Shown: piece by piece, positions 1-64,000 of the stretch
Layout: every line of letters begins with the position of its first letter
How positions within the stretch are numbered: position 1 is the stretch's first letter
DNA from: Methanobacteriota archaeon
GTDB taxonomy: Archaea; Halobacteriota; Methanosarcinia; Methanosarcinales; Methanosarcinaceae
DNA length: 64,000 bases
Direction: 5' to 3'
NCBI GenBank assembly: GCA_016841265.1
Contig: JAENZL010000015.1
Span: 1 to 64,000, forward strand
The notes under the pieces: model-generated
What the model saw: the letters and a program-made list of their open reading frames with translations, nothing else
Told to the model about the DNA's origin: nothing
Database searches by the model: none
Translations under genes and position numbers: made by a program

Positions 1-2
1 AC

Positions 3-491
3 TATTATATTTTTCCTGCGATTGAAAACCCATCAAATTTGAAGAGGATACCAAATAACCTTTATATTTTTCCAGATTTTTATGTAGAAGTTGAAAAAAA
101 TCGTGACCATAACATAGATCGCCTTGAACAAAGACTCAACTGTTTGGAAGACTGGATAAAAACGAAATTAATTGCAAGTCATAAGATTATAGATACCGAT
201 CCTGAGATGGCAGTTGTTAGAGCTGGGAAAACTGCTGAAGCAATCGTTAAAGATGTTTATAAAAAGCATTTCGATGACGATGAAACAAATGTTGCCACAA
301 TGATTAAGAGATTGTCCGAGAGAAATTTTATTCCTGAACATATTGTAAGTTGGATGCATACAATTCGTTCCTTAAGAAATATTGCAGTTCACGGGGACGG
401 AATTGATAAAACACAAGCAATAGATGCATTAAATGCATCATTGAATATTGCAGAATGGCACTTAGATCAAATAAAATCAAATAAAAAATGA
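3..491 (+). CDS. HEPN/DUF4145-like protein, 5' end outside window
   Basis: The frame is open from the first bases of the window, so the gene starts upstream; the TTG at 39 is probably internal. The visible part is about 162 residues of mostly alpha-helical sequence. Near the C-terminus is RNIAVH, which fits the RX4H signature of HEPN domains, and the surrounding helices resemble DUF4145-type proteins found in restriction, toxin and abortive-infection contexts. No partner gene can be seen on the left. The HEPN assignment is by motif only. A nuclease role is possible but cannot be shown from this fragment. Confidence 0.55.
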   Translation, partial: YYIFPAIENPSNLKRIPNNLYIFPDFYVEVEKNRDHNIDRLEQRLNCLEDWIKTKLIASHKIIDTDPEMAVVRAGKTAEAIVKDVYKKHFDDDETNVATMIKRLSERNFIPEHIVSWMHTIRSLRNIAVHGDGIDKTQAIDALNASLNIAEWHLDQIKSNKK

Positions 492-669
492 ATATATCTT
501 AGGTTTGTTCAAAACCGCTTCTACATTTATCCCAGAGAGCTATAAACGTTGCTTCAAAATTAAAACACTCAAAATACTTTTTCTAGCCTTTAATCTTGTA
601 AAAAACCTTCTAGACCTTGCTTAAATCTTTTAAAATATTCATGAAAATTAGTATTTCTGTTTCTTAAAA

Positions 670-731
670 CGAGCTAGCCTCACTTCGTTCGGAACAAGAA
701 CCACGGAAGACACCATTCCGGTTACATCGGA
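670..731 (+). repeat. dispersed 62-bp repeat, copy 1
   Basis: The segment starts CGAGCTAGCCTCACTTCG and closely matches 4295-4356, with only a handful of mismatches over 62 bp and no indels. Both copies are intergenic and in the same orientation, bracketing the accessory block that contains the SnoaL-like gene, mntA/hepT and the TPR-like gene. Confidence 0.85.
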
Positions 732-902
732 AGTGCTCGCTAGGCGATCACTGAAACCACCGCCTGAACCTCGTCCACTTTCAAAAAGTCTGCCCTCCCA
801 GGGTCAAAAGAACTGAGCAATTCGACAAAGCTGTGACGAGGGGAGGGAGGTTGTAGAAGGAAGGGGGAAGATCAGATTAGATTTTCAGTAGAATTAAGGT
901 CG

Positions 903-953
903 CTTCGGGAAAATTCAAGCAAGCTTCCCAAAACCTCCAAAAATTAAAAAAGA
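903..953 (+). repeat. dispersed A-rich repeat, copy a
   Basis: This roughly 50-bp segment (CTTCGGGAAAATTCAAGCAA followed by a CCCAAA..CCAAAA..TAAAAA tail) resembles 1593-1642 and, over its middle part, 4549-4575. Copies a and b flank the SnoaL-like gene, as if that gene and its leader form one module. Confidence 0.6.
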
Positions 954-1019
954 AACCTGAAATCAATGGATGGAGAATATTATATTCAATGGACAATATA
1001 AGTTAATGGGGGATATATC

Positions 1020-1454
1020 ACGTCAATAGAAGAAAACAAAGTCACAATCAAACGCTTCTGGAATGAGGTATTCAGTGAGAAAAACCTGGCCCTAATTGAC
1101 GAACTTTTTGCCAGTAACTGGGTCTACCACGGAGCTGCGGGGCAGGAGATACACGGGCCTGAGGGTCTCAAAGGATTTCTCAGCATGTACTTCAAAGCTT
1201 TCCCGGACTTCCATGCAGAGGTTGAAGACCTGATCGCCGAAGGGGACAGGGTTGTGAGCCGGGCAACAGTCCGCGGAACACATAAAGATGAGCTGATGGG
1301 AATTGCTCCGAGCGGCAAGCAGGTAACAGTGACAGTAATCTGCATTACCCGCTTTGCAAATAGCAGGATAATTGAGGATTGGGAGCTTGTTGACATGTTT
1401 GGCATGCTCCAGCAGCTTGGGGCCATTCCTTTGCTGCACAGGGTTAAGAGATAG
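1020..1454 (+). CDS. SnoaL-like / NTF2-fold ester-cyclase family protein, start codon ACG
   Basis: The 144-residue product has the pattern of SnoaL-like polyketide-cyclase/NTF2-fold proteins: an N-terminal helix region (VTIKRFWNEVFSEKN), then GPEGLKGFLSMYFKAFPDFH, paired beta strands around DRVVSRATVRGTH and a closing ITRFANSRIIEDWELVD. The reading frame is open only from 1002 and contains no ATG, GTG or TTG before residue 56. The natural start by homology and spacing is the ACG at 1020, six bases after the strong ribosome binding site GGGGGAT. Either ACG is used, or a T-to-C change destroyed the start and the gene is a recent pseudogene. Small-molecule function unknown. Confidence 0.7.
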   Translation, partial: TSIEENKVTIKRFWNEVFSEKNLALIDELFASNWVYHGAAGQEIHGPEGLKGFLSMYFKAFPDFHAEVEDLIAEGDRVVSRATVRGTHKDELMGIAPSGKQVTVTVICITRFANSRIIEDWELVDMFGMLQQLGAIPLLHRVKR

Positions 1455-1592
1455 AGGTTTCATTTCAGCATTTTTGGCCTGCACCCGATTAACGAAAGTA
1501 AAAGTTCAACCATCAGGGGAAAGGATTTCGAACGGTTTTGGATCAGAGGGTAAAGCCTTGAAAAATCCGATTTTGTATCAGGACTAAAGTTA

Positions 1593-1642
1593 TTTCGGAA
1601 AAGTTCACGCAAGCGTCCCAAAGCTACCAAAATATAAAAAAT
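1593..1642 (+). repeat. dispersed A-rich repeat, copy b
   Basis: Contains TTCACGCAAGCGTCCCAAAG followed by a CCAAAATATAAAAAATA tail. It matches copy a at 903-953 and shares TTCACGCAAGCG.CCCAAA with 4555-4575. Confidence 0.6.
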
Positions 1643-1685
1643 AATATTCCAAATTCAGGTGGTCGCCTAATGAAACGCAAGAAAC

Positions 1686-2108
1686 TTACTCTTGTTTGGA
1701 AATCAGGTACTTTGCAATATATTCCGCAAAGAGTTCCAGATCATCAATGTCTTCCTGAAGATGGGAATAAAGCTTATTCATGTCGATATCAGCGTACATG
1801 TGCACGAGAACATTCCGAAAGCCAGCCGCAGGAGCAAGTTTTTCAGCAAAATCATTCGGTAGGATATCGTGCTTACCAAGAATCAGAATAACTTCTCTGT
1901 AACTATCAGGGCGCCTCAATTTCTCACTGGAAATGATCATCTCGCAGATATCAATCATGCAGGCAAGGGAGATTTCCATATACCTCTCAACAGCCCCTCT
2001 CAAAGTACGATTATCTCTTATTTCCTCAATATCATAAGGCTGATATTCCCTGAGGGTGCCGACATACTCACCAAGCTGCTCGAGTTTAAAGTTTATTTCC
2101 TCGATCAT
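1686..2108 (-). CDS. hepT: HepT-like toxin ribonuclease (HEPN/DUF86)
   Basis: This is a 140-residue all-helical protein. The HEPN RX4-6HXY signature appears as RNVLVHMY, with R98, H103 and Y105. In characterised MntA/HepT systems HepT is an RNA-targeting toxin, and its antitoxin inactivates it by transferring AMP to the tyrosine of this motif. The tyrosine is present here. The ATG overlaps the stop of the upstream mntA-like gene by four bases (ATGA), so the two are translationally coupled with antitoxin first, as is usual. The length matches the family. Confidence 0.9.
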   Translation of the reverse strand: MIEEINFKLEQLGEYVGTLREYQPYDIEEIRDNRTLRGAVERYMEISLACMIDICEMIISSEKLRRPDSYREVILILGKHDILPNDFAEKLAPAAGFRNVLVHMYADIDMNKLYSHLQEDIDDLELFAEYIAKYLISKQE

Positions 2109-2548
2109 CGAAATCCACTCTCTGCTATCCTTCTGAGGCTCTCTCTGGCATGCCTTTTGATATGATATTGTTCATCCAGAAATCTGGACATGATTTTTGT
2201 TTCAAACTTAATTCTTACACGTTCTTCGGATTTCAAAACTATTCCGTAACGTATAACATTATAAGTCAGAAGAAGCGGAGAATCGTTGAGGATCACGAGG
2301 TCTACGTTGTTTGTTTTAAGCAGAGAGCCCAGTTCCCCGATGAGCTCTAACTGAAGGTCAAAAGCTTCCTTTTTTGTCAGGGTTTCATCAAAAAGTACAG
2401 CAATATCAATATCACTCAGCCCGTTAGTTTCTCCCCGGACAGTTGAACCGAAAAGGTAAGCAACCGTAACGCTATCCACACTGGAGAAAAATTCACTCAG
2501 CTTATGTTCAAGCTTTTCGAGATCTGATTGTGGAGTAGCAGGCTGCAT
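2105..2548 (-). CDS. mntA: MntA-like minimal nucleotidyltransferase antitoxin
   Basis: The 147-residue product is a minimal nucleotidyltransferase of the DNA polymerase beta superfamily. The catalytic GSX(n)DXD motif is intact: GS at 34-35, then D46 and D48 in LSDIDIAVLFD. Proteins of this type paired with HepT transfer AMP to the toxin and so neutralise it. It is the first gene of a two-gene minus-strand operon with the HEPN toxin. The pair sits between dispersed repeats, which suggests a mobile or accessory module. The C-terminal helix-rich tail (about residues 110-147) is typical. Confidence 0.9.
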   Translation of the reverse strand: MQPATPQSDLEKLEHKLSEFFSSVDSVTVAYLFGSTVRGETNGLSDIDIAVLFDETLTKKEAFDLQLELIGELGSLLKTNNVDLVILNDSPLLLTYNVIRYGIVLKSEERVRIKFETKIMSRFLDEQYHIKRHARESLRRIAESGFR

Positions 2549-2683
2549 ATCATCAACCGCATAGTGTTAATCGCATATAATCAATTGATCATGAAATTAT
2601 GCTTACTTCCGTTTATAATTTGTGCACCTCCACAATTCCCCAACCCTTTGCAAATACTGCAAAAAAGGAAAAAATAAGAGATA

Positions 2684-4051
2684 TTACAATCCACTAACTT
2701 CTTCAAGAAAAGCGGGCCGCTTCTTAAATTCGAATTTAAGGTCAGAGAAACGTTTTACCCATCCTGGGTCATCATTTAAAATGTCAAGATAGATATCTTT
2801 GACCTTTCCAAGATACCTGGCTGCAATGCTGTATGTTTTTCTGGTCCCGTTCGGTATGTTCTGATAGGCTTTTTGCCAGTAGTATTCGATGATTTTGTCA
2901 GGGAAATCTTTATTCAATTCATCCGCAAACTCATCGAAATTCTCTTCGATTAAATAACCGAACCTGCTTTTTGGAGGGTTTAGAATTGATTTGAGGACGG
3001 TATCTTTCATACCTTTATCCAGACAGATCCGCAGATAATCGTGGAAGTCTTCTTCTTTGATCTTATCGAAGATTTTAGGCTCAACGGATTTCCAATCAGG
3101 CCCTTTAAGGAATCCTTTCAACTTATTGTACTCTGCATAATATTTCCGTCTGGTAAACTCAAACGACTTTAAAAGAGCATCTCTTGCACGCTCGTAGTCC
3201 CCTTCTGACCTGTAATATTCAAACAACCTGTCCAGCATATTCTTTTTTTCAGTATTGCGGGATAATGCCGTCTGAACAATCCTTTCCAGATTGGCAGTGT
3301 CCCCTTCTTTGGAGAAGTGTTCCCATAAAAATTCAAATAACTCAGTTAGCCTGCCTTCCCCCTTCAAGATCCCTTCTTCTGCTGTTGAAAGGGCTTTTTC
3401 AGAATCGCCCTTATCAACATAAAATTTAACCAAGTCCCAGTAATCCATCCCATGACTGAGGATTTGCATACGCTCCTGCAGGTAAGCTTCGTCGTCCTGA
3501 AGATGTTTCCTCTGGATTCTCATTATTTTTTCTTTCCGCCATTTGGAAGGATGTTCATCAAGTTTTTTAACCAGATACTCCCATTCTTCCTTTGTCTGGC
3601 AAATCTCGAAAAATATCTCCATCAGGCCATCTTCAAAACCGGAATTTTCGATATTATACTCCTCAAAAGCTTCGTCTAAAAATTCAAGCTTTACGGAAGT
3701 TGAAAGTTCTCCTTCTTTAATCAGTTCAGAAATCTGGTCAAGGTACTCGTATGCTTCTTCCTCATCTTCTTCAGGCCCGCCGCCAAGCCTGTTGAACTCT
3801 GAGATAATACCCCTGGCATCTTCCCAGTATTCGAGCAGCAGGTCGTCATTTAGAGAGACAAGGTCTTCATTTTCCATGGTTTCGGGCATTGTTTTCTGCC
3901 GCTCTTTGAACCACTCAAGAGCCATCTGGTATAACTCGGGTTTTTTACTCAGCAGGGTACTTACCAGATCATACAAATCATCAGCATCAAGGGACCGTAA
4001 ACGGACATATAATGAAAATGTTTCAGATTGTGTGTTGTCTTCTTCAGCCAT
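2684..4051 (-). CDS. acidic TPR-like protein, related to the C-terminal part of SWIM zinc-finger proteins
   Basis: The product is about 455 residues, highly charged and entirely helical. Degenerate tetratricopeptide-like helical pairs run from about residue 90 to 380, for example around DYWDLVKFYVDKGDSEKALS and EGDYERARDALLKSFE. The last 70 residues (YYWQKAYQNIPNGTRKTYSI, then a WVKRFSDLKFEFKKRPAFLEE segment) resemble the C-terminal helical region that follows SWIM zinc fingers, but no SWIM finger is present. I chose the ATG at 4051 over the one at 4069 because GGAGGGTGG lies at ribosome-binding distance before 4051, inside the longer reading frame. Function unknown; probably protein-protein interaction. 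Confidence 0.6.
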   Translation of the reverse strand: MAEEDNTQSETFSLYVRLRSLDADDLYDLVSTLLSKKPELYQMALEWFKERQKTMPETMENEDLVSLNDDLLLEYWEDARGIISEFNRLGGGPEEDEEEAYEYLDQISELIKEGELSTSVKLEFLDEAFEEYNIENSGFEDGLMEIFFEICQTKEEWEYLVKKLDEHPSKWRKEKIMRIQRKHLQDDEAYLQERMQILSHGMDYWDLVKFYVDKGDSEKALSTAEEGILKGEGRLTELFEFLWEHFSKEGDTANLERIVQTALSRNTEKKNMLDRLFEYYRSEGDYERARDALLKSFEFTRRKYYAEYNKLKGFLKGPDWKSVEPKIFDKIKEEDFHDYLRICLDKGMKDTVLKSILNPPKSRFGYLIEENFDEFADELNKDFPDKIIEYYWQKAYQNIPNGTRKTYSIAARYLGKVKDIYLDILNDDPGWVKRFSDLKFEFKKRPAFLEEVSGL

Positions 4052-4294
4052 AAGGTTACCACCCTCCATTAAATGGCATGCAAATCATTACACCAGGCTT
4101 GAATGATTACTCTGATATCAAGGATATATTAAATATCCTGCGTGGGAATCCGGCTAAATCAGAGCAACTGACCCAAACCCGTCAAAATATAAAAAAGAAG
4201 ATTTGTAATGTATCGGCAGTCGCGTAATTTAGAGCTGAAACTACTGAAAGGTTTTTACTATTCTCATGCAGCTCTTTAATTCAATTTGTCAAAG

Positions 4295-4356
4295 CGAGCT
4301 AGCCTCACTACGTTCGGAACAAGAACGACGAGAGACACCATTCCGGTTATACCGGA
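4295..4356 (+). repeat. dispersed 62-bp repeat, copy 2
   Basis: Second copy of the element at 670-731, in the same orientation (CGAGCTAGCCTCACTACG at its start). The rest of the gap between 4052 and 4805 holds a partial copy of the A-rich repeat (about 4549-4575) and the palindrome at 4757. No gene is supported in it. Confidence 0.85.
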
Positions 4357-4756
4357 GAAACTCGAACGAATAATTACGAAAAACGCCACATTAATACTAA
4401 AAACCCTTTCACTTCCAACTTCACCCGGAAACAAAACAACCCGATCAAATTCGGACAGGCCTTGGAAGGAGTTAGGGCAGTTTCCACTCGAAGGAGGTAA
4501 ACGGGTAGGGTTCTATTTTCGGAGAAAAAATTTAGGTTGCTGCAATCAGGTTCACGCAAGCGCCCAAAAATTACTCAGTTCAAAAATCAATTGATTTTTG
4601 CATTTATTTAGATAAGCTACGAATTTGCAGGAATAGTTCGCGCTTCAATCTACCGGTTTTAAAATCCACCTATTTTTATTTCACATCGCATGCACGGAAT
4701 TTGGAACGGAGCCAGTTAAAATAGAAAGGATTAAATTTAGAAAAAATTTTATTCTG

Positions 4757-4778
4757 ATTAGAAAAATAAATTTCTAAT
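4757..4778. promoter_or_regulatory. perfect ATTAGAAA/TTTCTAAT palindrome upstream of the transglutaminase-fold gene
   Basis: ATTAGAAA (4757-4764) and TTTCTAAT (4771-4778) form a perfect 8-bp inverted repeat with a 6-bp AT spacer, centred about 38 bp before the ATG at 4806. The position suits an operator, but this is inference from position and symmetry only. Confidence 0.35.
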
Positions 4779-4805
4779 AAAATTCCAATAGTGCGTGGAA
4801 TCAAT

Positions 4806-6971
4806 ATGGAAACCCCAAAAATAGATGTTAAAATAAAAGCCCTCAATGTAAAAGGGGGCATAAAAACCTGCATAAATGGCAAAGTTATCCCAGGACCCAA
4901 CTGGGATGCCAGCAGCAGGGAAACCCACAACCCCGGTGTATTTGTAATCGGTAATGAATTTGACAATATTATATCCCTTGAAATAGAGCAAGAAGGGCTG
5001 GAAAGCGGAAAAACCCTCAAAATAACGGGGATAATAGATGATCTGGAATTTTCAGGCGAGATTGAGGGAGGCATAAAAGAGCAGACCGTTTTCGCAAGAC
5101 CTGAAAAATCAATTGACAAATTCTGCTGTAAAAAAGGAGATATGGTCTGGAAAATTGGTTATTCGAAAGAAAAAGGACATCCTGAAGAAAACCGGGAAGA
5201 AACAGATGATCCGGAAGAAACTCTAGAAGAAAAAGGTGATTCCGGAGAGATTCAGGAAGAAACTGGAGACCCTGAAGTAACCTCCGAAAAAAAAGAAGAA
5301 GCAATCAAAACAGCCGAACAATCAGAACAATCAGAACAATCCGAAACAATCGAACCATCCGAAACAATCGAACCATCCGAAACAATCGAAACAGTTGAAA
5401 CGATTCCTGTAGAGATATACTGGACATTTGACCAGCCCGGCAGGATGTTCAAGAGAGGAGCATGGATCGAGTTACTGGAATTCCTCTCCGGAAAGGTCAT
5501 TAGCACCCCTGCGTCAAAGGAAGAATGCATCTCAGGAATTGTAGATTATTTCCACTTCAAACATGGCCTGAAATACGACAGTTTTTGCGGGGCAAGCCAT
5601 TACGGGGTATTCGAACACGGCGGTTTTTTCAACCTGAAGGCCTACCTGGCAGGCTCGGTCCCGATTGCTAACTGCTATGACCAGGCGGCAGCTTTACAGG
5701 CAATACTCGGCGGAATAGGAATTAATGACATTGGATGGCTGTTTTTAGAACCGTTCGGATATCTCAACAAAACCGACCTGCTGGGCAGGGGAGAGTGCAA
5801 TAATCCCTTCTTCCTGAAAAACGGCCACCATGATCCGGAAGTCGTTGATGAGGACTCGGTACTCCGGACAGGATTTGCCAATCACGCTTTTTGCGGCCTG
5901 CTAAATAAGGACAATATACTGGACGCCTGTGCAGGACCTCACCCCGGAAACGATACGGCAGAAAAATATGTAGGCCAGGCCGTTGATTCGAACCTCGAAC
6001 TTTACCCGGCAGCAAGGTTTGACAGGCCCGGGAAAAAAGAGGACATAGTAATAGGGTACGGAGTGGTCGATGTAGAAAGGATCGAAGCCGCAAATCCGCT
6101 GCCGTTCTCTCCGGAAAGGGCAAAAGACGAGAAAATGGATGAGAAAAAAGCAGAAAAGTTGAACAAAATTAAGGAACTGCTGGACTACCCCGCAAAATAC
6201 GAAAGCCTCGACCCCTATACTTTCGTATGCTGCAACTGGCCGGACCCCCTGGCAAATCTGCTCCTCTCAGGCTGGACCCTGGACCTGGAGCAGGTCAGGG
6301 TTGGGTGGAACGGCGTGTTGAAGCAGTGGTGCGTGCACGAAGGGGACGAGAGAATAAATATTGAAATCTACGTGTCAAACAGTGGTCCTGCCCCGGTTCA
6401 CGAGAGAATTTTCAAAACCCTTGCAGCAACGACGCTAAACGAGTGCGTACACTGCCCCAATCCGGAAAGCGGAAGGCACATTTCCCGCGTACAGGGCCTT
6501 AACCCGGAAAATAAAAGGCATATCACACTTACGGCTTCAACTGAAAATTATTCCCAGCAGTTGAGTGCGATCTACAACGTGGGCTTTAATGTGGAAGGAT
6601 TCAACCTTGAAACCGACATAACCCAGGACTTACTCGACTGGCTGGAAAACCTGGCTCTCAACGGGGTTACAGAGGATTGGGATAAGTTCCCGAAATTAAA
6701 ACTTATCGAACCGACATTTCCGGCAGATGTAGCTCTGGGAGAAACTTTTACCTGCAGGACGGACCCTGAAATCAATGAAAACAAAAATACGTTTTTAGAG
6801 TTTTTCACCTCAAACAAAAACGTATCACTGGAAGAAGAGTCGGACCTGACATTTAAGTTTAAAACCCTTATCCCGGAACATACCCCTATCGGCCTGGTCT
6901 TAACAGATCGCGAAACACTGCTTTCAACTTCAAAAGAAGTGTTCATAAACATATATGATCCGGAAAATTAA
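4806..6971 (+). CDS. transglutaminase-fold protein with acidic Glu/Thr-rich linker
   Basis: The 721-residue product has three parts. Residues 1-110 are beta-rich. Residues about 120-200 are a Glu/Ser/Thr-rich linker with short repeats (SETIEP, SEQ). A transglutaminase-like domain follows, with a visible Cys-His-Asp set: C290 in ANCYDQAAALQ, H360 in FANHAFCG and D373 in ILDACAG. The Cys-to-His and His-to-Asp spacings (70 and 13) fit the superfamily, whose members act as cysteine proteases, amidases or crosslinkers. The C-terminal 300 residues are beta-rich, probably Ig-like. No signal peptide is evident, so it is probably cytoplasmic. I prefer the ATG at 4806 to the GTG at 4791. It heads a same-strand run with an ATP-grasp, a TIR-like and a small protein. 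Confidence 0.75.
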   Translation: METPKIDVKIKALNVKGGIKTCINGKVIPGPNWDASSRETHNPGVFVIGNEFDNIISLEIEQEGLESGKTLKITGIIDDLEFSGEIEGGIKEQTVFARPEKSIDKFCCKKGDMVWKIGYSKEKGHPEENREETDDPEETLEEKGDSGEIQEETGDPEVTSEKKEEAIKTAEQSEQSEQSETIEPSETIEPSETIETVETIPVEIYWTFDQPGRMFKRGAWIELLEFLSGKVISTPASKEECISGIVDYFHFKHGLKYDSFCGASHYGVFEHGGFFNLKAYLAGSVPIANCYDQAAALQAILGGIGINDIGWLFLEPFGYLNKTDLLGRGECNNPFFLKNGHHDPEVVDEDSVLRTGFANHAFCGLLNKDNILDACAGPHPGNDTAEKYVGQAVDSNLELYPAARFDRPGKKEDIVIGYGVVDVERIEAANPLPFSPERAKDEKMDEKKAEKLNKIKELLDYPAKYESLDPYTFVCCNWPDPLANLLLSGWTLDLEQVRVGWNGVLKQWCVHEGDERINIEIYVSNSGPAPVHERIFKTLAATTLNECVHCPNPESGRHISRVQGLNPENKRHITLTASTENYSQQLSAIYNVGFNVEGFNLETDITQDLLDWLENLALNGVTEDWDKFPKLKLIEPTFPADVALGETFTCRTDPEINENKNTFLEFFTSNKNVSLEEESDLTFKFKTLIPEHTPIGLVLTDRETLLSTSKEVFINIYDPEN
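5312..5402 (+). repeat. in-frame tandem repeats encoding SEQ and SETIEP units
   Basis: Nine-base units (GAACAATCA) pass into 18-base units (GAAACAATCGAACCATCC) inside the acidic linker of the transglutaminase-fold gene. All are multiples of three, so copy-number change would alter linker length without frameshift. Confidence 0.85.
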
Positions 6972-7027
6972 CCAGAACCTAAAAATGTATGATCCGGAAG
7001 ATAAAACATGCTCTGAAGAAATCCCCG

Positions 7028-7060
7028 GAAGCGGGAGTTTTGCATTTGCAATCCCGCTTC
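7028..7060 (+). terminator. hairpin after the transglutaminase-fold gene
   Basis: GAAGCGGGA (7028-7036) and TCCCGCTTC (7052-7060) form a perfect 9-bp stem with a 15-nt loop, nested inside outer CCGGAA/TTCCGG arms. A T-rich stretch begins about 15 bases downstream. It probably ends transcription of the preceding gene. Confidence 0.6.
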
Positions 7061-7136
7061 AGTTCTTCCGGTGATAATTTATTTTTCATTTTATTCTTCA
7101 CCTTATTCTTCACTGTATTCTTCATTTTCCTTTTTC

Positions 7137-7220
7137 AAATCTCACTTTTCCTTTTTCAAATATCACTTTCTATTTTTCAAATATCACTTTTTATTTTTCA
7201 AATATCACTTTTCAATTTTA
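7137..7220. repeat. four tandem 21-bp repeats
   Basis: Units of 21 bp with the core AAATATCACTTT begin at 7137, 7158, 7179 and 7200. They lie between the hairpin at 7028 and the ATP-grasp gene. No coding function is apparent. Confidence 0.9.
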
Positions 7221-7414
7221 ATTTCATGCTCGTCTGGCCCAATAATAAAAGCCAAAAAGAAGCACAAACATCATCGTAAAAAACTAATCAAAGATAATTA
7301 TATGTCCTTGTAAATAAATAGTATGAAAGGGGGATATGAAATACTCGTAAGAACGAGTAGCTAAGCGATTCCCTCGATTAGTAAAGTAAAAGGGACATGA
7401 TTGAGGGGGCATGC

Positions 7415-8689
7415 ATGAAAAAGAACGTTTTCATTGTGGGTATGGATTCATTCAATCTCAAGAAACTTCAGAGGCTTCCGGAAGCCGCCGAGTGTAACTT
7501 TTATTCCGCGCTCGATGCGGGTGAAATCCGGGACGTCCCCGGCTATGACATGGGGGAGCTGATTGCCAGAGCCAGGCAGCGGATCGAAAAGACTCCGGGG
7601 AAAACTCACGCCATTGTCACTTACTTTGATTTTCCGGCAACGGACCTTGTACCCATCCTTGTGGAAGCTTACGGGGTGCCGGGGCCGAGTATGGAAAGCG
7701 TCTTCAAATGCCAGCACAAATACTGGAGCCGACTTGAACAGCAGAAGATAATCCCTCATAATATTCCGAAGTTCTGCGCTTTCAATCCTTTTGATGAAGA
7801 ATCTTGCGCCCTGATCGATATCAAACCTCCGTTCTGGATTAAGCCTGTCAGGTCCTTCAGGGCATTTCTGGCGTACAGGGTGGACGGTGAGGAGGAGTTC
7901 AGGGAATACATCCGCGAAATTCGCGAAAAGATCGGCTTCCTCCACGAGCCATTCCGGTACCTGCTGAAAAACTATAATATCCCATCCGAGTTCGTGGACA
8001 TGAAAGAAAGCTGCCTTGCTGAAAGCCCCCTCTCAGGCCGGCAGTGCACTGTGGAGGGCTACGTGCTGAACGGGGAAGTGGCAATATACGGAGTCGTCGA
8101 TTGGGTCCTTGATGGACACTTATCCTCCGTATTGCGCTACGAATACCCCTCGTCCCTCCCTGACCGGGTAAAAGACCATATGGCAGGGGTCTGCAGGAAG
8201 ATTGTCAAGCACGTAGGGCTGGACAATTCTGCCTTCAACGCGGAATTTTTCTACGACCCCGACAGCGATGAGACCTACCTGCTTGAAATCAACCCGAGGA
8301 TGTCCCAGTCCCACGCCGACCTTTTCGAAAAAGTGCACGGGGTATCCCACCACAGGGTTATGCTGCAGATCGCCCTTGGCAGGAAACCGGTCCCCTTCGA
8401 ATGGCAGGGGAAATACAATTACGCCGCAAAATTCATGCTCAGGACCTTTGAACCCGGAAAAGTGGTAAAAGTCCCCAGCAGAGAAGAAATCGCCGCGATC
8501 AAAAGGGAAATCCCGGACACCATCATCAGACCCCTTGTCAGGGAAGGCCAGCAGCTCTCCCAATTCCAGATCAGGGACAGCTACAGCTACGAACTCGCAG
8601 ACATCTACATCGGCGCAGACGACCGCGAGGGACTGGTGGATAAATATAACCATATACTCAGCAAGATTTCCTTTTCCATCGAGAGATGA
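7415..8689 (+). CDS. ATP-grasp domain ligase, substrate unknown
   Basis: The 424-residue product has a Rossmann-like pre-ATP-grasp domain (about 1-110) and an ATP-grasp fold. ATP-grasp features include PFWIKPVRSFRAF (nucleotide-binding lysine region), VEGYVLNGEVAIYGVVDWV and the Mg-binding segment YLLEINPRMSQSH, with E and N correctly placed. Enzymes of this superfamily use ATP to join a carboxylate to an amine, thiol or similar nucleophile through an acylphosphate. The start at 7415 is chosen because GAGGGGGC lies just before it; the ATG at 7397 precedes this ribosome binding site. It is flanked by the transglutaminase-fold gene and the TIR-like gene on the same strand, though each gap exceeds 300 bp. 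The substrate could be a small molecule or a protein or peptide. Confidence 0.85.
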   Translation: MKKNVFIVGMDSFNLKKLQRLPEAAECNFYSALDAGEIRDVPGYDMGELIARARQRIEKTPGKTHAIVTYFDFPATDLVPILVEAYGVPGPSMESVFKCQHKYWSRLEQQKIIPHNIPKFCAFNPFDEESCALIDIKPPFWIKPVRSFRAFLAYRVDGEEEFREYIREIREKIGFLHEPFRYLLKNYNIPSEFVDMKESCLAESPLSGRQCTVEGYVLNGEVAIYGVVDWVLDGHLSSVLRYEYPSSLPDRVKDHMAGVCRKIVKHVGLDNSAFNAEFFYDPDSDETYLLEINPRMSQSHADLFEKVHGVSHHRVMLQIALGRKPVPFEWQGKYNYAAKFMLRTFEPGKVVKVPSREEIAAIKREIPDTIIRPLVREGQQLSQFQIRDSYSYELADIYIGADDREGLVDKYNHILSKISFSIER

Positions 8690-8811
8690 ACACAAAAAGA
8701 GAAAAATGAGATAATATAATGGGATATTATATTTACATATAAATAAAATGGCAAACAAATAGAGAGGTAAATAAAAAGAGGAGAAATAAAAAGAGGAAAA
8801 TTATTTTGTAA

Positions 8812-8937
8812 AAAGACGAAAGAAAACCAACTATTCAGCCGGAACCGATTCCCAGTCCGGAACCGAGACCTGTTCCATCACCCGAACCTGTGCCCAGTCC
8901 GGAGCCAACAAAAAAACATGAGGACGAAAAAAGTTAA
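8812..8937 (+). pseudogene. startless proline-rich (PSPEP repeat) reading frame, probable gene remnant
   Basis: A frame open from 8812 to the stop at 8935-8937 encodes repeated PEPIPSPEP-type units followed by a short charged tail (KKHEDEKS). The composition is unlike random intergenic DNA here. There is no start codon, and the DNA just upstream has closely spaced stops in this frame. I read it as the surviving 3' end of a small proline-rich protein gene between the ATP-grasp and TIR genes. The rest of this 336-bp gap is A-rich with no other signal. Confidence 0.35.
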
Positions 8938-9025
8938 CTGCATGTTGAATGCGGCTTGAAGGATAAACTTGAAGGATAAGCTTGAAGGATAAAAAAGCGA
9001 AGCAACCCTGAGATGCGACACAACC

Positions 9026-9586
9026 ATGATCACAAGAGTCTACATATCTCACTGTGAGCAGGACGAGCCTCTTGCCCAGGAACTGGCCCGGGCCCTCTGG
9101 GCCGTGGAACTGGAGAGTTTTTATTCCCTGTACAGGAAAGCCCAGTCCCTCTCCCGGGCAGAGCGAATGCGCTTCGGGATCCGGCAGTCCGACTGCGTAA
9201 TAACAATCCTGACCCCGGAAGGAGCAAGAGCTCCGGAAGTAAACCAGGAACTCGGCCTGGCCGTGGGGACTGACCAGCTAATAATTCCGCTTGCAGAGGC
9301 CGGGGTAGAACTTCCCTTCCTGATCCGTCACCTGAATCCGATCAGGTTTTCCGCGGATGCATATGAAGATGCCATGGGTATGTTGATACAGAATATAAGG
9401 CAGATAACCAGACTGGACTGGCTGAAGATAAAATGCCCTTACTGCGGGGAAGAAATGACCCAGTATATCTCGCCACAGGAAGAGGTAGACAGAGCCCTTC
9501 TCCAGGGAACTAACCTGGAAACCCTGTGCAGCTACTGCCAGAGACCTCTCTTTCTGGACCCGAGAACCTTCAGGCCCTTAATCTAA
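9026..9586 (+). CDS. TIR-like domain protein with C-terminal zinc ribbon
   Basis: Residues 1-125 of the 186-residue product follow the TIR_2/Toll-like pattern: RVYISHCEQDEPLAQELARA (first strand and helix), QSDCVITILTPEGARAPEV and NQELGLAVGT, where the Glu of QELG could be the acidic residue used by TIR NADases. The last 50 residues carry two CxxC pairs, CPYCGEE and CSYCQRP, forming a zinc ribbon. TIR domains in prokaryotes are often NAD+-degrading or signalling effectors of defence systems, but catalytic competence cannot be judged here. It lies in the same-strand run with the transglutaminase-fold and ATP-grasp genes and is followed by a small repeat-headed protein. Confidence 0.7.
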   Translation: MITRVYISHCEQDEPLAQELARALWAVELESFYSLYRKAQSLSRAERMRFGIRQSDCVITILTPEGARAPEVNQELGLAVGTDQLIIPLAEAGVELPFLIRHLNPIRFSADAYEDAMGMLIQNIRQITRLDWLKIKCPYCGEEMTQYISPQEEVDRALLQGTNLETLCSYCQRPLFLDPRTFRPLI

Positions 9587-9653
9587 ACTTGCTTTGAAGT
9601 TGATCTGAAACTTGCTTTGAAGTTGACCTGAAACTTGCTTTAAAGTTGATATA
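9585..9653 (+). repeat. three tandem 23-bp repeats
   Basis: AAACTTGCTTTGAAGTTGAT-type units start at 9585, 9608 and 9631. The first overlaps the stop codon of the TIR-like gene, and the array fills the gap to the next gene. Confidence 0.9.
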
Positions 9654-9689
9654 AACTTGAGACCATCAATAAACAAAGGGGGTAAAGAG

Positions 9690-10094
9690 ATGGAAGCAAA
9701 AGTGAATCAACCCGATATGAAGCAGCATAAAGTGAATCAACATAAAGTAAACCAGCCAGATACGACTCTACATAAGGTAAACCAGCACAGATTAAACATG
9801 CCTGAAATAGATAAGCCTGGAGTGGGCGAGTCCGAAATCAAAGGGATTGAAGCCCTATCTTACATGGAGAAAAAGCATTTGCTTGCCCAGCTTAGCCGGG
9901 ACAAAAAGAAAGACCCGAAATCCGGCCCCTGGGAAATCACCGACATCCGAAGAGGGGGATGGGAAACCATCAAGGATTACTTGATCCAGCCCATAGAAAT
10001 CGACATTAACGATTCAGGGAAAGACGAAACGGTAAGGGTCTGGTTTGATATCACGGACCTGGAAAGGGAACTCGAAGCCGGGGCACAAAAATAA
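9690..10094 (+). CDS. small hydrophilic protein with N-terminal KVNQ repeats
   Basis: The 134-residue product begins with degenerate repeats of the type KVNQPD/KVNQH (residues 4-35), followed by a charged, folded-looking domain (about 50-134) with SYMEKKHLLAQLSRDKK and VRVWFDITDLERELE. No family was recognised. The ATG at 9690 is preceded by AGGGGGT with good spacing, better than the start at 9657. It is the last gene of the same-strand run after the TIR-like gene. A repeated hydrophilic leader next to an ATP-grasp ligase and a transglutaminase-fold protein makes it a candidate substrate or partner, but that is only inference. Confidence 0.6.
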   Translation: MEAKVNQPDMKQHKVNQHKVNQPDTTLHKVNQHRLNMPEIDKPGVGESEIKGIEALSYMEKKHLLAQLSRDKKKDPKSGPWEITDIRRGGWETIKDYLIQPIEIDINDSGKDETVRVWFDITDLERELEAGAQK

Positions 10095-10178
10095 TCCTCC
10101 TGTTAAAGCTTGCCGGAGCAGACCTGGTTTGAGTATTCCAATTTTTTGTGAACATGCATAGTTGTGTATATGCATAAT

Positions 10179-11306
10179 TCAAAGCTTCAGTTTATACAAC
10201 ACCAGCCTTTCATTAACATCATTATCCCTTAATTCGATGTACGCATACTTCGGGACGCTCTCATCCTCGATAAGGTCTTTTTCAAATTTTCCGGAATAGG
10301 TATAATTTTGCCCTTCCTGTGATATAAGATTAAGGTGGGTACCCATACTTCCCATTCCCCGGCCGTTACAGGCCACAATCTTAAGATCGGTAATGCCAAT
10401 TCCATACAGGGATTGGACTTTAATAATAAACTCGAGACACTCGAGAGTAGCCGGGTTTTCGGGATTTGTGGATATGTCTTTTATGACTATCGCAGCTCTG
10501 TCCTCTTCTTTCAGCAACTCACCCCGCCGGTCCCAACCTTTATAGACGAAGGGGCACGCCGTACCAAACTCAATAACCATTGTCTCCGAATTATTAAGAA
10601 GCTCGGAAGGAATGACATAATAATCAAAATCCGAAACGATACTGTTAGCATCCGCATCATAGAAAAGAGGACAGGAATCTTCCAGTACGGAGGGAGCCAG
10701 AAGCTCCGAAGTGAACCATCCTCCCCCGTTTTTGCCATCAATTGTTATATAAAACTCGGATAATTTCAGCTTTATCTGACCTTCGTAAGGGACATAAGAT
10801 ACGTTCTCGATCCGGACTATAAGATCATCCTCTTCGTTTTTACTGACAAAGGTCTCAAATGCAATATACACTTCATCAGGCTTTTGCTTAAATTTCACGG
10901 GAGGTAAAACAGAATAGTTCCAGTCATAAGGGGATTTTTGTTCCCGATATTCACGGATCATTTTCCCATCGGAGTAGAGGTATACGTGCATCACATAAAA
11001 CCTGGGATCGTAACCGTGTAAACCTGAAGGTACGGAAAATGAAAGGGTCTTTGCTTCAAGGCCCTGAAGCGTCACCGTACCCTCTCCCTCATGAAGCGGA
11101 GTGTCAGCCATAGGGTCGTTTAAAGTCCACCTGTAATCCAGGAAAACTTCTTCATCTCCAGGGTTCTGGATAGTGAATTCAAAATTCCCGTTAAAATCAC
11201 AATATGCATCTTTTATTGCAACGCCTACCCATCCTGAACAACCGGCGCTTAAAACGGCTAACAGGATAAGAGTGAAAATCCCAACAGCCAGTGTTTTCCT
11301 TTCCAT
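10179..11306 (-). CDS. predicted secreted lipoprotein
   Basis: The 375-residue product starts with a signal peptide ending in a lipobox: positively charged MERK, a hydrophobic stretch, then LSAGC with the cysteine at about residue 23. The mature part is beta-rich and contains an Ig-like region around FEFTIQNPGDEEVFLDYRW, suggesting an extracellular domain tethered by lipid. No specific family was recognised. The ATG at 11306 is chosen because it places the signal peptide correctly; an upstream ATG at 11378 would add an improbable leader. It is convergent with the small repeat-headed gene. Confidence 0.7.
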   Translation of the reverse strand: MERKTLAVGIFTLILLAVLSAGCSGWVGVAIKDAYCDFNGNFEFTIQNPGDEEVFLDYRWTLNDPMADTPLHEGEGTVTLQGLEAKTLSFSVPSGLHGYDPRFYVMHVYLYSDGKMIREYREQKSPYDWNYSVLPPVKFKQKPDEVYIAFETFVSKNEEDDLIVRIENVSYVPYEGQIKLKLSEFYITIDGKNGGGWFTSELLAPSVLEDSCPLFYDADANSIVSDFDYYVIPSELLNNSETMVIEFGTACPFVYKGWDRRGELLKEEDRAAIVIKDISTNPENPATLECLEFIIKVQSLYGIGITDLKIVACNGRGMGSMGTHLNLISQEGQNYTYSGKFEKDLIEDESVPKYAYIELRDNDVNERLVLYKLKL

Positions 11307-11509
11307 ACTATCGTTCTTCCCCGCTACAGGCACCCTACCCCACGAAAAGCAGGAGACGAGTGCTATTAAGAGGACCATATGATTTAAAATTATTTAAGGT
11401 GTCCCCTTATAAGATAAAGCGGCCATTAGAAAACACCAGCATATATCTTTTGAAAAACTGGACCCTTTGAAAAAAAACTGGTTTTTAAGGAATAACCTTA
11501 AGAACGAAA

Positions 11510-12568
11510 ATGATCCCCTATAGCTTCATGGTGCTGGGAAACGCCGCCATCCTCCTGGCAGGGCTGGTCCTGCTGGTCAAGGGTTCCGACTACTTTGTAA
11601 AAGCAGCCTCAACTATCGCAAAAAAACTCGGGGTCTCGGAGTTCGTGATAGGCCTGACCCTGGTTGCGGTGGGGACCTCGATCCCTGAGCTTGCATCCTC
11701 TATAGCTGCCTCGCTGCAGCAGGCAAGCGGCATCGTGATAGGGAACATTGTCGGCTCGAACATAGCGAACATTGCCCTGATTGTGGGGCTGGCAGCAACT
11801 CTTTCCCCGATAAAGACGGCGCACGAGATGCTCAAAAGAGACGGCTATATTATGCTTTTTGCAGCCCTGCTTTTCTTTGCCTTTGCCTTTAATGAAGCCC
11901 TCTCAAGGCTGGAAGCGGCTGTCTTTGTACTGCTTTACGTGGCTTATGTGTTTTTCCTGTTTGAGGAAATACCCACTAATAAAGGCAGGTTTTATTTCAA
12001 GGAGTTTATAACTTATTTTGTTAAGTTTGAATACCTGAACAGCATGAAGCAAAAAATAAACTCTGCAAGCCGGAACAGGAACTCAGACCTGAGCGAAGAA
12101 CAGGTTCAGGCCAGGAAAGGCCTCGGCAGGGATGTCCTGACTCTTGTTGCAGGCAGCGCGGCAGTCATACTTGGGGCAAGGTATTTCGTTGAGCAGTCCA
12201 TCTTCTTTGCGCAGCTGCTCGAAATCCCGGATACCGTCATCGGCACAACCCTTGTTGCCGTAGGAACCTCTCTTCCCGAACTGATGGTGACAGTCTCTGC
12301 TGCCCGAAACGGCTACGGAAGCATAGCCCTGGGAAACGTCATCGGCTCAAACATCACAAACATATTCTTGATTCTTGGAGTCTCAGGCCTGCTCTTTCCC
12401 ATAACTGTCGAGGAGATCAGCATCTTTCTGACGGCTCCTTTCATGATATTCATAAGCACGGTTCTTCTCGTGTTCATCGCCACAGGCTGGGAAATAAAAA
12501 GATGGGAAGGAGCTGTGCTTATATTTTTTTATGCGGTTTTTCTGGTAGTGCTGCTCCAGATGACTTAA
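11510..12568 (+). CDS. calcium/sodium antiporter (CaCA superfamily, YrbG-like)
   Basis: The 352-residue integral membrane protein has about ten hydrophobic segments and the two inverted alpha-repeats of the cation/Ca2+ exchanger superfamily. Repeat 1 has GTSIPELASS and GNIVGSNIANI; repeat 2 has GTSLPELMVT and GNVIGSNITNI. The paired Glu residues of the two GTSxPE motifs, with the GSN motifs, form the ion-binding site in known structures such as NCX_Mj. A hydrophilic loop separates the halves at about residues 165-205. It probably exchanges Ca2+ for Na+ across the cell membrane. It is a single gene with no clear operon partner. Confidence 0.92.
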   Translation: MIPYSFMVLGNAAILLAGLVLLVKGSDYFVKAASTIAKKLGVSEFVIGLTLVAVGTSIPELASSIAASLQQASGIVIGNIVGSNIANIALIVGLAATLSPIKTAHEMLKRDGYIMLFAALLFFAFAFNEALSRLEAAVFVLLYVAYVFFLFEEIPTNKGRFYFKEFITYFVKFEYLNSMKQKINSASRNRNSDLSEEQVQARKGLGRDVLTLVAGSAAVILGARYFVEQSIFFAQLLEIPDTVIGTTLVAVGTSLPELMVTVSAARNGYGSIALGNVIGSNITNIFLILGVSGLLFPITVEEISIFLTAPFMIFISTVLLVFIATGWEIKRWEGAVLIFFYAVFLVVLLQMT

Positions 12569-12798
12569 AGCTGACAGAAGGAGAAAACCTGCTCAAATTT
12601 TATACCAATTAAATTTATTCCCTGTTTAGCCCCCAGAATTCTTTTTTAACTTTTTCCATAACTTAAAATGTTCCGTTATTATACATTTGATGTGAAAAAT
12701 AAAGGAATATTTTTATAGTGAGGAGATCAAAAAAATATTCATAGATAACGTGATGTGTGGTTCACGTCTGGCTTCTCCTTTAAGGGGGTAAAAAGCAA

Positions 12799-15700
12799 AT
12801 GAAAGCTTCCCAAAAACCTGTTCTCATAGTTATAATGATCCTGTTTTTATGCACCGTGTCGCCTGCAAGCGCAGATACGATATCCGTCCCTGCCAATTAC
12901 CCTACAATTCAGCAGGCAATCGACAACGCTAATGTAAGTGATACGATTGAGGTCTCATCCGGAACTTACAATGAAAATATTGTGGTAAATAAGCGCCTGA
13001 CCTTAAGCGGTACAGGAACGCCTGTCATAGACGGGCAACTTAAATTTGATATTAACACTGTGACCCTTGCTGCAAGTGGAATAAATTTCACAGGTATTAC
13101 GGTCACAGGAGGAGGCTCCAGCGCAGCCGGCGTAGCGATCACGGCTGATGACGTGGAAGTCAGGGACTGTTATGTCCATTACAATAAAGGGTATGGAATA
13201 GAACTCAGTTCCGTGAGTGGAGCGGTAATCCGGGACAATAACATCAGCAACAATTTCGGCTCTGGAAGTACCGGCATTCGTCTTTATGCTTCAAATGGAA
13301 ACCTTGTCTATAATAATACACTAAAGGATAACAATGTGTTCGGCCTTGAACTGGAAGCTTCTTCTTCAAACATTATCGAAAAGAACAATGTCCAGACATC
13401 AGGCTGGAATGGGGTACATATTGAAAAGACATCTAACCTGAATATTTTTTCAGAAAATACCATTGAGGGAAATACTGAAGGAGCTGGAATATGGCTCACG
13501 GATTCTGATAGCAATATCTTTAGCAAAAATAGTATAAGGAACAATGGACCATCGGATGGAGGAGCCGAAGGAGTCTATGTGAACAACGTTTCCAACACCA
13601 CCTTTGACAACAATATTATTTCAGGAAACAACGGATATGGTATATTTTGCTCGGACTGCGACGAAGGAGAATTCACAAATAATACAATCAGCGGGAATCT
13701 TGCCCCCTATGGAGACGCAGGAATCTACCTGTATTCCTCAGCCGGAAACACAATTGAGAACAACACAATACAGGATAACGGTCACGACGGCATTTATCTT
13801 GAATATTCTCACAGTAATACCTTTTTTGGGAATATTATAAAGGATAACTCCAACAGAGGGCTTTTCCTCAAAAATTCAAGATATAATGACCTCTCCGAGA
13901 ACAACATCACAGGCAACCTCTATAATTTCGGAATAACATCTGGCGAGACAATTAACTATTTCAGTAATACAATTGATGAAAACAATCTCGTAGATGGAAA
14001 GCTCATTGTCTACCTCATCGGCGCTGAAAATTCAGTTGTCAACGAGTCCTCAAATGCAGCCACTGTATACTGCATAAATTGCGACAACGTAAGCGTGGAA
14101 AACCTGACATTAACAAACAACTCCTACGGGATCGTCCTTTACAAGACTGTAAACAGTGCCATTCAGGAAAACCACGTTAGCTCATGTGAAGATGGAATCT
14201 TCCTGATAGCTTCCGGTGGAAATGTCGTAAAAAGCAACAATGCCAGCTATAACAGCGAATATGGTATCAACGTAAAAAGCTCGAATGGGAATTCCATCTA
14301 CCTGAATAATTTTATTGGAAACGGGTACAAAGATTACTATTCAAACTCAGCGACAACCTGGCGCAGTCCCGTACAACTCCTTTACTTCTTTGGTGGGAAC
14401 CAGTACACCGGCTTCCTCGGAAACCACTGGGGGTCCTATGCAGAAAGTGATGACAATGGGGACGGAATAGGGGACACCTCATTTACGATTTCCGGGGATA
14501 CGAACAACGATGACTACCCCCTGAACAAAACAAAAGAATTCTTCACTTTTACCCCGAACCAGCCCCCGAGCGCAGACTTTACTTACTCCCCGCTTTCCCC
14601 GGATACGGACGATACGATCGTATTTTCAGATTCCTCAATTGACCTTGACGGGACGGTCAGCTCGTGGGCCTGGGACTTCGGAGACGGGAAGACTTCACCC
14701 CTTCAAAACCCGACCAACCAGTATGCTCTGCCAGGTTTCTACCTGGTAAACCTCACAGTCACTGACAATAACCTTGATGCCGGAAATACAGAAAAATCCC
14801 TCTTTGTCCACGCCGCAGGCAGCATGACAATCTACGTCCCGGACAACTATTCGACGATCCAGGCTGCAATCAATGCCGCCAGGGACGGGGACACTGTCCT
14901 TGTACGGAGCGGGACCTACCCTGAAAACGTCCTGGTGAACAAAAGCGTTGCAGTAACCGGGGAAGGCCTTCCTGTAGTGGATGCAGCCGGAGGGACCGGG
15001 TTTACGGTGCAGTCCCCTACCTGCGTAATCAACGGGTTCAATATAAGCTGGGCCCTGGACTGGGAAGAGGGAGGCATAAAGGTCGAATCCGACGGGAACA
15101 CGATAAGGAACAATGTGCTGAGAGGGAATTGCTACGGAATTTACCTTAGCGCTGCGGACAACAACATTCTTTTCAACAACATCTGCAACGACAGCGTTGA
15201 ACACGGGATTTACCTTTCTTCCTCCATGAACAACACAATCTACAACAATACCTGTGCGAACAACTCAGCCCTCGGAGGAGGGGAAGGTGGCCATGGGTAT
15301 GGAATCTGCCTCAGAAGCTCCGCCGGAAACGTCCTCTACTTCAACAACCTGGACAACGGGGACCTGAAAACCCCGGGATTGTTCTACAATGCCTTTGACA
15401 GCAACACTACCACCCCCCTGAACACCTGGTACAACGCAACCCTCCAGCTCGGAAACCGCTACAGTGATTACGACGGAATCGACATGGACGGAGACGGGGT
15501 GGGATACCCACCCTACGAAATCAACCATTACAGCGGGGACGGCTCCCTTCCGAATTTCGACCTCTATCCCCTGATGCCTCTCGGCCCGCGCCCGGAGTAC
15601 CCCCCAATCGTGGGGGGAGTGCAGGCAGCCGAACTGACTGCAGGTTCAATTAACGTAAGCTGGAATATCGAAAACGAGATCCCCTGTGACAACCGAATCC

Positions 15701-18700
15701 TCTACGGCACCGACCCTTCCCTTACCGGAGCGCTTTGGTCCGGCTGGGACAACGCAACAACGGATCCTGGTATCGAACTTTCAGGTTTGCTTTCCGACAC
15801 GACATACTACTACAGCTGCTATTCGTACAATTCGGCAAACAGCTCTCTCTCTGACAACAGCAGTGTGCGTTCCTTCAAGACCCTCCTGCGCCCCAACATG
15901 ATAATCACGGTGGACGACGACAATTCGGACATCCCGACCCCGCCTGCGGACTATTCAACCCTCACCGTCGCCCTGAAAGCTGCCCTTGACGGGGACACCA
16001 TCCTGGTGTACAGCGGAAACTACACCGGGAACCACATCGTCGACAAAAGTCTGAACATAACAGGGATCGGCAGGCCGATGCTTATAGGGGAGGAATACGA
16101 ACCCCTGGATGAAATGGGAGATGTTGTGAGCCTTAAAGCCGACGGCTGCATACTCCAGGGCTTCAAAATAACAGACGGGTACTGGAGAAATCAAACTATC
16201 TACCGCTTAACGGACTCCGCCTGTATACGCATAGGTTCAGTCCGCTATAATACCGGATATGGGGCAGATTGGTTTTACTACGGGGCAGACAACAACATCA
16301 TCAGAGACAATGTAATAGATGCCGGAAGGTTCGGCCTTTATGTGAACCAGGGCTCCAGAGAAAATGAATTCAGCAACAACCGGATAAACGGGACTTATGA
16401 AGGCATTTTCTGCAAAGTTTCATCTAACAACATCTTTGCGGACAATGAGCTGACAAATGTGGAGCATTACGGGATTAAAGTAGAAGGAGCAGGTTTAAAT
16501 CCCGGTTCAACGCCCCCCTACTCATCTATCCCCAACGTGATCCAGAACAATACTTTGACAGACAGCCTGGATAACTGGGGAATCTTACTCAACGGGGCAA
16601 GTGACAACATAATTCGCAACAATACCCTGCGGGGAAACAACCTGATTGAAGTCATGGGGGACAGGAACCTTCTTGAAAACAACCGCGTGGAAGGCCCTCA
16701 GGAATTCCACTTTGCAGGTATTCACATCAATAAAGGAGAAGACAATACCCTTTTGAACAATACGGTTTCCTTCCAGAAATTCGGGATCCTCCTGACCCCC
16801 CAGGCCGAAACTATCACCATGAGAAACAACACCATGGAAGATAACACGTACAATTTCGGCTTCACCGGGGACTGGGCATTTGCTCCGACTTCCCCACCGG
16901 GGCACAGCATCGATACGAGCAATACGGTGGATGGAGACCCGATATATTACTTCATAGGAGAGCAGGACAGGGAACTTTCCTATTCAACCCTTTCCCCTGC
17001 CCCGGGATACCTTGCCTGCATCAACTGCATCAATATCACGGTCAAGGACTTCTACCTGGAGAACAACTGCCAGGGACTCTTCCTTTACAACAGCACGGAC
17101 ACCCTGGTCGACGGGATTACTGCCCACTCAAACGGGGAGTACGGCGTCCTTGCCTACGAATGCGACAGGCTGACCCTGGAAAACTCGAATATCGACAGCA
17201 ATGGGATGAGTTCCATTGGAAAAGACTATGCAGGGGTCTACCTTGAGGAAAGCTCTAGCTGTTCCTTCCTGAACAATATCATAACCGGAAATGCCAGGCT
17301 GGGGATAAAACTCTGGTATACCTGCCCTGATACCCTCATCGCAAATTCCGAGATCACAAACAACGGGGACCCCACAGAATCCGGAAGCGGAACCGGGATT
17401 TACACCAGCGGCAGCAGTGTGAAAAACTTAACCGTACACTCAAACATCATTTCCAACACCCATGCCGAGCTCCAGGGAACCGGGATCCGGAACCTTGCCC
17501 CCAACTCCATCATCTATAACAACTATTTCAATAACACCGGGTCCAGCGACGTGTATTCCTCAGCCCCGGGCACTGTATGGAACATCACCCCGACCCTGGG
17601 GACAAACATTATCGGAGGCCCCTGGACTGCCGGGAATTACTGGGAAGACTATGAAGGAGTCGATTCCGACGGGGACGGGCTCGGGGACACACTTGTGCCC
17701 TACACTGCCGAAGGAGAAATCCGGGAAGCAGGGGACTACCACCCGCTACTGGATACCTTCGTGCCGGATTCCATTCCCCCGGCCCTGTACATCATCAGCC
17801 CTGCCAAAGGAGAAGAATACATCCCGCAGCAGGTTTACCTCAAAGTCTTTTCCCCGGACACCGATTCGGCTTTCTGGTGGTACAGCCTCAACGGGGCTGA
17901 GAACGTTTCATTCGTTCCAAACAGCACCATGGAAGCCCTGCCCCTGGGGGAAAATACCCTGACAGTCTACCTGAATGATACATCAGGGAACGTTAATTCC
18001 TCGGTGGTAAACTTCACGGTTGCGGAAGACCATACAGCCCCGGGGATTCAGATCATCTCCCCAGAAAACGATTTTGAATACAATACAAGCCGGGACATGC
18101 CCCTGAAAGTCTGGTCCCCTGACGAGGACGTCTTTAACTGGTGGTGCTCCCTTGACGGAGGAAACAACATCTCCTTCGTCCCCAACGCCACCCTGACAGG
18201 GCTTGCAAACGGGGTACACACGCTCGTTGTCTACGCAGACGACGTGGTAGGAAACACAAACTCAAGCCAGGTAACTTTCACGGTAAATGTCAATGAAGAA
18301 GAAAACCCGCCCGCAGGCGGTGGGGGAGGAAGCGGAACCGGCGGTGCGGTCATAATCAGCCCCGGTGAAGAAAGCTCAGAAGAAGAGGAAGAAGAGGAAG
18401 AGGAACTCCCTGGAGATTACCTCATAGTCCTGAACCCTGAGGAAGGAAGGACTGTTTCCAGGGATGTCGAGCTTCGCTATGCCTGCACCGTCCCCCTTGC
18501 CAGGGCCTATTACAGCCTGGACGAAGGAGCAGAAAAAGAGGTCGAGCCCCTTGCACCCGTCCCGGTGAACCGCCTGAAGCTGGGAGAGCATATCTTCAGA
18601 ATAACGGGTGTGGACTACGAAGGAAACCGCTACCATGCATCCGCAAAGTTCGAAGTAATCCCCCTGGCCCTTGGCGAAAAGCCGGATGTGGGCACCCCTG

Positions 18701-20166
18701 AGTACCCGGATGAAGCGGTTTATGCGTTCAACGGGAGGGCTGCAAACTATACCCTCACTTTCGAGGCTTCGGGCCTGGAAGAAGGGGAACTCGGGCTCTA
18801 CATAAACCGTTACCTTTCCGGAAGCGGTGCCGGTGCAAACGGTGGAAAAAACGAAAATGAAAACGAGAATTCAAATGAAACCGGGAACTCAGTGCCGATG
18901 CTTTCCCTCCACGAAAACGGAGGGCTCCTGGGAATCCTGAACGGCTCGGAAGGGGCCTGGAAGACTTACAGCTACACGATACCTGCAAACCGGATAGTCC
19001 CCGAAGCCGAAAACTTCCTTTCTTTCATACACCAGAACAATCCGGGAACAGCATTGGGAAGCAATTCCTGGCATGTAAGGAATGTCGCCCTTGTCCCCGA
19101 AATGCCGCTTTCATACCCCCGTATCCGTGTCTTTACTCCCGACAGGGCTCTTTCCCCGGAAGACGAGATGATGGTCTGGGTTGAGATCAGCGGCATAGGA
19201 GAAGCAGGAAGCAGCAGTGCTGGCAGCAACGGCGGAAACGATGTTGACGATTACGAAGCTTCCGTCTATGTGGTCGGGCCTGACGGGACCGTACTCTCCT
19301 TCCCCGACGGGGAAACAACGCTTGAGCCCCTTGCCCAATCATACCTGGAAGAAAACCATTACGGAAGGATTCCCGGAGCAATGGCGTTCGATGAAAGCTT
19401 CCTGCCCGGAACCTATACACTTGTGGGAATGCTGAATTCCCTGGAAAGCGGAAAACCGGTGTCCATTTCATCGGAACTCATCTATTATAGCGACCAGCCT
19501 TCTGTGAAGCTTTTCCTTAACAGGAACTCCTTCTCCCCGGGCATGCCTCTTACGATCGAAGCAGCCATCACGGAAGGACAGTTCCCTGAAAGCGTTTCGG
19601 TCCTCACCAGGCTTGAACGCCCCGAAGGAGCCAACCTCTTCCTTCCGGAAAAGACCGGGGCTTTTTCAATGCTCCACTACGCACCTCTGGAGGACGGGTA
19701 TATGACCCTGTACAATGAGCCTGTTGACGGAAACTGGGAAAACGGGACATACGCCGTGAAGTGTTCCCTCTTTAACGAAAGTGGGTACGAGCTTGCAAGC
19801 GATGTGCTCTCTTTCGAAGTCAGCACTGCGGAAAGTGAGCTTTCTGTCCGCTTTGACATGCCGGGAGCCACGCTTTTCCCGGTGGTGAAGAGCAATATCC
19901 GGCTAATTGATGCCGCTTCTTTCGGAGTCATTGCGGAAAAATCCACAACAGGCCCCCAGCCTTCGGTGAACCTGCAGGCGCCTCCCGGGACTTACTGGAT
20001 AGCCGGGGAGGTATATACCGAAAACGGGGATGCTTACCGGATCCCTGTCAGTGAAAGCAACCGCGTGGAGCTCAGGTCCGGAGGAGAGCTCACAAAGAGC
20101 GTATCGGTATCAAGGATTTCTTTTATTGACTTTGTAAATATGCTCAACGGAGAGGTGGAAGCATGA
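12799..20166 (+). CDS. giant secreted NosD-type beta-helix surface protein with PKD, FN3 and Ig-like domains
   Basis: The 2455-residue product begins with a signal peptide (about 1-25, ending SPASA). Three right-handed beta-helix blocks of NosD/CASH repeats follow, each opening with a phrase such as NYPTIQQAIDNA (about 26-580, 675-930, 1035-1650) and ending near a DGDG(I/V/L)G motif that may bind Ca2+. A PKD domain (about 588-675, WDFGDG) lies after the first helix and a fibronectin-III-like domain (about 935-1030) after the second. Two Ig-like modules (about 1655-1830), a Gly-rich and Glu-run linker (about 1834-1870) and a beta-rich C-terminal region complete it. No C-terminal anchor is seen. 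The stop overlaps the next ATG (ATGA). Probably a cell-surface or sheath glycoprotein. Confidence 0.88.
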   Translation: MKASQKPVLIVIMILFLCTVSPASADTISVPANYPTIQQAIDNANVSDTIEVSSGTYNENIVVNKRLTLSGTGTPVIDGQLKFDINTVTLAASGINFTGITVTGGGSSAAGVAITADDVEVRDCYVHYNKGYGIELSSVSGAVIRDNNISNNFGSGSTGIRLYASNGNLVYNNTLKDNNVFGLELEASSSNIIEKNNVQTSGWNGVHIEKTSNLNIFSENTIEGNTEGAGIWLTDSDSNIFSKNSIRNNGPSDGGAEGVYVNNVSNTTFDNNIISGNNGYGIFCSDCDEGEFTNNTISGNLAPYGDAGIYLYSSAGNTIENNTIQDNGHDGIYLEYSHSNTFFGNIIKDNSNRGLFLKNSRYNDLSENNITGNLYNFGITSGETINYFSNTIDENNLVDGKLIVYLIGAENSVVNESSNAATVYCINCDNVSVENLTLTNNSYGIVLYKTVNSAIQENHVSSCEDGIFLIASGGNVVKSNNASYNSEYGINVKSSNGNSIYLNNFIGNGYKDYYSNSATTWRSPVQLLYFFGGNQYTGFLGNHWGSYAESDDNGDGIGDTSFTISGDTNNDDYPLNKTKEFFTFTPNQPPSADFTYSPLSPDTDDTIVFSDSSIDLDGTVSSWAWDFGDGKTSPLQNPTNQYALPGFYLVNLTVTDNNLDAGNTEKSLFVHAAGSMTIYVPDNYSTIQAAINAARDGDTVLVRSGTYPENVLVNKSVAVTGEGLPVVDAAGGTGFTVQSPTCVINGFNISWALDWEEGGIKVESDGNTIRNNVLRGNCYGIYLSAADNNILFNNICNDSVEHGIYLSSSMNNTIYNNTCANNSALGGGEGGHGYGICLRSSAGNVLYFNNLDNGDLKTPGLFYNAFDSNTTTPLNTWYNATLQLGNRYSDYDGIDMDGDGVGYPPYEINHYSGDGSLPNFDLYPLMPLGPRPEYPPIVGGVQAAELTAGSINVSWNIENEIPCDNRILYGTDPSLTGALWSGWDNATTDPGIELSGLLSDTTYYYSCYSYNSANSSLSDNSSVRSFKTLLRPNMIITVDDDNSDIPTPPADYSTLTVALKAALDGDTILVYSGNYTGNHIVDKSLNITGIGRPMLIGEEYEPLDEMGDVVSLKADGCILQGFKITDGYWRNQTIYRLTDSACIRIGSVRYNTGYGADWFYYGADNNIIRDNVIDAGRFGLYVNQGSRENEFSNNRINGTYEGIFCKVSSNNIFADNELTNVEHYGIKVEGAGLNPGSTPPYSSIPNVIQNNTLTDSLDNWGILLNGASDNIIRNNTLRGNNLIEVMGDRNLLENNRVEGPQEFHFAGIHINKGEDNTLLNNTVSFQKFGILLTPQAETITMRNNTMEDNTYNFGFTGDWAFAPTSPPGHSIDTSNTVDGDPIYYFIGEQDRELSYSTLSPAPGYLACINCINITVKDFYLENNCQGLFLYNSTDTLVDGITAHSNGEYGVLAYECDRLTLENSNIDSNGMSSIGKDYAGVYLEESSSCSFLNNIITGNARLGIKLWYTCPDTLIANSEITNNGDPTESGSGTGIYTSGSSVKNLTVHSNIISNTHAELQGTGIRNLAPNSIIYNNYFNNTGSSDVYSSAPGTVWNITPTLGTNIIGGPWTAGNYWEDYEGVDSDGDGLGDTLVPYTAEGEIREAGDYHPLLDTFVPDSIPPALYIISPAKGEEYIPQQVYLKVFSPDTDSAFWWYSLNGAENVSFVPNSTMEALPLGENTLTVYLNDTSGNVNSSVVNFTVAEDHTAPGIQIISPENDFEYNTSRDMPLKVWSPDEDVFNWWCSLDGGNNISFVPNATLTGLANGVHTLVVYADDVVGNTNSSQVTFTVNVNEEENPPAGGGGGSGTGGAVIISPGEESSEEEEEEEEELPGDYLIVLNPEEGRTVSRDVELRYACTVPLARAYYSLDEGAEKEVEPLAPVPVNRLKLGEHIFRITGVDYEGNRYHASAKFEVIPLALGEKPDVGTPEYPDEAVYAFNGRAANYTLTFEASGLEEGELGLYINRYLSGSGAGANGGKNENENENSNETGNSVPMLSLHENGGLLGILNGSEGAWKTYSYTIPANRIVPEAENFLSFIHQNNPGTALGSNSWHVRNVALVPEMPLSYPRIRVFTPDRALSPEDEMMVWVEISGIGEAGSSSAGSNGGNDVDDYEASVYVVGPDGTVLSFPDGETTLEPLAQSYLEENHYGRIPGAMAFDESFLPGTYTLVGMLNSLESGKPVSISSELIYYSDQPSVKLFLNRNSFSPGMPLTIEAAITEGQFPESVSVLTRLERPEGANLFLPEKTGAFSMLHYAPLEDGYMTLYNEPVDGNWENGTYAVKCSLFNESGYELASDVLSFEVSTAESELSVRFDMPGATLFPVVKSNIRLIDAASFGVIAEKSTTGPQPSVNLQAPPGTYWIAGEVYTENGDAYRIPVSESNRVELRSGGELTKSVSVSRISFIDFVNMLNGEVEA

Positions 20167-22367
20167 AACAGTTTCCAGAAGGGAAACACCTTAAAAGGGC
20201 TCTTCCCCCAAAATCTCGATCTATCAGGTCTCTACATTCCAGTATCAGGTCTCTACGTTCCAGATCGCTACTGATCAGCTCCCTTCTCATCGGGTGCCTG
20301 GTCCTGTCACTCGCCGTACTGCCCGGAACTGCAGGGGCTGCCTGTTCACAACCGAAAGTGCTTGTATTGCCCACTTCCCTGCATGCGGAAACACTTTCCT
20401 CAGACCAGGCAGCTGCCCTGAACGATGCTTTTTCCATCCGGCTCAGAAATGCAAACCCTGAGATCCAGATAATGTCGAACCAGGACATAGGGAACCTGCT
20501 AGAATTTGAAAGACAGCGCCTGCTTTTGGGAGAAGCCGGCGGGACAGGAGCCGAATACAGGGAACTTATCGGGGAAAAAGTGAATGCAGAATACATATCC
20601 ACGCTGCAGGTAAGTGCCGTGAGTTCGCGTTATATTGTTACGGCGTCCCTTATCGACGTTGACCTCGGGATCCTGGTAAAGAAAACATATGTGGAAGTTT
20701 CGGCAGTTGATGAACTCCCGGACGCCGTGGGTACGGTTATCGGGCAGCTCGGAGACCTTGTCACCCTTATCAGCAGCCATGAAGAGAAGTATCCTGTGCC
20801 CCCACGCGACCCATCCCTGACGGTGAGCGTGAACCCGGAAAGCATCTCCACCGAGGAGGGGAAGGACAGGTGCAACATCACGGTTGAAGTCAGGAACTGC
20901 CGTGGGGAAGCCGTGGAAGGGGCAAAGGTCTATTTCAGGGAATACACGGCTCGCGGGCATGTGCAGGGTGAAAAAGAAGCTGAAAATTACGGACTCCACG
21001 ACTACCAGGCTTCGGTTACGGATTCCGAAGGTATTGCCCGGGCGGTGTACAGGCTGGACGTCTCAAAAGGAAAGAAAGCCGGAAAAGACAGGGTGCAGAT
21101 CCTGACTGAGGCCAGGGGACAGAAGAAAGTCAGTTCCGAAGCAGAGATCGATATCGCCGGGATTTATCTTGAGGGAACTGCCGACCTGACAGAAATGGCT
21201 CCCGGGCAGGCGACCGAAATCACGCTTTCCCTTTTCGAGCTGGATTCGCAGGCTAAGCGCACGCCCCTTGAGGGAAAATCCCTTTACCTGGAAAAGTTCC
21301 GCATGTCAGATGACGTCAGGGTCATCCCGATGGGTGAAAAAGATTCGGACGGAAACCCGCTTACGGACTCCCAGGGAAAAGTTTACCTGAAATTCATAGC
21401 AGGCAAGAACGAGAGGCTTGAGAGGCTCAGGGTCCTTTTCCAGGACGTGGGCACAGGGTATGAGGACGCGATTGATGCCTGGGTGGAGATCAACGTGAAA
21501 AAGGACGAATATGCCGCAACCGTCAGATGGAAAGAAAGTGGGGGATGGACCCATACGATGACCGGAAACCCCTCCGAAGAACTTGCCCAGGACTACACTT
21601 TTACCTTCAATTCAAGGACAGGCTGGGACAGGTATTCCGGAAAGGAAACTACGGATGCCTCCTTTGCCTACGAAGACCAGCAGGTAACGGTGGAAAAAGG
21701 GATAACGACCTGGTACGCCCGCGGTCCTAACGGAAACTACGATGTCTGCATAGGCTCGGGTCCCTATACCGAGACCTGGGTTGTCGAATCGGACTTCCTG
21801 GGCAAGACCCGCAAACAACCGACGGTCAATGCGGTTGTGGACGAGCAGCTCGGTACCCTTCGGGTCCCCTTAAACCCGTTCCAGGTTGCAATCCCCATGT
21901 CAGGAGATGTCTCGATGGCAATAGACTTGAAAGGAGCGGCTTACCGCAACGGGGTCCTTGTAAAGGAGATTGCCGGGAACTCAGAATACGGGTACGCCTC
22001 CGAAGGAGCATTCAAACCCCTTGGAAACGGTCCCGTAAGTGACATACCCCTGGCATATTTCCCTTCAAACCCGCAGCCGGTTTCCAATGACCCCGATGAA
22101 TGGAGGGAATGGATGGGGCAAAGAGAACTGAGAATCAGGAAATCCGCTTTTGACAGCCGCTTCTCCTACTTCAGGGACCCCTACCTTGCCGACAAATGCC
22201 TGCTCGAAAAGACCGGCAAGACCAGTTACGTCAGCAGCTGGCATTACGAGGACGATGTGCATTACGAAGGGTCCCCGGTTTTCTTCGGGATCCTGCTTTA
22301 CTGGGAGGAAATGGTAATCGACGGGGAATTCTCCCGCGACGTTTCAATCAGGGTGGTGAAAACATGA
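20163..22367 (+). CDS. secreted multidomain protein, CsgG-like N-domain plus Ig-like domains
   Basis: The 734-residue product overlaps the upstream giant gene by four bases and the downstream NosD gene by four bases, so the three are translationally coupled. After an unusually long Arg/Ser-rich leader (about 1-37) comes a hydrophobic signal segment (about 38-58). Residues 63-205 (KVLVLPTSLHAETLSSDQAA, VNAEYISTLQVS, SRYIVTASLIDVD) resemble the Rossmann-like domain of CsgG/TolB-N type envelope proteins; I consider this tentative. Beta-rich Big-1-like Ig domains follow, with typical NCRGEAVEGAKVYFRE and DSEGIARAVYRL segments. There is no C-terminal membrane anchor. It probably acts with its two neighbours at the cell surface. 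Confidence 0.7.
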   Translation: MKQFPEGKHLKRALPPKSRSIRSLHSSIRSLRSRSLLISSLLIGCLVLSLAVLPGTAGAACSQPKVLVLPTSLHAETLSSDQAAALNDAFSIRLRNANPEIQIMSNQDIGNLLEFERQRLLLGEAGGTGAEYRELIGEKVNAEYISTLQVSAVSSRYIVTASLIDVDLGILVKKTYVEVSAVDELPDAVGTVIGQLGDLVTLISSHEEKYPVPPRDPSLTVSVNPESISTEEGKDRCNITVEVRNCRGEAVEGAKVYFREYTARGHVQGEKEAENYGLHDYQASVTDSEGIARAVYRLDVSKGKKAGKDRVQILTEARGQKKVSSEAEIDIAGIYLEGTADLTEMAPGQATEITLSLFELDSQAKRTPLEGKSLYLEKFRMSDDVRVIPMGEKDSDGNPLTDSQGKVYLKFIAGKNERLERLRVLFQDVGTGYEDAIDAWVEINVKKDEYAATVRWKESGGWTHTMTGNPSEELAQDYTFTFNSRTGWDRYSGKETTDASFAYEDQQVTVEKGITTWYARGPNGNYDVCIGSGPYTETWVVESDFLGKTRKQPTVNAVVDEQLGTLRVPLNPFQVAIPMSGDVSMAIDLKGAAYRNGVLVKEIAGNSEYGYASEGAFKPLGNGPVSDIPLAYFPSNPQPVSNDPDEWREWMGQRELRIRKSAFDSRFSYFRDPYLADKCLLEKTGKTSYVSSWHYEDDVHYEGSPVFFGILLYWEEMVIDGEFSRDVSIRVVKT

Positions 22368-23719
22368 AAATCCAGGGAAAATACCTCTTAATTCCGCTGC
22401 TGTTATTATGCACATTACCGGCTCTCTCGGCTTTGCTCTGCTTTGCTGCAGTTCCGGCTTCGGCAGCAACCCTCGTGGTAGCAGAATCGGGCGGAGACTA
22501 CCGGAACATCCAGGAAGCCATCGATAACGCCTCTCCCGGAGATACCATCGAGGTAAAACCCGGAACTTACCCGGATACAGTTACCGTTTATTATCCCCTC
22601 ACCCTTGCGGGAAGCCCGGAAAGTGAAGGAAACGGGGAGGACAGCAGAAGCGAGGAAGGGAGCAGAACCGGAGATGAAGGAGTAATCGAAAAGGAATGCA
22701 TAATCGGGGAAAAAGGTACCCCTATTGCCCTTTACGTGAGCTCCGGGGACGTTGTCCTCAGGGACCTTAGCTTCCGGGGCAACTTCAGCGGGGTCTTCCT
22801 GAACAGCTCTGACGGCAGCCTTATTGAGGGCTGCAACTTCAAGGACAGTGAGACCGCCCTCAGGATCCTGGACAGCAGCGAATGTATCGTTCAGGACTGC
22901 GAGTTCCTGGCCGGGCACACGGGAATAGAACTCGAAAACTCAAACTCGACCATGGTCAGGGAAAGCAAGATCAGCGCCCCTGCAGCAGGCATTGTCGCAA
23001 AGGCTTCAAGAAACGTACTCATAACCGGAAACCGGCTTGAAAACTGCGAACTGGGAATTGCAGCCACAGGCCTTCAAAACAGCAGGATAGAGGAAAACAA
23101 CCTGAGCAGCCTCATGGCAGGAATAGTCTTCATAGCCTCCGAGAACTGTGAAGTCGAAAACAATCCCACAGAGGGGGTTACACAGTACCTCCAGTTCTTT
23201 ACTTCACAGGCCTGCCGGGTCGAAACTGAAACCCTTATAGGCGGCCCCGGTCCAGACCCCTACTATTTTGCTGCCGACATCTTCTCCGAGACCCTATACA
23301 GCTGCGGGGAATACTCTGTCACCGGCCATGACTACGCCCTCCTCTATCACCCCTACGCAGCCCCGGAATCCTCAGGTTACCGCCAGTTCGGGGAAGCCTG
23401 CAACATAAGCTTCATCAATGTCTCGGAAACCGCCGCAGGCTTCGCAGTCCTGACAGCGGAAATTTCCGACTCCGAACTCGAAGGATATGACCCTGAGACC
23501 TTTGGCTTCTACAGCGTTGATGAAAAGCCGACCCTTATCTCCCTAACAGATACCGAAAATGGCACTATATACGCAGAAGCAGTCGTAAAAGGCCCGGGTG
23601 CCGGGCATTATGCCCTGATGGCCAGGGAAAGCAGTTCTCAGTGGATCATTTTACTGGCACTGCTTATCGGGATTGTTCTTGTCGGAGCCTTCGCCATGAG
23701 CAGAAAAAAGAAAGAGTGA
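22364..23719 (+). CDS. membrane-anchored NosD-type beta-helix protein
   Basis: The start is the ATG at 22364, overlapping the stop of the upstream gene (ATGA). It gives a clean signal peptide (MKIQGKYLLIPLLLLCTLPA, cleaved near ASA). The 451-residue product has a beta-helix region (about 35-280) opening with GGDYRNIQEAIDNASPGDTI and continuing with right-handed helix turns rich in N and E. A beta-rich domain follows (about 290-415). A C-terminal transmembrane helix (WIILLALLIGIVLVGAFAMS) is followed by RKKKE. This is the only protein of the operon with a C-terminal anchor, so it may tether the complex to the membrane. Confidence 0.85.
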   Translation: MKIQGKYLLIPLLLLCTLPALSALLCFAAVPASAATLVVAESGGDYRNIQEAIDNASPGDTIEVKPGTYPDTVTVYYPLTLAGSPESEGNGEDSRSEEGSRTGDEGVIEKECIIGEKGTPIALYVSSGDVVLRDLSFRGNFSGVFLNSSDGSLIEGCNFKDSETALRILDSSECIVQDCEFLAGHTGIELENSNSTMVRESKISAPAAGIVAKASRNVLITGNRLENCELGIAATGLQNSRIEENNLSSLMAGIVFIASENCEVENNPTEGVTQYLQFFTSQACRVETETLIGGPGPDPYYFAADIFSETLYSCGEYSVTGHDYALLYHPYAAPESSGYRQFGEACNISFINVSETAAGFAVLTAEISDSELEGYDPETFGFYSVDEKPTLISLTDTENGTIYAEAVVKGPGAGHYALMARESSSQWIILLALLIGIVLVGAFAMSRKKKE

Positions 23720-23792
23720 AAGTAGAGGCACATTAAGCGAAAGGATTTTTAAAGTCAAAGAAACTTAAAAATTAAACGGGTCGAAAAATGAG

Positions 23793-23845
23793 AAGGCTTT
23801 AAGCTGGTGTGAAAACGGCTTTTAAAGCCTTGATTCTTTTTTGAG
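23793..23845 (+). terminator. hairpin and T-run ending the surface-protein operon
   Basis: AAGGCTTTAA (23793-23802) pairs with TTAAAGCCTT (23822-23831), extended by a GC pair after a small bulge. It is followed by TTCTTTTTT. It lies about 75 bases after the stop of the anchored NosD gene. Confidence 0.75.
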
Positions 23846-23920
23846 AAAATTCCATACCCGGTAACAGGGTCTTTTTTGAAACAGACCGGAAGAAAATAAG
23901 GCAGCCTAAAAGCAGGAGGG

Positions 23921-23992
23921 AACCTGACAGTTTAGAGGCAATCTGAAAGCTGAGACAACCTGACAGTTTAAAGGCAATCTGAAAGATTAGGG
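23921..23992. repeat. two tandem 36-bp repeats
   Basis: AACCTGACAGTTTAGAGGCA begins at 23921 and recurs, nearly identical, at 23957. The rest of the gap between 23720 and 24727 contains only the terminator and the small RNA candidate at 24175. Confidence 0.85.
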
Positions 23993-24142
23993 ACAGCTAA
24001 GCACCATTAGAGAAGTCAAATAATAAGTCCATTCAACAAAATTAAATTCAATCAAATAAGATTATAAGATTAATACAATTTAACCACGATTGAATAACAT
24101 TACATGTTACATATAAATTCAAAAGTATTAAATAGAGGAAGT

Positions 24143-24154
24143 ACTATAAGATAT
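24143..24154 (+). promoter_or_regulatory. TATA box of candidate small RNA D
   Basis: ACTATAAGATATA is a good archaeal TATA element. It is centred about 27 bases before the first base of the long stem at 24175, the normal distance to a transcription start. Confidence 0.5.
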
Positions 24155-24174
24155 AATTGCTGAGATAAAGTTGT

Positions 24175-24282
24175 GTTCTCATCCAGAATACAGATAGAGA
24201 GTGTCTCCGAACCTCTTCTATACCACATAACCCCCCCACCCATTAGGTTCTGTTCGGAGCTATCAGATGTCTGGATGAGGAC
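24175..24282 (+). ncRNA. candidate small RNA D: long stem with C-run loop
   Basis: GTTCTCATCCAGA (24175-24187) pairs with TCTGGATGAGGAC (24270-24282; one G-U pair). The stem continues with GATAG/CTATC (24193-24197/24260-24264) and CTCCGAAC/GTTCGGAG (24205-24212/24252-24259). The terminal loop of about 39 nt contains AACCCCCCCACCC. A TATA box lies 27 bases upstream and a T-rich tract (24294-24321) downstream. No open reading frame of note is present. The architecture (TATA, closing stem, C-rich loop) matches the three RNAs at 55.4-56.7 kb although the stem sequence differs. The C-run could pair with G-rich ribosome binding sites. Confidence 0.6.
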
Positions 24283-24727
24283 GCAAATATCACTTATTTT
24301 TTCATATTTTTTCATATTTTTGGCAATATTAGGATTTTTAACAGAATATTTTTTTTGATTAATCAATATCATTAAGCTCCAACCAGTATAATTTAAATTT
24401 TTGTATACGACCTCTCTAATTTTCAAGAAAAATACATGATGAAAATAAGGGTAAATGAACGGTTAGGGGAAAACAGAATTAAAGAAAAAAAACAGGCCCA
24501 TAAGAGAGTAAAAGTTACTGAATACCAGGATATTTTCAAAAATCTGGCAGACGGGCATCACGTTCGTTGGGGGATAAACATCACTTTCATTAAACTAATA
24601 GTAATTTGATTGTACCAAATATCTGCCCTGAGTCAGCCCATTTACCTGCCTGCAATTATCATCCGGAAGGAAGAAGTCGATATAATACGGTAGGAATTAA
24701 GTATATCACTGAAAGGGGAAAGTTCCC

Positions 24728-24880
24728 ATGGAATACTACCTAGTTGAAACCGAAAGCCTTGACAGAGAAGCCTCCCCGGGGTGGGATTGGAAAAAGGGGA
24801 GCTCCGGATTAGAGGATAATAAATTAGATTGGGTCCCGTCAGTGGAAGAAATCACAAATCCAAAAAAACTTATACCCTAA
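24728..24880 (+). CDS. small 50-residue hypothetical protein
   Basis: A short frame opens with ATG at 24728 after AAAGGGGAAAG, a plausible ribosome binding site. It encodes an acidic peptide with three Trp residues (SPGWDWKKGSS, LDWVPSVEE). It ends 16 bases before the polyprenol-kinase-like gene, so the two probably form an operon. No family recognised; composition and spacing support it being real. Confidence 0.45.
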   Translation: MEYYLVETESLDREASPGWDWKKGSSGLEDNKLDWVPSVEEITNPKKLIP

Positions 24881-24896
24881 AGATATACAGAGTGTT

Positions 24897-25595
24897 ATGG
24901 AAGCCTTCCTCCAAATCCCATTGGAATCCATAATAGCAGACCTACCCTTATTTGCATTCCTTGGGGTCTGGAATTTATTTGTAATCTTTGTCCTGGCAAA
25001 AAAGACGTATGAATTTGCTCTGAAGAAGGGAAGATCGCACAATTCGTCAATATACTTTGCCAGAAAAGTAATCCATTTTTTAGCGGGAGGACTAACCGCA
25101 ATGCTGTTGCCCTTTTTTGTCCGGGAGCCTATCGTACCGGCAGCCCTTGCACTCGGACTTGCTTTTGCGACATACATCCCGCACAAGACCGGCAAACTGA
25201 TGTACTGGTTTCAGGACCGGGATAATATCTACGAGGTCGATTTCACACTCATCTGGGGAATAATAATACTTTTGACCTGGTACATCGACAAAACATTCTG
25301 GATCGGGGTGATCCCCGTGCTTTTCATGGCATACGGAGACGGGATAACCGGAATAATAAGGAACCTCAAGTACAACAGACGGACAAAAGCCTGGGAAGGC
25401 ACTGCAGGTATGCTGGTCCTTTGCATAATCATCGGCGCCAAAATGGGCCCTGCCGGAATTCTTGCGGGAATAGTGTGCTCATTCGTTGAACGAATAGAGA
25501 ATGTTGATGATAACCTCACTGTTCCGACAGTCAGTTTATCCATCTTAATGATAGCTCATTTCTACTTCCCTTCCTTTACCGTTCCGTTCTATTGA
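24897..25595 (+). CDS. membrane CTP-dependent polyprenol/phytol kinase-like protein
   Basis: The 232-residue protein has about six to seven membrane segments. It carries the conserved features of the dolichol kinase (SEC59)/phytol kinase (VTE5) and CDP-diglyceride-synthase-like superfamily: FARKVIHFLAGG near residue 55, YGDGITGIIR near 150 (nucleotide-binding signature), then KAWEGTAGML and a C-terminal FVERIENVDDNL. Such enzymes phosphorylate isoprenoid alcohols with CTP at the cell membrane. The archaeal role is probably salvage or synthesis of polyprenyl or geranylgeranyl phosphates for lipid or glycosylation carriers. It follows a 50-residue ORF at 16 bases. Confidence 0.8.
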   Translation: MEAFLQIPLESIIADLPLFAFLGVWNLFVIFVLAKKTYEFALKKGRSHNSSIYFARKVIHFLAGGLTAMLLPFFVREPIVPAALALGLAFATYIPHKTGKLMYWFQDRDNIYEVDFTLIWGIIILLTWYIDKTFWIGVIPVLFMAYGDGITGIIRNLKYNRRTKAWEGTAGMLVLCIIIGAKMGPAGILAGIVCSFVERIENVDDNLTVPTVSLSILMIAHFYFPSFTVPFY

Positions 25596-25697
25596 AATAC
25601 TGCTAAATTCCAGCGAGATAAAATCCAGACCTGGATTTATAGAAAAAGTAATTTAAGGACGAGTAGCAGAACAATCAGTTTTTTCAAGAAAAGAAAA

Positions 25698-25736
25698 GCC
25701 GGTTTGAAACCAATTGGTTAACGTTTCTTTACCGGC
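25698..25736. terminator. hairpin between convergent genes
   Basis: GCCGGT (25698-25703) pairs with ACCGGC (25731-25736), with inner AAAC/GTTT pairing. It lies between the convergent kinase-like and small membrane protein genes and may end either transcript. Confidence 0.4.
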
Positions 25737-25795
25737 ATCGGAAACTAAAAAATGAAAAAGGATCGCGGGAAATCAATCACATAATACGGGTTTGC

Positions 25796-25978
25796 TCATT
25801 TCTTCCTCCCGAATAGGTAATAGACCGCTGCTCCTAATATACCGAATATCAGGGCAACTACTATCCACACTATTTTCATTATGTCGCTCAAGCTTCGGTT
25901 TTTCATCAACACGTCGTAAACTACCCATACCACCGATAACAGCGTAAGTAATCCCCAGATATTGGCTGCAAGACTCAA
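25796..25978 (-). CDS. small two-helix membrane protein (PLDc_N-like)
   Basis: The 60-residue protein starts at TTG (25978), with GGAGGT placed correctly upstream. It has two transmembrane helices (about 5-25 and 34-56) separated by a polar turn (LMKNRSLSDIMKIVWI) and ends YYLFGRKK. The pattern is that of PLDc_N (phospholipase D-nuclease N-terminal) single-domain membrane proteins, common in archaea with unknown function. It is monocistronic and faces the IS66-type element. Confidence 0.7.
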   Translation of the reverse strand: MSLAANIWGLLTLLSVVWVVYDVLMKNRSLSDIMKIVWIVVALIFGILGAAVYYLFGRKK

Positions 25979-26185
25979 TAAGATACCTCCATATAGTAAA
26001 TAACATATAATAAAGAAGTATATATATTTTCTCCAAAAATTTAGTGAGCCTGTAATAACCAGAAACAGGAAAACAAAAAATAAGTCATTGAAAGGATTCT
26101 ACTTCCATTAACCCCACTCCATTTGGCACATTTGCCTGGGAAACTTAATAAATAGGTAACTACTCAGCCATACCTTTGAGTAAAA

Positions 26186-26216
26186 GCAATTTTTCCTTGT
26201 TTCGAGGAAAAATTGC
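26186..26216 (+). promoter_or_regulatory. perfect 12-bp hairpin in the transposase leader
   Basis: GCAATTTTTCCT and AGGAAAAATTGC enclose a 7-nt loop. The hairpin lies inside the left end, 30 bases before the transposase ATG. It could block read-through transcription from outside or restrict translation. Confidence 0.6.
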
Positions 26217-26245
26217 ATATAAAATAACTTTGTTTTTTCAATATC

Positions 26246-27706
26246 ATGCTTACACGTGAAGAGATTCTTGAAATCTATGAAGCTGGTCCTGAAGCAGTTA
26301 TTGCTGTATTCCAGGGATATGATGCTATCATAGAGAAACAAGCTTCTCAGGTTTCTGAACTTGAAGAACGTGTAAGAGTTTTAGTGGCTCGTTTGAATCA
26401 AAATAGCCAAAACAGCAGTAAACCTCCTTCTACAGATGTTTTTTGTGGTGAGAAACCTAAACCCAAGAGTACCCGCAAGAAAAGTGGCAAAAAACCTGGT
26501 GGCCAAGAAGGTCATCCTGGAAAGACTCTTGAAATGGTTGAAAATCCTGATTAGATCATAGTCCATTCTCCGGACTGCTGCGAAAATTGTGGTCATAATA
26601 TTGAAAATACTGAAGTTCAGGATTATGAACGCAGGCAAGAATTTGAAATTCCTCCTGTGCAAATCATAGTTACTGAACATCGTTGTGAGATCAAAAAGTG
26701 CCCTCACTGCGGGAAAGTTAATAAAGGTTCTTTTCCAGACTCCATGAAATTCCCAATTCAATATGGTCCTCGTCTTTTAGCCTCAATTTTGTATTTGAGG
26801 AACTATCAATTGATTCCTTATGAGAGGACTTGTGATTTAGTAGAGGATTTCTACGGCATACGTATCAGCCCTGCTACCATAAAAAGGGCGGAAAATGAAT
26901 GTTTCCAGAACCTGGAACCTTTCGAAGAAACTGCTATGAAACATCTATTAGCGTCCCATTCTGCCCATTGCGACGAAACAGGAATGAGAGTTTTAGGGAC
27001 GAAATGGTGGCTTCATGTTGTCTCAAACAATCTATGGACCTACTATTTTCCACATCCAAAAAGAGGGTCAGAGGCAATAGATGCTCTGGGATTTCTTCCA
27101 CAATACAATGGAGTAGCAGTTCATGATGGATTTGCTTCATACAACAAGTATGAATGTGAACATGCTCTGTGCAATGCTCATCTTAAGCGGGAACTTACTG
27201 GGATTGAACAGAATTTTGAGCAACAATGGGCTAAAAACATAAATGAACTCCTCAGTGAGATGAAAAAGTATACTGATGAATGCAGAGAGATGGAAATTCC
27301 AATAGACCCGGAAAAAGTCAGGGAATTCGAGAAAGTATACGATGAAATTACTCAAGAAGGAATTGAGGAAAATCCACCTCCAGATCCACCAAAAGATCCG
27401 GTGAAAAAGAGAGGAAGAACAGCACAAACGAAAGCAAAGAATCTCCTTGATAGGTTCATACTACACAAGGAAAGGATTCTGAGATTCCTCAATGACCTGA
27501 GAGTTTCGTTTGATAACAATCAAGCAGAGCGAGACATCAGGATGATGAAGCTACAACAGAAAATTTCGGGAACTTTCCGAAGCATAGAAGGAGCGGTAGC
27601 TTTCTGCAGAATTCGGGGATACATATCCACAATTAGAAAGAATGACTTGAATGTCATGGATGCTATTCTAGCGGCGCTCAATGGAGAGCCGCTATTATCC
27701 TCATAA
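26246..27706 (+). CDS. IS66-like transposase with in-frame UAG (possible pyrrolysine)
   Basis: One frame of 487 codons is interrupted only by TAG at 26552-26554. The N-terminal part has the IS66 leader coiled coil and the NQNSQNSSKPPSTD motif with a basic stretch. After the TAG come a zinc-binding segment (CCENCGHNIEN, CEIKKCPHCGK) and the DDE catalytic core: ACDETG-like HCDETGMR (first D), AVHDGFASY (second D) and NNQAERDIRMMK (E). The frame downstream of the TAG is intact to the end, so there is no other decay. In Methanosarcina UAG can be decoded as pyrrolysine, so full-length transposase may be made; otherwise this is a single nonsense mutation. Confidence 0.85.
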
Positions 27707-27766
27707 TTGCAGCATTTGCTGAAAACATACTTTTTTTATCAGTAGACTGAATAGTTACATAAATAG

Positions 27767-28052
27767 ATGTATATTTTTCCTGAACAAATAAAAACAGAAG
27801 TTAACCTGTAAACTTACCGCAAATTTACCCGATATACTTGTTCCTTCTCGAGCAGAAAACTTCAACAGCCACCGAATCCTCTAAAATCTCCGCACTGTGA
27901 GGAACGCCGCCCGGGAAATTCCAAAAAATCGCAGGGGGAAACCTCGGAGCGGATTAAATTAGAAATAAGGTTCAGAAAATCAGGTTCATATCATTTTTAT
28001 AATTAACGAAGCAACCATATTAATAAACAAATATCCTGCGGGGGGTTTACAT
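27767..28052. other. intergenic gap after the IS element
   Basis: No gene or clear RNA signal is visible. The only notable site is GCGGGGGGTTT at about 28038-28048, the ribosome binding site of the molbindin gene. Confidence 0.4.
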
Positions 28053-28262
28053 ATGAAAATAAGCGCACGCAATGTCTTGAAAGGTAAGGTCAAAAGAATA
28101 GTCCATGGTTCGGTCAATTCGGAAATTGTGATTGAACTTCCGAATGGTACGGAAATCGCATCAATAATCACAAAAAATTCAGCTGAAAGCCTGGGTTTAA
28201 AAGAAGGGCATGAAGTATATGCGGTGATCAAGGCAACAAACGTTATGCTAGCCATTGAATAA
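28053..28262 (+). CDS. mop: molbindin (Mop/TOBE domain)
   Basis: The 69-residue protein is a single TOBE/Mop domain. It begins MKISARNVLKGKV, continues with IVHGSVNSEIVIEL and LPNGTEIASIITKNSAESLG, and ends VYAVIKATNVMLAIE. These are the signature strands of molbindins, which oligomerise and bind molybdate or tungstate for storage or homeostasis in the cytoplasm. A very strong ribosome binding site (GGGGGGT) precedes the ATG. No molybdate transporter is adjacent in this window. Formylmethanofuran dehydrogenase creates the Mo/W demand in these organisms. Confidence 0.92.
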   Translation: MKISARNVLKGKVKRIVHGSVNSEIVIELPNGTEIASIITKNSAESLGLKEGHEVYAVIKATNVMLAIE

Positions 28263-28441
28263 CCGATCGAATAACACCCTATTTACTTTCTTATTTTATC
28301 CGGAAAGACTCAGCGCATTAATAATATTGAACTCAGGGTATGAATAATGTCAGATTAATACATCCGGGTGATCAGGATGAATGTTCTCCAAAAAACCCTG
28401 AAAAAAGAAAACTTGGACCGAATTGAAGGAAATATCCCGAT

Positions 28442-29176
28442 TCAGTCCAGCAACGTAAAGTACATTCTCCTGTTGCTCTTCCCCTTGTTTTGAAGCTTTT
28501 CAATCCTGATTCCTTTGATCTCTCCGGTATTCTTCAGATGGGTTCCACCGCAGGCCTCAATGGTGATTTCCTCAATTTCTACCAGGCGGATTTCCTTGAT
28601 GTCCTCGGAAAAGCCCTTTGCCAGGGTTGTGAGCCTGGAAAGCTTCTCTTCAGCTTCTTCCCGACTGACCAGGTAAAAGTTGATCGGGTGCTTTGCTGCT
28701 ATCACGTCATTGGCCATTTTCTCATATTCAGCAAACTTATCCCTGTCAAAAGCTTCGAGGCTGAAGTCCACCCTGCTCTTATCCAGGCCCAGCTGGTTCC
28801 CGGTGATCTGAGCTCCTGCCTCCCTTTCAATCACATTTGCGACCACGTGGGTTGCGGTGTGCATGCGCATGTGCCGGTAGCGGCGCTCCCAATCGATTAT
28901 TCCTTTGATTTTGTCCCCGGCTTTGAGGACTGGAACAGTTTCATCGGAAGCCACCACTTCATGGCTGATATCGTCTCCGAATTTTCCCACATAGACAACA
29001 TCAAACACGGCCCCGTCCTCTTCCCGGACAAGTTTTCCGGCATCATTGGGTTGCCCACCGCTCTCGGGGTAAAAAGCGCTGCGGTCAAGGATAACGTACT
29101 TGCCGTCGCTAACTTTTTCCACGACGGCTTCGAATTCTTTCAGGTAGCAGTCAAGGTAGTAGAGCACTTCAGTCAT
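28442..29176 (-). CDS. alaX: alanyl-tRNA editing protein AlaX
   Basis: The 244-residue protein has a short N-terminal beta domain with the RSAFYPESGGQP motif of the AlaRS editing family and the zinc-binding editing core. HxxxH appears as HTATH (after RHMRM) and the second metal motif as CGGTHLKNTGEI (Cys and His). These free-standing proteins hydrolyse Ser or Gly mischarged on tRNA-Ala. The length and the N-terminal extension with the GG motif fit AlaX-M, which removes serine. It is monocistronic and convergent with the molbindin gene. Confidence 0.93.
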   Translation of the reverse strand: MTEVLYYLDCYLKEFEAVVEKVSDGKYVILDRSAFYPESGGQPNDAGKLVREEDGAVFDVVYVGKFGDDISHEVVASDETVPVLKAGDKIKGIIDWERRYRHMRMHTATHVVANVIEREAGAQITGNQLGLDKSRVDFSLEAFDRDKFAEYEKMANDVIAAKHPINFYLVSREEAEEKLSRLTTLAKGFSEDIKEIRLVEIEEITIEACGGTHLKNTGEIKGIRIEKLQNKGKSNRRMYFTLLD

Positions 29177-29411
29177 GGATAAACCTCTATTTTTTAAAAA
29201 GTCAGTTACTTAAAATATTGAGATTCGAAACTGGATTCGAAACTGCTGACAGATTCCGAAATATAGTTATCAGGTTACTAAATATTCCTTTAAAAGAGTT
29301 TTCAAATTATCTGGTACAGCCATGGTAATCTACCGATCATCACCGACTAACCATCACCTACCAAGCATAACCTACAAAAAATAATCTGCTAACAATAACC
29401 TACCAGGCATT

Positions 29412-32400
29412 TCATCTCTTTTTCCGATACATAGCCCCTGCAAGCAAAAGGATGATTACGGCCCCCATGCCCAAAGCCGGGGCCTCCATGCCCATTTCCT
29501 CTTCCGAAACAGCTTCAGAGCCTTCACGGGTAATCCAGATTTCCGATGCACCATCTGATTCTTTTTCGAATCCCGGGTTTTCCTCCGCTTCCCCGGAAGA
29601 AACGGAAGCGTACAAAGTATCAACGTCCATTTCCTGCCCGGTTATCACAAAGGGAGAAAAGTCGGGAGTCTTTGATTCAAAGTAGAAGAACTCCGCGTCT
29701 TCCCCGCATATTCCCGTCTGCAGTCCGGCCCAGCTTTCGTTTGCATACCTGTGTAGAATAACTGAATCCGGGTCAATCCCATTTTCCGGGAACCAGCTCT
29801 TTTCCACTCTGAACCCCACGACTGCGTTTTCGATATTATCAGGAGTTGCAAAGCCTTCGTTGCCGACCCAGATATTTATGTGCCTGTAGACTTTACCTTC
29901 CGGCAGGCTTGAGACCAGTACTGACCGGTTCTTTAGCATCTCCACGATAGCTGTGGTTTTCCCTGCACTCTTTTTCGGATCAAATTCCACAGAAATGACG
30001 TGCGTTGCATTTCTGGTGAAATCAAACCGTACATGATTACCGTTTGTTATGAACTTCTGTGAAAGTTCCCTGCTTTCGACGTTGCTGACAGGCTCAGGGG
30101 AGCCACCTCCCCCTCCACCACCACTTTCACCGCTTCCATCGCTCCCACCACTTCCGCCACTTTCGTCACTAATTCCACTTTCTCCGGAGCTGTTATTGAG
30201 GTTCCGGGAAGCAGTGACTGCAAAGGAGGAAAAAACCGGGGTTTCGGCTTTGAAATAAAGGTAGCTTTCGTCTTCCCTTTCTTTTGTTACAGCCAGGGGC
30301 TTCCAGGTACCGTTGTGATAGCACTGGAGGCTGATGGAAGCCGGGTTGATGTCATTTTCAGCGACCCAGGACCTGAGCACCCTGAACGCGATTGTCCGGT
30401 TCAGGAGATTTTCCGAGCTTGAAACACTGCTGTTGTCAAACCCGAGGTTCAGGTAGCTGTATACAGAGTCCCCCGAAGGAGTTTCCTGGACCGCCGAAGA
30501 GATTCCGGAAAGAAACTCCAACCTGGCACTCACATTGCCAATGGCTTCCGGAGAATAGAAGGATACGCAGTATACACTGTATTCCCCTGGCAGGGACTCG
30601 GTTACCTCCCCGGCTGTGAAATCGAAGGATGCGGAAGAGTTTTTACCGACATAAAGAGGAGCCGAAACAACGATACGGTCGATACTGTCCCTTTCTTCCT
30701 CCGTCGGAAAAACAGTCCAATCCCAGCTTTGCTGCAGGGTTTCCAAACCGTTTTCCGCAAGCACCGTGACATTGTACCCGGCAAGGAAAGGAGTGACCGG
30801 ATCACTTTCCCCTATATGTTCCAGGACTTCACTGGTGTTGACGGTGAGCTTTGCGAAAGCTTCGGAACCATTTGCCTGCACAGGCAGGCTGTTTAGCATC
30901 CAGCTGAAATTGCAGGCCCTTGTAGAGTGGATTTCGAATTCCAGGACATCCCCTTCAATGGAGACAGGAGCTTTTTCCGGACCCGCACTTCCAAGCGCAA
31001 AAGAAAGGTTATAAGCTGAAAGGCACTCCATAAGGGGATAAGGGTCACTGCCGTAGGGGATATCCCCGATTCCGTTTCCGTCGGAATCAGCCCCTCCGTA
31101 ATCCGAATAGAAGTTACCAAGCCGACTGCTGTAAACTCCACCTTTGTAAAGATAGGGCAGCTCCAAGGAAGTGTTCCAGAAATTAGAGAGCTCGTCTTTT
31201 GCGTCAGATTCATTGAGAGATTCATTGAGAGATTCGTTGAGAGATTCATTGATGTTGTAAGCGTTCTCAAATTCGTTTTCGTGGATTTGGTTCAGGAAAG
31301 AAGTCGCAAGTCTCAGCCCTTCAGTATTGTTTGAGATGTTGTTTCCGGAAAGTGTATTGTTGAAGGACCCTTCAAGCCAGACTCCGGGGGCACAGTCTGA
31401 AATCATACTGTCAGAAAGAGTGCAGTTCCGGACATTTTCGAGATACACGCCGCAGTTCTGGCCCGAACCTTTAATTCCAAATCCACTGATCAGGGATGCG
31501 TTTCCGTGCACACGGAAGACCGGTTTTTCGGGATCTGCACTTTTGATTACGGTATCTTCGGGGTTTCCGGAAACCGAGCAGATCGTCAGGTTCCGGGGGA
31601 CATCCACATTTTCCGCATACATACCCGGGTATACGAGGACGGTACCCCCGGGTTTGCTGCTGTTTACGGCATCCGAAATCGAAAGGAAATCTCCACCCCC
31701 GCTTGCGTTCACGGCAAAGGTCCCGGGCTCTGCAGCTGCCTGTTCATACATCCGGAGAGCATCAACCCTGCCGTGCCCGAACACGGGATCGTAGCCGGGA
31801 GTCCCGGAGTCAATAGCTGAAGAGTAGAGCAAATTCCTGATATCTGCGGCTGACTTTTCAGGAAAAGCACTCCAGACCAGGCCCGCAACGGCTGCAACAT
31901 GAGGGGCAGATGCACTTGTCCCGGAAAAACAGGCAGATTCCCCATCGGAATCCCCGAACCCTCCGGCTCCTGTGACGCTTACCCCATCGATCCCAACGAC
32001 ATCGGTTTTCAAGCGGGTCTCGGGGGAAGGATAGGCAATGGTAACCGGACCTCTGGAAGAGAAATTTTCTATATTATCATACCCCGGATCGTCGGCAGCT
32101 ATCGCCCCCACAGCCACAGCTTCAGGGACCGCAGGGTGCCCGAAGATAGAGTCTTCGGCTACCAGGTAGCTGGGGTCTATATCGCTGGCGTAGAAAATGT
32201 AGAGTTCCAGTTCCCTGGCTTCCCCGGACTTTTTCAGGATCCGGACCGAAGCGTTCAGGGTTGTTCTCCCCTCATTGCTGTACAGGACAGATTCCAGGGG
32301 CAGGCCATTTCCGTCCTGCGTATCGATGCTGTCCATAATTATTTCGGAACCGTTTTCGTCTACCAGGTAGAGGTTATAGTCATTGCCCGATTGCCTCCAG

Positions 32401-33686
32401 GGGTCATCCCATTCAAGAAAAACCCAGACCTCTTCGGCAGGAGAGATGTTGAGCCGCAGGTCCTTCACTTCCCCCTGCCCCCCGCTAAAATCATGCCAGC
32501 CGTTCCCGGCATCGTAAAATATCCCCTGGTAATGGCTCTCTGCAGCATTCCCTGCCGAGCTGACGTAGAGGATATCGTGGGTTTTTATGACCTCTGCCAC
32601 ATGAGACGCCACAACCCCATCTTCAAAGTAAGGTTCCCCAAGCCACCCGATATCGTCGCAGACAACCTTACACCCCGCATCGACCAGGGCATCAATAGCG
32701 GCATTGAATTCGTACCTGCTGTTTCCGCAGTCGTGGAAATAAAGCTCTGCTCCGGGGGCTATATCGTGGACGATTTCAAGCATGGCCGTGCCTTCATCCT
32801 CACCCTCCGCTTCCCCAACCGCGTTTCTCAAAACGGTCACATTATCAGGGAGGTCTCCGGAAGCCACGGCATCCTCAAGGCTGTCCACTCCGTCCGAAAT
32901 GATCCCGATTTTAATGCCTGCCCCGCTTACCCCGTAGAGGTCCCTGAGCGTGGAGGAATTTAGGATCGAATCCCCTTCCGTGGAAACTCTTCCGCTCCTG
33001 GTAACCGGAGGTATGACCGTCCTGACCCCTGTTACCTCGGGCAGGGAAGCCAGCGTTTCAAGGGCACCCACCGGGACCCAGACCGCTGCGATCTTATTGG
33101 CCTCGTCCCGAGTTTCAAGCTCGCAATAAGGGTCGAGCACATGAGTGCTTGCGGAAGCTTCCAGGTATACGTAGACGTGAACCTTTTCCCCCGCATCCCC
33201 GGCCCCTGACCCTGAACTCCACTCAGAATTTACCAACAGTTCCGAAGAAGAAGGAGAAGAAATATTTGAAGAAATATTTGAAAAAGAGGAAGAACTAGCT
33301 GAAGAAGAAACTGCAGGCCTCAACTGCCCGAATCTTGCCATTCTACCCCTGAAAGCTTCAGGCGTCTCCCCGGAAGGCAGGTAGCGTTCATCTCTCAACC
33401 GCAGCAGGTCGGTGGAGAGTTTTTTCCGCGCAGGGCTCAAAGTCTCTTTGGAAAAACCATCTTTAGAAAAACCCTTCACCAATGAGGATTCCCCCATATT
33501 TTGTTCAAGGGTTTCTTCCGGAGAAAACCCGGGACTTCGATTCACTTCAGGACTTCCATTCTGAATTACTTCAACCGCATTGGCAGTTTGCAGTTCGAAA
33601 AAACCCGCTTCCAGGCCCAGGGCTCCCGACAGTAAAATCAGCATCAAAAAGATTGGGATTGAGGTTCGAGACATTTTTTTGTTCAT
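29412..33686 (-). CDS. secreted S8/S53-like protease with NosD beta-helix and PGF-pre-PGF domain
   Basis: The 1424-residue product has a signal peptide (about 1-37), a Ser-rich propeptide (about 40-180) and a subtilase-fold domain (about 225-660). Asp265 lies in IISDGVDS and Ser591 in GTSASAPH. The classical His is replaced by Glu298 in DEGTAMLEIVHD, as in the S53-like (sedolisin-type Glu/Asp/Ser) branch. A NosD-type beta-helix (about 660-860), Ig-like modules and two related domains follow; the second (about 1215-1350) matches the PGF-pre-PGF pattern. A C-terminal Glu-rich stretch, MGAVIILLLAGA and RKKR form an archaeosortase-like or membrane anchor. It probably acts at the cell surface on secreted proteins or peptides. 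Confidence 0.85.
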   Translation of the reverse strand: MNKKMSRTSIPIFLMLILLSGALGLEAGFFELQTANAVEVIQNGSPEVNRSPGFSPEETLEQNMGESSLVKGFSKDGFSKETLSPARKKLSTDLLRLRDERYLPSGETPEAFRGRMARFGQLRPAVSSSASSSSFSNISSNISSPSSSELLVNSEWSSGSGAGDAGEKVHVYVYLEASASTHVLDPYCELETRDEANKIAAVWVPVGALETLASLPEVTGVRTVIPPVTRSGRVSTEGDSILNSSTLRDLYGVSGAGIKIGIISDGVDSLEDAVASGDLPDNVTVLRNAVGEAEGEDEGTAMLEIVHDIAPGAELYFHDCGNSRYEFNAAIDALVDAGCKVVCDDIGWLGEPYFEDGVVASHVAEVIKTHDILYVSSAGNAAESHYQGIFYDAGNGWHDFSGGQGEVKDLRLNISPAEEVWVFLEWDDPWRQSGNDYNLYLVDENGSEIIMDSIDTQDGNGLPLESVLYSNEGRTTLNASVRILKKSGEARELELYIFYASDIDPSYLVAEDSIFGHPAVPEAVAVGAIAADDPGYDNIENFSSRGPVTIAYPSPETRLKTDVVGIDGVSVTGAGGFGDSDGESACFSGTSASAPHVAAVAGLVWSAFPEKSAADIRNLLYSSAIDSGTPGYDPVFGHGRVDALRMYEQAAAEPGTFAVNASGGGDFLSISDAVNSSKPGGTVLVYPGMYAENVDVPRNLTICSVSGNPEDTVIKSADPEKPVFRVHGNASLISGFGIKGSGQNCGVYLENVRNCTLSDSMISDCAPGVWLEGSFNNTLSGNNISNNTEGLRLATSFLNQIHENEFENAYNINESLNESLNESLNESDAKDELSNFWNTSLELPYLYKGGVYSSRLGNFYSDYGGADSDGNGIGDIPYGSDPYPLMECLSAYNLSFALGSAGPEKAPVSIEGDVLEFEIHSTRACNFSWMLNSLPVQANGSEAFAKLTVNTSEVLEHIGESDPVTPFLAGYNVTVLAENGLETLQQSWDWTVFPTEEERDSIDRIVVSAPLYVGKNSSASFDFTAGEVTESLPGEYSVYCVSFYSPEAIGNVSARLEFLSGISSAVQETPSGDSVYSYLNLGFDNSSVSSSENLLNRTIAFRVLRSWVAENDINPASISLQCYHNGTWKPLAVTKEREDESYLYFKAETPVFSSFAVTASRNLNNSSGESGISDESGGSGGSDGSGESGGGGGGGSPEPVSNVESRELSQKFITNGNHVRFDFTRNATHVISVEFDPKKSAGKTTAIVEMLKNRSVLVSSLPEGKVYRHINIWVGNEGFATPDNIENAVVGFRVEKSWFPENGIDPDSVILHRYANESWAGLQTGICGEDAEFFYFESKTPDFSPFVITGQEMDVDTLYASVSSGEAEENPGFEKESDGASEIWITREGSEAVSEEEMGMEAPALGMGAVIILLLAGAMYRKKR

Positions 33687-33940
33687 GGTAACCAGTAAAT
33701 AAAGGCTTCAATCGGCTTTTCCGGGCTGCCTTTATTGAGCCAGAGGAAAAGGATTTCTTCACGTTTCATATGCAACACAAAAAGATGGCTGGTTTTATCG
33801 ACTAATATGAAAATAATCAACAATGAGTATAGCAGAAAAATAAATCAGAAAAAAAGTATAGCAGAAAATAGATCAGAAAAAAAGATAGCAGAAAAATGAG
33901 TCAAAAAGTAGCTGAACATTTCCGAAAGTATATAAAAAAA

Positions 33941-35218
33941 TTAATATGTTGGCCGCAATTTGACAGTGCTGTCTATTACGGCAACATTCTTCACCAGCTC
34001 TTCTTTCCTGGACTCCAGTTCTTCTTTTAAAACGGTAAGCTTTCTTTCGGAATTTTCGATTTCCTCTTTAAGGAGCCTGACCCTGTCCCGAAGTTCTGCC
34101 TCTTTATGTTCCAGTTCCGCAAGTTTTCCCGTGTCCAGCCCGAAAAGCTCCTTCTTTTTTTCCTCAAGACCCTGCACGGCTTCAAGGTATTCCTTTTTCC
34201 TTGTCTCAAGCCCGGATTCGGCGGCTTTGGCCTGGGCAAGGGCTTTTTCCTTTTTGGGGCTTTTCAGGTCCAGGGCGTTGTCTTCAAGGATTTTATGAAG
34301 CTCACGGAAAAAAGCCGGATCTGCAGCTGTCGGGTCGGCAAGGCAAATTTCCACCTGCTGCTTTACTTCCGGTTTCAGGGTGTACCTTCCGGTCTCGTGC
34401 AGTTTTGTGAGCCTTGAGAGGTTGTTCGAAAGAGGGAGAATTAGGGAAGTCAACCCTGATTCGCCTTTTCTAACCAGACCTTCGGCAGTAGCAACTTCTT
34501 TTTGCAGGTTCTGGGATCTCTGCCAGGTTTCCCCCTGCCTGAATTCTTCAAGAGCCTGAACCACCCCGGAGATTTCACCTTCCAGAGCCTGGATTTTTGT
34601 CCTTTTCAACCCAATACCCTGCTCTTCGGACTCTACTGAGGCTGATAAATTCTTAATTCCCCTTATGTTCGAGAAAGCCATATCAATAGCTTCCAGTTCT
34701 TTTTTGTGCCCGGCGAGCAGCCCCTGAAGGACTTTGAGGACCTGTCCCAACCTGGCAAGGCTGTCAGTAACTTCTTTTGACTCCCGGGGAAAAACAACCC
34801 TGGTATAACGGAAACTCCGGCTCATATTCTCCACGCAGCTGTCAAGGATCTGCATGGACATTTCCTGGAACTCATCAAGGATCCGGAAATCGAAAGCTTC
34901 CGGAATCCGTATTTTATCCAGCAGGATTCCCACCTGCTTCATCATGTTATCCCGGTTGCTCTTTGCCCTCTTTACAGCCCGGAGATCAAAGTCTCCCGTG
35001 ACCTGCGCTTCGGCAAGCCTGGCATTGCTCCCCCTTATATCGGCAAGAGAAGATTCAATATCCCGGAAAATTCCGGAAGCTTCCGCTTCTATTTCCGAAG
35101 AGAGTTTACGAAAGCGGGCGTCCAGCCATGAAGGGAGTTCCTCGAAACCGAGTTCCGTTGAAACTACTTCCGCAGGAGAACTTTCATTTTTTCCGAAGAG
35201 CTTTTTGATCCACTTCAA
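33941..35218 (-). CDS. coiled-coil protein
   Basis: The 425-residue protein is rich in Glu, Lys and Leu. Long heptad-like coiled coils occur at about 35-90, 190-270 and 320-415, the last with EELESRKEELVKN. The N-terminus (LKWIKKLFGKNESS) is short and basic. The TTG at 35218 is chosen because GGAAGG lies six bases before it; an ATG at 35236 would place that ribosome binding site inside the gene. No enzymatic motif is seen. Similar methanogen proteins are annotated only as coiled-coil or cell-surface-associated. The function is unknown. Confidence 0.65.
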   Translation of the reverse strand: MKWIKKLFGKNESSPAEVVSTELGFEELPSWLDARFRKLSSEIEAEASGIFRDIESSLADIRGSNARLAEAQVTGDFDLRAVKRAKSNRDNMMKQVGILLDKIRIPEAFDFRILDEFQEMSMQILDSCVENMSRSFRYTRVVFPRESKEVTDSLARLGQVLKVLQGLLAGHKKELEAIDMAFSNIRGIKNLSASVESEEQGIGLKRTKIQALEGEISGVVQALEEFRQGETWQRSQNLQKEVATAEGLVRKGESGLTSLILPLSNNLSRLTKLHETGRYTLKPEVKQQVEICLADPTAADPAFFRELHKILEDNALDLKSPKKEKALAQAKAAESGLETRKKEYLEAVQGLEEKKKELFGLDTGKLAELEHKEAELRDRVRLLKEEIENSERKLTVLKEELESRKEELVKNVAVIDSTVKLRPTY

Positions 35219-35518
35219 TTCGAGCCTTCCAGACATGTTGATAAGAATTTGATAAGTATTTGATAAACATCCAAATCCATAGGAATTTTTATCCAGAGAT
35301 TCTGAATCCACTAAGATTTGAATCCACTAAGATTTGAATTGTGAACTTTTTAGTTATTATTAATAAGAGCGTAAAACCCCTGGGTCTTTAGCCTGGGGGA
35401 TATAAGCGTAAACTTAACCCTGATTCCGTATATACATTTCTAAAGTTTCCCTGCTAACTCATAGTTCACATTTTTGCATTTACCGCAATGTAAATACGCC
35501 GTTAAAGCATATGGTTGT

Positions 35519-36634
35519 ATGATGTTAAAAGCCTATAAATTCAGGTTGTATCCTACAACTGAACAAAAAACAATGATAGCAAAACATATAGGTAGCTGTC
35601 GATTTGTTTTTAATTGGGCTTTAGAACTAAAAATTAAATCATATCAAGAAGAAGGAAAATCATTTTCCAGATTCGACATTAATAAAATGATTCCTGAACT
35701 AAAAAAAGAACATGAATGGTTAAAGGAATCAAATTCTCAGTCATTGCAAGCAATGACTAAAAATGTAGAAAATGCTTTTACTAAGTTCTATAAAGAAAAA
35801 GCAGGTTTTTCAAACTTTAAATCAAAAAAGAATCCTGTTAAATCCTTTGAAATACCTCAACATTACACAGTTGACTTTGATAAAAATATAATAAAACTTC
35901 CTAAGATCGGGGAAGTTAAAGCAGTACTTCACAGGACTTTTGAAGGCAAACTAAAAACAGCAACAGTATCCAGAACATCAACTGGAAAATATTTCATTAG
36001 TATTCTTATGGATGATGGAAAAGAAGTTCCTGAAAAGTCCAAATTCACAGAACAGAATACTATCGGTGTTGATGTTGGTATTAAGGATTTTGCTGTTTTT
36101 TCAAATGGGGAAAAAGTAGATAATCCCAAATACCTTATAAAGTCTTTAAAACGCCTTAAAGTTGTTAGCAAGCAGTTAAGCCGAAAGAAAAAAGGGTCTA
36201 AGAACCGGGAAAAGGCTAAGATAAGGCTTGCTAAAATTCACGAAAAAGTAACAAATCAAAGAACTGATTTTCAGCACAAAGTTTCACTAAAATTAATCAG
36301 CGAGAACCAAGCAATAGCGTTTGAAACTCTGAAAGTCAAGAACATGGTAAAAAATCACTGTCTTGCACAGGCTATAAGTGATGCTTCGTGGTCTAGCTTC
36401 ATTACAAAAATGGAGTATAAAGCCGAATGGTACGGAAAAACCATTCTGAGAATAGGACAATTTGAACCATCAACAAAGTTGTGTAATGTTTGCGGCTATC
36501 ATAATAAGGACATAACTCTAGAAATAAGGGAATGGGTTTGCCCTGAATGTAAAACAGAACATGATAGGGACATAAACGCAGCCATAAACATTAAAAAGTT
36601 TGCTCTGCAAGAGCAAAATTTGATAGTAATCTAA
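35519..36634 (+). CDS. tnpB: TnpB (OrfB) RNA-guided endonuclease of IS605 family
   Basis: The 371-residue protein starts MMLKAYKFRLYPTTEQ, a standard TnpB N-terminus. The RuvC-like catalytic residues are present: D185 in GVDVGIKDFAV, E269 in IAFETLKVKNM and D351 in HDRDINAAINI. A zinc ribbon (CNVCGYHNK, CPECKTEHD) lies between the last two. TnpB proteins are RNA-guided nucleases, ancestors of Cas12, that cut at sites matching the transposon flank and help retain the element. The whole frame is intact, so the nuclease is probably functional. The ATG at 35519 directly precedes a second ATG. Confidence 0.93.
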   Translation: MMLKAYKFRLYPTTEQKTMIAKHIGSCRFVFNWALELKIKSYQEEGKSFSRFDINKMIPELKKEHEWLKESNSQSLQAMTKNVENAFTKFYKEKAGFSNFKSKKNPVKSFEIPQHYTVDFDKNIIKLPKIGEVKAVLHRTFEGKLKTATVSRTSTGKYFISILMDDGKEVPEKSKFTEQNTIGVDVGIKDFAVFSNGEKVDNPKYLIKSLKRLKVVSKQLSRKKKGSKNREKAKIRLAKIHEKVTNQRTDFQHKVSLKLISENQAIAFETLKVKNMVKNHCLAQAISDASWSSFITKMEYKAEWYGKTILRIGQFEPSTKLCNVCGYHNKDITLEIREWVCPECKTEHDRDINAAINIKKFALQEQNLIVI

Positions 36635-36737
36635 TCTTCCCTGCGGAACGTGGGGTTAAGCTTGTGGATTCGTCCAGGATACTGGGGAAAATGAAGCAAG
36701 AAGTCCGTTAAATCTTTAGATTTAGCGGGTAGTTCAC
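36530..36737 (+). ncRNA. predicted omega RNA at tnpB 3' end
   Basis: In TnpB elements the guide RNA overlaps the 3' end of the ORF and runs through the right end. Here the region after the stop is structured and GC-rich, with GGTTAAGC and TCCAGGATACTGGGG segments and a terminal hairpin at 36705-36728. The guide would be the chromosomal bases just after the right end (from about 36738). Boundaries are inferred from family knowledge. Confidence 0.5.
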
Positions 36738-37116
36738 CTATGTTATAACTTCTTCTATGAAATATTATTTGTGATTTAGGGGGAAACGGCAGGGAAAAAA
36801 CAAGTCGAGAAAAACAGGATGAAGAGGAGAGTGGGGTCAGCAGGAGATATCCCTCAACAGGGTGGAGGGGAGACGAAGGCAAAGAGAGGAAAATCGGGAA
36901 AGGGCCAAAAAATTTAACGGATAAATATACGGAATAAGGATACTTATATCATTAACCGTATAATTTTAGTGTCTAAAATAATAATTTCACCAAAAAATTA
37001 GTTAAAATAAATTAAACATTTGAACAGAAAAGTGAAATCGTTAAAAAGTAAAATTTAAAATAACATACAAATTTCCGGTTCCTGTCCCGACCAGAACTAC
37101 AAGCAGGGGGTATTAA

Positions 37117-37929
37117 ATGGTTAATGGAATGATGGAACAGACTATACCTTATACGGATTTGACAGTTTCTACGCTGCTTTTTGCAATTATTGTCCTGGTA
37201 GCAGGGTTTGTGATCGCAAAGCTTATTATATCGATGTTCAGGAGCGGAATAAAAAGCACAAAGCTTCCGGAGCTTGTTGTAGAATTCCTTACCCGTTTTT
37301 TGAGCATCCTGCTCTACGTCATAGTAGTATTTGCGTTCCTTGGGACGCTCGGCTTTGACATAAACGGCTTTGTCATCGGTCTCTCGGCTGTGGTGGGGCT
37401 GGTCCTGGGCTTCGGCTTGCAGGACACGCTTACGAACCTGACGGCGGGGGTCTGGATTGCTGCCCTTCGCCCGATCGATATGGGTGAATACGTGAGCGTG
37501 AACGGAGAGAGCGGGAAAGTAAAGGCTGTCGGAATCATGGCAACCGAACTCCTGACCCCTGACAACCAGTACATAACAATCCCGAACAAGCTCATCTGGG
37601 GAAGCCCGATTGTAAATTCAACCCGTATGCCAACCCGGAGGGTTTCGGTGGATGTAGGGGTCAGCTATTCCTCAGACCTGGAAAAGGCTATCCGGGTAGC
37701 TCTTGAACTTATGAAGAGACACTCTCTGGTCCTCACAGAACCCGAACCCGCAGTTATCACCACAGAACTTGCCGATTCCTCGGTGAACCTTCAGCTCAGG
37801 GCCTGGACAAACACAGGGGACTTCTGGACCGTCAAGAACGAACTGACAGCAGGAATCTTTGATGCTTACAGGAAAGAAGGGATCGAAATTCCGTTCCCAC
37901 AGTTGAGCGTACACCTGGAAAAACCCTGA
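37117..37929 (+). CDS. mscS: small-conductance mechanosensitive channel (MscS family)
   Basis: The 270-residue protein has three predicted transmembrane helices (about 12-35, 55-75 and 80-105). TM3 and the following beta domain show the MscS signature: VVGLVLGFGLQDTLTNLTAG then IDMGEYVSVNGESGKVKAVG, and TPDNQYITIPNKLIWGSPI. The C-terminal alpha/beta domain ends in PFPQLSVHL. Such channels open under membrane tension to release solutes during hypo-osmotic shock. A strong AGGGGGT ribosome binding site precedes the ATG. The length is typical of minimal MscS proteins. Confidence 0.95.
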   Translation: MVNGMMEQTIPYTDLTVSTLLFAIIVLVAGFVIAKLIISMFRSGIKSTKLPELVVEFLTRFLSILLYVIVVFAFLGTLGFDINGFVIGLSAVVGLVLGFGLQDTLTNLTAGVWIAALRPIDMGEYVSVNGESGKVKAVGIMATELLTPDNQYITIPNKLIWGSPIVNSTRMPTRRVSVDVGVSYSSDLEKAIRVALELMKRHSLVLTEPEPAVITTELADSSVNLQLRAWTNTGDFWTVKNELTAGIFDAYRKEGIEIPFPQLSVHLEKP

Positions 37930-38138
37930 AAAGCCTCGGGAGAGGAATAGCTTTCGAGTGGGAGGGGGAATGCATAAGGCCCTGAAAGAACAGGCTCACA
38001 AAAAACAGAATACAGAGCCTTTAAGAAGTTATTGGGTGAAAGAATTAGCAGAGTTTTCTGCCAGTCAACTGTGTAAAAAATAAGAAGATATATATAACAT
38101 TAGAATAGAGATAAATTATTAGTTAAATCATATAACAT

Positions 38139-38254
38139 TATACGTCTGCGCGTGTAAAATGTAACTGCAAAAATATTAATTAAATATACGTCTGCGCGTG
38201 TAAAATGTAACTGCAAAAATATACGTCTGCGCGTGTAAAATGTAACTGCAAAAA
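38139..38254 (+). repeat. three near-identical 35-bp direct repeats
   Basis: The unit TATACGTCTGCGCGTGTAAA (continuing ATGTAACTGCAAAAA) starts at 38139, 38185 and 38220. Copies 2 and 3 are directly adjacent; copy 1 is separated by 11 bp. All three are essentially identical over the unit, unlike the drifted tandem repeats elsewhere. The array ends at a perfect hairpin. Confidence 0.95.
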
Positions 38255-38282
38255 GGAGGTTTTAGAAATTAATAAAACCTCC
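38255..38282 (+). terminator. perfect 10-bp hairpin after the 35-bp repeats
   Basis: GGAGGTTTTA (38255-38264) and TAAAACCTCC (38273-38282) enclose an 8-nt loop; CCCTATTTTTGTC follows about 10 bases later. It may terminate a transcript that contains the repeats. Confidence 0.5.
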
Positions 38283-38392
38283 ATCCCTCCCAACCCTATT
38301 TTTGTCTAATCCTGTGCCTTGCTTTGGTTGCTGCTTTACCCATCACCCGGTTCTATTATAGTCCCGAACGTAAATATTTACACTTACTTTAT

Positions 38393-38461
38393 AACCACGG
38401 AAAGCACGGAAGTATTGTGCCCTATTTCCTTTATTCAATGTATTTCGTGTTTTCTGTGGTT
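38393..38461. repeat. imperfect 16-bp inverted repeat
   Basis: AACCACGGAAAGCACG (38393-38408) and CGTGTTTTCTGTGGTT (38446-38461) pair with two mismatches around a 37-bp spacer. It resembles small palindromic dispersed elements. The gap between 37930 and 38619 otherwise holds only the 35-bp repeats and hairpin. Confidence 0.5.
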
Positions 38462-38619
38462 AAACTCTCACTTGAAATTGGTGAAAGAATTCGGGTCCTT
38501 GACTATAATTCTGAGAAGTCCGTATTGCCAGACCCCGTATTGTTGGATGGACCATGTAGCAAGGTCCGAATGCTTTCGGCAGATTGTCGATCGGATTCAG
38601 AAGCAAGGTCCGGATAGAT

Positions 38620-38982
38620 TCAGCAGGTCACATGGAACATTGCGGAAATCTTGCCTTCGAGCTCGTTCCAGCGTTCAATTGCCCAGGGAGTCGGGAAAAG
38701 TTCGATCGAACAGCGCTTTTTCCTGAAAAAGGCCTCAGCTTCGTCCGAAAGCTCTACAAAACCGGTCTGTCCGGCCCCCATAATTATCTTCTCAGTGCCC
38801 TCTTCGTAAATATACTCGGCTTCTTCAAGCGAGATTTTGTGAGAGGTTCCGTACAGGGCTTTTGAAAGCATTTTTTCCCTATTTTCCACCCGGCCGTCCA
38901 GACGGATCAGGATATCGTGCTCAAAAGTCTCTCCTTCGACAGTTATCGAACCGAAACTCGTGGAATCAATTTTTGGTTTCAT
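38620..38982 (-). CDS. Mth938/NDUFAF3-like domain protein
   Basis: The 120-residue protein fits the Mth938-like (DUF498, related to NDUFAF3) family: DSTSFGSITVEGETFEHDI at the N-terminus, a central ISLEEAEYIYEEGTEKIIMG with GAGQTGFVELSDEA, and a closing FPTPWAIERWNE. Archaeal members are small cytoplasmic proteins of unknown biochemical function, with a Rossmann-like fold. It is divergent from the interrupted AIM24-family gene at 39164. Confidence 0.85.
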   Translation of the reverse strand: MKPKIDSTSFGSITVEGETFEHDILIRLDGRVENREKMLSKALYGTSHKISLEEAEYIYEEGTEKIIMGAGQTGFVELSDEAEAFFRKKRCSIELFPTPWAIERWNELEGKISAMFHVTC

Positions 38983-39163
38983 AAGCTACTACCCCTGTAA
39001 ATCAGAAAATTCTCCACCTTTTCATAAGCCAGTAAGAAGAATACGGCTGTATAATATATGGCAGTACCCGGGAGTATATAAAATGACAGTATCATTAATG
39101 TACTTCAGTGCGAAAGAATTAAACCTGAAACAGGATTAATAAATAAAAAACGATATTTAAGAG

Positions 39164-39730
39164 GTGAAAAACATTAGATATTCAATTAAAGACTTCGTAA
39201 GTGAAACGGGAGAACGCGATCTCGGACAGGGAGTGTTCGAACTGGAACGCGACCGTTTGCTGGAAGTAAACCTTGATGGCATGGTCTGGAGCAAACGGGG
39301 TTCCATGGTAGCGTATACAGGCGGGATTAAGTTTACAAGGGAAGGAATCCTTGAGCACGGGCCTGGTAAACTCGTAAAAAAATCCCTTGCCGGAGAAGGG
39401 GTATGTCTCACAAAAGCCGAAGGCCAGGGAAAACTCTACCTGGCAGATGATGGCAAGAAAGTCTCAATCCTGAACCTTGAAGACGAGGCGATCTTCGTAA
39501 ATGGAAACGACCTCCTGGCCTTTGAATCCTCAATCAGCTGGAACATCAGGATGATAAAAAGGATTTCAGGCATGATGGCAGGAGGGCTTTTCAACGTGAA
39601 GCTCGAAGGGACCGGCATGGTCGCTATCACCACGCACCATGATCCCCTGACCCTCAAAGTAACGGGAGACTTCCCCGTATGCACTGACCCGAACGCAACG
39701 GTAGCCTGGTCAGGGAATCTGGAACGTCAA
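39164..39730 (+). pseudogene. AIM24-family gene, 5' part, interrupted by the IscB element
   Basis: This reading frame encodes about 189 residues of an AIM24 (TIGR00266/DUF124) family protein: [48 protein letters not shown] and [20 protein letters not shown]. It stops early, after the conserved [15 protein letters not shown]. The last residues before the stop at 39749-39751 come from the inserted element. The missing C-terminus is found at 41325-41449, on the far side of the IscB gene. The start may be GTG at 39164, or ATT at 39173, which has GAGGTG at correct spacing and would give an IRYSIKDF N-terminus. Confidence 0.85.
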
Positions 39731-39739
39731 CTACCCCTC

Positions 39740-40039
39740 CCTAAAATCTAAGCCTTATGGCTTAGATTTTAGAGTAAGGGGCTTGTCTAACAAGCCCTGG
39801 TTGACCAGATCCCCGATTAGGAGCTTAGGAAAATCGGGAAACGATAGGAACGAATATTAGTTACCCTGGAATGCCGCCTCAGTTTCAGGCTCTACGGAAG
39901 CAAGTTAAACAGTCCTGAGAGGTAGGGACAGTGCTTGCATCATCAAACCGTTCCATATCAGATCGAGAGGAAGCCGGAAACCGGGATTGTCTCCACTAAC
40001 CCGGCTACGCATAACCCTATTCAATAGGAGCAATTACAA
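39740..40039 (+). ncRNA. HEARO / IscB omega RNA
   Basis: About 300 bases of structured, GC-balanced sequence precede iscB. Visible stems include a perfect 12-bp hairpin CTAAAATCTAAG/CTTAGATTTTAG (39741-39752/39761-39772) and GGGCTTG/CAAGCCC (39779-39785/39791-39797). Further pairing segments are GGAAGCCGG..CCGGG and CCCTATTCAATAGG just before the start codon. HEARO RNAs lie directly upstream of IscB and carry the guide at their 5' end. If that holds here, the guide is copied from the AIM24-family sequence left of the element. Confidence 0.75.
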
Positions 40040-41323
40040 ATGTTTGTATTTGTACTCAGCAAAGAAGGAACCCCGCTCATGCCCACTAAACCGGCAAAAG
40101 CTAGGCTCTTGCTCAAAACAGGAAAGGCAAAAGTGGCCCGAACCACGCCCTTCACAATCAAGTTACTTTTCGAGAGCAGTAGCTACACTCAACCCGTAAC
40201 TGCCGGGATGGATACCGGCTCGAAAGCCGTAGGATGTGCCGCTATCGCTTCCGGGAAAGTGTTGTATCAGTCCGAGATCTACCTGAGAGAAAACGTTTCG
40301 AAAAAGATGGAACAACGGAAAATGTATCGGAGAAGCCGGAGAAGCCGGAAGACAAGATACAGGCCAGCAAGGTTCAATAACCGGGGAAATTCAAGGAGAG
40401 AAAAAAGGTTAGCTCCTTCCATCAAAAGCAAACTTGATTCTCATTACAGGGAAAAACGGTTTGTGGAATCCCTGCTCCCTGTAACGAAGTGGAAGGTCGA
40501 ACTTGCTTCCTTTGATATCCACAAAATCAAAAACCCGGAAGTTTCCGGAATTGGGTATCAGGAAGGGGACCTTAAAGGTTTCTACAATGTCAAGGCTTAC
40601 GTTCTGCACAGAGACGGGTACACCTGCCAGCATTGCAGGGGAAAGTCAAAGGATTCCCGGCTACATTGCCATCACATAGTTTTCAGGTCAAAGCAGGGGT
40701 CAGATGCTCCGGAAAACCTGATTACGCTCTGTGAAACCTGTCACAAAGCCCTGCATTCCGGGGAATTTGAGCTTTCAGGGAGAAGGTCAAACACGAAACA
40801 CGCCACAGAAATTGGCATTGTCAAGTCCCAAATCAAGAAATCCGACTGGACCTTTGAGGAAGTTTTCGGGTACGAAACAAAGTTCCGGCGAGAACAGGTT
40901 TTTGGACTCGAAAAAACGCATTATTTTGATGCGCTTGCTATCTGTTGTGGGGACAAACAAACCGTAGAACCGGATGATACGGTCTACTTCAAAAAACACG
41001 TTCCTGCGGGAGATTATCAACAACGTAGAGGGAAGAGGTCAGAGAAGAAAATACCTACCGGAAAGCTGTTTGGGCTCAGGAAATTCGATCTTGTAAAAAC
41101 AGAAAAGGGGATCGGGTTCATTCGAGGAAAACGGTCAAGCGGGTTCTTTACTTTGTGTGATATTTTTGAGAACATGATAACTACAAGTGTTAACATTAAG
41201 AGAAATTGCAGGAGACTGAGAGCGGCGTGTACAACATTAGTTCAGATGGTACAGATGACGCATTCCTCCCCCACCTGTCGGCCTGCGGCCTCCGAGGAGG
41301 GGGGCTCCTGCTTCGAGAGCTGA
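40040..41323 (+). CDS. iscB: IscB RNA-guided HNH/RuvC endonuclease
   Basis: The 427-residue protein has the N-terminal PLMP domain (FVLSKEGTPLMPTKPAKARL), then RuvC-I with D58 in AGMDTGSKAV and an arginine-rich bridge helix (MYRRSRRSRKTRYRPARF). RuvC-II has E154 in KVELASFD. The inserted HNH domain has two CxxC pairs and H211-H212, N226 and H235. RuvC-III has H294 and D297 in HYFDALAIC. All catalytic residues are present. IscB is the ancestor of Cas9 and cuts DNA matching the guide in its omega RNA. The last 40 residues are encoded by the element's right end and look non-conserved. The stop codon is the last triplet before the AIM24 sequence resumes. Confidence 0.95.
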   Translation: MFVFVLSKEGTPLMPTKPAKARLLLKTGKAKVARTTPFTIKLLFESSSYTQPVTAGMDTGSKAVGCAAIASGKVLYQSEIYLRENVSKKMEQRKMYRRSRRSRKTRYRPARFNNRGNSRREKRLAPSIKSKLDSHYREKRFVESLLPVTKWKVELASFDIHKIKNPEVSGIGYQEGDLKGFYNVKAYVLHRDGYTCQHCRGKSKDSRLHCHHIVFRSKQGSDAPENLITLCETCHKALHSGEFELSGRRSNTKHATEIGIVKSQIKKSDWTFEEVFGYETKFRREQVFGLEKTHYFDALAICCGDKQTVEPDDTVYFKKHVPAGDYQQRRGKRSEKKIPTGKLFGLRKFDLVKTEKGIGFIRGKRSSGFFTLCDIFENMITTSVNIKRNCRRLRAACTTLVQMVQMTHSSPTCRPAASEEGGSCFES

Positions 41324-41324
41324 A

Positions 41325-41449
41325 ATCAAGACTGACGTTTCCCTGAAGACCTTCGTCGGACGGAGCAGCGGAGAGTCTATCCAGATTCAAAGGCGAAGGC
41401 TTTGTGGTACCAGCCCTATGAAAAAGTATATTTCCAGGCCCAGCCCTGA
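41325..41449 (+). pseudogene. AIM24-family gene, 3' fragment with two frame disruptions
   Basis: Immediately after the IscB stop the sequence reads IKTDVSLKTFVGRSSGESIQ, the expected continuation of the AIM24 protein. A frame shift follows near 41385, giving FKGEGFVV. A second near 41405 leads to QPYEKVYFQAQP and a stop at 41447-41449. These are the usual C-terminal motifs of the family, so this is the displaced tail, already decaying. Confidence 0.75.
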
Positions 41450-41533
41450 AATACTTCGCTTCTTTTTCATTTTATTTTTTCTTATCCGGTTTCCTTTCCT
41501 ATCATTTTCAATAGTTAAGAGAATAGGGACTGA

Positions 41534-41619
41534 TGTACCGGTTATCAGAACCAATGTACCGGTTATCAGAACCAATGTACCGGGTTATCAGAACCAATGT
41601 ACCGGGTTATCGAAACCCG
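41534..41619. repeat. four tandem 21/22-bp repeats
   Basis: TGTACCGGTTATCAGAACCA-type units begin at 41534, 41555, 41576 and 41598. They separate the AIM24 3' fragment from the DUF166 gene on the other strand. Confidence 0.9.
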
Positions 41620-41623
41620 TTTT

Positions 41624-42430
41624 TCAGTAACTTGAGCCTGCAACTCCTTTTCCGTAAAAGGCTTCAAGCCGGGACTTTTCGTTTTTTGCTTTTTCCATCC
41701 CTTCTTCCGCAGCTTCCCGGATTATATATCCGGCCTTGTGCAGGATGGTATCTCCTATCTGGGGGTCTCTGTCCATGCTGGCGGTGCAGGGATAGGAGTG
41801 GTGAGCGCCTGAAATGGTTTCCTTATATTCGGAAATTTCGGTCCAGCCGAGTTTCTTTGCAACGAACCAGGTAGAACCGCAGGGGGCATCCCTGAGTACT
41901 CCGGCCCCGATAAACCTTTTTCCATCGGGGCTCAGTTCGATCCTTAGCACGGGCTTTCCGAAACCCATGTCCACGAAAGCATCAATCAGGGGTTTTCCGG
42001 TCTTTTCAAGGGCGCAAAATGGTTTTGGCCCCTCAAACTCCACACCCATGCCTTCGAGTTCCTTCCTGAGCTGTTCAAGCACCCCCGCAGGGGTGGCCTT
42101 CGAGTCCTCAGAAGGTGCGATTACGGCTTTTGCTCCGGTCTTTTTCACCACTTCAGGCAGGGCTATCAGGAGGTCAGCGTGGATCCCGATCGCAAGAATC
42201 AGGTCACATTCCGGCAGCTTCTGAGGAAGATACTGCTCTGGCTCCTCTATAAAGGCAGGGAGGTCAGTGGAAAACTCATGGATCCCCACAATCATCCCTG
42301 CATAGGACTTCCTGGCCTGCCTGCAGTGGTCACAGAGTTCCCCGCAGGACACACAGAACTCCCTGGGATTTATCAGATTCAAAATCACTTTTCTTCCGAG
42401 TTCACCTGAGTAAAGTACAAGAATTCGCAT
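41624..42430 (-). CDS. DUF166 family protein
   Basis: The 268-residue protein begins MRILVLYSGELGRKVILNLI and carries a conserved cysteine cluster (FCVSCGELCDHCRQAR, residues about 25-40) that could bind a metal or cluster. Further motifs are LAIGIHADLLIALPE, IAPSEDSKATPAGV and GAGVLRDAPCGSTWFVA. This pattern belongs to DUF166, often mis-annotated as a thymidylate synthase in methanogens. The real reaction is unknown. It is monocistronic. Confidence 0.85.
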   Translation of the reverse strand: MRILVLYSGELGRKVILNLINPREFCVSCGELCDHCRQARKSYAGMIVGIHEFSTDLPAFIEEPEQYLPQKLPECDLILAIGIHADLLIALPEVVKKTGAKAVIAPSEDSKATPAGVLEQLRKELEGMGVEFEGPKPFCALEKTGKPLIDAFVDMGFGKPVLRIELSPDGKRFIGAGVLRDAPCGSTWFVAKKLGWTEISEYKETISGAHHSYPCTASMDRDPQIGDTILHKAGYIIREAAEEGMEKAKNEKSRLEAFYGKGVAGSSY

Positions 42431-42871
42431 GTTCCAACCCCTTTTAAGGTTCTTCTAAAATCAATTTAAGACCCATTTTTGCCGCAGTAAACCCGCACTT
42501 CATTTGCTTCTCGAAATGAAGAAAAATCCACAAAGGAAAATCCGGTTTTTCTGCGAGAACTGTATAATTAAATATGCATTGATCGGTTTGATAGAGATAT
42601 TTGATTAAACGGTTTGATTGAACCGCTATACGGGAATGTTCTGCATCTTGTTCAAACGACAAATCATCTTCATTTTTCAAATAAAACTAATACATATTAT
42701 TATTTGTTGGATTCTATAAATAATGTCAGTTTCGAATTAGAAATCGGTATCCAAAAGAAAACCGGATATTTTCAAGAAAAGTTCGCAAAAAAGAAGAATG
42801 TAATCGGAAAAGAAAAGACGAAAAAACTGAAAAGAACTGAAAAGAAGAGAAAAGAACTGAAAAGAAAAATT
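42431..42871. other. A-rich intergenic region
   Basis: No gene is supported. The right half is a purine-rich stretch of AAAAGAACTG-type units leading into the terminator at 42872. The left part holds the upstream region of the DUF166 gene. Confidence 0.5.
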
Positions 42872-42898
42872 GAAAGGAAAAAAACCTTTTTTCCTTTC
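42872..42898 (-). terminator. terminator of the homocysteine synthesis operon
   Basis: GAAAGGAAAAAA (42872-42883) and TTTTTTCCTTTC (42887-42898) make a perfect 12-bp stem with a 3-nt loop. It starts at the stop codon of the ferredoxin gene. On the minus strand it is followed by a pyrimidine-rich tract. Confidence 0.7.
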
Positions 42899-43283
42899 AT
42901 TCCCCGAGCTTGAGAGCTCCGTGGGGGCACATCTTGATGCACATTCCGCACTGGATGCACTTCTGTTCATCAACGCAGAGACTCCAGTTCTCGTCAAAGG
43001 AATAGACCTTCATGGGACAGACCGAGATGCAGGCTCCACATTCCACACATTCCTCCTCATCGCGGGTGATGGGCTGGCCAAGTACGACAACGACCGCTCC
43101 TTTGGATTCCAGAGCCTTTTTGATTCTGTTGAACTGGTGGTCATTTACATCAGCTATCAGTTCCCCGTAGGTTGAGTCTATGTTTGCGACCATGATATTA
43201 AGGAGGACTTTGGTCTCGACCATTGACTCGGCAATTATGGGATTGTGGATCCTTTCTGTGGGGATGATGATCTTGATCTTCAT
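42897..43283 (-). CDS. NIL-domain ferredoxin of homocysteine synthesis (MA1822-like)
   Basis: The 128-residue protein has an N-terminal NIL domain (about 1-70; GELIADVNDHQFNRIKKALE) and two 4Fe-4S motifs, CVECGACISVCP and CIQCGMCIKMCP, each with four cysteines. In Methanosarcina acetivorans the matching pair MA1821/MA1822 is needed to make homocysteine from aspartate semialdehyde and a sulfur source; the ferredoxin is thought to supply electrons or assist sulfur transfer. It begins two bases after the stop of the COG1900 gene, with its ribosome binding site GGAGG inside that gene's last codons. Confidence 0.93.
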   Translation of the reverse strand: MKIKIIIPTERIHNPIIAESMVETKVLLNIMVANIDSTYGELIADVNDHQFNRIKKALESKGAVVVVLGQPITRDEEECVECGACISVCPMKVYSFDENWSLCVDEQKCIQCGMCIKMCPHGALKLGE

Positions 43284-43285
43284 GC

Positions 43286-44788
43286 TCAGTACCTCCTTGC
43301 CATGAGCTTGCTTATGTTATCACTGGTAATTATCCCCAGGACGCGCATCTGAGTATCGACCACGGGCATTGCCGAGACGCCGTAACGGTCAAGCCTGCGG
43401 GCGGCCAGGTCCACGGGTTCGTTCGGGGCACAGGAAAGCACCTTTTTCGTCATGATGCTTTCAACAGAGTCGAAACGGTTTTCAGCAACCGCTTTGGAAA
43501 CGTCCCAGGCTGTCACGAGCCCCACAAGTTCACCTGCGTCCGAAATTACTGCTACGTGGTTAAAGGAATTTTCCCAGATCTTCTTTGCAGCGTCCCGGAC
43601 TGTCTGGGTCTTTTTTATAGTAACGATAAAATCCGACATGACGTCTTTTACCAGCGGGACTGCCTGGGTCTGTTTCATGGGCTTGACCTTGCTGTCCCTG
43701 GCCAGCCTTTCCACAGGCATGCTCAAGAGGAATTTTCCGTGCTTGACCCAATCCTTCAGTTCGTTGGAAATCTTCCGCGCGTTTTTGAAACTGGACATCG
43801 AAGAGGTAAGGACTTCACGACCCTGGATTTCCACCGAACCTGAGCGAAGTTCGGCATAGTTTACTTCGCGGACAAGGGGTTTGTCCCGGCTGCCTGCCCC
43901 ATAGTCAAGTATCTCGGTTACAAGGTCCGAATCACGCACGGCAGTGGATGCTGCTAACTTTTCATTGAGAATAGGGATAGGAATTCCGATTCCCATGTAG
44001 AGGGTAGCCCCGTACCCGGTAAAGGAGGCAGCCCGCACGTAGTCCGGGCTCATATCCTTCAGGTTTCCCCGCAGCATAAGAGTCCCAAAACCGTTGTTAG
44101 GGGAATGCTGGGTCCCGTTTCCTATAACATAGCCCTGGGCTCCTCCCATGAAGATCCTGGTGCCCAACCCTATGGTCTGGTATTCAGGATCGTTGGAGAG
44201 GGGAGAAAGCACGCCAGCCCCGGAATAGGTCACGTTTCCGAACTGAGGGAGGAGTTCTCCCATGTAAGTGTGAAGAATCCGCTTTGAGCTGTTTGTGGCA
44301 GCCGCGTATTTCTGGTAGGCATTCCGGGGGTTAAGAAGGAAAGCCTCATTTAAGTCTTCGAGAGTGATGGAAGTGTCAAGGACTTTCCTGGGATAGCAGT
44401 CTGTCCCGTAGGAGGTGGCATGCACATTAATTTCCTTTCCCCGGAGGAGGTCTTCGATGACATGGGCTCCACCGTACTGGATCCCCCTGACGTCCGAGTT
44501 CTGGGCTGCCCCAAGGTAAGCGTCCACGGCTGCAACCCCGCTGTAGGCCTCCACGTCATTGAACCAGAGTTTCTGAATTTTGATAGGAGGCTCGGAATGT
44601 CCCAGGTTCAGCATCAGGCCCGAAGAACACATTGCTCCGAATGTGCCTGTGGTGACTACATCCACTTCCTTTGCCGCACCTTCCGCGCCGAGTTCTTCCA
44701 CAATTCCGACCATTTCCTCGGCTGTGACGACATTGACGCTTCCGTCCTCAATTTTTATATTTATCTCTTGAACCGATTTTTCAACCAT
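43286..44788 (-). CDS. homocysteine synthesis protein, COG1900/DUF39 plus two CBS domains (MA1821-like)
   Basis: The 500-residue protein has a DUF39/COG1900 catalytic region (about 1-370) and a pair of CBS domains (about 385-500; VKDVMSDFIVTIKKTQTVRD and ESIMTKKVLSCAPNEPVDLA). Two conserved cysteines are visible: C54 in GAMCSSGLML and C131 in GTDCYPRK. They are the residues expected to carry sulfur in the direct sulfuration of aspartate semialdehyde to homocysteine. The CBS pair may sense an adenosyl ligand. It is followed by the NIL-ferredoxin in a two-gene operon with overlapping ribosome binding site. Confidence 0.93.
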   Translation of the reverse strand: MVEKSVQEINIKIEDGSVNVVTAEEMVGIVEELGAEGAAKEVDVVTTGTFGAMCSSGLMLNLGHSEPPIKIQKLWFNDVEAYSGVAAVDAYLGAAQNSDVRGIQYGGAHVIEDLLRGKEINVHATSYGTDCYPRKVLDTSITLEDLNEAFLLNPRNAYQKYAAATNSSKRILHTYMGELLPQFGNVTYSGAGVLSPLSNDPEYQTIGLGTRIFMGGAQGYVIGNGTQHSPNNGFGTLMLRGNLKDMSPDYVRAASFTGYGATLYMGIGIPIPILNEKLAASTAVRDSDLVTEILDYGAGSRDKPLVREVNYAELRSGSVEIQGREVLTSSMSSFKNARKISNELKDWVKHGKFLLSMPVERLARDSKVKPMKQTQAVPLVKDVMSDFIVTIKKTQTVRDAAKKIWENSFNHVAVISDAGELVGLVTAWDVSKAVAENRFDSVESIMTKKVLSCAPNEPVDLAARRLDRYGVSAMPVVDTQMRVLGIITSDNISKLMARRY

Positions 44789-45041
44789 GCAGGTATCCTC
44801 ATTTTGGAAATTTATCTGAATCGTAATAATTACCGAGATTATATAGTACTTATGATAATCCTGGGAACAACAACTCTTTCAGGAGAGGAGCTATTACTCC
44901 CGGAAAAGCCAGGCAGAATTCAAATATTTAACTTCCGGCACTGAATATAATAATTAGAAGTTATTTTTTAATTAAGTATATATTACTTATGGTAATTGAG
45001 TGCATATTCTGAAAGGACCTCTTAATGAAGGGCAAGTGAAA

Positions 45042-45103
45042 CCTTTAACTTAAAGGCGGGAAGTCCCCTTCCTCGACAGCTGAAGGTTGGCAGGTGGGGG
45101 ATG
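45042..45103 (-). repeat. solo right-end relic resembling the IscB element end
   Basis: Read on the minus strand this segment gives CCCCCACCTGCC, then GTCGAGGAAGGGGACT and CCGCC. It parallels the IscB right end at 41265-41310 (CCCCCACCTGTC, then CCGAGGAGGGGGGCT). It may be a remnant of a related IS605-type or HEARO element. The remaining gap between 44789 and 45571 holds only this and the RNA candidate at 45200. Confidence 0.4.
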
Positions 45104-45199
45104 AAAACCATCAACTTCCCAACCATCTCTTGCTAGTGATTCTGATAAATTACTTATTTTCACAAGTCATATATAATATCACTATCAAGCAGTCTGAAC

Positions 45200-45410
45200 T
45201 TAGACTATAAGGTTCTACAGAGAAGTTCTGCAGGTAAAAGGCTAAACGGTGATAGTAAGACCTGGTTGCGTTATCGTATCTCACACTCTCTGAGTAACAA
45301 AGCTGAGATAGAGCGTGATATAATGTGGTCTTGGAACGAAAGTTCCTATCACAAAATGCTCTGTGGACGAGCTTTCAGTAGTTTGCTACTGGAAATCTAC
45401 GACAATCTAC
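45200..45410 (+). ncRNA. candidate structured RNA
   Basis: A TATA element (CATATATAATATC, about 45169-45181) lies 25 bases before a region with several good hairpins. GGAAC-GAAA-GTTCC (45333-45346) has a GNRA tetraloop. TTCAGTAG-TTTG-CTACTGGA (45374-45393) is an 8-bp stem with one G-U pair. GTTCTACAGAGAAGTTCTGCAG forms another local pairing. An AT-rich tract follows. One open frame spans the region but has no start codon. No known RNA family was recognised. Confidence 0.4.
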
Positions 45411-45571
45411 AAACTTAATATTATTTCATAGATTTTGAAGGTCCGATCACCCAATATACTTATATCTCTTGATCAAGAGGTCAATGGGAAAGGAAATCTA
45501 GCCCCTTTTTTCAGTAAATTTCTTATGTTTTAAGGCTATTTACCCGACCCATACTAAAATCAGGTGATCTG

Positions 45572-45991
45572 TTGACGCGCATACTTGCTACAGGAACCTT
45601 TGACATCCTCCATCCAGGGCACGTTTACTTCTTAAGCCGGGCCAGGGAACTGGGAGATGAGCTCTATGTCATTGTTGCCCGGGACTCCAACGTGACCCAC
45701 AAGCCAAAACCTATCGTGCCCGAAGAGCAGAGACTGGAAATGGTAAGTTCTCTCGGGACAGTAGACAGAGCCCTCCTCGGCAGTGAAAACGATATGTTCG
45801 AACCCCTTAAGGAGATCAAACCCGACATCATTGCCCTCGGCTATGACCAGCGCTTCGATTCCGAAGTCCTCGAACAGGAACTTAAAAAACGGGGGCTTCC
45901 TGCGAAAGTTGTGAGGATCTCTTTTTCCAGGGAATGCCCCCTTTGCAGCACCGGAGCAATCATAAAAGAGGTCCTTAAAAGGTACGTGTGA
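45572..45991 (+). CDS. ribL: archaeal FAD synthase (RibL)
   Basis: The 139-residue protein is a nucleotidyltransferase of the cytidylyltransferase-like family: GTFDILHPGHVYFLSRA has the HxGH motif, and KPKPIVPEEQRLEMVSSL the second signature. The C-terminal SRECPLCSTGAII carries the two cysteines typical of RibL. RibL makes FAD from FMN and ATP in archaea. The start is TTG at 45572 after AGGTGATC. It is convergent with the aminotransferase-ribH-ribC operon, so riboflavin synthesis and FAD synthesis are neighbours on opposite strands. Confidence 0.93.
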   Translation: MTRILATGTFDILHPGHVYFLSRARELGDELYVIVARDSNVTHKPKPIVPEEQRLEMVSSLGTVDRALLGSENDMFEPLKEIKPDIIALGYDQRFDSEVLEQELKKRGLPAKVVRISFSRECPLCSTGAIIKEVLKRYV

Positions 45992-46077
45992 CGGAACCCC
46001 TACCGTCAAAAAACCCGTACTGAAAAAACCCTGATCAAAACTTTTTTCCGGTATTCTTTTTTAAAAATTCAGTAAAA

Positions 46078-46182
46078 CCATTAAAGGCAGAAACATTAAA
46101 GGTCGAACCATTAAAGGCAGAACCATTAAAGGTAAAACCATTAAAGATCGAACCATTAAAGGCAGAACCATTAAAGGTAAAA
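46078..46182. repeat. seven tandem 15-bp repeats
   Basis: CCATTAAAGGCAGAA-type units repeat every 15 bp from 46078, in the gap between the ends of the convergent ribL and aminotransferase genes. Confidence 0.93.
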
Positions 46183-46242
46183 ACTCTGGAAGACCTCCAA
46201 ATGGACAGGACTTCCAGGCAAATAAGACCCTCAGATAGAATC

Positions 46243-47385
46243 TCAGGAAAATACCTTTTCCATCCTTTCGAGAGCTTCACTGATCCGGTCGACGGAAGTT
46301 GCATAAGAAATCCGCAGGAAGTTTTCGCCGGAAGGCCCGAAGGCTATTCCCGGAGTTACGGCCACATGGGCTTCTTTTAGAAGTTTTTCGGCCACTTCAG
46401 TACCGCTTCCGAATTCACTCACGTCTGCAAATGCATAGAAAGCCCCTTCGGGTGTTTTGCAGTTGAAACCAAGATTGTTCAGGCCGTCTATAAGGATGTC
46501 ACGGCGCATTCTGAAACGATCCACCATTTCCGTAACCTTGTCCTGGGGCCCCTGCAGGGCTTCAAGACCTCCGTACTGGACAAAGGTAGTGGCACTGCTA
46601 ACGGAATGTGACTGGATCTTCTGAAGAAGCTTCAAAATCTCCGGCGGGGCGGAAAGGTAGCCAAGCCTCCAGCCTGTCATTGCATAGGCCTTGGAAAAGC
46701 CGTTTACAGTGATGGTCCTATCCTGCATACCCTCAAGGCTGCCAATGCTGATGTGCTCGCGGTCATAGATGATCTTCTCATAGATCTCATCGGAAACAAC
46801 CAGAAGGTCGTGGTCAATAGCAAGATCTGCAATACACCTCAGGGTTTTCTTTCCGAAAACTCCACCTGTGGGGTTTCCCGGGGTATTTGCCACGATAAGC
46901 TTTGTTTTGTCGGTAATGTACTCGGAAAAATCCTCAGGGATGAAACCTTTTTCAGGAGTTGTGGGGACCCAGACCGTGTCCGCTCCGGCAAAACGGATGC
47001 AGGCGTCATAGGTTACCCAGGCAGGATCAAAGAGGAGAGCCTCGTCTCCGTCAGCAAGAACCCCCATCATAATTTCGAAAATAGCCTGCTTTGCCCCGGG
47101 GGTTACCAGTACGTCTGCCTCGGTTACATCGAGTTTGTTTTCCGTCCTCAGCTTTTCTGCAATGGCTGTCCGGAGTTCCGGTATGCCCGCAGAGGGGGCA
47201 TAATGGGTCATGCCGTCGTACATGGCCTTTGACGCAGCATCGCAAATATTTTTAGGAGTGTTGAAATCCGGCTCGCCCAGGCTGAAGTTAATGACGTCTA
47301 CTCCACCTTTTGTCATTCGGTTTGCAATATTGGATATCCTGATCGTTGCGGATTCTTCTACACGCTTGAGCCTTGCTGAAGTCAT
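46243..47385 (-). CDS. class I/II PLP aminotransferase (aspartate aminotransferase-like)
   Basis: The 380-residue protein belongs to fold-type I aminotransferases. Visible motifs are FSLGEPDFNTPKNI and HYAPSAGIPELR near the N-terminus, NTPGNPTGGVF (Asn contacting PLP), SDEIYEKI (Asp) and NGFSKAYAMTGWRLGY with the Schiff-base lysine. LRISYATS near the end holds the carboxylate-binding arginine. The length and motifs fit aspartate or broad-range aminotransferases. It is the last gene of a four-gene minus-strand operon with ribH, ribC and a class V aminotransferase. Confidence 0.93.
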   Translation of the reverse strand: MTSARLKRVEESATIRISNIANRMTKGGVDVINFSLGEPDFNTPKNICDAASKAMYDGMTHYAPSAGIPELRTAIAEKLRTENKLDVTEADVLVTPGAKQAIFEIMMGVLADGDEALLFDPAWVTYDACIRFAGADTVWVPTTPEKGFIPEDFSEYITDKTKLIVANTPGNPTGGVFGKKTLRCIADLAIDHDLLVVSDEIYEKIIYDREHISIGSLEGMQDRTITVNGFSKAYAMTGWRLGYLSAPPEILKLLQKIQSHSVSSATTFVQYGGLEALQGPQDKVTEMVDRFRMRRDILIDGLNNLGFNCKTPEGAFYAFADVSEFGSGTEVAEKLLKEAHVAVTPGIAFGPSGENFLRISYATSVDRISEALERMEKVFS

Positions 47386-47434
47386 GGGAATGTTCCTGTA
47401 TTTTCCATTTTGCTATTTATGTCTTTGACGGGCT

Positions 47435-47839
47435 TTACAGCCGCCGGACCAGCTTCACGGCAGCTTCCACCGCTCGCTTTGCATAGTCCACACGCTGATG
47501 GGCTTCCATCCTGGTCATACCGGGCCCGGGGATACCCAAGGTCACGGGTTTGTTAAACTCGAGGGAAAGGTCCATGATCTTCCTTGCCGCATGCTGCAAG
47601 ACAACCTCGTCATGTTTGGTTTCACCTTCGATGACTGATCCGATGGTGACCACGGCGTCGATATCGTCCCTCTGGCAGAGTTTCTTGATTGCAAGAGGCA
47701 TGTCAAAGACCCCAGGCACGAGGATTGACTCTTTAACGCTTGCCCCCAGGAATTCAGCGTGTTCTCTTCCAAGCAGTTCCATCTGATAGGTCAGATCCCT
47801 GTTAAATTCAGCTACCACAAATCCTAGGCTGATACTCAT
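47435..47839 (-). CDS. ribH: 6,7-dimethyl-8-ribityllumazine synthase
   Basis: The 134-residue protein carries the lumazine synthase motifs: [15 protein letters not shown] at the N-terminus, [33 protein letters not shown] with the catalytic His region, and [14 protein letters not shown]. It condenses 5-amino-6-ribitylaminouracil with dihydroxybutanone phosphate, the penultimate step to riboflavin. It lies 46 bases after ribC in the same operon. The length is that of short archaeal enzymes. Confidence 0.96.
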
Positions 47840-47885
47840 CTGTAAAGGTCTCCGGTCTTGTTTTTACCTAAAATAATTAATTGCA

Positions 47886-48410
<525 letters not shown>

Positions 48411-48462
48411 TTAATAAACTTTACCTTATAGGTCCGCCCCTTCGTTTCAGAGTTTGTAGATT

Positions 48463-49614
48463 TCAGAGTTTGTCGATGACACTGTTTGTGGCTTCGACTC
48501 CTGCCCCAAGGCAGTCCAGGTAACCCCGCTTCTTCAGCACGATTTCCAGTCCCATGATAGTGGAAAGGATATCCCTGGCAGTTACGTTGCCCATACTGCC
48601 GATCCTGAAGATCTTGCCCTTGAGGTGTTCCTGCCCACCGGCAATAATTATGCCCCGCTTTTTCATGTCTCCCTTGATATCTTCCCCATCAATTCCCTCG
48701 GGGGCTTTCATGGCAGAGACCGAGTTTGAGTACCGGCTATACTCGTTAAGCTGCGGGAGCATCTCAATGTTCATTTCGGCGGCACCGGCTCTCACGGCTT
48801 CGGAAAGCACCTTATGCCTGTTGATCCTTGCCTCCATACCTTCTTCCTTTACGATATGCAAGGCTTCCTGCAGCGCATAGAAGAGAGGAATTGCAGGCGT
48901 GTAGGGAGTTTCGGTGCGGGCTTTATCCCCACTCTTTTTATACGCTTTGAGGTCATTATAGTAAGGTCTTTTCTTTACGTCATTCATGACTTCAAAAGCT
49001 TTTTCACTTACAGAGACCATTGCAAGACCGGGAGGAGCTGCAAGGCACTTCTGGGAACCCACAACTGCAATGTCAACGCCCCATTCATCGACCTTTACAT
49101 CATCCCCGCCAAGAGAAGTCACACCATCCATGATAAAGAGTGCGTCATGCTTTTTAGCAAGCTTGCCGATTTCCGCAGCCGGGTTAAGAATGCCAGCGGA
49201 AGTTTCGTTGTGGACGAGAGTTATTGCTTTTGCTCCGGCTTCGAGCTTTTCCTTGACCATTTCCAGGTCGACGGAAGTACCCCATTCGAATTCCAGGGGT
49301 ACGACATCCCCGTAGAGGGCCGCAAGGTCTTTGAAACGCTGTCCGAATTTTCCGTTTTCGATGGCCACAACTTTGTCCCCGCTTTCAACCACGGAGCCCA
49401 CAGCCGCTTCCATCCCTGCGGTACCCGAACCGCTGATGACAAAGATGTCGTTCTTTGTCTGGTAAACGTCGGCAAGGATTTCCCGGCAGTCGTCATAGAT
49501 AGCCGCAAATTCCGTACTTCGGTGGTTGATCATCGGTTTTGACATGGCTCTCAGGACCCTGGGGGCGACTGGTACGGGCCCGGGCATCATGAGAAGGGTA
49601 TCTTCCAGATCCAT
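48463..49614 (-). CDS. class V aminotransferase (alanine/serine-glyoxylate type)
   Basis: The 383-residue PLP enzyme belongs to the class V family. The N-terminus has MMPGPVPVAPRVLRAMS and INHRSTEFAAIY. HNETSAGILNP and DGVTSLGGDDV give the PLP-contacting Asp, and VVGSQKCLAAPPGLA the Schiff-base lysine. The C-terminal KIFRIGSMGNV is the carboxylate-binding arginine region. Members are alanine-glyoxylate, serine-pyruvate or similar transaminases; the substrate here is unknown. It heads the operon with ribC, ribH and a class I aminotransferase. Confidence 0.92.
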   Translation of the reverse strand: MDLEDTLLMMPGPVPVAPRVLRAMSKPMINHRSTEFAAIYDDCREILADVYQTKNDIFVISGSGTAGMEAAVGSVVESGDKVVAIENGKFGQRFKDLAALYGDVVPLEFEWGTSVDLEMVKEKLEAGAKAITLVHNETSAGILNPAAEIGKLAKKHDALFIMDGVTSLGGDDVKVDEWGVDIAVVGSQKCLAAPPGLAMVSVSEKAFEVMNDVKKRPYYNDLKAYKKSGDKARTETPYTPAIPLFYALQEALHIVKEEGMEARINRHKVLSEAVRAGAAEMNIEMLPQLNEYSRYSNSVSAMKAPEGIDGEDIKGDMKKRGIIIAGGQEHLKGKIFRIGSMGNVTARDILSTIMGLEIVLKKRGYLDCLGAGVEATNSVIDKL

Positions 49615-49747
49615 ATATTCTATGCTCCAAAATTTTTAAAAATTTAAATGGGTTTCGATTAATTTTTTTAAGCTTTAAATGTTTTGAACCTTTTCTTCAG
49701 AACCTTCCGGCGCATCTGAACCGGTTCTTATTAACAGTTACTTACTT

Positions 49748-49902
49748 GAGAAGTTCCTGATAAGTTATTCCGGATAAATAATTCCCGGGAAGTTATTCCG
49801 GAGAAGTTCCTGATAAGTTATTCCAGATAAATAATTCCCGGGAAGTTATTCCGGAGAAGTTCCTGATAAGCTGTTTCAGATAAATAATTCCCGGTAAGTT
49901 GG
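49748..49902. repeat. 2.9 tandem copies of a 53-bp repeat
   Basis: GAGAAGTTCCTGATAAGTTA-type units begin at 49748, 49801 and 49854. They lie between the divergently placed class V aminotransferase promoter region and the HTH-CBS gene. The rest of the gap 49615-50043 shows no gene. Confidence 0.93.
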
Positions 49903-50043
49903 TACTAATAATTTGTTTCAGATAATTTCAGTGGCGGGTAGTTGACTTCTAATTTCAATTCTAGTATATAATCGTGTGCTTTCCACGACCATACTCTGCT
50001 TAAACCCTTTGTTTATTCATGAACAATCAGAGGAAGTCAGGTC

Positions 50044-50604
50044 TCAACCGTGAAGGAGTCTCATAACGTCGTGTTTTGTCACAACCCCTACAACCTTACC
50101 CTTTTCGACAACCAGCACGGCAGGATTCCCCTCCAGGATATGGGAAACAACCGAGATCGAAACCCCGGGGGAAACTGCAGGAAAAGAGTCCTCCATCATA
50201 TCCTGAACCTTCATCTGGGAGATGGACTTCTTTTTACTCTCACCCATCAGCTTTACAATTATATCTTCCGAAATGCTTCCAACAGGGATGCCCTTGTCCA
50301 GGACAGGGATCTGTGAAAAACCATATGCATGCATGAGGCTTACAACCTCTTCTACAGAATCCTCAGGAGAAACATTGATGACAGGAGAATGCATCAGGTC
50401 TCTGATAATGATCTGCCGTTCCTTTTCAGCTTCATCAAAAGCTACGAGGATTTTCCTGACCGTCGAAAGCCTGGGGTCCACATCTCCCGATTCTATGCGT
50501 GCTATGAGAGGCTGGCTTACTCCTGCCCTTTTCGCCAGGTCGCTCTGGGTAAGTCTGAGCTCATTCCTCCTTTTTTTAAGATCTTCGGGTGTTGGAAGCT
50601 GCAT
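50044..50604 (-). CDS. HTH (Xre-type) regulator with two CBS domains
   Basis: The 186-residue protein has an N-terminal helix-turn-helix (about 7-60; LTQSDLAKRAGVSQPLIARI) followed by two CBS domains (about 65-125 and 130-186; DLMHSPVINVSPEDSVEEVV and KVQDMMEDSFPAVSPGVSI). CBS pairs bind adenosine nucleotides or SAM, so this is probably a ligand-sensing transcription factor. It is monocistronic with no target evident. The architecture is widespread in methanogens. Confidence 0.92.
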   Translation of the reverse strand: MQLPTPEDLKKRRNELRLTQSDLAKRAGVSQPLIARIESGDVDPRLSTVRKILVAFDEAEKERQIIIRDLMHSPVINVSPEDSVEEVVSLMHAYGFSQIPVLDKGIPVGSISEDIIVKLMGESKKKSISQMKVQDMMEDSFPAVSPGVSISVVSHILEGNPAVLVVEKGKVVGVVTKHDVMRLLHG

Positions 50605-50941
50605 ACATATTACCGATAGTAATTATGCTATTTAACGTGATTGGTTAACGTAATTTAAAAAGTTTGTATATAAGGAGCAACTATACCCTGAACCCTATTT
50701 CGAAGGAAAATCCAATAAAAATATTATTTGGGAAATGAACACTCTTCAAATATATTAGGCTAAACAATGCCAAAAAGAAACAGTAATAAAATGAGAAAGA
50801 AACAGAAAGAGTGCAAAAAATAAAAGCAAATATAGATGGATGAGTAAAAATATAAAAAGAGTTAAAAATGAAGTAGGGTACAAAAATAAAGAAGAGTACA
50901 AAAATGGCCCACATGAAAGCGAAACAGTATGCTTCAGGTAG

Positions 50942-51050
50942 AATTATTTTCGACATAATTATTTTCAGCCAGAATTATTTTCAACATAATTATTTTCAGC
51001 CAGAATTATTTTCAGCCAGAATTATTTTCAACATAATTATTTTCAGGCAT
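50942..51050. repeat. seven tandem 15/16-bp repeats at the cdc48 3' end
   Basis: AATTATTTTCAGCCAG and AATTATTTTCAACAT variants alternate. The last copy includes the stop codon of the Cdc48 gene at 51043-51045. The rest of the gap 50605-50941 is A-rich without a recognised gene. Confidence 0.93.
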
Positions 51051-53337
51051 AATACTGGCTTTCGATTTCTTTTGACTTTTTGGTCCTGAGCTCCCCTTTT
51101 ATTGCTTCGTAGTATTTCATGGTGTCCGGAGTGACCGAGGGACCGGTTTCCCGGACGGCTTTAAGGAAATGTCTCTGCCAGACATACCGGGCATGGATAT
51201 CTTCCCTGAGGGCAAACCTCCCGGCTTTTTTGCAAACTGCTGCGATATCCGCTCCTGTGTACCGGTCAGTCAGGGATACAAGTTCCTCAGGGATAACATC
51301 CTCTGCAAGGGACATCTTTTTCATGTGGACCTTAAAGATCTCCCGCCTGGCGCCTTCATCAGGGACAGGAACCATGATAAGTTCGTCAAAGCGGCCCGGG
51401 CGGAGGAGGGCTGGGTCAATGATATCCGGCCTGTTGGTTGCGCCGAGCACGATGACACTCCTGAGCTCTTCGAGCCCGTCCATCTCGGACAGGAGCTGGT
51501 TCAGGATTCTGGCCGTAACCTGAGGTTCCCCTGCATAAGCACCTCTTATGGGGGCAAGGGAGTCAAGTTCATCCAGGAAAACAATAGACGGGGCAACCTG
51601 CCTGGCCCGCATGAAAACTTCTGCAATCCGTTTTTCGGATTCCCCGTACCATTTGGAGAGCAGGTCGCTTCCCTTGGCTGTAATGAAGTTCGCATCGGAC
51701 TCGTGGGCAATGGCTTTTGCGATAAGGGTTTTTCCCGTTCCAGGCGGACCGTAGAGAAGCACGCCTTTAGGAGCCTCTACCCCTATGGTCCGGAAGGAAT
51801 CGGGGTGTTTAAGCGGCCATTCCACTGCTTCTTTCAAAAGACATTTTACTTCATCAAGCCCACCCACATCATCCCAGCTGACGTTGGGGACCTCAATCAT
51901 GATTTCCCGGATAGCGGAAGGCTGGACATCTTTCATGGCTTCTTCAAAGTCATCCCTCAGTACCTGAAGGGAATCAAGGATCTCTTTCGGGATTTCGGGT
52001 TCCTTCAGGTTGATTTTAGGCAGGACCCGGCGAAGGGCGCTCATAGCCGCTTCCCGGCAAAGCGCCGCAATATCCGCCCCCACGAAGCCATAGGTTATCT
52101 GGGCAAGGCCTTTGAGGTTTACGTCGTCAGTAAGGGGCATGCCCCTGGTATGGATCTGGAAGATCTCAAGCCTGCCTTCGGTATCCGGGACCCTGAGCTC
52201 GATCTCCCTGTCAAACCTGCCGGGGCGGCGCAGCGCCATGTCCAGGGCTTCGGGACGGTTGGTCGCCCCGATCACGATCACGTTCTTCCGGCTCTTGAGC
52301 CCGTCCATCAGGGAAAGGAGCTGGGCGACCACCCGGCGCTCGACCTCCCCCGTAACCTCGGCCCGCTTGGGGGCGATGGAATCGATCTCGTCAAGGAAAA
52401 TAATAGCAGGAGCATTCTTTTCAGCCTCGTCAAAGATCTCCCGGATCCGCTGCTCGGATTCCCCGTAATACTTGGACATGATTTCCGGGCCGTTGATGGA
52501 GATGAAGTAGGCGTCGGACTCATTTGCCACCGCCTTTGCAAGCATGGTCTTCCCGGTCCCCGGCGGCCCGTGGAGAAGCACGCCCTTGGGAGCATCGATC
52601 CCGAGCCTGTCAAAGAGTTCGGGGTGTTTCAGAGGCAGTTCAATCATTTCCCTGACCTTGGAAATGGCGTCTTTGATCCCTCCCAGGTCTTCGTACATCA
52701 CGGTCGGTATGGTCTGTTCGGGAGGAATCTCCACGGCCTCGGGCAGGAGTTCGATATCAGTCATGTCCGTGATCTTCACGATCCCCGGAGGAGAGGTCGA
52801 GACCACCTGCAGCTTAATTTCCCCGAGCCCGAATGATGGACCGAACCCCGGGCCGAAAAAGTCCTGGAAAAAGTCCTCGAACATGAGCCCTTTGCTGTAC
52901 GTGTCTCTGTCCTGAGACCTCCTCAGACTCGTGGTGGAGATAAAGTCCCCTTTTGAAACCGTGCGGTTCATAAAGACAGCCCCCAGAACCTCACTTGGGG
53001 CATAAATCTGCATCCCTTTTGTTACGGGAGAAAGGGTCACATTCTTTGCTTCCTTCCACTCCGCTTTCAGGAGTTCCACATATTCCCCGATACTGGTCTT
53101 TGCGTTCGTGCGGATAAGCCCGTCCATACGGATGAGGTCAAGCCCCGAATCAGCTGGATATGAACGCCCGACAAGGGCAGAGGTTGTCTTGACCCCACGA
53201 ATTTCCACAACGTCAAAGGGATTGAGTCCCAGCTTTTCCCTGAAAGCTTCGTCGATGCGGACAATGCCCTTTCCGACATCTCGCTGGTCTGCTTCCGCAA
53301 CCTTCAGTTTGATCGAATTTTCGTCCCCGTCAGTCAA
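51043..53337 (-). CDS. cdc48: Cdc48/VAT-type AAA+ ATPase
   Basis: The 764-residue protein has the Cdc48 N-domain (about 1-185; [20 protein letters not shown]) and two AAA+ modules. Each has Walker A GPPGTGKT, Walker B ([18 protein letters not shown]), and the arginine-finger and sensor regions ([38 protein letters not shown]). This unfoldase extracts and threads proteins, probably feeding the proteasome. The start is TTG at 53337 after GGGGGT; ATG codons further upstream lack a ribosome binding site. A Phe/Gly-rich loop ([15 protein letters not shown]) in the N-domain is unusual. Confidence 0.95.
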
Positions 53338-53539
53338 ATAATACCCCCGTTTCCGGAAATGAATGATTTTCAGTTCTGGACATACCCTGAATATCACCTG
53401 AATATGTACCCCAGACCACCGATCTCTCAAAACGTCGGCCGTACCTTCAGTTTCCTATTACATCCCCGACCGTACCTTTAGTCATCCCTTGCGCTACCGG
53501 CAGTACTTTCAGCATTTTCTCAAACAGGCATCCGTGCAT

Positions 53540-54190
53540 TCAGTCGCTGAACTTCCTGGCCTCCTCATCAAGCTGCTTGAGGTTGGTTGGAATCGGGTTT
53601 TCCTTGAGGAGCTTTGCAAAATGAGTCAGGTTATGGACCATGTACCGCACCGTCCTGTTGGTATAGAGGTGCCGGTCCCCCCCGGCGTTGATGTAACTCG
53701 GGCCAGGCCCGGCGTCACCCACCCAGTAACAGTCCACATTCGGAGGAATGGCGCAGCCCAGGTGCGTCAGGTTAAAGAGCGTGTTTGCAGAAACATCATG
53801 CGCCCCATCCTCATTTCCAGTCACAATGACCCCTCCGACCTTGCCGTAGAGCGGGTACTGCCCTGTCACGGGGTCCCCATCCGCATATGTCCCGTCAAGC
53901 CTTTCCAGGACCATCTGGCAAACCGAGGAACGCACCCCGAACCAGATGGGTGACGCGATGACCAGAATATCGCATGCCTTTACTTTTTCAAGAATAATAG
54001 GCCATTCGTCCCCCTCCCCTTCATCGGACGAAACTCCAAAAGCTACCTTATGGTCGACAACCCTGATTACTTCGCTCTCCACCCCAAGCTCCCTGAAAAG
54101 GTCCGCAGCTTTGTCAATGAGTGCCCTGGTGTTGGATATCTGAGGTGACTTTTTCAGAGTGCAGTTCAAAAAAAGTGCCTTGATCGCCAT
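53540..54190 (-). CDS. flavodoxin-family NAD(P)H oxidoreductase
   Basis: The 216-residue protein fits the NADPH-dependent FMN reductase/flavodoxin-like family: ALFLNCTLKKSPQISNTRAL (phosphate-binding loop), CDILVIASPIWFGVRSSVCQ and KVGGVIVTGNEDGAH. It probably binds FMN and reduces quinones, metals or other acceptors in the cytoplasm. It lies about 200 bases upstream of cdc48 on the same strand but with its own promoter region. Confidence 0.9.
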   Translation of the reverse strand: MAIKALFLNCTLKKSPQISNTRALIDKAADLFRELGVESEVIRVVDHKVAFGVSSDEGEGDEWPIILEKVKACDILVIASPIWFGVRSSVCQMVLERLDGTYADGDPVTGQYPLYGKVGGVIVTGNEDGAHDVSANTLFNLTHLGCAIPPNVDCYWVGDAGPGPSYINAGGDRHLYTNRTVRYMVHNLTHFAKLLKENPIPTNLKQLDEEARKFSD

Positions 54191-54352
54191 AATAGTATCT
54201 TTTCGGACTGCCTTTATATATACGGGGTCGGATGATTGTTCAGGAATACTGTTTATGAAACACCCAATACCTTTTTTGAAAACTCCGGAAAAACAAAACC
54301 TGAAAAAGAAAAACGGAAAAATGGGTAAGAAGGTGTAAAAAAGAAATTAAAA

Positions 54353-54440
54353 TCAGAAACAGAAGTCAAAATCAGAAACAGAAGTCAAAATCAGAAACAG
54401 AAGTCAAAATCGGAAACAGAAGTCAAAATCAGAAACGGAA
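54353..54440. repeat. tandem 19-bp repeats
   Basis: TCAGAAACAGAAGTCAAAA units start at 54353, 54372, 54391, 54410 (one base changed) and 54429 (partial). They lie between the flavodoxin-family and winged-helix genes. Confidence 0.93.
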
Positions 54441-54488
54441 AAAAATAAAATAAAGAAAAATAAAAAAGGGGATGAGACAAAGATCTAT

Positions 54489-54731
54489 TTATAATCTGAT
54501 CTCCTTTGCCATTTCCTGGAAGGCCTTTCCTTTTTCGGTGGTTATGAAAAGCCCGTCTTCATGTGTGATGAGGTCTTTTTCCTTCAACATTTCCAGATAC
54601 TTCTGAGCAATGTTGAAATTCAGATTTACTTCATAGACTATATGTGTCTTCTTTGCTCCGTTAGTTGCCACTCTCAAAATATCGACAGCAATATCAGTCC
54701 TGCTTCTCCTCTTAATACTAATACCCCCCAT
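54489..54731 (-). CDS. winged-helix transcriptional regulator
   Basis: The 80-residue protein fits the small archaeal winged-helix family (HTH_45/ArnR1-like): RSRTDIAVDILRVATNGAKK, HIVYEVNLNFNIAQKYLEML and a wing IT..DGLFITTEKGKAFQE. The ATG at 54731 overlaps a GGGGGGT ribosome binding site. The codon at proper distance from that site is ATT at 54716, which would begin IKRRSRTD, the usual N-terminus with Met in relatives. The true start may therefore be ATT. Likely a DNA-binding repressor of unknown target. Confidence 0.88.
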   Translation of the reverse strand: MGGISIKRRSRTDIAVDILRVATNGAKKTHIVYEVNLNFNIAQKYLEMLKEKDLITHEDGLFITTEKGKAFQEMAKEIRL

Positions 54732-55037
54732 AGGTATAAAAAATCTGTAAGGAATTTGAACATTGAAAAATATATTATGGCTTATCTTAGTGTATGTAAC
54801 TAAGATTCTTATTGTTAATCGTTTTGCTTACTATATAACATTATCAGTGCAATATAAAAGAATAAGTATGTAAAATGAAAATATCTAACACTAATAACTT
54901 CAGGTCACCCGCTATGTAAAACAAAAATTACGGTCCCAAAAAAACACGCAAAACCGTTACAATAAAAAAAAAGATAGTTCAAAAAAACCAATATGAAGGA
55001 AATACTTAATTAGAAAGTTTACATATTAAAAAGGGTA

Positions 55038-55111
55038 TGGGCCCGCTGAGATTCGAACTCAGGATCCCCGCCGTGTAAAGGCGATGTCATAACCGTCTAG
55101 ACCACGAGCCC
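55038..55111 (-). tRNA. tRNA-Val (anticodon TAC)
   Basis: The reverse strand folds as a complete cloverleaf. The acceptor stem is GGGCTCG/CGGGCCC with an A discriminator (CCA not encoded). The anticodon stem-loop TCGCC-TTTACAC-GGCGG has anticodon TAC, and the T-loop is GTTCGAAT. A possible TATA (TTATATATAT, 55174-55183) lies about 60 bases upstream. Confidence 0.96.
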
Positions 55112-55427
55112 ATCTGGAATGTGAATCATTTTCGGAAGATAACTCCTCAAATGCAACTCCAAAATGTCATTAGTTATATATATGTGTTTTGATAGCCACG
55201 CACCACAGGTAAAATTAATTTAGATATAGTCAGGTATCAAACTTATTGATCCTAAAAAGATTAAAATGTAAGTCCTGAAAAAATATTTGAAAAAAAATTC
55301 AGCATATTAAAGTCAGAAAAGTCTATTTTTTCCAGCAGATAAAGTCAGAAAAGTCTATTTTTTCCAGCAGAAATTGATATTAGAAATTGATATTATGTAT
55401 TCAATCGACCTCAGCTTTTAAACCATA

Positions 55428-55440
55428 ATATATTTATATC
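55428..55440 (+). promoter_or_regulatory. TATA box of candidate small RNA A
   Basis: AATATATTTATAT is an archaeal TATA element centred about 28 bases before the GTGAGCGG stem of RNA A. Equivalent boxes precede RNA B (ACTATATATATG, 56041-56052) and RNA C (GTATTTATAAG, 56609-56619) at the same distance. Confidence 0.6.
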
Positions 55441-55462
55441 AGAATCACGTGAAGGGATAATT

Positions 55463-55537
55463 GTGAGCGGGTCTCTTATTTTGTAAGATAACCCCAACCC
55501 CCCAACACCCCCAATTCATACTCCCCAACCCGCTCAC
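55463..55537 (+). ncRNA. candidate small RNA A of a three-member tandem family
   Basis: GTGAGCGGG (55463-55471) pairs with CCCGCTCAC (55529-55537). Inside are a small hairpin TCTTA-TTTTG-TAAGA (55474-55488) and a single-stranded cytosine-rich tract (55490-55528) with CCCCAACCCCCCAACACCCC. A TATA box lies 28 bases upstream. No open reading frame is present. The closing stem, inner hairpin position and C-rich loop recur in RNA B and, without the inner hairpin, in RNA C. The C-tracts suit pairing with G-rich ribosome binding sites. Confidence 0.75.
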
Positions 55538-56071
55538 ACTGATTATTATTACGGAAAAAAACCTTGTTCTTCATAAAATACTTTTTACCATAGCCTATTT
55601 TGCACATGTACTATCGGACTACATGTCTTTTTGCAATTATCGGGCATCATTTTGTTTCCTCACTATTCGCCCTTACTATTTGTCCAGACTATTTGCCCTG
55701 CTATTCGTCCTTAAAATTTATCCGGATATATAGCTTTAAACATTCCCGGCGTATTACACACTTTTACATACCTTTTACCACTCCTTGCGTGTTTTCTGCT
55801 TGACGGATCTGGTGAACACAGGATTACGTGCCCTACAGAATTTCATAAAGACCGTGGGAAAGGCATGTTACAGAAGATGAATAAATATAGAAAATTATAT
55901 ATACATTAATTCAGGACTGCCAGTCCCATCAACAGGAAATTTTACATGGGATCGCCTTAAAAAGAGCTCATGAAAACCGGAATTTCATAAATATTCGATA
56001 TATCACCATCTAGTATAAATCAAGGCGTATATTTCAGAAAACTATATATATGATGTGACATTATTGAAGAT

Positions 56072-56165
56072 TTAGTGAGCGGGTCTGTTTTTACAGTATA
56101 ACCCCCAACTCATATCCCCCAACTATTCCCCAACTATTCCCCCAAACACCAAATCCGCTCACTAA
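56072..56165 (+). ncRNA. candidate small RNA B of the tandem family
   Basis: TTAGTGAGCGG (56072-56082) pairs with CCGCTCACTAA (56155-56165), an 11-bp stem. An inner CTGT-TTTT-ACAG hairpin (56086-56097) is followed by a C-rich loop with ACCCCCAACT, ATCCCCCAACT and repeated TATTCCCCAAC. A TATA box lies at 56041-56052. The stem core GTGAGCGG is identical to RNA A and RNA C while the loops differ. Confidence 0.75.
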
Positions 56166-56640
56166 TCCCTTTCATTTCTTTCCATCAGTCACAAATCTCT
56201 TCTTCGTGCACCGTTTCTTCGTTTTTATCTCCCTGACCCCTCTTTCACTTTATCCCTTGTATTTCCCTGTTTTGCCCTTATACTCACATCATTAGCCACG
56301 TTCGATTTCTGAATATTTTCCAGACCGCTCCTCGGAATTATTCATTTGCAACTATCCAAATCCTGGAGAATTCTTCAAAAACAATTCATTAAAACCGACC
56401 TCAGGGTTATCCGCCATTTTGCAAAACTCCGCACTTTTACAGGTCTTGCCCACATAAGAAACGGAAAAAATACTCCCGTAGCCCCTTCCTTTCAGGAGTG
56501 CACGGTTATTTCCCCCGGGTTTTAAAACGACTCCTGTAAAATATAATTCAACTAAGTATACAATACATTATCTCTATGACAAAAAATATTTTATAATGCA
56601 TAAAAAAAGTATTTATAAGTCAATTTTGATATACCTTATT

Positions 56641-56720
56641 AGTGAGCGGAAAACATACCCCCACCCCCAAAAATTCCCCAAACTTCTTCTTTTAAGTCAA
56701 CCCCAAAAAATCCGCTCACT
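56641..56720 (+). ncRNA. candidate small RNA C of the tandem family
   Basis: AGTGAGCGGA (56641-56650) pairs with TCCGCTCACT (56711-56720). The loop contains ATACCCCCACCCCC, TTCCCCAAA and CAACCCC; the inner hairpin of A and B is missing. A TATA element (GTATTTATAAG) lies at the standard distance. ATACCCCC is an exact complement of GGGGGTAT, which occurs at the ribosome binding sites of cdc48, the winged-helix gene and mscS. Confidence 0.75.
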
Positions 56721-56957
56721 CAAATAATCCATGTCAACATTATGTGATTTTTAAAGTTCAGACGAGAAACCCCCGCACTCAACTCCAGAGGAAGCAGGGA
56801 GGAATAGTCCACCAGTGGTAGAAATAATAAGACTGCTCAAGCTGTCAGCAAGAAGCCACCGGCAAGCCTATCGAAATCCAGGCTGAGAAAACAGCTAGAA
56901 AAACAGTTAGAAAATCCGGTTATAAACACAGTTAAACCCGTAAAAGGAAAGAATAAA

Positions 56958-56974
56958 GCCGCTTAAGAAGCGGC
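56958..56974 (-). terminator. short hairpin after rfcL
   Basis: GCCGCTT-AAG-AAGCGGC is a perfect 7-bp stem, 12 bases past the rfcL stop on the minus strand. Confidence 0.55.
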
Positions 56975-56985
56975 ATAAAAACTAC

Positions 56986-58827
56986 TTAAAAATCAAAAAG
57001 CGTTTTCTGAGTTTTTTGTTCAGGTTTTTTTGGTTCCCCTTTAGATTCAGCTGATTCTTCCGAAGAGACAGGATCTAAGGGAAGGTTTTCTTCCTGAAGT
57101 TCTTCTGCTGGCACCTCGGCAGGCACCTTTGATGGCACTTCTACTGGTACTTCGGAGGGCATCTCTGCAGGCACCTCTGATGGCACTTCTACTGGTACTT
57201 CGGAGGGCATCTCTGCGGGCACTTCTACTGGTAACTCTGAGGGTACCTCTGATTCAATTTTACCTGACTTCGTCTCAATATCCTGAATACTATCAAACCC
57301 AAAATCCAATGTTCTTTGCTTTCTATCCGAACTGACGGGAGCCGTTGTTTCGGTTATTTCAGTTGTTTCGGTTATTTCAGTTGTTTCGGAAGAAACAGCC
57401 TCCTTTCCGGACATTTCGGCTTCGGAAAAGAAACCGGGAGTTTTTAGTTTGGTTCCGGCAGGCCTGGATGCAGGGTTTTTTTGCCGGCCTCCTGCGGTAA
57501 CCGGGAGTTTGAAGAACTCAGCTTCTTCCCGGCCCCCGGCTGCTACCTGCAGTTCACGGGCGTCATCGTAAATTTTCTGGAGCTTCTTGTTTGCTTTTTT
57601 ACTTCCGGTAAGATACATCAGTTCTTCTAGTTCAAGGCCAAGCCCGGCAGTCACGTCCACGGCAGAGGCTTCGTCGTTTACCATCCTGGTATAAAGCCCT
57701 AGCAGGTTGCTTCTGGAATAGTGCATGGACTCCTGGCAGTGTTCCCCTATCTTCGAAGCGATATTGTCCCGCATGTTCCTGGTCGCCCGGGTCTGTCCGA
57801 GTCGCCTCCAGACCGAAGGCTGCTGGTACTTGATAAAGCCCCTGTAAGGCTTCGACTTTGCAAGGGAAGTCCCGCAAACCATGAGCGTGCTGGCATACCT
57901 CCACATCCGGTAGTTCTGGCGTTTCTTTACACGCCCAAGGTATAGGTCGGCTTTTGAGAGGTAGCTGTAACCTACCCTGATATCTTCAAGGTCCCCACCT
58001 TCTCCCGCGTACTGGACAGGCAGGTTCTCATCAATCCAGTGCACCAGGTCTTCGGGGCTCTCATCAAGCCCGTATGTGGCTTCAAGGGCTTTTTTCAGGT
58101 CCGTGCTCTTGAAGATCTTCTGCATCGCTTTGAAAATGTTCTCCTTTACGTCCCGCTCGCCTGTGCTGACGTCCCGGGCTTCGATAATCTCCCTGCCGCT
58201 TGCCGCGGCCTGGAGGTCGTTTACGGCACTGCGCAGGTCTCCTCCGGCATTTTCCGCAATCTTCAGGACAGCCTCGGGGCTGCACTGAAGCCCCTCCCCA
58301 TCACAGATATTTCTCAGGGCAGGGACAATGGACCGGCTCTGGACGCCCAGGAACTTGATTTCCAGGCAGAGGTTCCGGATCGTCGGGGTGAGCCCGTAGA
58401 GGTCATTTGCAATAAGCACAATCGGCTGCTGCGTATTCTTAATTATCCCCGAGACCGCCCGCATCCCGCCGCGGTCCGAGCTCCCGTGGATATTGTCCGC
58501 TTCGTCCAGGATGATCAGGCGCTTTCCCCCGAAAAGAGAGTTCATGGAAGCCGCAGATCCCGCAACCTTCTCGATCACACCTGCCGTTCTCTGGTCGCTC
58601 GCATTAAGCTCGATCGCCTCCCAGCCAAAGTCCCGGGCAAGGGCATGGGCGCTGGAAGTCTTCCCTATCCCTGCAGGCCCGTACAGGATCACAGCCCTCT
58701 TCTCAGGGGTGCCCTCTAGCCACTCCTCAGACCAGCTCCGGAAATCATGCACTGCCTTCTTATTCCCCACGACATCCGCGAGGGTCCGGGGGCGGTATTT
58801 TTCAGCCCATTCGATTGCTGCCGTCAT
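56986..58827 (-). CDS. rfcL: replication factor C large subunit
   Basis: The 613-residue protein is the archaeal clamp-loader large subunit. It has the RFC box [10 protein letters not shown], Walker A GPAGIGKT (residues 50-57), Walker [10 protein letters not shown] and the [10 protein letters not shown] sensor-2 region. With RfcS it opens and loads PCNA on DNA. The C-terminal 170 residues are low-complexity, with Thr/Glu and Val-Pro repeats ([10 protein letters not shown]). They include a PIP-like QRTLDFGF and a terminal PIP box QKTLFDF for PCNA binding. Length is somewhat above the family norm because of the repeat region. Confidence 0.96.
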
Positions 58828-59301
58828 TTATAACCATACCAGTAAAAAGGATACTCATTCATAACCTTATATGTTAAAATATTTTTTCATGTATAAGGAT
58901 TTGGGTACAAGGTCTATTGCTGTGGGTTTTAATTATAAACACGGAAATACAGTATAAACACTGCCCCGGTTAAAGTCCACTTGAGCAAGCGGAACGGACC
59001 GGCGTTAGGTGCGGATAAATTACACTGAACAGAAACATCCGGAATACCGTCTTTAACCATTTTTGTCCGCACAAAGGCAGCTATCTCAAGAAATTGCTGC
59101 AAATAATGAAAAAAAATCCGAAACCCCTAAAACTTCGAACAGGAAGTTCCAGAAGTTCCGGAAGCTGTCGGCACCCTACGAAGCTCTCAGGTCAAAAATA
59201 AAAAGTCGGGTTGAAAGGGAAAGTTAATTAATGTTTGTGTTGATTTTCAAAGGACTACCTTAAATCTTACCAAAAAGTAATGGTCTACAGTACTGATTTA
59301 T
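58828..59301. other. intergenic region upstream of mtxX
   Basis: This 474-bp gap between divergent rfcL and mtxX holds no recognised gene. It should contain both promoters. A short imperfect repeat (GGAAGTTCC/GAAGTTCCGGAAG near 59140-59170) is the only local structure noticed. Confidence 0.45.
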
Positions 59302-60159
59302 ATGGAAAATAATGGCATGAATACCCTCCTGGAGGCCATCGAAATACGGGCCCGGGCAAAACGGGCTAAGGTGGCTATGGGGATAAGGGAACCCACCCCG
59401 AAACTTCTTGAAAGTGCATGGAGGGCTCAGATGATGGGCTATGCACAGGTCGTCCTGGTGGGAAACAAAAAGGAAATTGACGAGGTCGGGACCGAGCTTG
59501 AGGTAATTGATACCGAAGATCCCGAAAAAACCCTCATCGAACTCCTCATCTCACGGAAGGTCGATGCCGCGATAAGGGGGACTGCAAAAGCTTCCGGGAC
59601 CCTTACCAACCTGAAACTGGCTCTGGGCATGAGGAAGATCTACAGGCTAGCCCTGCTTTTAACGGTTGACGGGACACCTTTTTTCCTAGCCCCTGTGGGA
59701 ATTGACGAAGGGAACTCCCTTGCGGACAAGATCCGGATGATTACCCTTGGCGCAGAACACATCAGAAGGTTCGGGGTAGAACCGGTCGTTGGCGTGCTTT
59801 CCGGAGGCAGGATGGGAGATATAGGAAGGGACAGGCGTGTGGACCGGACCCTTGCGGACGGGGAATTCATAAGCAACCAGGTAGCGGAACTCGGGATCAA
59901 GGTTAAGCACCATACCATCCTTATCGAAGACGCTATAAAGGAGTCTAACTTCATCATGGCCCCTGACGGAATTTCAGGAAACCTCATCTTCCGGACCATC
60001 GCCTTCCTGGGTGGAGGAGACGGGCTCGGGGCTCCCGTGCTGATGGACGACTACGTCTTTGTGGACACATCCAGGGTCGGAGGACACTTCACAAAAGCCA
60101 TCATGCTCGCAAGCGCTCTTTCCCACCTGAATAAGGAAAAGAAAAAGGGAATCTATTAA
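59302..60159 (+). CDS. mtxX: MtxX, methanogen marker 4, phosphotransacetylase-like protein
   Basis: The 285-residue protein is the MtxX/methanogenesis marker 4 family, found in methanogens and related to phosphate acetyl/butyryltransferases. Typical segments are ARAKRAKVAMGIREPTPKLL, VDAAIRGTAKASGTLTNLKL, PVVGVLSGGRMGDIGRDRRV and MAPDGISGNLIFRTIAFLGG. Its function is not established. It is followed by MtrA-like and MtrH-like genes, as in other Methanosarcina (mtxXAH), implying a role with a soluble corrinoid methyltransferase. Confidence 0.95.
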   Translation: MENNGMNTLLEAIEIRARAKRAKVAMGIREPTPKLLESAWRAQMMGYAQVVLVGNKKEIDEVGTELEVIDTEDPEKTLIELLISRKVDAAIRGTAKASGTLTNLKLALGMRKIYRLALLLTVDGTPFFLAPVGIDEGNSLADKIRMITLGAEHIRRFGVEPVVGVLSGGRMGDIGRDRRVDRTLADGEFISNQVAELGIKVKHHTILIEDAIKESNFIMAPDGISGNLIFRTIAFLGGGDGLGAPVLMDDYVFVDTSRVGGHFTKAIMLASALSHLNKEKKKGIY

Positions 60160-60170
60160 GGGGATTTATT

Positions 60171-60250
60171 GAAGGCTATTCATGAAGGCTATTCGTAAAG
60201 GCTATTCATGAAGGCTATTCATGAAAAAAAATATATCAAAGGCTATTCAT
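60171..60250 (+). repeat. five 13-bp repeats between mtxX and the MtrA-like gene
   Basis: GAAGGCTATTCAT-type units begin at 60171, 60184, 60197, 60210 and, after a short A-rich gap, 60238. Confidence 0.9.
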
Positions 60251-60289
60251 GAAAGGAATTTATGTAGTTTATTAAATAAAGGTGATTAA

Positions 60290-60880
60290 TTGAAGGTTGC
60301 AGAAAACTGGCCGGTGGTAAAAGGAGACTACAGGGTAGGGAATCCTGAATCGGGGATTGCGGTAGTAACCCTTGCAAGCCACCTGGAAGCATATCCCGAA
60401 GCTGCGCTCTGGGGAAGTTCCAAAACCGAAAACCTCGGGGTCGAAAAAATAATCGTTAACACTATTTCGAATTCAAATATCAGGTACATCCTGGTCTGCG
60501 GGACCGAGTCAAGAGGCCACCTGGCAGGCCAGTCCCTGCTTGCGATCCATTCCGGCGGCATCGATGGGCAGGGCAGGATTATAAGGTCCGAAGGGGCAAT
60601 CCCTTTCATAGAAAACGTCCCCGAAGAGGCAGTCGAGCGCTTCCAGCAGCAGGTTATCATGCTGGACCGTATAGGGCTTAACGATACGGAAGAGATCCGG
60701 AAAATCGTGGATGAGTACAGAAACAAAAGCGAAGCATATCCCGAAGAGCCCCTCGTCGTCTGCTCCCCTAAGAAAAAACAATGTTCTCTTGCAGTTCCCG
60801 TTAACGGGGACGTGATTATTTCCGAAGAATTTGTAATGGATGCGGAGGCAGGAATAATCTGCCCGGCTGAAAGCCTCTGA
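60290..60880 (+). CDS. mtxA: soluble MtrA-like corrinoid protein
   Basis: The 196-residue protein is homologous to subunit A of the tetrahydromethanopterin S-methyltransferase: NWPVVKGDYRVGNPESGIAV, VVTLASHLEAYPE and CGTESRGHLAGQS with H77, the histidine expected to ligate the corrinoid cobalt. It lacks the C-terminal membrane helix of true MtrA, so it should be soluble. The start is TTG at 60290 after AAGGTGAT. Together with the MtrH-like protein it could form a cytosolic methyltransferase that moves methyl groups between tetrahydrosarcinapterin and another acceptor or donor. Confidence 0.92.
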   Translation: MKVAENWPVVKGDYRVGNPESGIAVVTLASHLEAYPEAALWGSSKTENLGVEKIIVNTISNSNIRYILVCGTESRGHLAGQSLLAIHSGGIDGQGRIIRSEGAIPFIENVPEEAVERFQQQVIMLDRIGLNDTEEIRKIVDEYRNKSEAYPEEPLVVCSPKKKQCSLAVPVNGDVIISEEFVMDAEAGIICPAESL

Positions 60881-60955
60881 ACCGGAGAACATGTACGGGA
60901 AAGATAAAAATTGAATTTATAATTATATTAAACAGGCTAATTTTGAGGATTTAAA

Positions 60956-61888
60956 ATGTTTAAGTTCCAGAACGAACAGGAAATCGTTAACATTGCAGGG
61001 GTGAAGGTAGGCGGGCAGCCCGGAGAACTCCCGACCGTGCTTGCAGGGACTATTTTCTATAACAACCACAGCATCGTGGAGGATGCGGCAAAAGGCCTTT
61101 TTGACAGGGCTGCGGCCGAAAAGGTGGTCAACCTGCAGGAGGTGGGATCGGATGAGACTGGAAACCCCCACATGGTTCACATTTACGGGACCACCCCCGA
61201 AAGCATCACCCGTTATATCGACTTCATTGCAGAGGTTTCGGATGCCCCATTCCTCATTGACTCCTCCGAGGGAAACGTGCGGGCGTACGCGGCGGAATAC
61301 GTGAGCGAAATCGGGCTTGCGGACCGGGCGGTCTACAACTCCATAAACATGAGCATCACAAAAGCCGAAATCGAAGCCCTCGCCCATTCCGACATTGACA
61401 GTTCCATTATCCTGGGTTTCAATGCCGTGGACTCTTCCCTGCGGGGGAGGATGGACATGCTCGAAAATGGAGCCGGGCTGCTCAAGGAAGGCCTCCTTTC
61501 AGTTGCCGACAGCTGTGGAATCGTCAATAAGCTGATCGACCCGAGCATCACCCCCATGGGAAACGGGGCAGGGGTCGCCCTCAGGATGACAATCACTGCC
61601 AAGGCGAAGTGGGGCCACCCCACAGGTTCGGGGATCCACAACGCGCCCTCGGCCTGGAACTGGCTGCAGCGGAAAAAAGAAGAAGACCCCATCGTGTACA
61701 GGGTCTGTGACATAGGCTCGACCTGCCTGCAGCAGGCAGCTGCCGGTGATTTCATCCTCTACGGCCCGATAGAATACGCCAGGTACGTTTTCCCCATGGC
61801 CGCCATGAGCGATATAATGATCGCAGAAGCCGTAGCAGACCTCGATATCGAGCCCTCGGCCAGGCACCCCATTAACCTGCTGGTCTGA
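60956..61888 (+). CDS. mtxH: MtrH-like methyltransferase
   Basis: The 310-residue TIM-barrel protein is homologous to subunit H of the tetrahydromethanopterin S-methyltransferase: NIAGVKVGGQPGELPTVLAG at the start, FLIDSSEGNVRAYAAEYVSE, SINMSITKAEIEAL, and GHPTGSGIHNAPSAW. MtrH transfers the methyl group from the pterin to the corrinoid of MtrA. This copy follows the MtrA-like gene by 75 bases, away from the complete mtr operon, so it probably serves a dedicated methyl transfer. Substrate unknown. Confidence 0.93.
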   Translation: MFKFQNEQEIVNIAGVKVGGQPGELPTVLAGTIFYNNHSIVEDAAKGLFDRAAAEKVVNLQEVGSDETGNPHMVHIYGTTPESITRYIDFIAEVSDAPFLIDSSEGNVRAYAAEYVSEIGLADRAVYNSINMSITKAEIEALAHSDIDSSIILGFNAVDSSLRGRMDMLENGAGLLKEGLLSVADSCGIVNKLIDPSITPMGNGAGVALRMTITAKAKWGHPTGSGIHNAPSAWNWLQRKKEEDPIVYRVCDIGSTCLQQAAAGDFILYGPIEYARYVFPMAAMSDIMIAEAVADLDIEPSARHPINLLV

Positions 61889-62070
61889 GTAAAATTCCAG
61901 ACCGGAGTAGAATTTCAGATATAGTTTTGACCAGTTCAGATAAAACTTTCCGGTTGCCTCCCCTGACAGCCAGAAAGGAATCTTTTTTCAGGAATTATGC
62001 TTCCATAAGTATTTACTTTTTTGAATTAGAAATCCATAGTATAATTTTTCCTGAAATCGGGGATCAATTC

Positions 62071-62118
62071 TAGTGAGAGTCTATTCCAGTGAGAGTCTAT
62101 TCCAGTAAGAGTCTATTC
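62071..62118 (+). repeat. three tandem 16-bp repeats
   Basis: CAGTGAGAGTCTATTC-type units lie at 62071, 62087 and 62103, directly upstream of the next small gene. Confidence 0.9.
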
Positions 62119-62150
62119 CAGATAGTACTGAAATTCAGGGGAGTGGTAAA

Positions 62151-62507
62151 CTGGCTATAATCAAGAATAAAACCAACCATACCATCCGTTTTGTGGCTTA
62201 CCGGGCAGACGGGACCGAGATGCACCAGAAAGCGACCAAAATTCCTGCGGGACAGAGCCGCTATGTGAGCAAGGATTACGTAGGGGACATCGACTGGTTC
62301 ATCATCACGGCTTTCCTGCCTGAGAGCAAGGTCTACGACCATGTGGACGTGGACCTCCTGCCAGCCGTGAGGGACGCGGACGATGCCCTTGCCTTTGCCA
62401 AGGTGGGAGTAGAAGAGAAATTTGTCTTTGTGGAAGATTCCGAAAAGAAAGAGTTTAGTTTTTACCGGGACGAAGACGAACCGGAAGAGGAGATCCACGG
62501 CTGGTAA
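62151..62507 (+). CDS. hypothetical acidic protein, probable CTG start
   Basis: The coding frame is open from 62106 and includes no ATG or TTG before residue 24 and no GTG before residue 15 (62193). Conserved-looking sequence begins well before that: AIIKNKTNHTIRFVAYRADG. The CTG at 62151 follows GGGGAGTGG with good spacing and would give a 118-residue protein. The product is beta-rich at first (IPAGQSRYVSKDYVGDIDWF) with an acidic tail (RDEDEPEEEIHGW). No family recognised. It is monocistronic after the mtx cluster. Confidence 0.6.
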   Translation: MAIIKNKTNHTIRFVAYRADGTEMHQKATKIPAGQSRYVSKDYVGDIDWFIITAFLPESKVYDHVDVDLLPAVRDADDALAFAKVGVEEKFVFVEDSEKKEFSFYRDEDEPEEEIHGW

Positions 62508-62666
62508 GCCCTGATCGTTTTCAGAAAAATACAGGGAAAAATACCTATTCGTTCCGTTATCTTCCCGAATCCTCTTTATTCAACCTGATCCTTCCAGTAT
62601 CTTCGCTCTCTTTAGCCCTGCTTGCTTATAACCCGCCTGTTCGGATACTTTCCTTTTTTAGCCCGC

Positions 62667-62837
62667 TTACTTATAAGTTTCAGGGCATCCGGGCTCTTCC
62701 ACAGGACTTCCTCTCCCGCGAGCACAAAGGACACACATACCTTTCCTGTGATCCATGCACTCTCCGCAGACAAGTTTCCCGCAGATGGGACAGGTATACA
62801 GTTTTGCCGATTTTCCGCAAATTGCACATAAACCCAT
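62667..62837 (-). CDS. small zinc-finger protein
   Basis: The 56-residue protein begins MGLCAICGKSAKLYTCPICG and has eight or nine cysteines and a histidine in CxxC, CxxC, CGEC and CVLC arrangements, the pattern of a cross-brace zinc finger (HIT/B-box-like). An alternative start lies upstream: GGAGGT at 62854-62859 favours ATT 62849 or CTG 62846. Function unknown; probably binds nucleic acid or protein. It lies between the hypothetical protein and ilvD. Confidence 0.65.
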   Translation of the reverse strand: MGLCAICGKSAKLYTCPICGKLVCGECMDHRKGMCVLCARGRGSPVEEPGCPETYK

Positions 62838-63044
62838 TAGTTCCAGAATCCCGACCTCCCTATGGTTCCGGTTAAAAAATGGACTTGAGGAGCTATAAAC
62901 GTTTCCGGGTATCCGCATAGAGTTTTCGGGTATCCTCAGAGAAAACAGGAACTGCTCTATGAAGGGAAGAATTAAAAAAAAGGTGTGCAGGAGGGAAGGC
63001 TCCCTCCGGAATGGTCCTTCAGACGGTTTTTAACGTCAATCTAT

Positions 63045-64000
63045 TCAGTCAACGATTCCGCCCGTGTTTGCGGAGTGCACGGCACGCTGGTACCTTGCCA
63101 GGTAGCCGGTTACTTCCTTTTTAGGAGCCACGAAAGCAGCCCTTCTCTTTTCCAGTTCCTCCTCGGAAACCTTCAGGTTCAGGGTTCTCCCAGGGATATT
63201 GATCTCGATCAGGTCCCCGTTTTTAACAAGGGCAATGGGTCCGCCTTCGCTGGCTTCGGGGGAGACGTGTCCGATGCAGGGGCCGCGGGTCCCTCCTGAA
63301 AAGCGCCCGTCCGTGACAAGAGCCACGGAATCGATCATGCCCATGCCCACAAGAGCGGCAGTTGCAGCGAGCATTTCCCGCATACCCGGACCGCCTTTAG
63401 GGCCTTCGTAGCGGATCACCACGATGTCTCCGGGTTTCACCTCGCCTGCAAGGATGCTTTCCATGGCGTCTTCTTCACACCCGTAGACCCTGGCAGGACC
63501 GGTGTGGACGTACATTTTCTGATCCACTGCAGCCTGTTTCACAACCGAGCCGTCCGGAGCAAGGCTGCCCTTGAGGACTGCAATTCCGCCTTCGGCATGT
63601 TTCGGGTTTTCGAGGGTTGTGATGATTTCCTTATTGAGCTTCGGGTTTACGATCTCGTACTCTTCCAGGTTTTCCCCGATGGTCTTTCCGTTCACGGTCA
63701 GCTGGTCCCTGTTGAGTTTCGGGGCAAGCCGCTGGAGGATTGCCTGGACCCCACCTGCCCTATCGAAGTGGAGCATGAAATTCGGGCCACCGGGACGGAG
63801 GGAAATCAGGTGGGGGGTTGTCCTGCTGAGTTTGTCAAAAGCCTCAAGCGGGAGATCAAGCCCGAACTCGTGGGCAAGGGCCGGGAGGTGCAGGGTCGTG
63901 TTGGTGCTGCCCCCGACTGCCATGTCTACCATGATCGCGTTTTCAAAGGATTTAAGCGTAACCATTTTTCTCGGGGTGATGTTTTCCTTTACGAGTTCCA
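63045..64000 (-). CDS. ilvD: dihydroxy-acid dehydratase, C-terminal part
   Basis: The visible 318 residues are the C-terminal half or more of Ilv[76 protein letters not shown] and [12 protein letters not shown]. The gene continues past the right edge; the ATG at 63965 is internal. IlvD is an iron-sulfur (4Fe-4S) dehydratase that makes the keto acids for valine, isoleucine and leucine. The conserved C-terminal [11 protein letters not shown] is present. Confidence 0.97.

Follow-up and report, generated by a model that had tools for sequence, protein, structure and literature searches.

To our knowledge, few archaeal small RNAs are known beyond one genus. In bacteria, the protein-titrating RNAs CsrB and RsmZ carry GGA motifs in hairpins, which are bound by CsrA. 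Methanosarcina mazei sRNA41, the RNA of Buddeweg et al. 2018 (cited in PMC5867862), is described as C-rich in an earlier note on the DNA considered here, and reportedly acts at ribosome binding sites. A total of 199 trans-encoded sRNAs have been reported for M. mazei Go1 (PMC3432209), and nine conserved cold-induced sRNAs with a 'cold box' have been described in Methanolobus psychrophilus (PMC5378194).

The locus compared here with these systems lies in a window (i.e. the whole stretch of DNA that was analysed) of 64,000 nucleotides. The earlier note had proposed that three tandem units between tRNA-Val and rfcL, each with a TATA box, a shared terminal stem of 9-11 bp and a C-rich loop, and none with an ORF, are small RNA genes. 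The tRNA-Val–rfcL interval does hold three plus-strand units, e1, e2 and e3, at the positions given in that note, with the following features:

55037-55112, minus strand: tRNA-Val(TAC), the left neighbour of the array, kept in Methanosarcina and in the window's genus
55431-55439, plus strand: TATA box of e1, TATTTATAT, at -32..-24 from the stem
55463-55537, plus strand: RNA element e1 (model R1, 63.6 bits), with closing stem GTGAGCGGGT/ACCCGCTCAC, a U-tract and a loop with four C-tracts
56043-56051, plus strand: TATA box of e2, TATATATAT, at -32..-24 from the stem
56075-56162, plus strand: RNA element e2 (model R1, 49.9 bits), with closing stem GTGAGCGG/CCGCTCAC lengthened by flanking TTA/TAA
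56610-56618, plus strand: TATA box of e3, TATTTATAA, at -32..-24 from the stem
56642-56719, plus strand: RNA element e3 (model R1, 43.7 bits), with closing stem GTGAGCGGA/TCCGCTCAC and C-tracts
56986-58827, minus strand: rfcL (clamp loader large subunit; Pfam AAA/RFC lid), the convergent right neighbour

The spacing between TATA-like box and stem is thus identical in all three units. The stems are of 11 bp in e1 (UGUGAGCGGGU/ACCCGCUCACA) and e2 (UUAGUGAGCGG/CCGCUCACUAA) and of 10 bp in e3 (AGUGAGCGGA/UCCGCUCACU), and RNA folding z-scores are -5.1, -5.7 and -5.6, respectively, with none of 200 shuffles folding equally well. The four C-tracts in the e1 loop are CCCC, CCCCCC, CCCCC and CCCC; the e2 loop contains repeated CCCCAACTATT units, with one additional unit in its ortholog in another genome (G002), and e2 also holds a small CTGT-TTTT-ACAG hairpin. 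In e3, the most diverged copy, a U-rich stretch lies within a weak ACTT..AAGT hairpin. The same genome has a fourth paralog, e4, beyond the window, at G000:C2:48803-48875 on the minus strand; the set thus extends further than the tandem array.

Several other features of this DNA were observed. Two tandem duplications occupy 55308-55394, just upstream of e1: a perfect one of 32 nt (TAAAGTCAGAAAAGTCTATTTTTTCCAGCAGA x2) and, after it, one of 13 nt (55369-55394). The C-terminal part of rfcL (57090-57260, minus strand) encodes a degenerate EVPxEVPxEMPSEVP repeat. C-rich tandem repeats of ~60 nt, containing CATCCAATCCTTAACCTCCCCACCTATATCCAACCTGCCTCCCC, occur ~500 nt from the e4 gene (L001 660-1020, contig C2 of the same genome). 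Elsewhere in the window, a HEARO RNA (RF02033, 112 bits; 39726-39978, plus strand) lies directly upstream of an ORF (40040-41323, plus strand) for 427 aa with an HNH-like CxxC...HHI motif, a pair that looks like an IscB-type RNA-guided nuclease locus; a transposase gene (26246-27706, plus strand) is read as two ORFs, with PYLIS_6 (RF02513, 26552-26651) spanning the break, and is probably one gene with an in-frame UAG and a pyrrolysine insertion element.

In the common plan of the wider family to which these units belong, a C-rich loop almost devoid of G (median G content 2.7% for 81 distinct elements) is closed by a GTGAGCGG/CCGCTCAC stem. A U-tract of at least four U is present in 79 of the 81, and a 13-nt loop core, ACCCCCACUCCCC (ACCCCCACTCCCC), nearly invariant across the family, is exact in 43 of them; e1-e3 keep the U- and C-tracts without the exact core spacing. 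The shortest forms, of 48-53 nt, found in genus g14 and in ANME-2 records, read GTGAGCGGG..U5..AACCCCCACUCCCCAACCCGCUCAC, and C-tract units multiply by tandem duplication, e.g. AATTCATACTCCCC x3 and CCCCAACTATT x3. In an alignment of 89 matches, 98.2% of stem cells are paired and double changes occur in seven of the nine stem pairs; the 55 double-change cells, as against 10.4 in shuffles (none of 500 reaching 55) and 0-3 in slid controls, are to be read as counts and not as probabilities, since the alignment was fitted to the model and its rows are related, five being opposite-strand duplicates of others. The compensated pair types are recognisable by eye, and include GTGAGCGGG/CCCGCTCAC, ATGAGCGGG/CCCGCTCAT, ACGAGCGGG/CCCGCTCGT, GCGAGCGGG/CCCGCTCGC, TTGCGCGGG/CCCGCGCAA and GTGGGCAGG/CCTGCCCAC. 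At many Methanolobus and Methanomethylovorans e4 loci (e.g. L032, L017, L015) a GGGG/GGGA run, absent from the Methanosarcina loci, follows 8-20 nt 3' of the stem; this run might be a leader motif, or else base-pair with the C-tracts.

The family is carried by all four genomes of the window's genus. When 84,980 bacterial and archaeal species genomes were scanned with a 19-mer taken from the 3' half, ACTCCCCAACCCGCTCACA, 50 stretches were obtained, in records named as Methanosarcina, Methanolobus, Methanomethylovorans, Methanococcoides, Methanosalsum, ANME-2 and Methanosarcinales/Methanosarcinaceae, with a few matches in records titled Euryarchaeota only. A covariance model built from 30 elements, with the 9-bp closing stem as its sole structure, matched 102 of 112 genomes of the taxonomic family (85 of the 86 good ones) and 217 of 238 genomes of the class (147 of the 151 good ones), at 1-14 copies each; in a phylum-wide draw 83 of 84 class members had matches, and the search of ~310 genomes of the phylum outside the class returned none. 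Conservation in genus and class, with no match among those ~310, excludes a chance origin. When 15 unmatched class genomes were searched again more sensitively, three gained matches at E ~0.001 or better, the small genomes of genera g5 and g7 gave none, and family f6 gave matches at chance level only. We infer that the class is Methanosarcinia, that f7, which is more distant, is the Methanothrix family and that f5 is the Methanoperedens group. One f5 genome (G181; L106, L114) has 14 copies, several of them paired or in threes within ~1 kb and most with the stem GTGGGCAGG/CCTGCCCAC, and genomes matching Methanolobus have 2-4 copies each. It is thus very highly probable that e1-e3 are members of a small RNA family present throughout the class Methanosarcinia; the earlier note was right about the three units, and its own refuting condition, a lack of the paired stem and C-rich loop in related genomes, does not hold. 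Not noticed there were the spread through the class, the fourth paralog and the 48-53 nt form, which occurs in many relatives.

Sequence identity falls sharply at the boundaries of the elements. e1 is 88-99% identical in relatives (88-96% relative to other Methanosarcina), with flanks at ~50-60% between genera; for e2 and e4, identity between the window's genus and other Methanosarcina is 83-86% and 99-100%, respectively, with e4 flanks at 46-62%. The 60 nt on the 3' side have ~46-57% identity and the 5' side has ~60%, part of which is the TATA box. Since conservation stops at the stem, stem and loop together make up the functional unit, and the earlier suggestion that the loop is the active part is in keeping with a near-invariant loop core between flanks at background. 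e3 is the least constrained copy, present in all four genomes of the genus and, weakly, in two of the neighbouring genus (L126, L144).

The order tRNA-Val, e1, e2, (e3), rfcL is kept in the window's genus and in Methanosarcina, such that the array is common to two genera of Methanosarcina-like genomes. An element adjoins rfcL at 17 loci (in Methanosarcina, Methanolobus, Methanomethylovorans and genus g14), and is convergent with it in Methanolobus-like (L129, L130, L142), Methanomethylovorans-like (L131) and g14 (L019, L031, L039, L040) loci; with this convergent neighbour conserved across the Methanosarcinaceae, the position beside rfcL is old within that taxonomic family. The proposal in the earlier note of expansion by tandem duplication holds for the shared array, and independent tandem pairs are present in L131, next to rfcL, and in L136, at a different site, but it does not cover e4. 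Orthologs of e4 lie beside sua5 and mnhG in Methanolobus, and in Methanosarcina their neighbours are MFS or H+-pyrophosphatase genes; the RNA is thus not tied to one gene as its leader. A mobile element inserting at varying, unrelated sites was considered and rejected, given the conserved tRNA-Val/rfcL neighbourhood and the absence of copies from the viral contigs searched with two core patterns.

The stem is an inverted repeat with GTGAGCGG on both strands and does not, therefore, alone give the strand. TWTAWA boxes at -44..-22 are present on the C-rich strand at 65 of 83 loci and on the other strand at 14 of 83; they centre near -28, and the A-rich stretch immediately upstream is what a BRE would look like. 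On the C-rich strand there are 13 G-U cells to 3 A-C cells (opposite-strand rows excluded), about half of the 13 being one terminal pair that is mostly inherited. Together, the TATA boxes and G-U pairs argue for an RNA read from the C-rich strand, and disfavour one read from the G-rich strand. The placement of the TATA boxes suggests that transcription would begin with the first base of the stem or one adjacent to it.

For a family observed with this structure, strand, promoter, spread and constraint, we propose that e1-e3 would be separate small noncoding RNA genes, each read from the C-rich strand under a TATA promoter of its own. The predicted transcript would start at or next to the stem, be of 48-104 nt, and have its ends paired in the GC-rich stem, which would hold open a nearly G-free single-stranded loop with a U-tract (U4-6) and C-tracts including the core ACCCCCACUCCCC. 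The loop may be a sequence-specific binding platform for one or more putative RNA-binding proteins. The RNAs would then work in trans, either by the logic of CsrB, as a decoy titrating a protein, or as the RNA component of a small RNP, and the number of binding sites would be tuned through tandem copies and additional C-tract units. Protein binding is the simplest proposal for a core that is invariant, unpaired and almost free of G, in RNAs with C-tract units that duplicate. We consider it quite possible, and tentatively prefer, that the C/U-tract loop RNA is such a trans-acting platform or decoy. Two observations speak against this reading: a classical multivalent decoy would have more C-tracts than the 2-3 seen in most of the class-wide forms, and the e1-e3 paralogs have divergent loop cores.

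Loops rich in C and free of G would be just as typical of antisense sRNAs, which also counts against a protein-binding platform. It is possible, if rather doubtful, that the family comprises trans-acting antisense sRNAs, the C-rich loops of which would block translation by pairing with start codons or with ribosome binding sites that are G-rich, using short or species-specific seeds; the nearly G-free and unstructured loops would suit this role, for which PMC5867862 provides M. mazei precedents in sRNA41 and loop 2 of sRNA154. Complementarity was analysed in one Methanosarcina genome (G079; 2.48 of 3.28 Mb, ~75%), with a crude prediction of starts that gave 1831 in the 2.4 Mb continuous part. 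At positions -22..-1 of these starts, complementarity to the e1, e2, e4 and core loops was not above that to shuffled loops, and for e4 and e2 it was below that of most shuffles, whereas enrichment was clear for an anti-SD control; the deficit may be due to selection against chance pairing with an RNA that is abundant. Outside the family's own genes there is a single match of at least 15 nt, a perfect 15-nt complement of the G079 e2 loop in the start region of an ornithine cyclodeaminase/mu-crystallin family gene; this candidate target was rejected, since 2-3 mismatches are present at the orthologous Methanosarcina starts recovered by pattern search, even though the e2 loop is conserved. For the invariant core, where the loop is most conserved, the 2.4 Mb contain no 14-nt complement besides the gene itself, complementarity of the loops to the ACDS gene starts of one genome is unremarkable, and pairing of the core with rRNA is no better than for shuffles. 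Short seeds would escape these pairing tests. The null ribosome binding site, ACDS and rRNA results argue against a shared role in masking ribosome binding sites and leave protein binding as the simplest explanation; the sRNA41-like mechanism raised in the earlier note is likewise disfavoured, with loops unenriched for ribosome binding site complementarity and the best target not conserved. As a separate observation, the leader of the G079 ornithine cyclodeaminase family gene (L165, ~30 nt upstream of the start at 401439, minus strand) contains a small hairpin, GTGAGCCAGCTCAC, the GTGAGC/GCTCAC halves of which are those of the RNA stem. The rRNA result also bears on the improbable reading that the RNA is a structural or housekeeping component acting on a core machine, e.g. 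the ribosome, RNA polymerase or replisome, and 6S RNA-like in logic. Its presence in nearly every genome of the class, usually in several copies, its near-invariant core and its conserved convergent neighbour rfcL would fit with such a role; it is, however, missing from the small genomes of g5 and g7, a range of 1-14 copies is unusual for a core RNP, and neighbourhood alone is no proof of function.

The remaining readings dispense with a trans-acting RNA. In 80 of the 91 listed elements the first stem codon, at the expected transcript start, is GTG, ATG or TTG, a curious feature given that this group has leaderless transcripts, and one that is probably a by-product of the stem sequence. It raises the very improbable alternative of an mRNA, leaderless or with a short leader, that would encode a tiny peptide beginning in the stem (GTG/ATG AGC GGG, i.e. 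MSG...); sRNAs of M. mazei can indeed contain small leaderless ORFs (PMC11456600). Open frames from the first stem base run, however, to only 7, 8 and 17 codons in e1, e2 and e3, as anticipated by the earlier note's claim that no ORF is present, and to 3-60 codons across the family, with a stop at codon 4 in 20 of the 91; the first codon can also be ACG or GCG, matched by changes in the 3' half of the stem. A protein-coding small ORF was rejected because the reading frame is not conserved, and the TATA boxes, the G-U pairs and indels not divisible by three (orthologs differ in length by 1-2 nt) indicate a noncoding RNA. It is extremely improbable that the conserved entity is a DNA element, either a G-quadruplex on the G-rich strand or an inverted-repeat protein operator, in the absence of a functional RNA: four C-tracts of at least four C are present in all four paralogs of the window's genome, but most relatives have only 1-3, so that a quadruplex (or i-motif) is rejected as a conserved feature, and a DNA element is further disfavoured by G-U pairs, most of which are allowed when the C-rich strand is read as the RNA, and by the regularly spaced TATA boxes on that strand. 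An equally remote prospect is a cis-acting, riboswitch-like leader or a terminator of a neighbouring gene, for which a GGGG or GGAG motif after the stem in some Methanolobus loci might be cited; the next downstream gene in the window, rfcL, is convergent, the identity and orientation of the downstream gene vary among relatives, and conservation ends at the stem.

With regard to precedent for the preferred protein-binding RNA family, Rfam release 15 has no family at its gathering threshold for these elements, the best E-values (1.5) being those of chance; in a test for C/D box RNAs, e1-e3 lack CTGA and no family scored above threshold. Within the literature covered, searches by sequence strings or by C-rich/sRNA terms gave no match. 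The literature searched appears to contain no earlier description of the family as a whole, of its distribution through the class or of its covarying stem, and single members may already be among the published M. mazei sRNAs. The family is absent from Rfam and has a near-invariant core, stem covariation and clean promoters; the ancient, almost unchanged loop points to an important RNA-based function, and the family is present in almost all genomes of a class with a central place in biological methanogenesis and in the anaerobic oxidation of methane. Methanosarcina being genetically tractable, with some four loci to delete, the family offers a testable entry to RNA-based regulation, and its RNA could serve as bait for an archaeal C/U-tract RNA-binding protein.

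Comparison with known systems reveals likenesses to, and differences from, each. Like the cold-induced sRNAs of M. psychrophilus, with which it was compared by description rather than by sequence, the family comprises small RNAs of a genus that carries it. As described in PMC5867862, sRNA41 is, like the family members, an intergenic Methanosarcina small RNA, and acts in trans, as is proposed for the family (again a comparison by description, not sequence), and sRNA154 is a conserved, structured sRNA with single-stranded loops as its active parts. By contrast, the reported ACDS/ribosome binding site targeting of sRNA41 is not reproduced by the family loops and, according to the same source, sRNA154 is conserved in Methanosarcina and has two stem loops, whereas the present family is class-wide and has one closing stem. 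With CsrB/RsmZ, the family shares the features of multi-copy small RNAs with repeated short single-stranded motifs that vary in number, and it is conceivable by this analogy, though unlikely, that the multi-copy C-tract RNAs titrate a dedicated C/U-tract-binding protein, so constituting a CsrB-like decoy family of methanogenic and methane-oxidising Archaea. The motif in the archaeal family is, however, a C/U-tract within one large loop, rather than GGA in hairpins.
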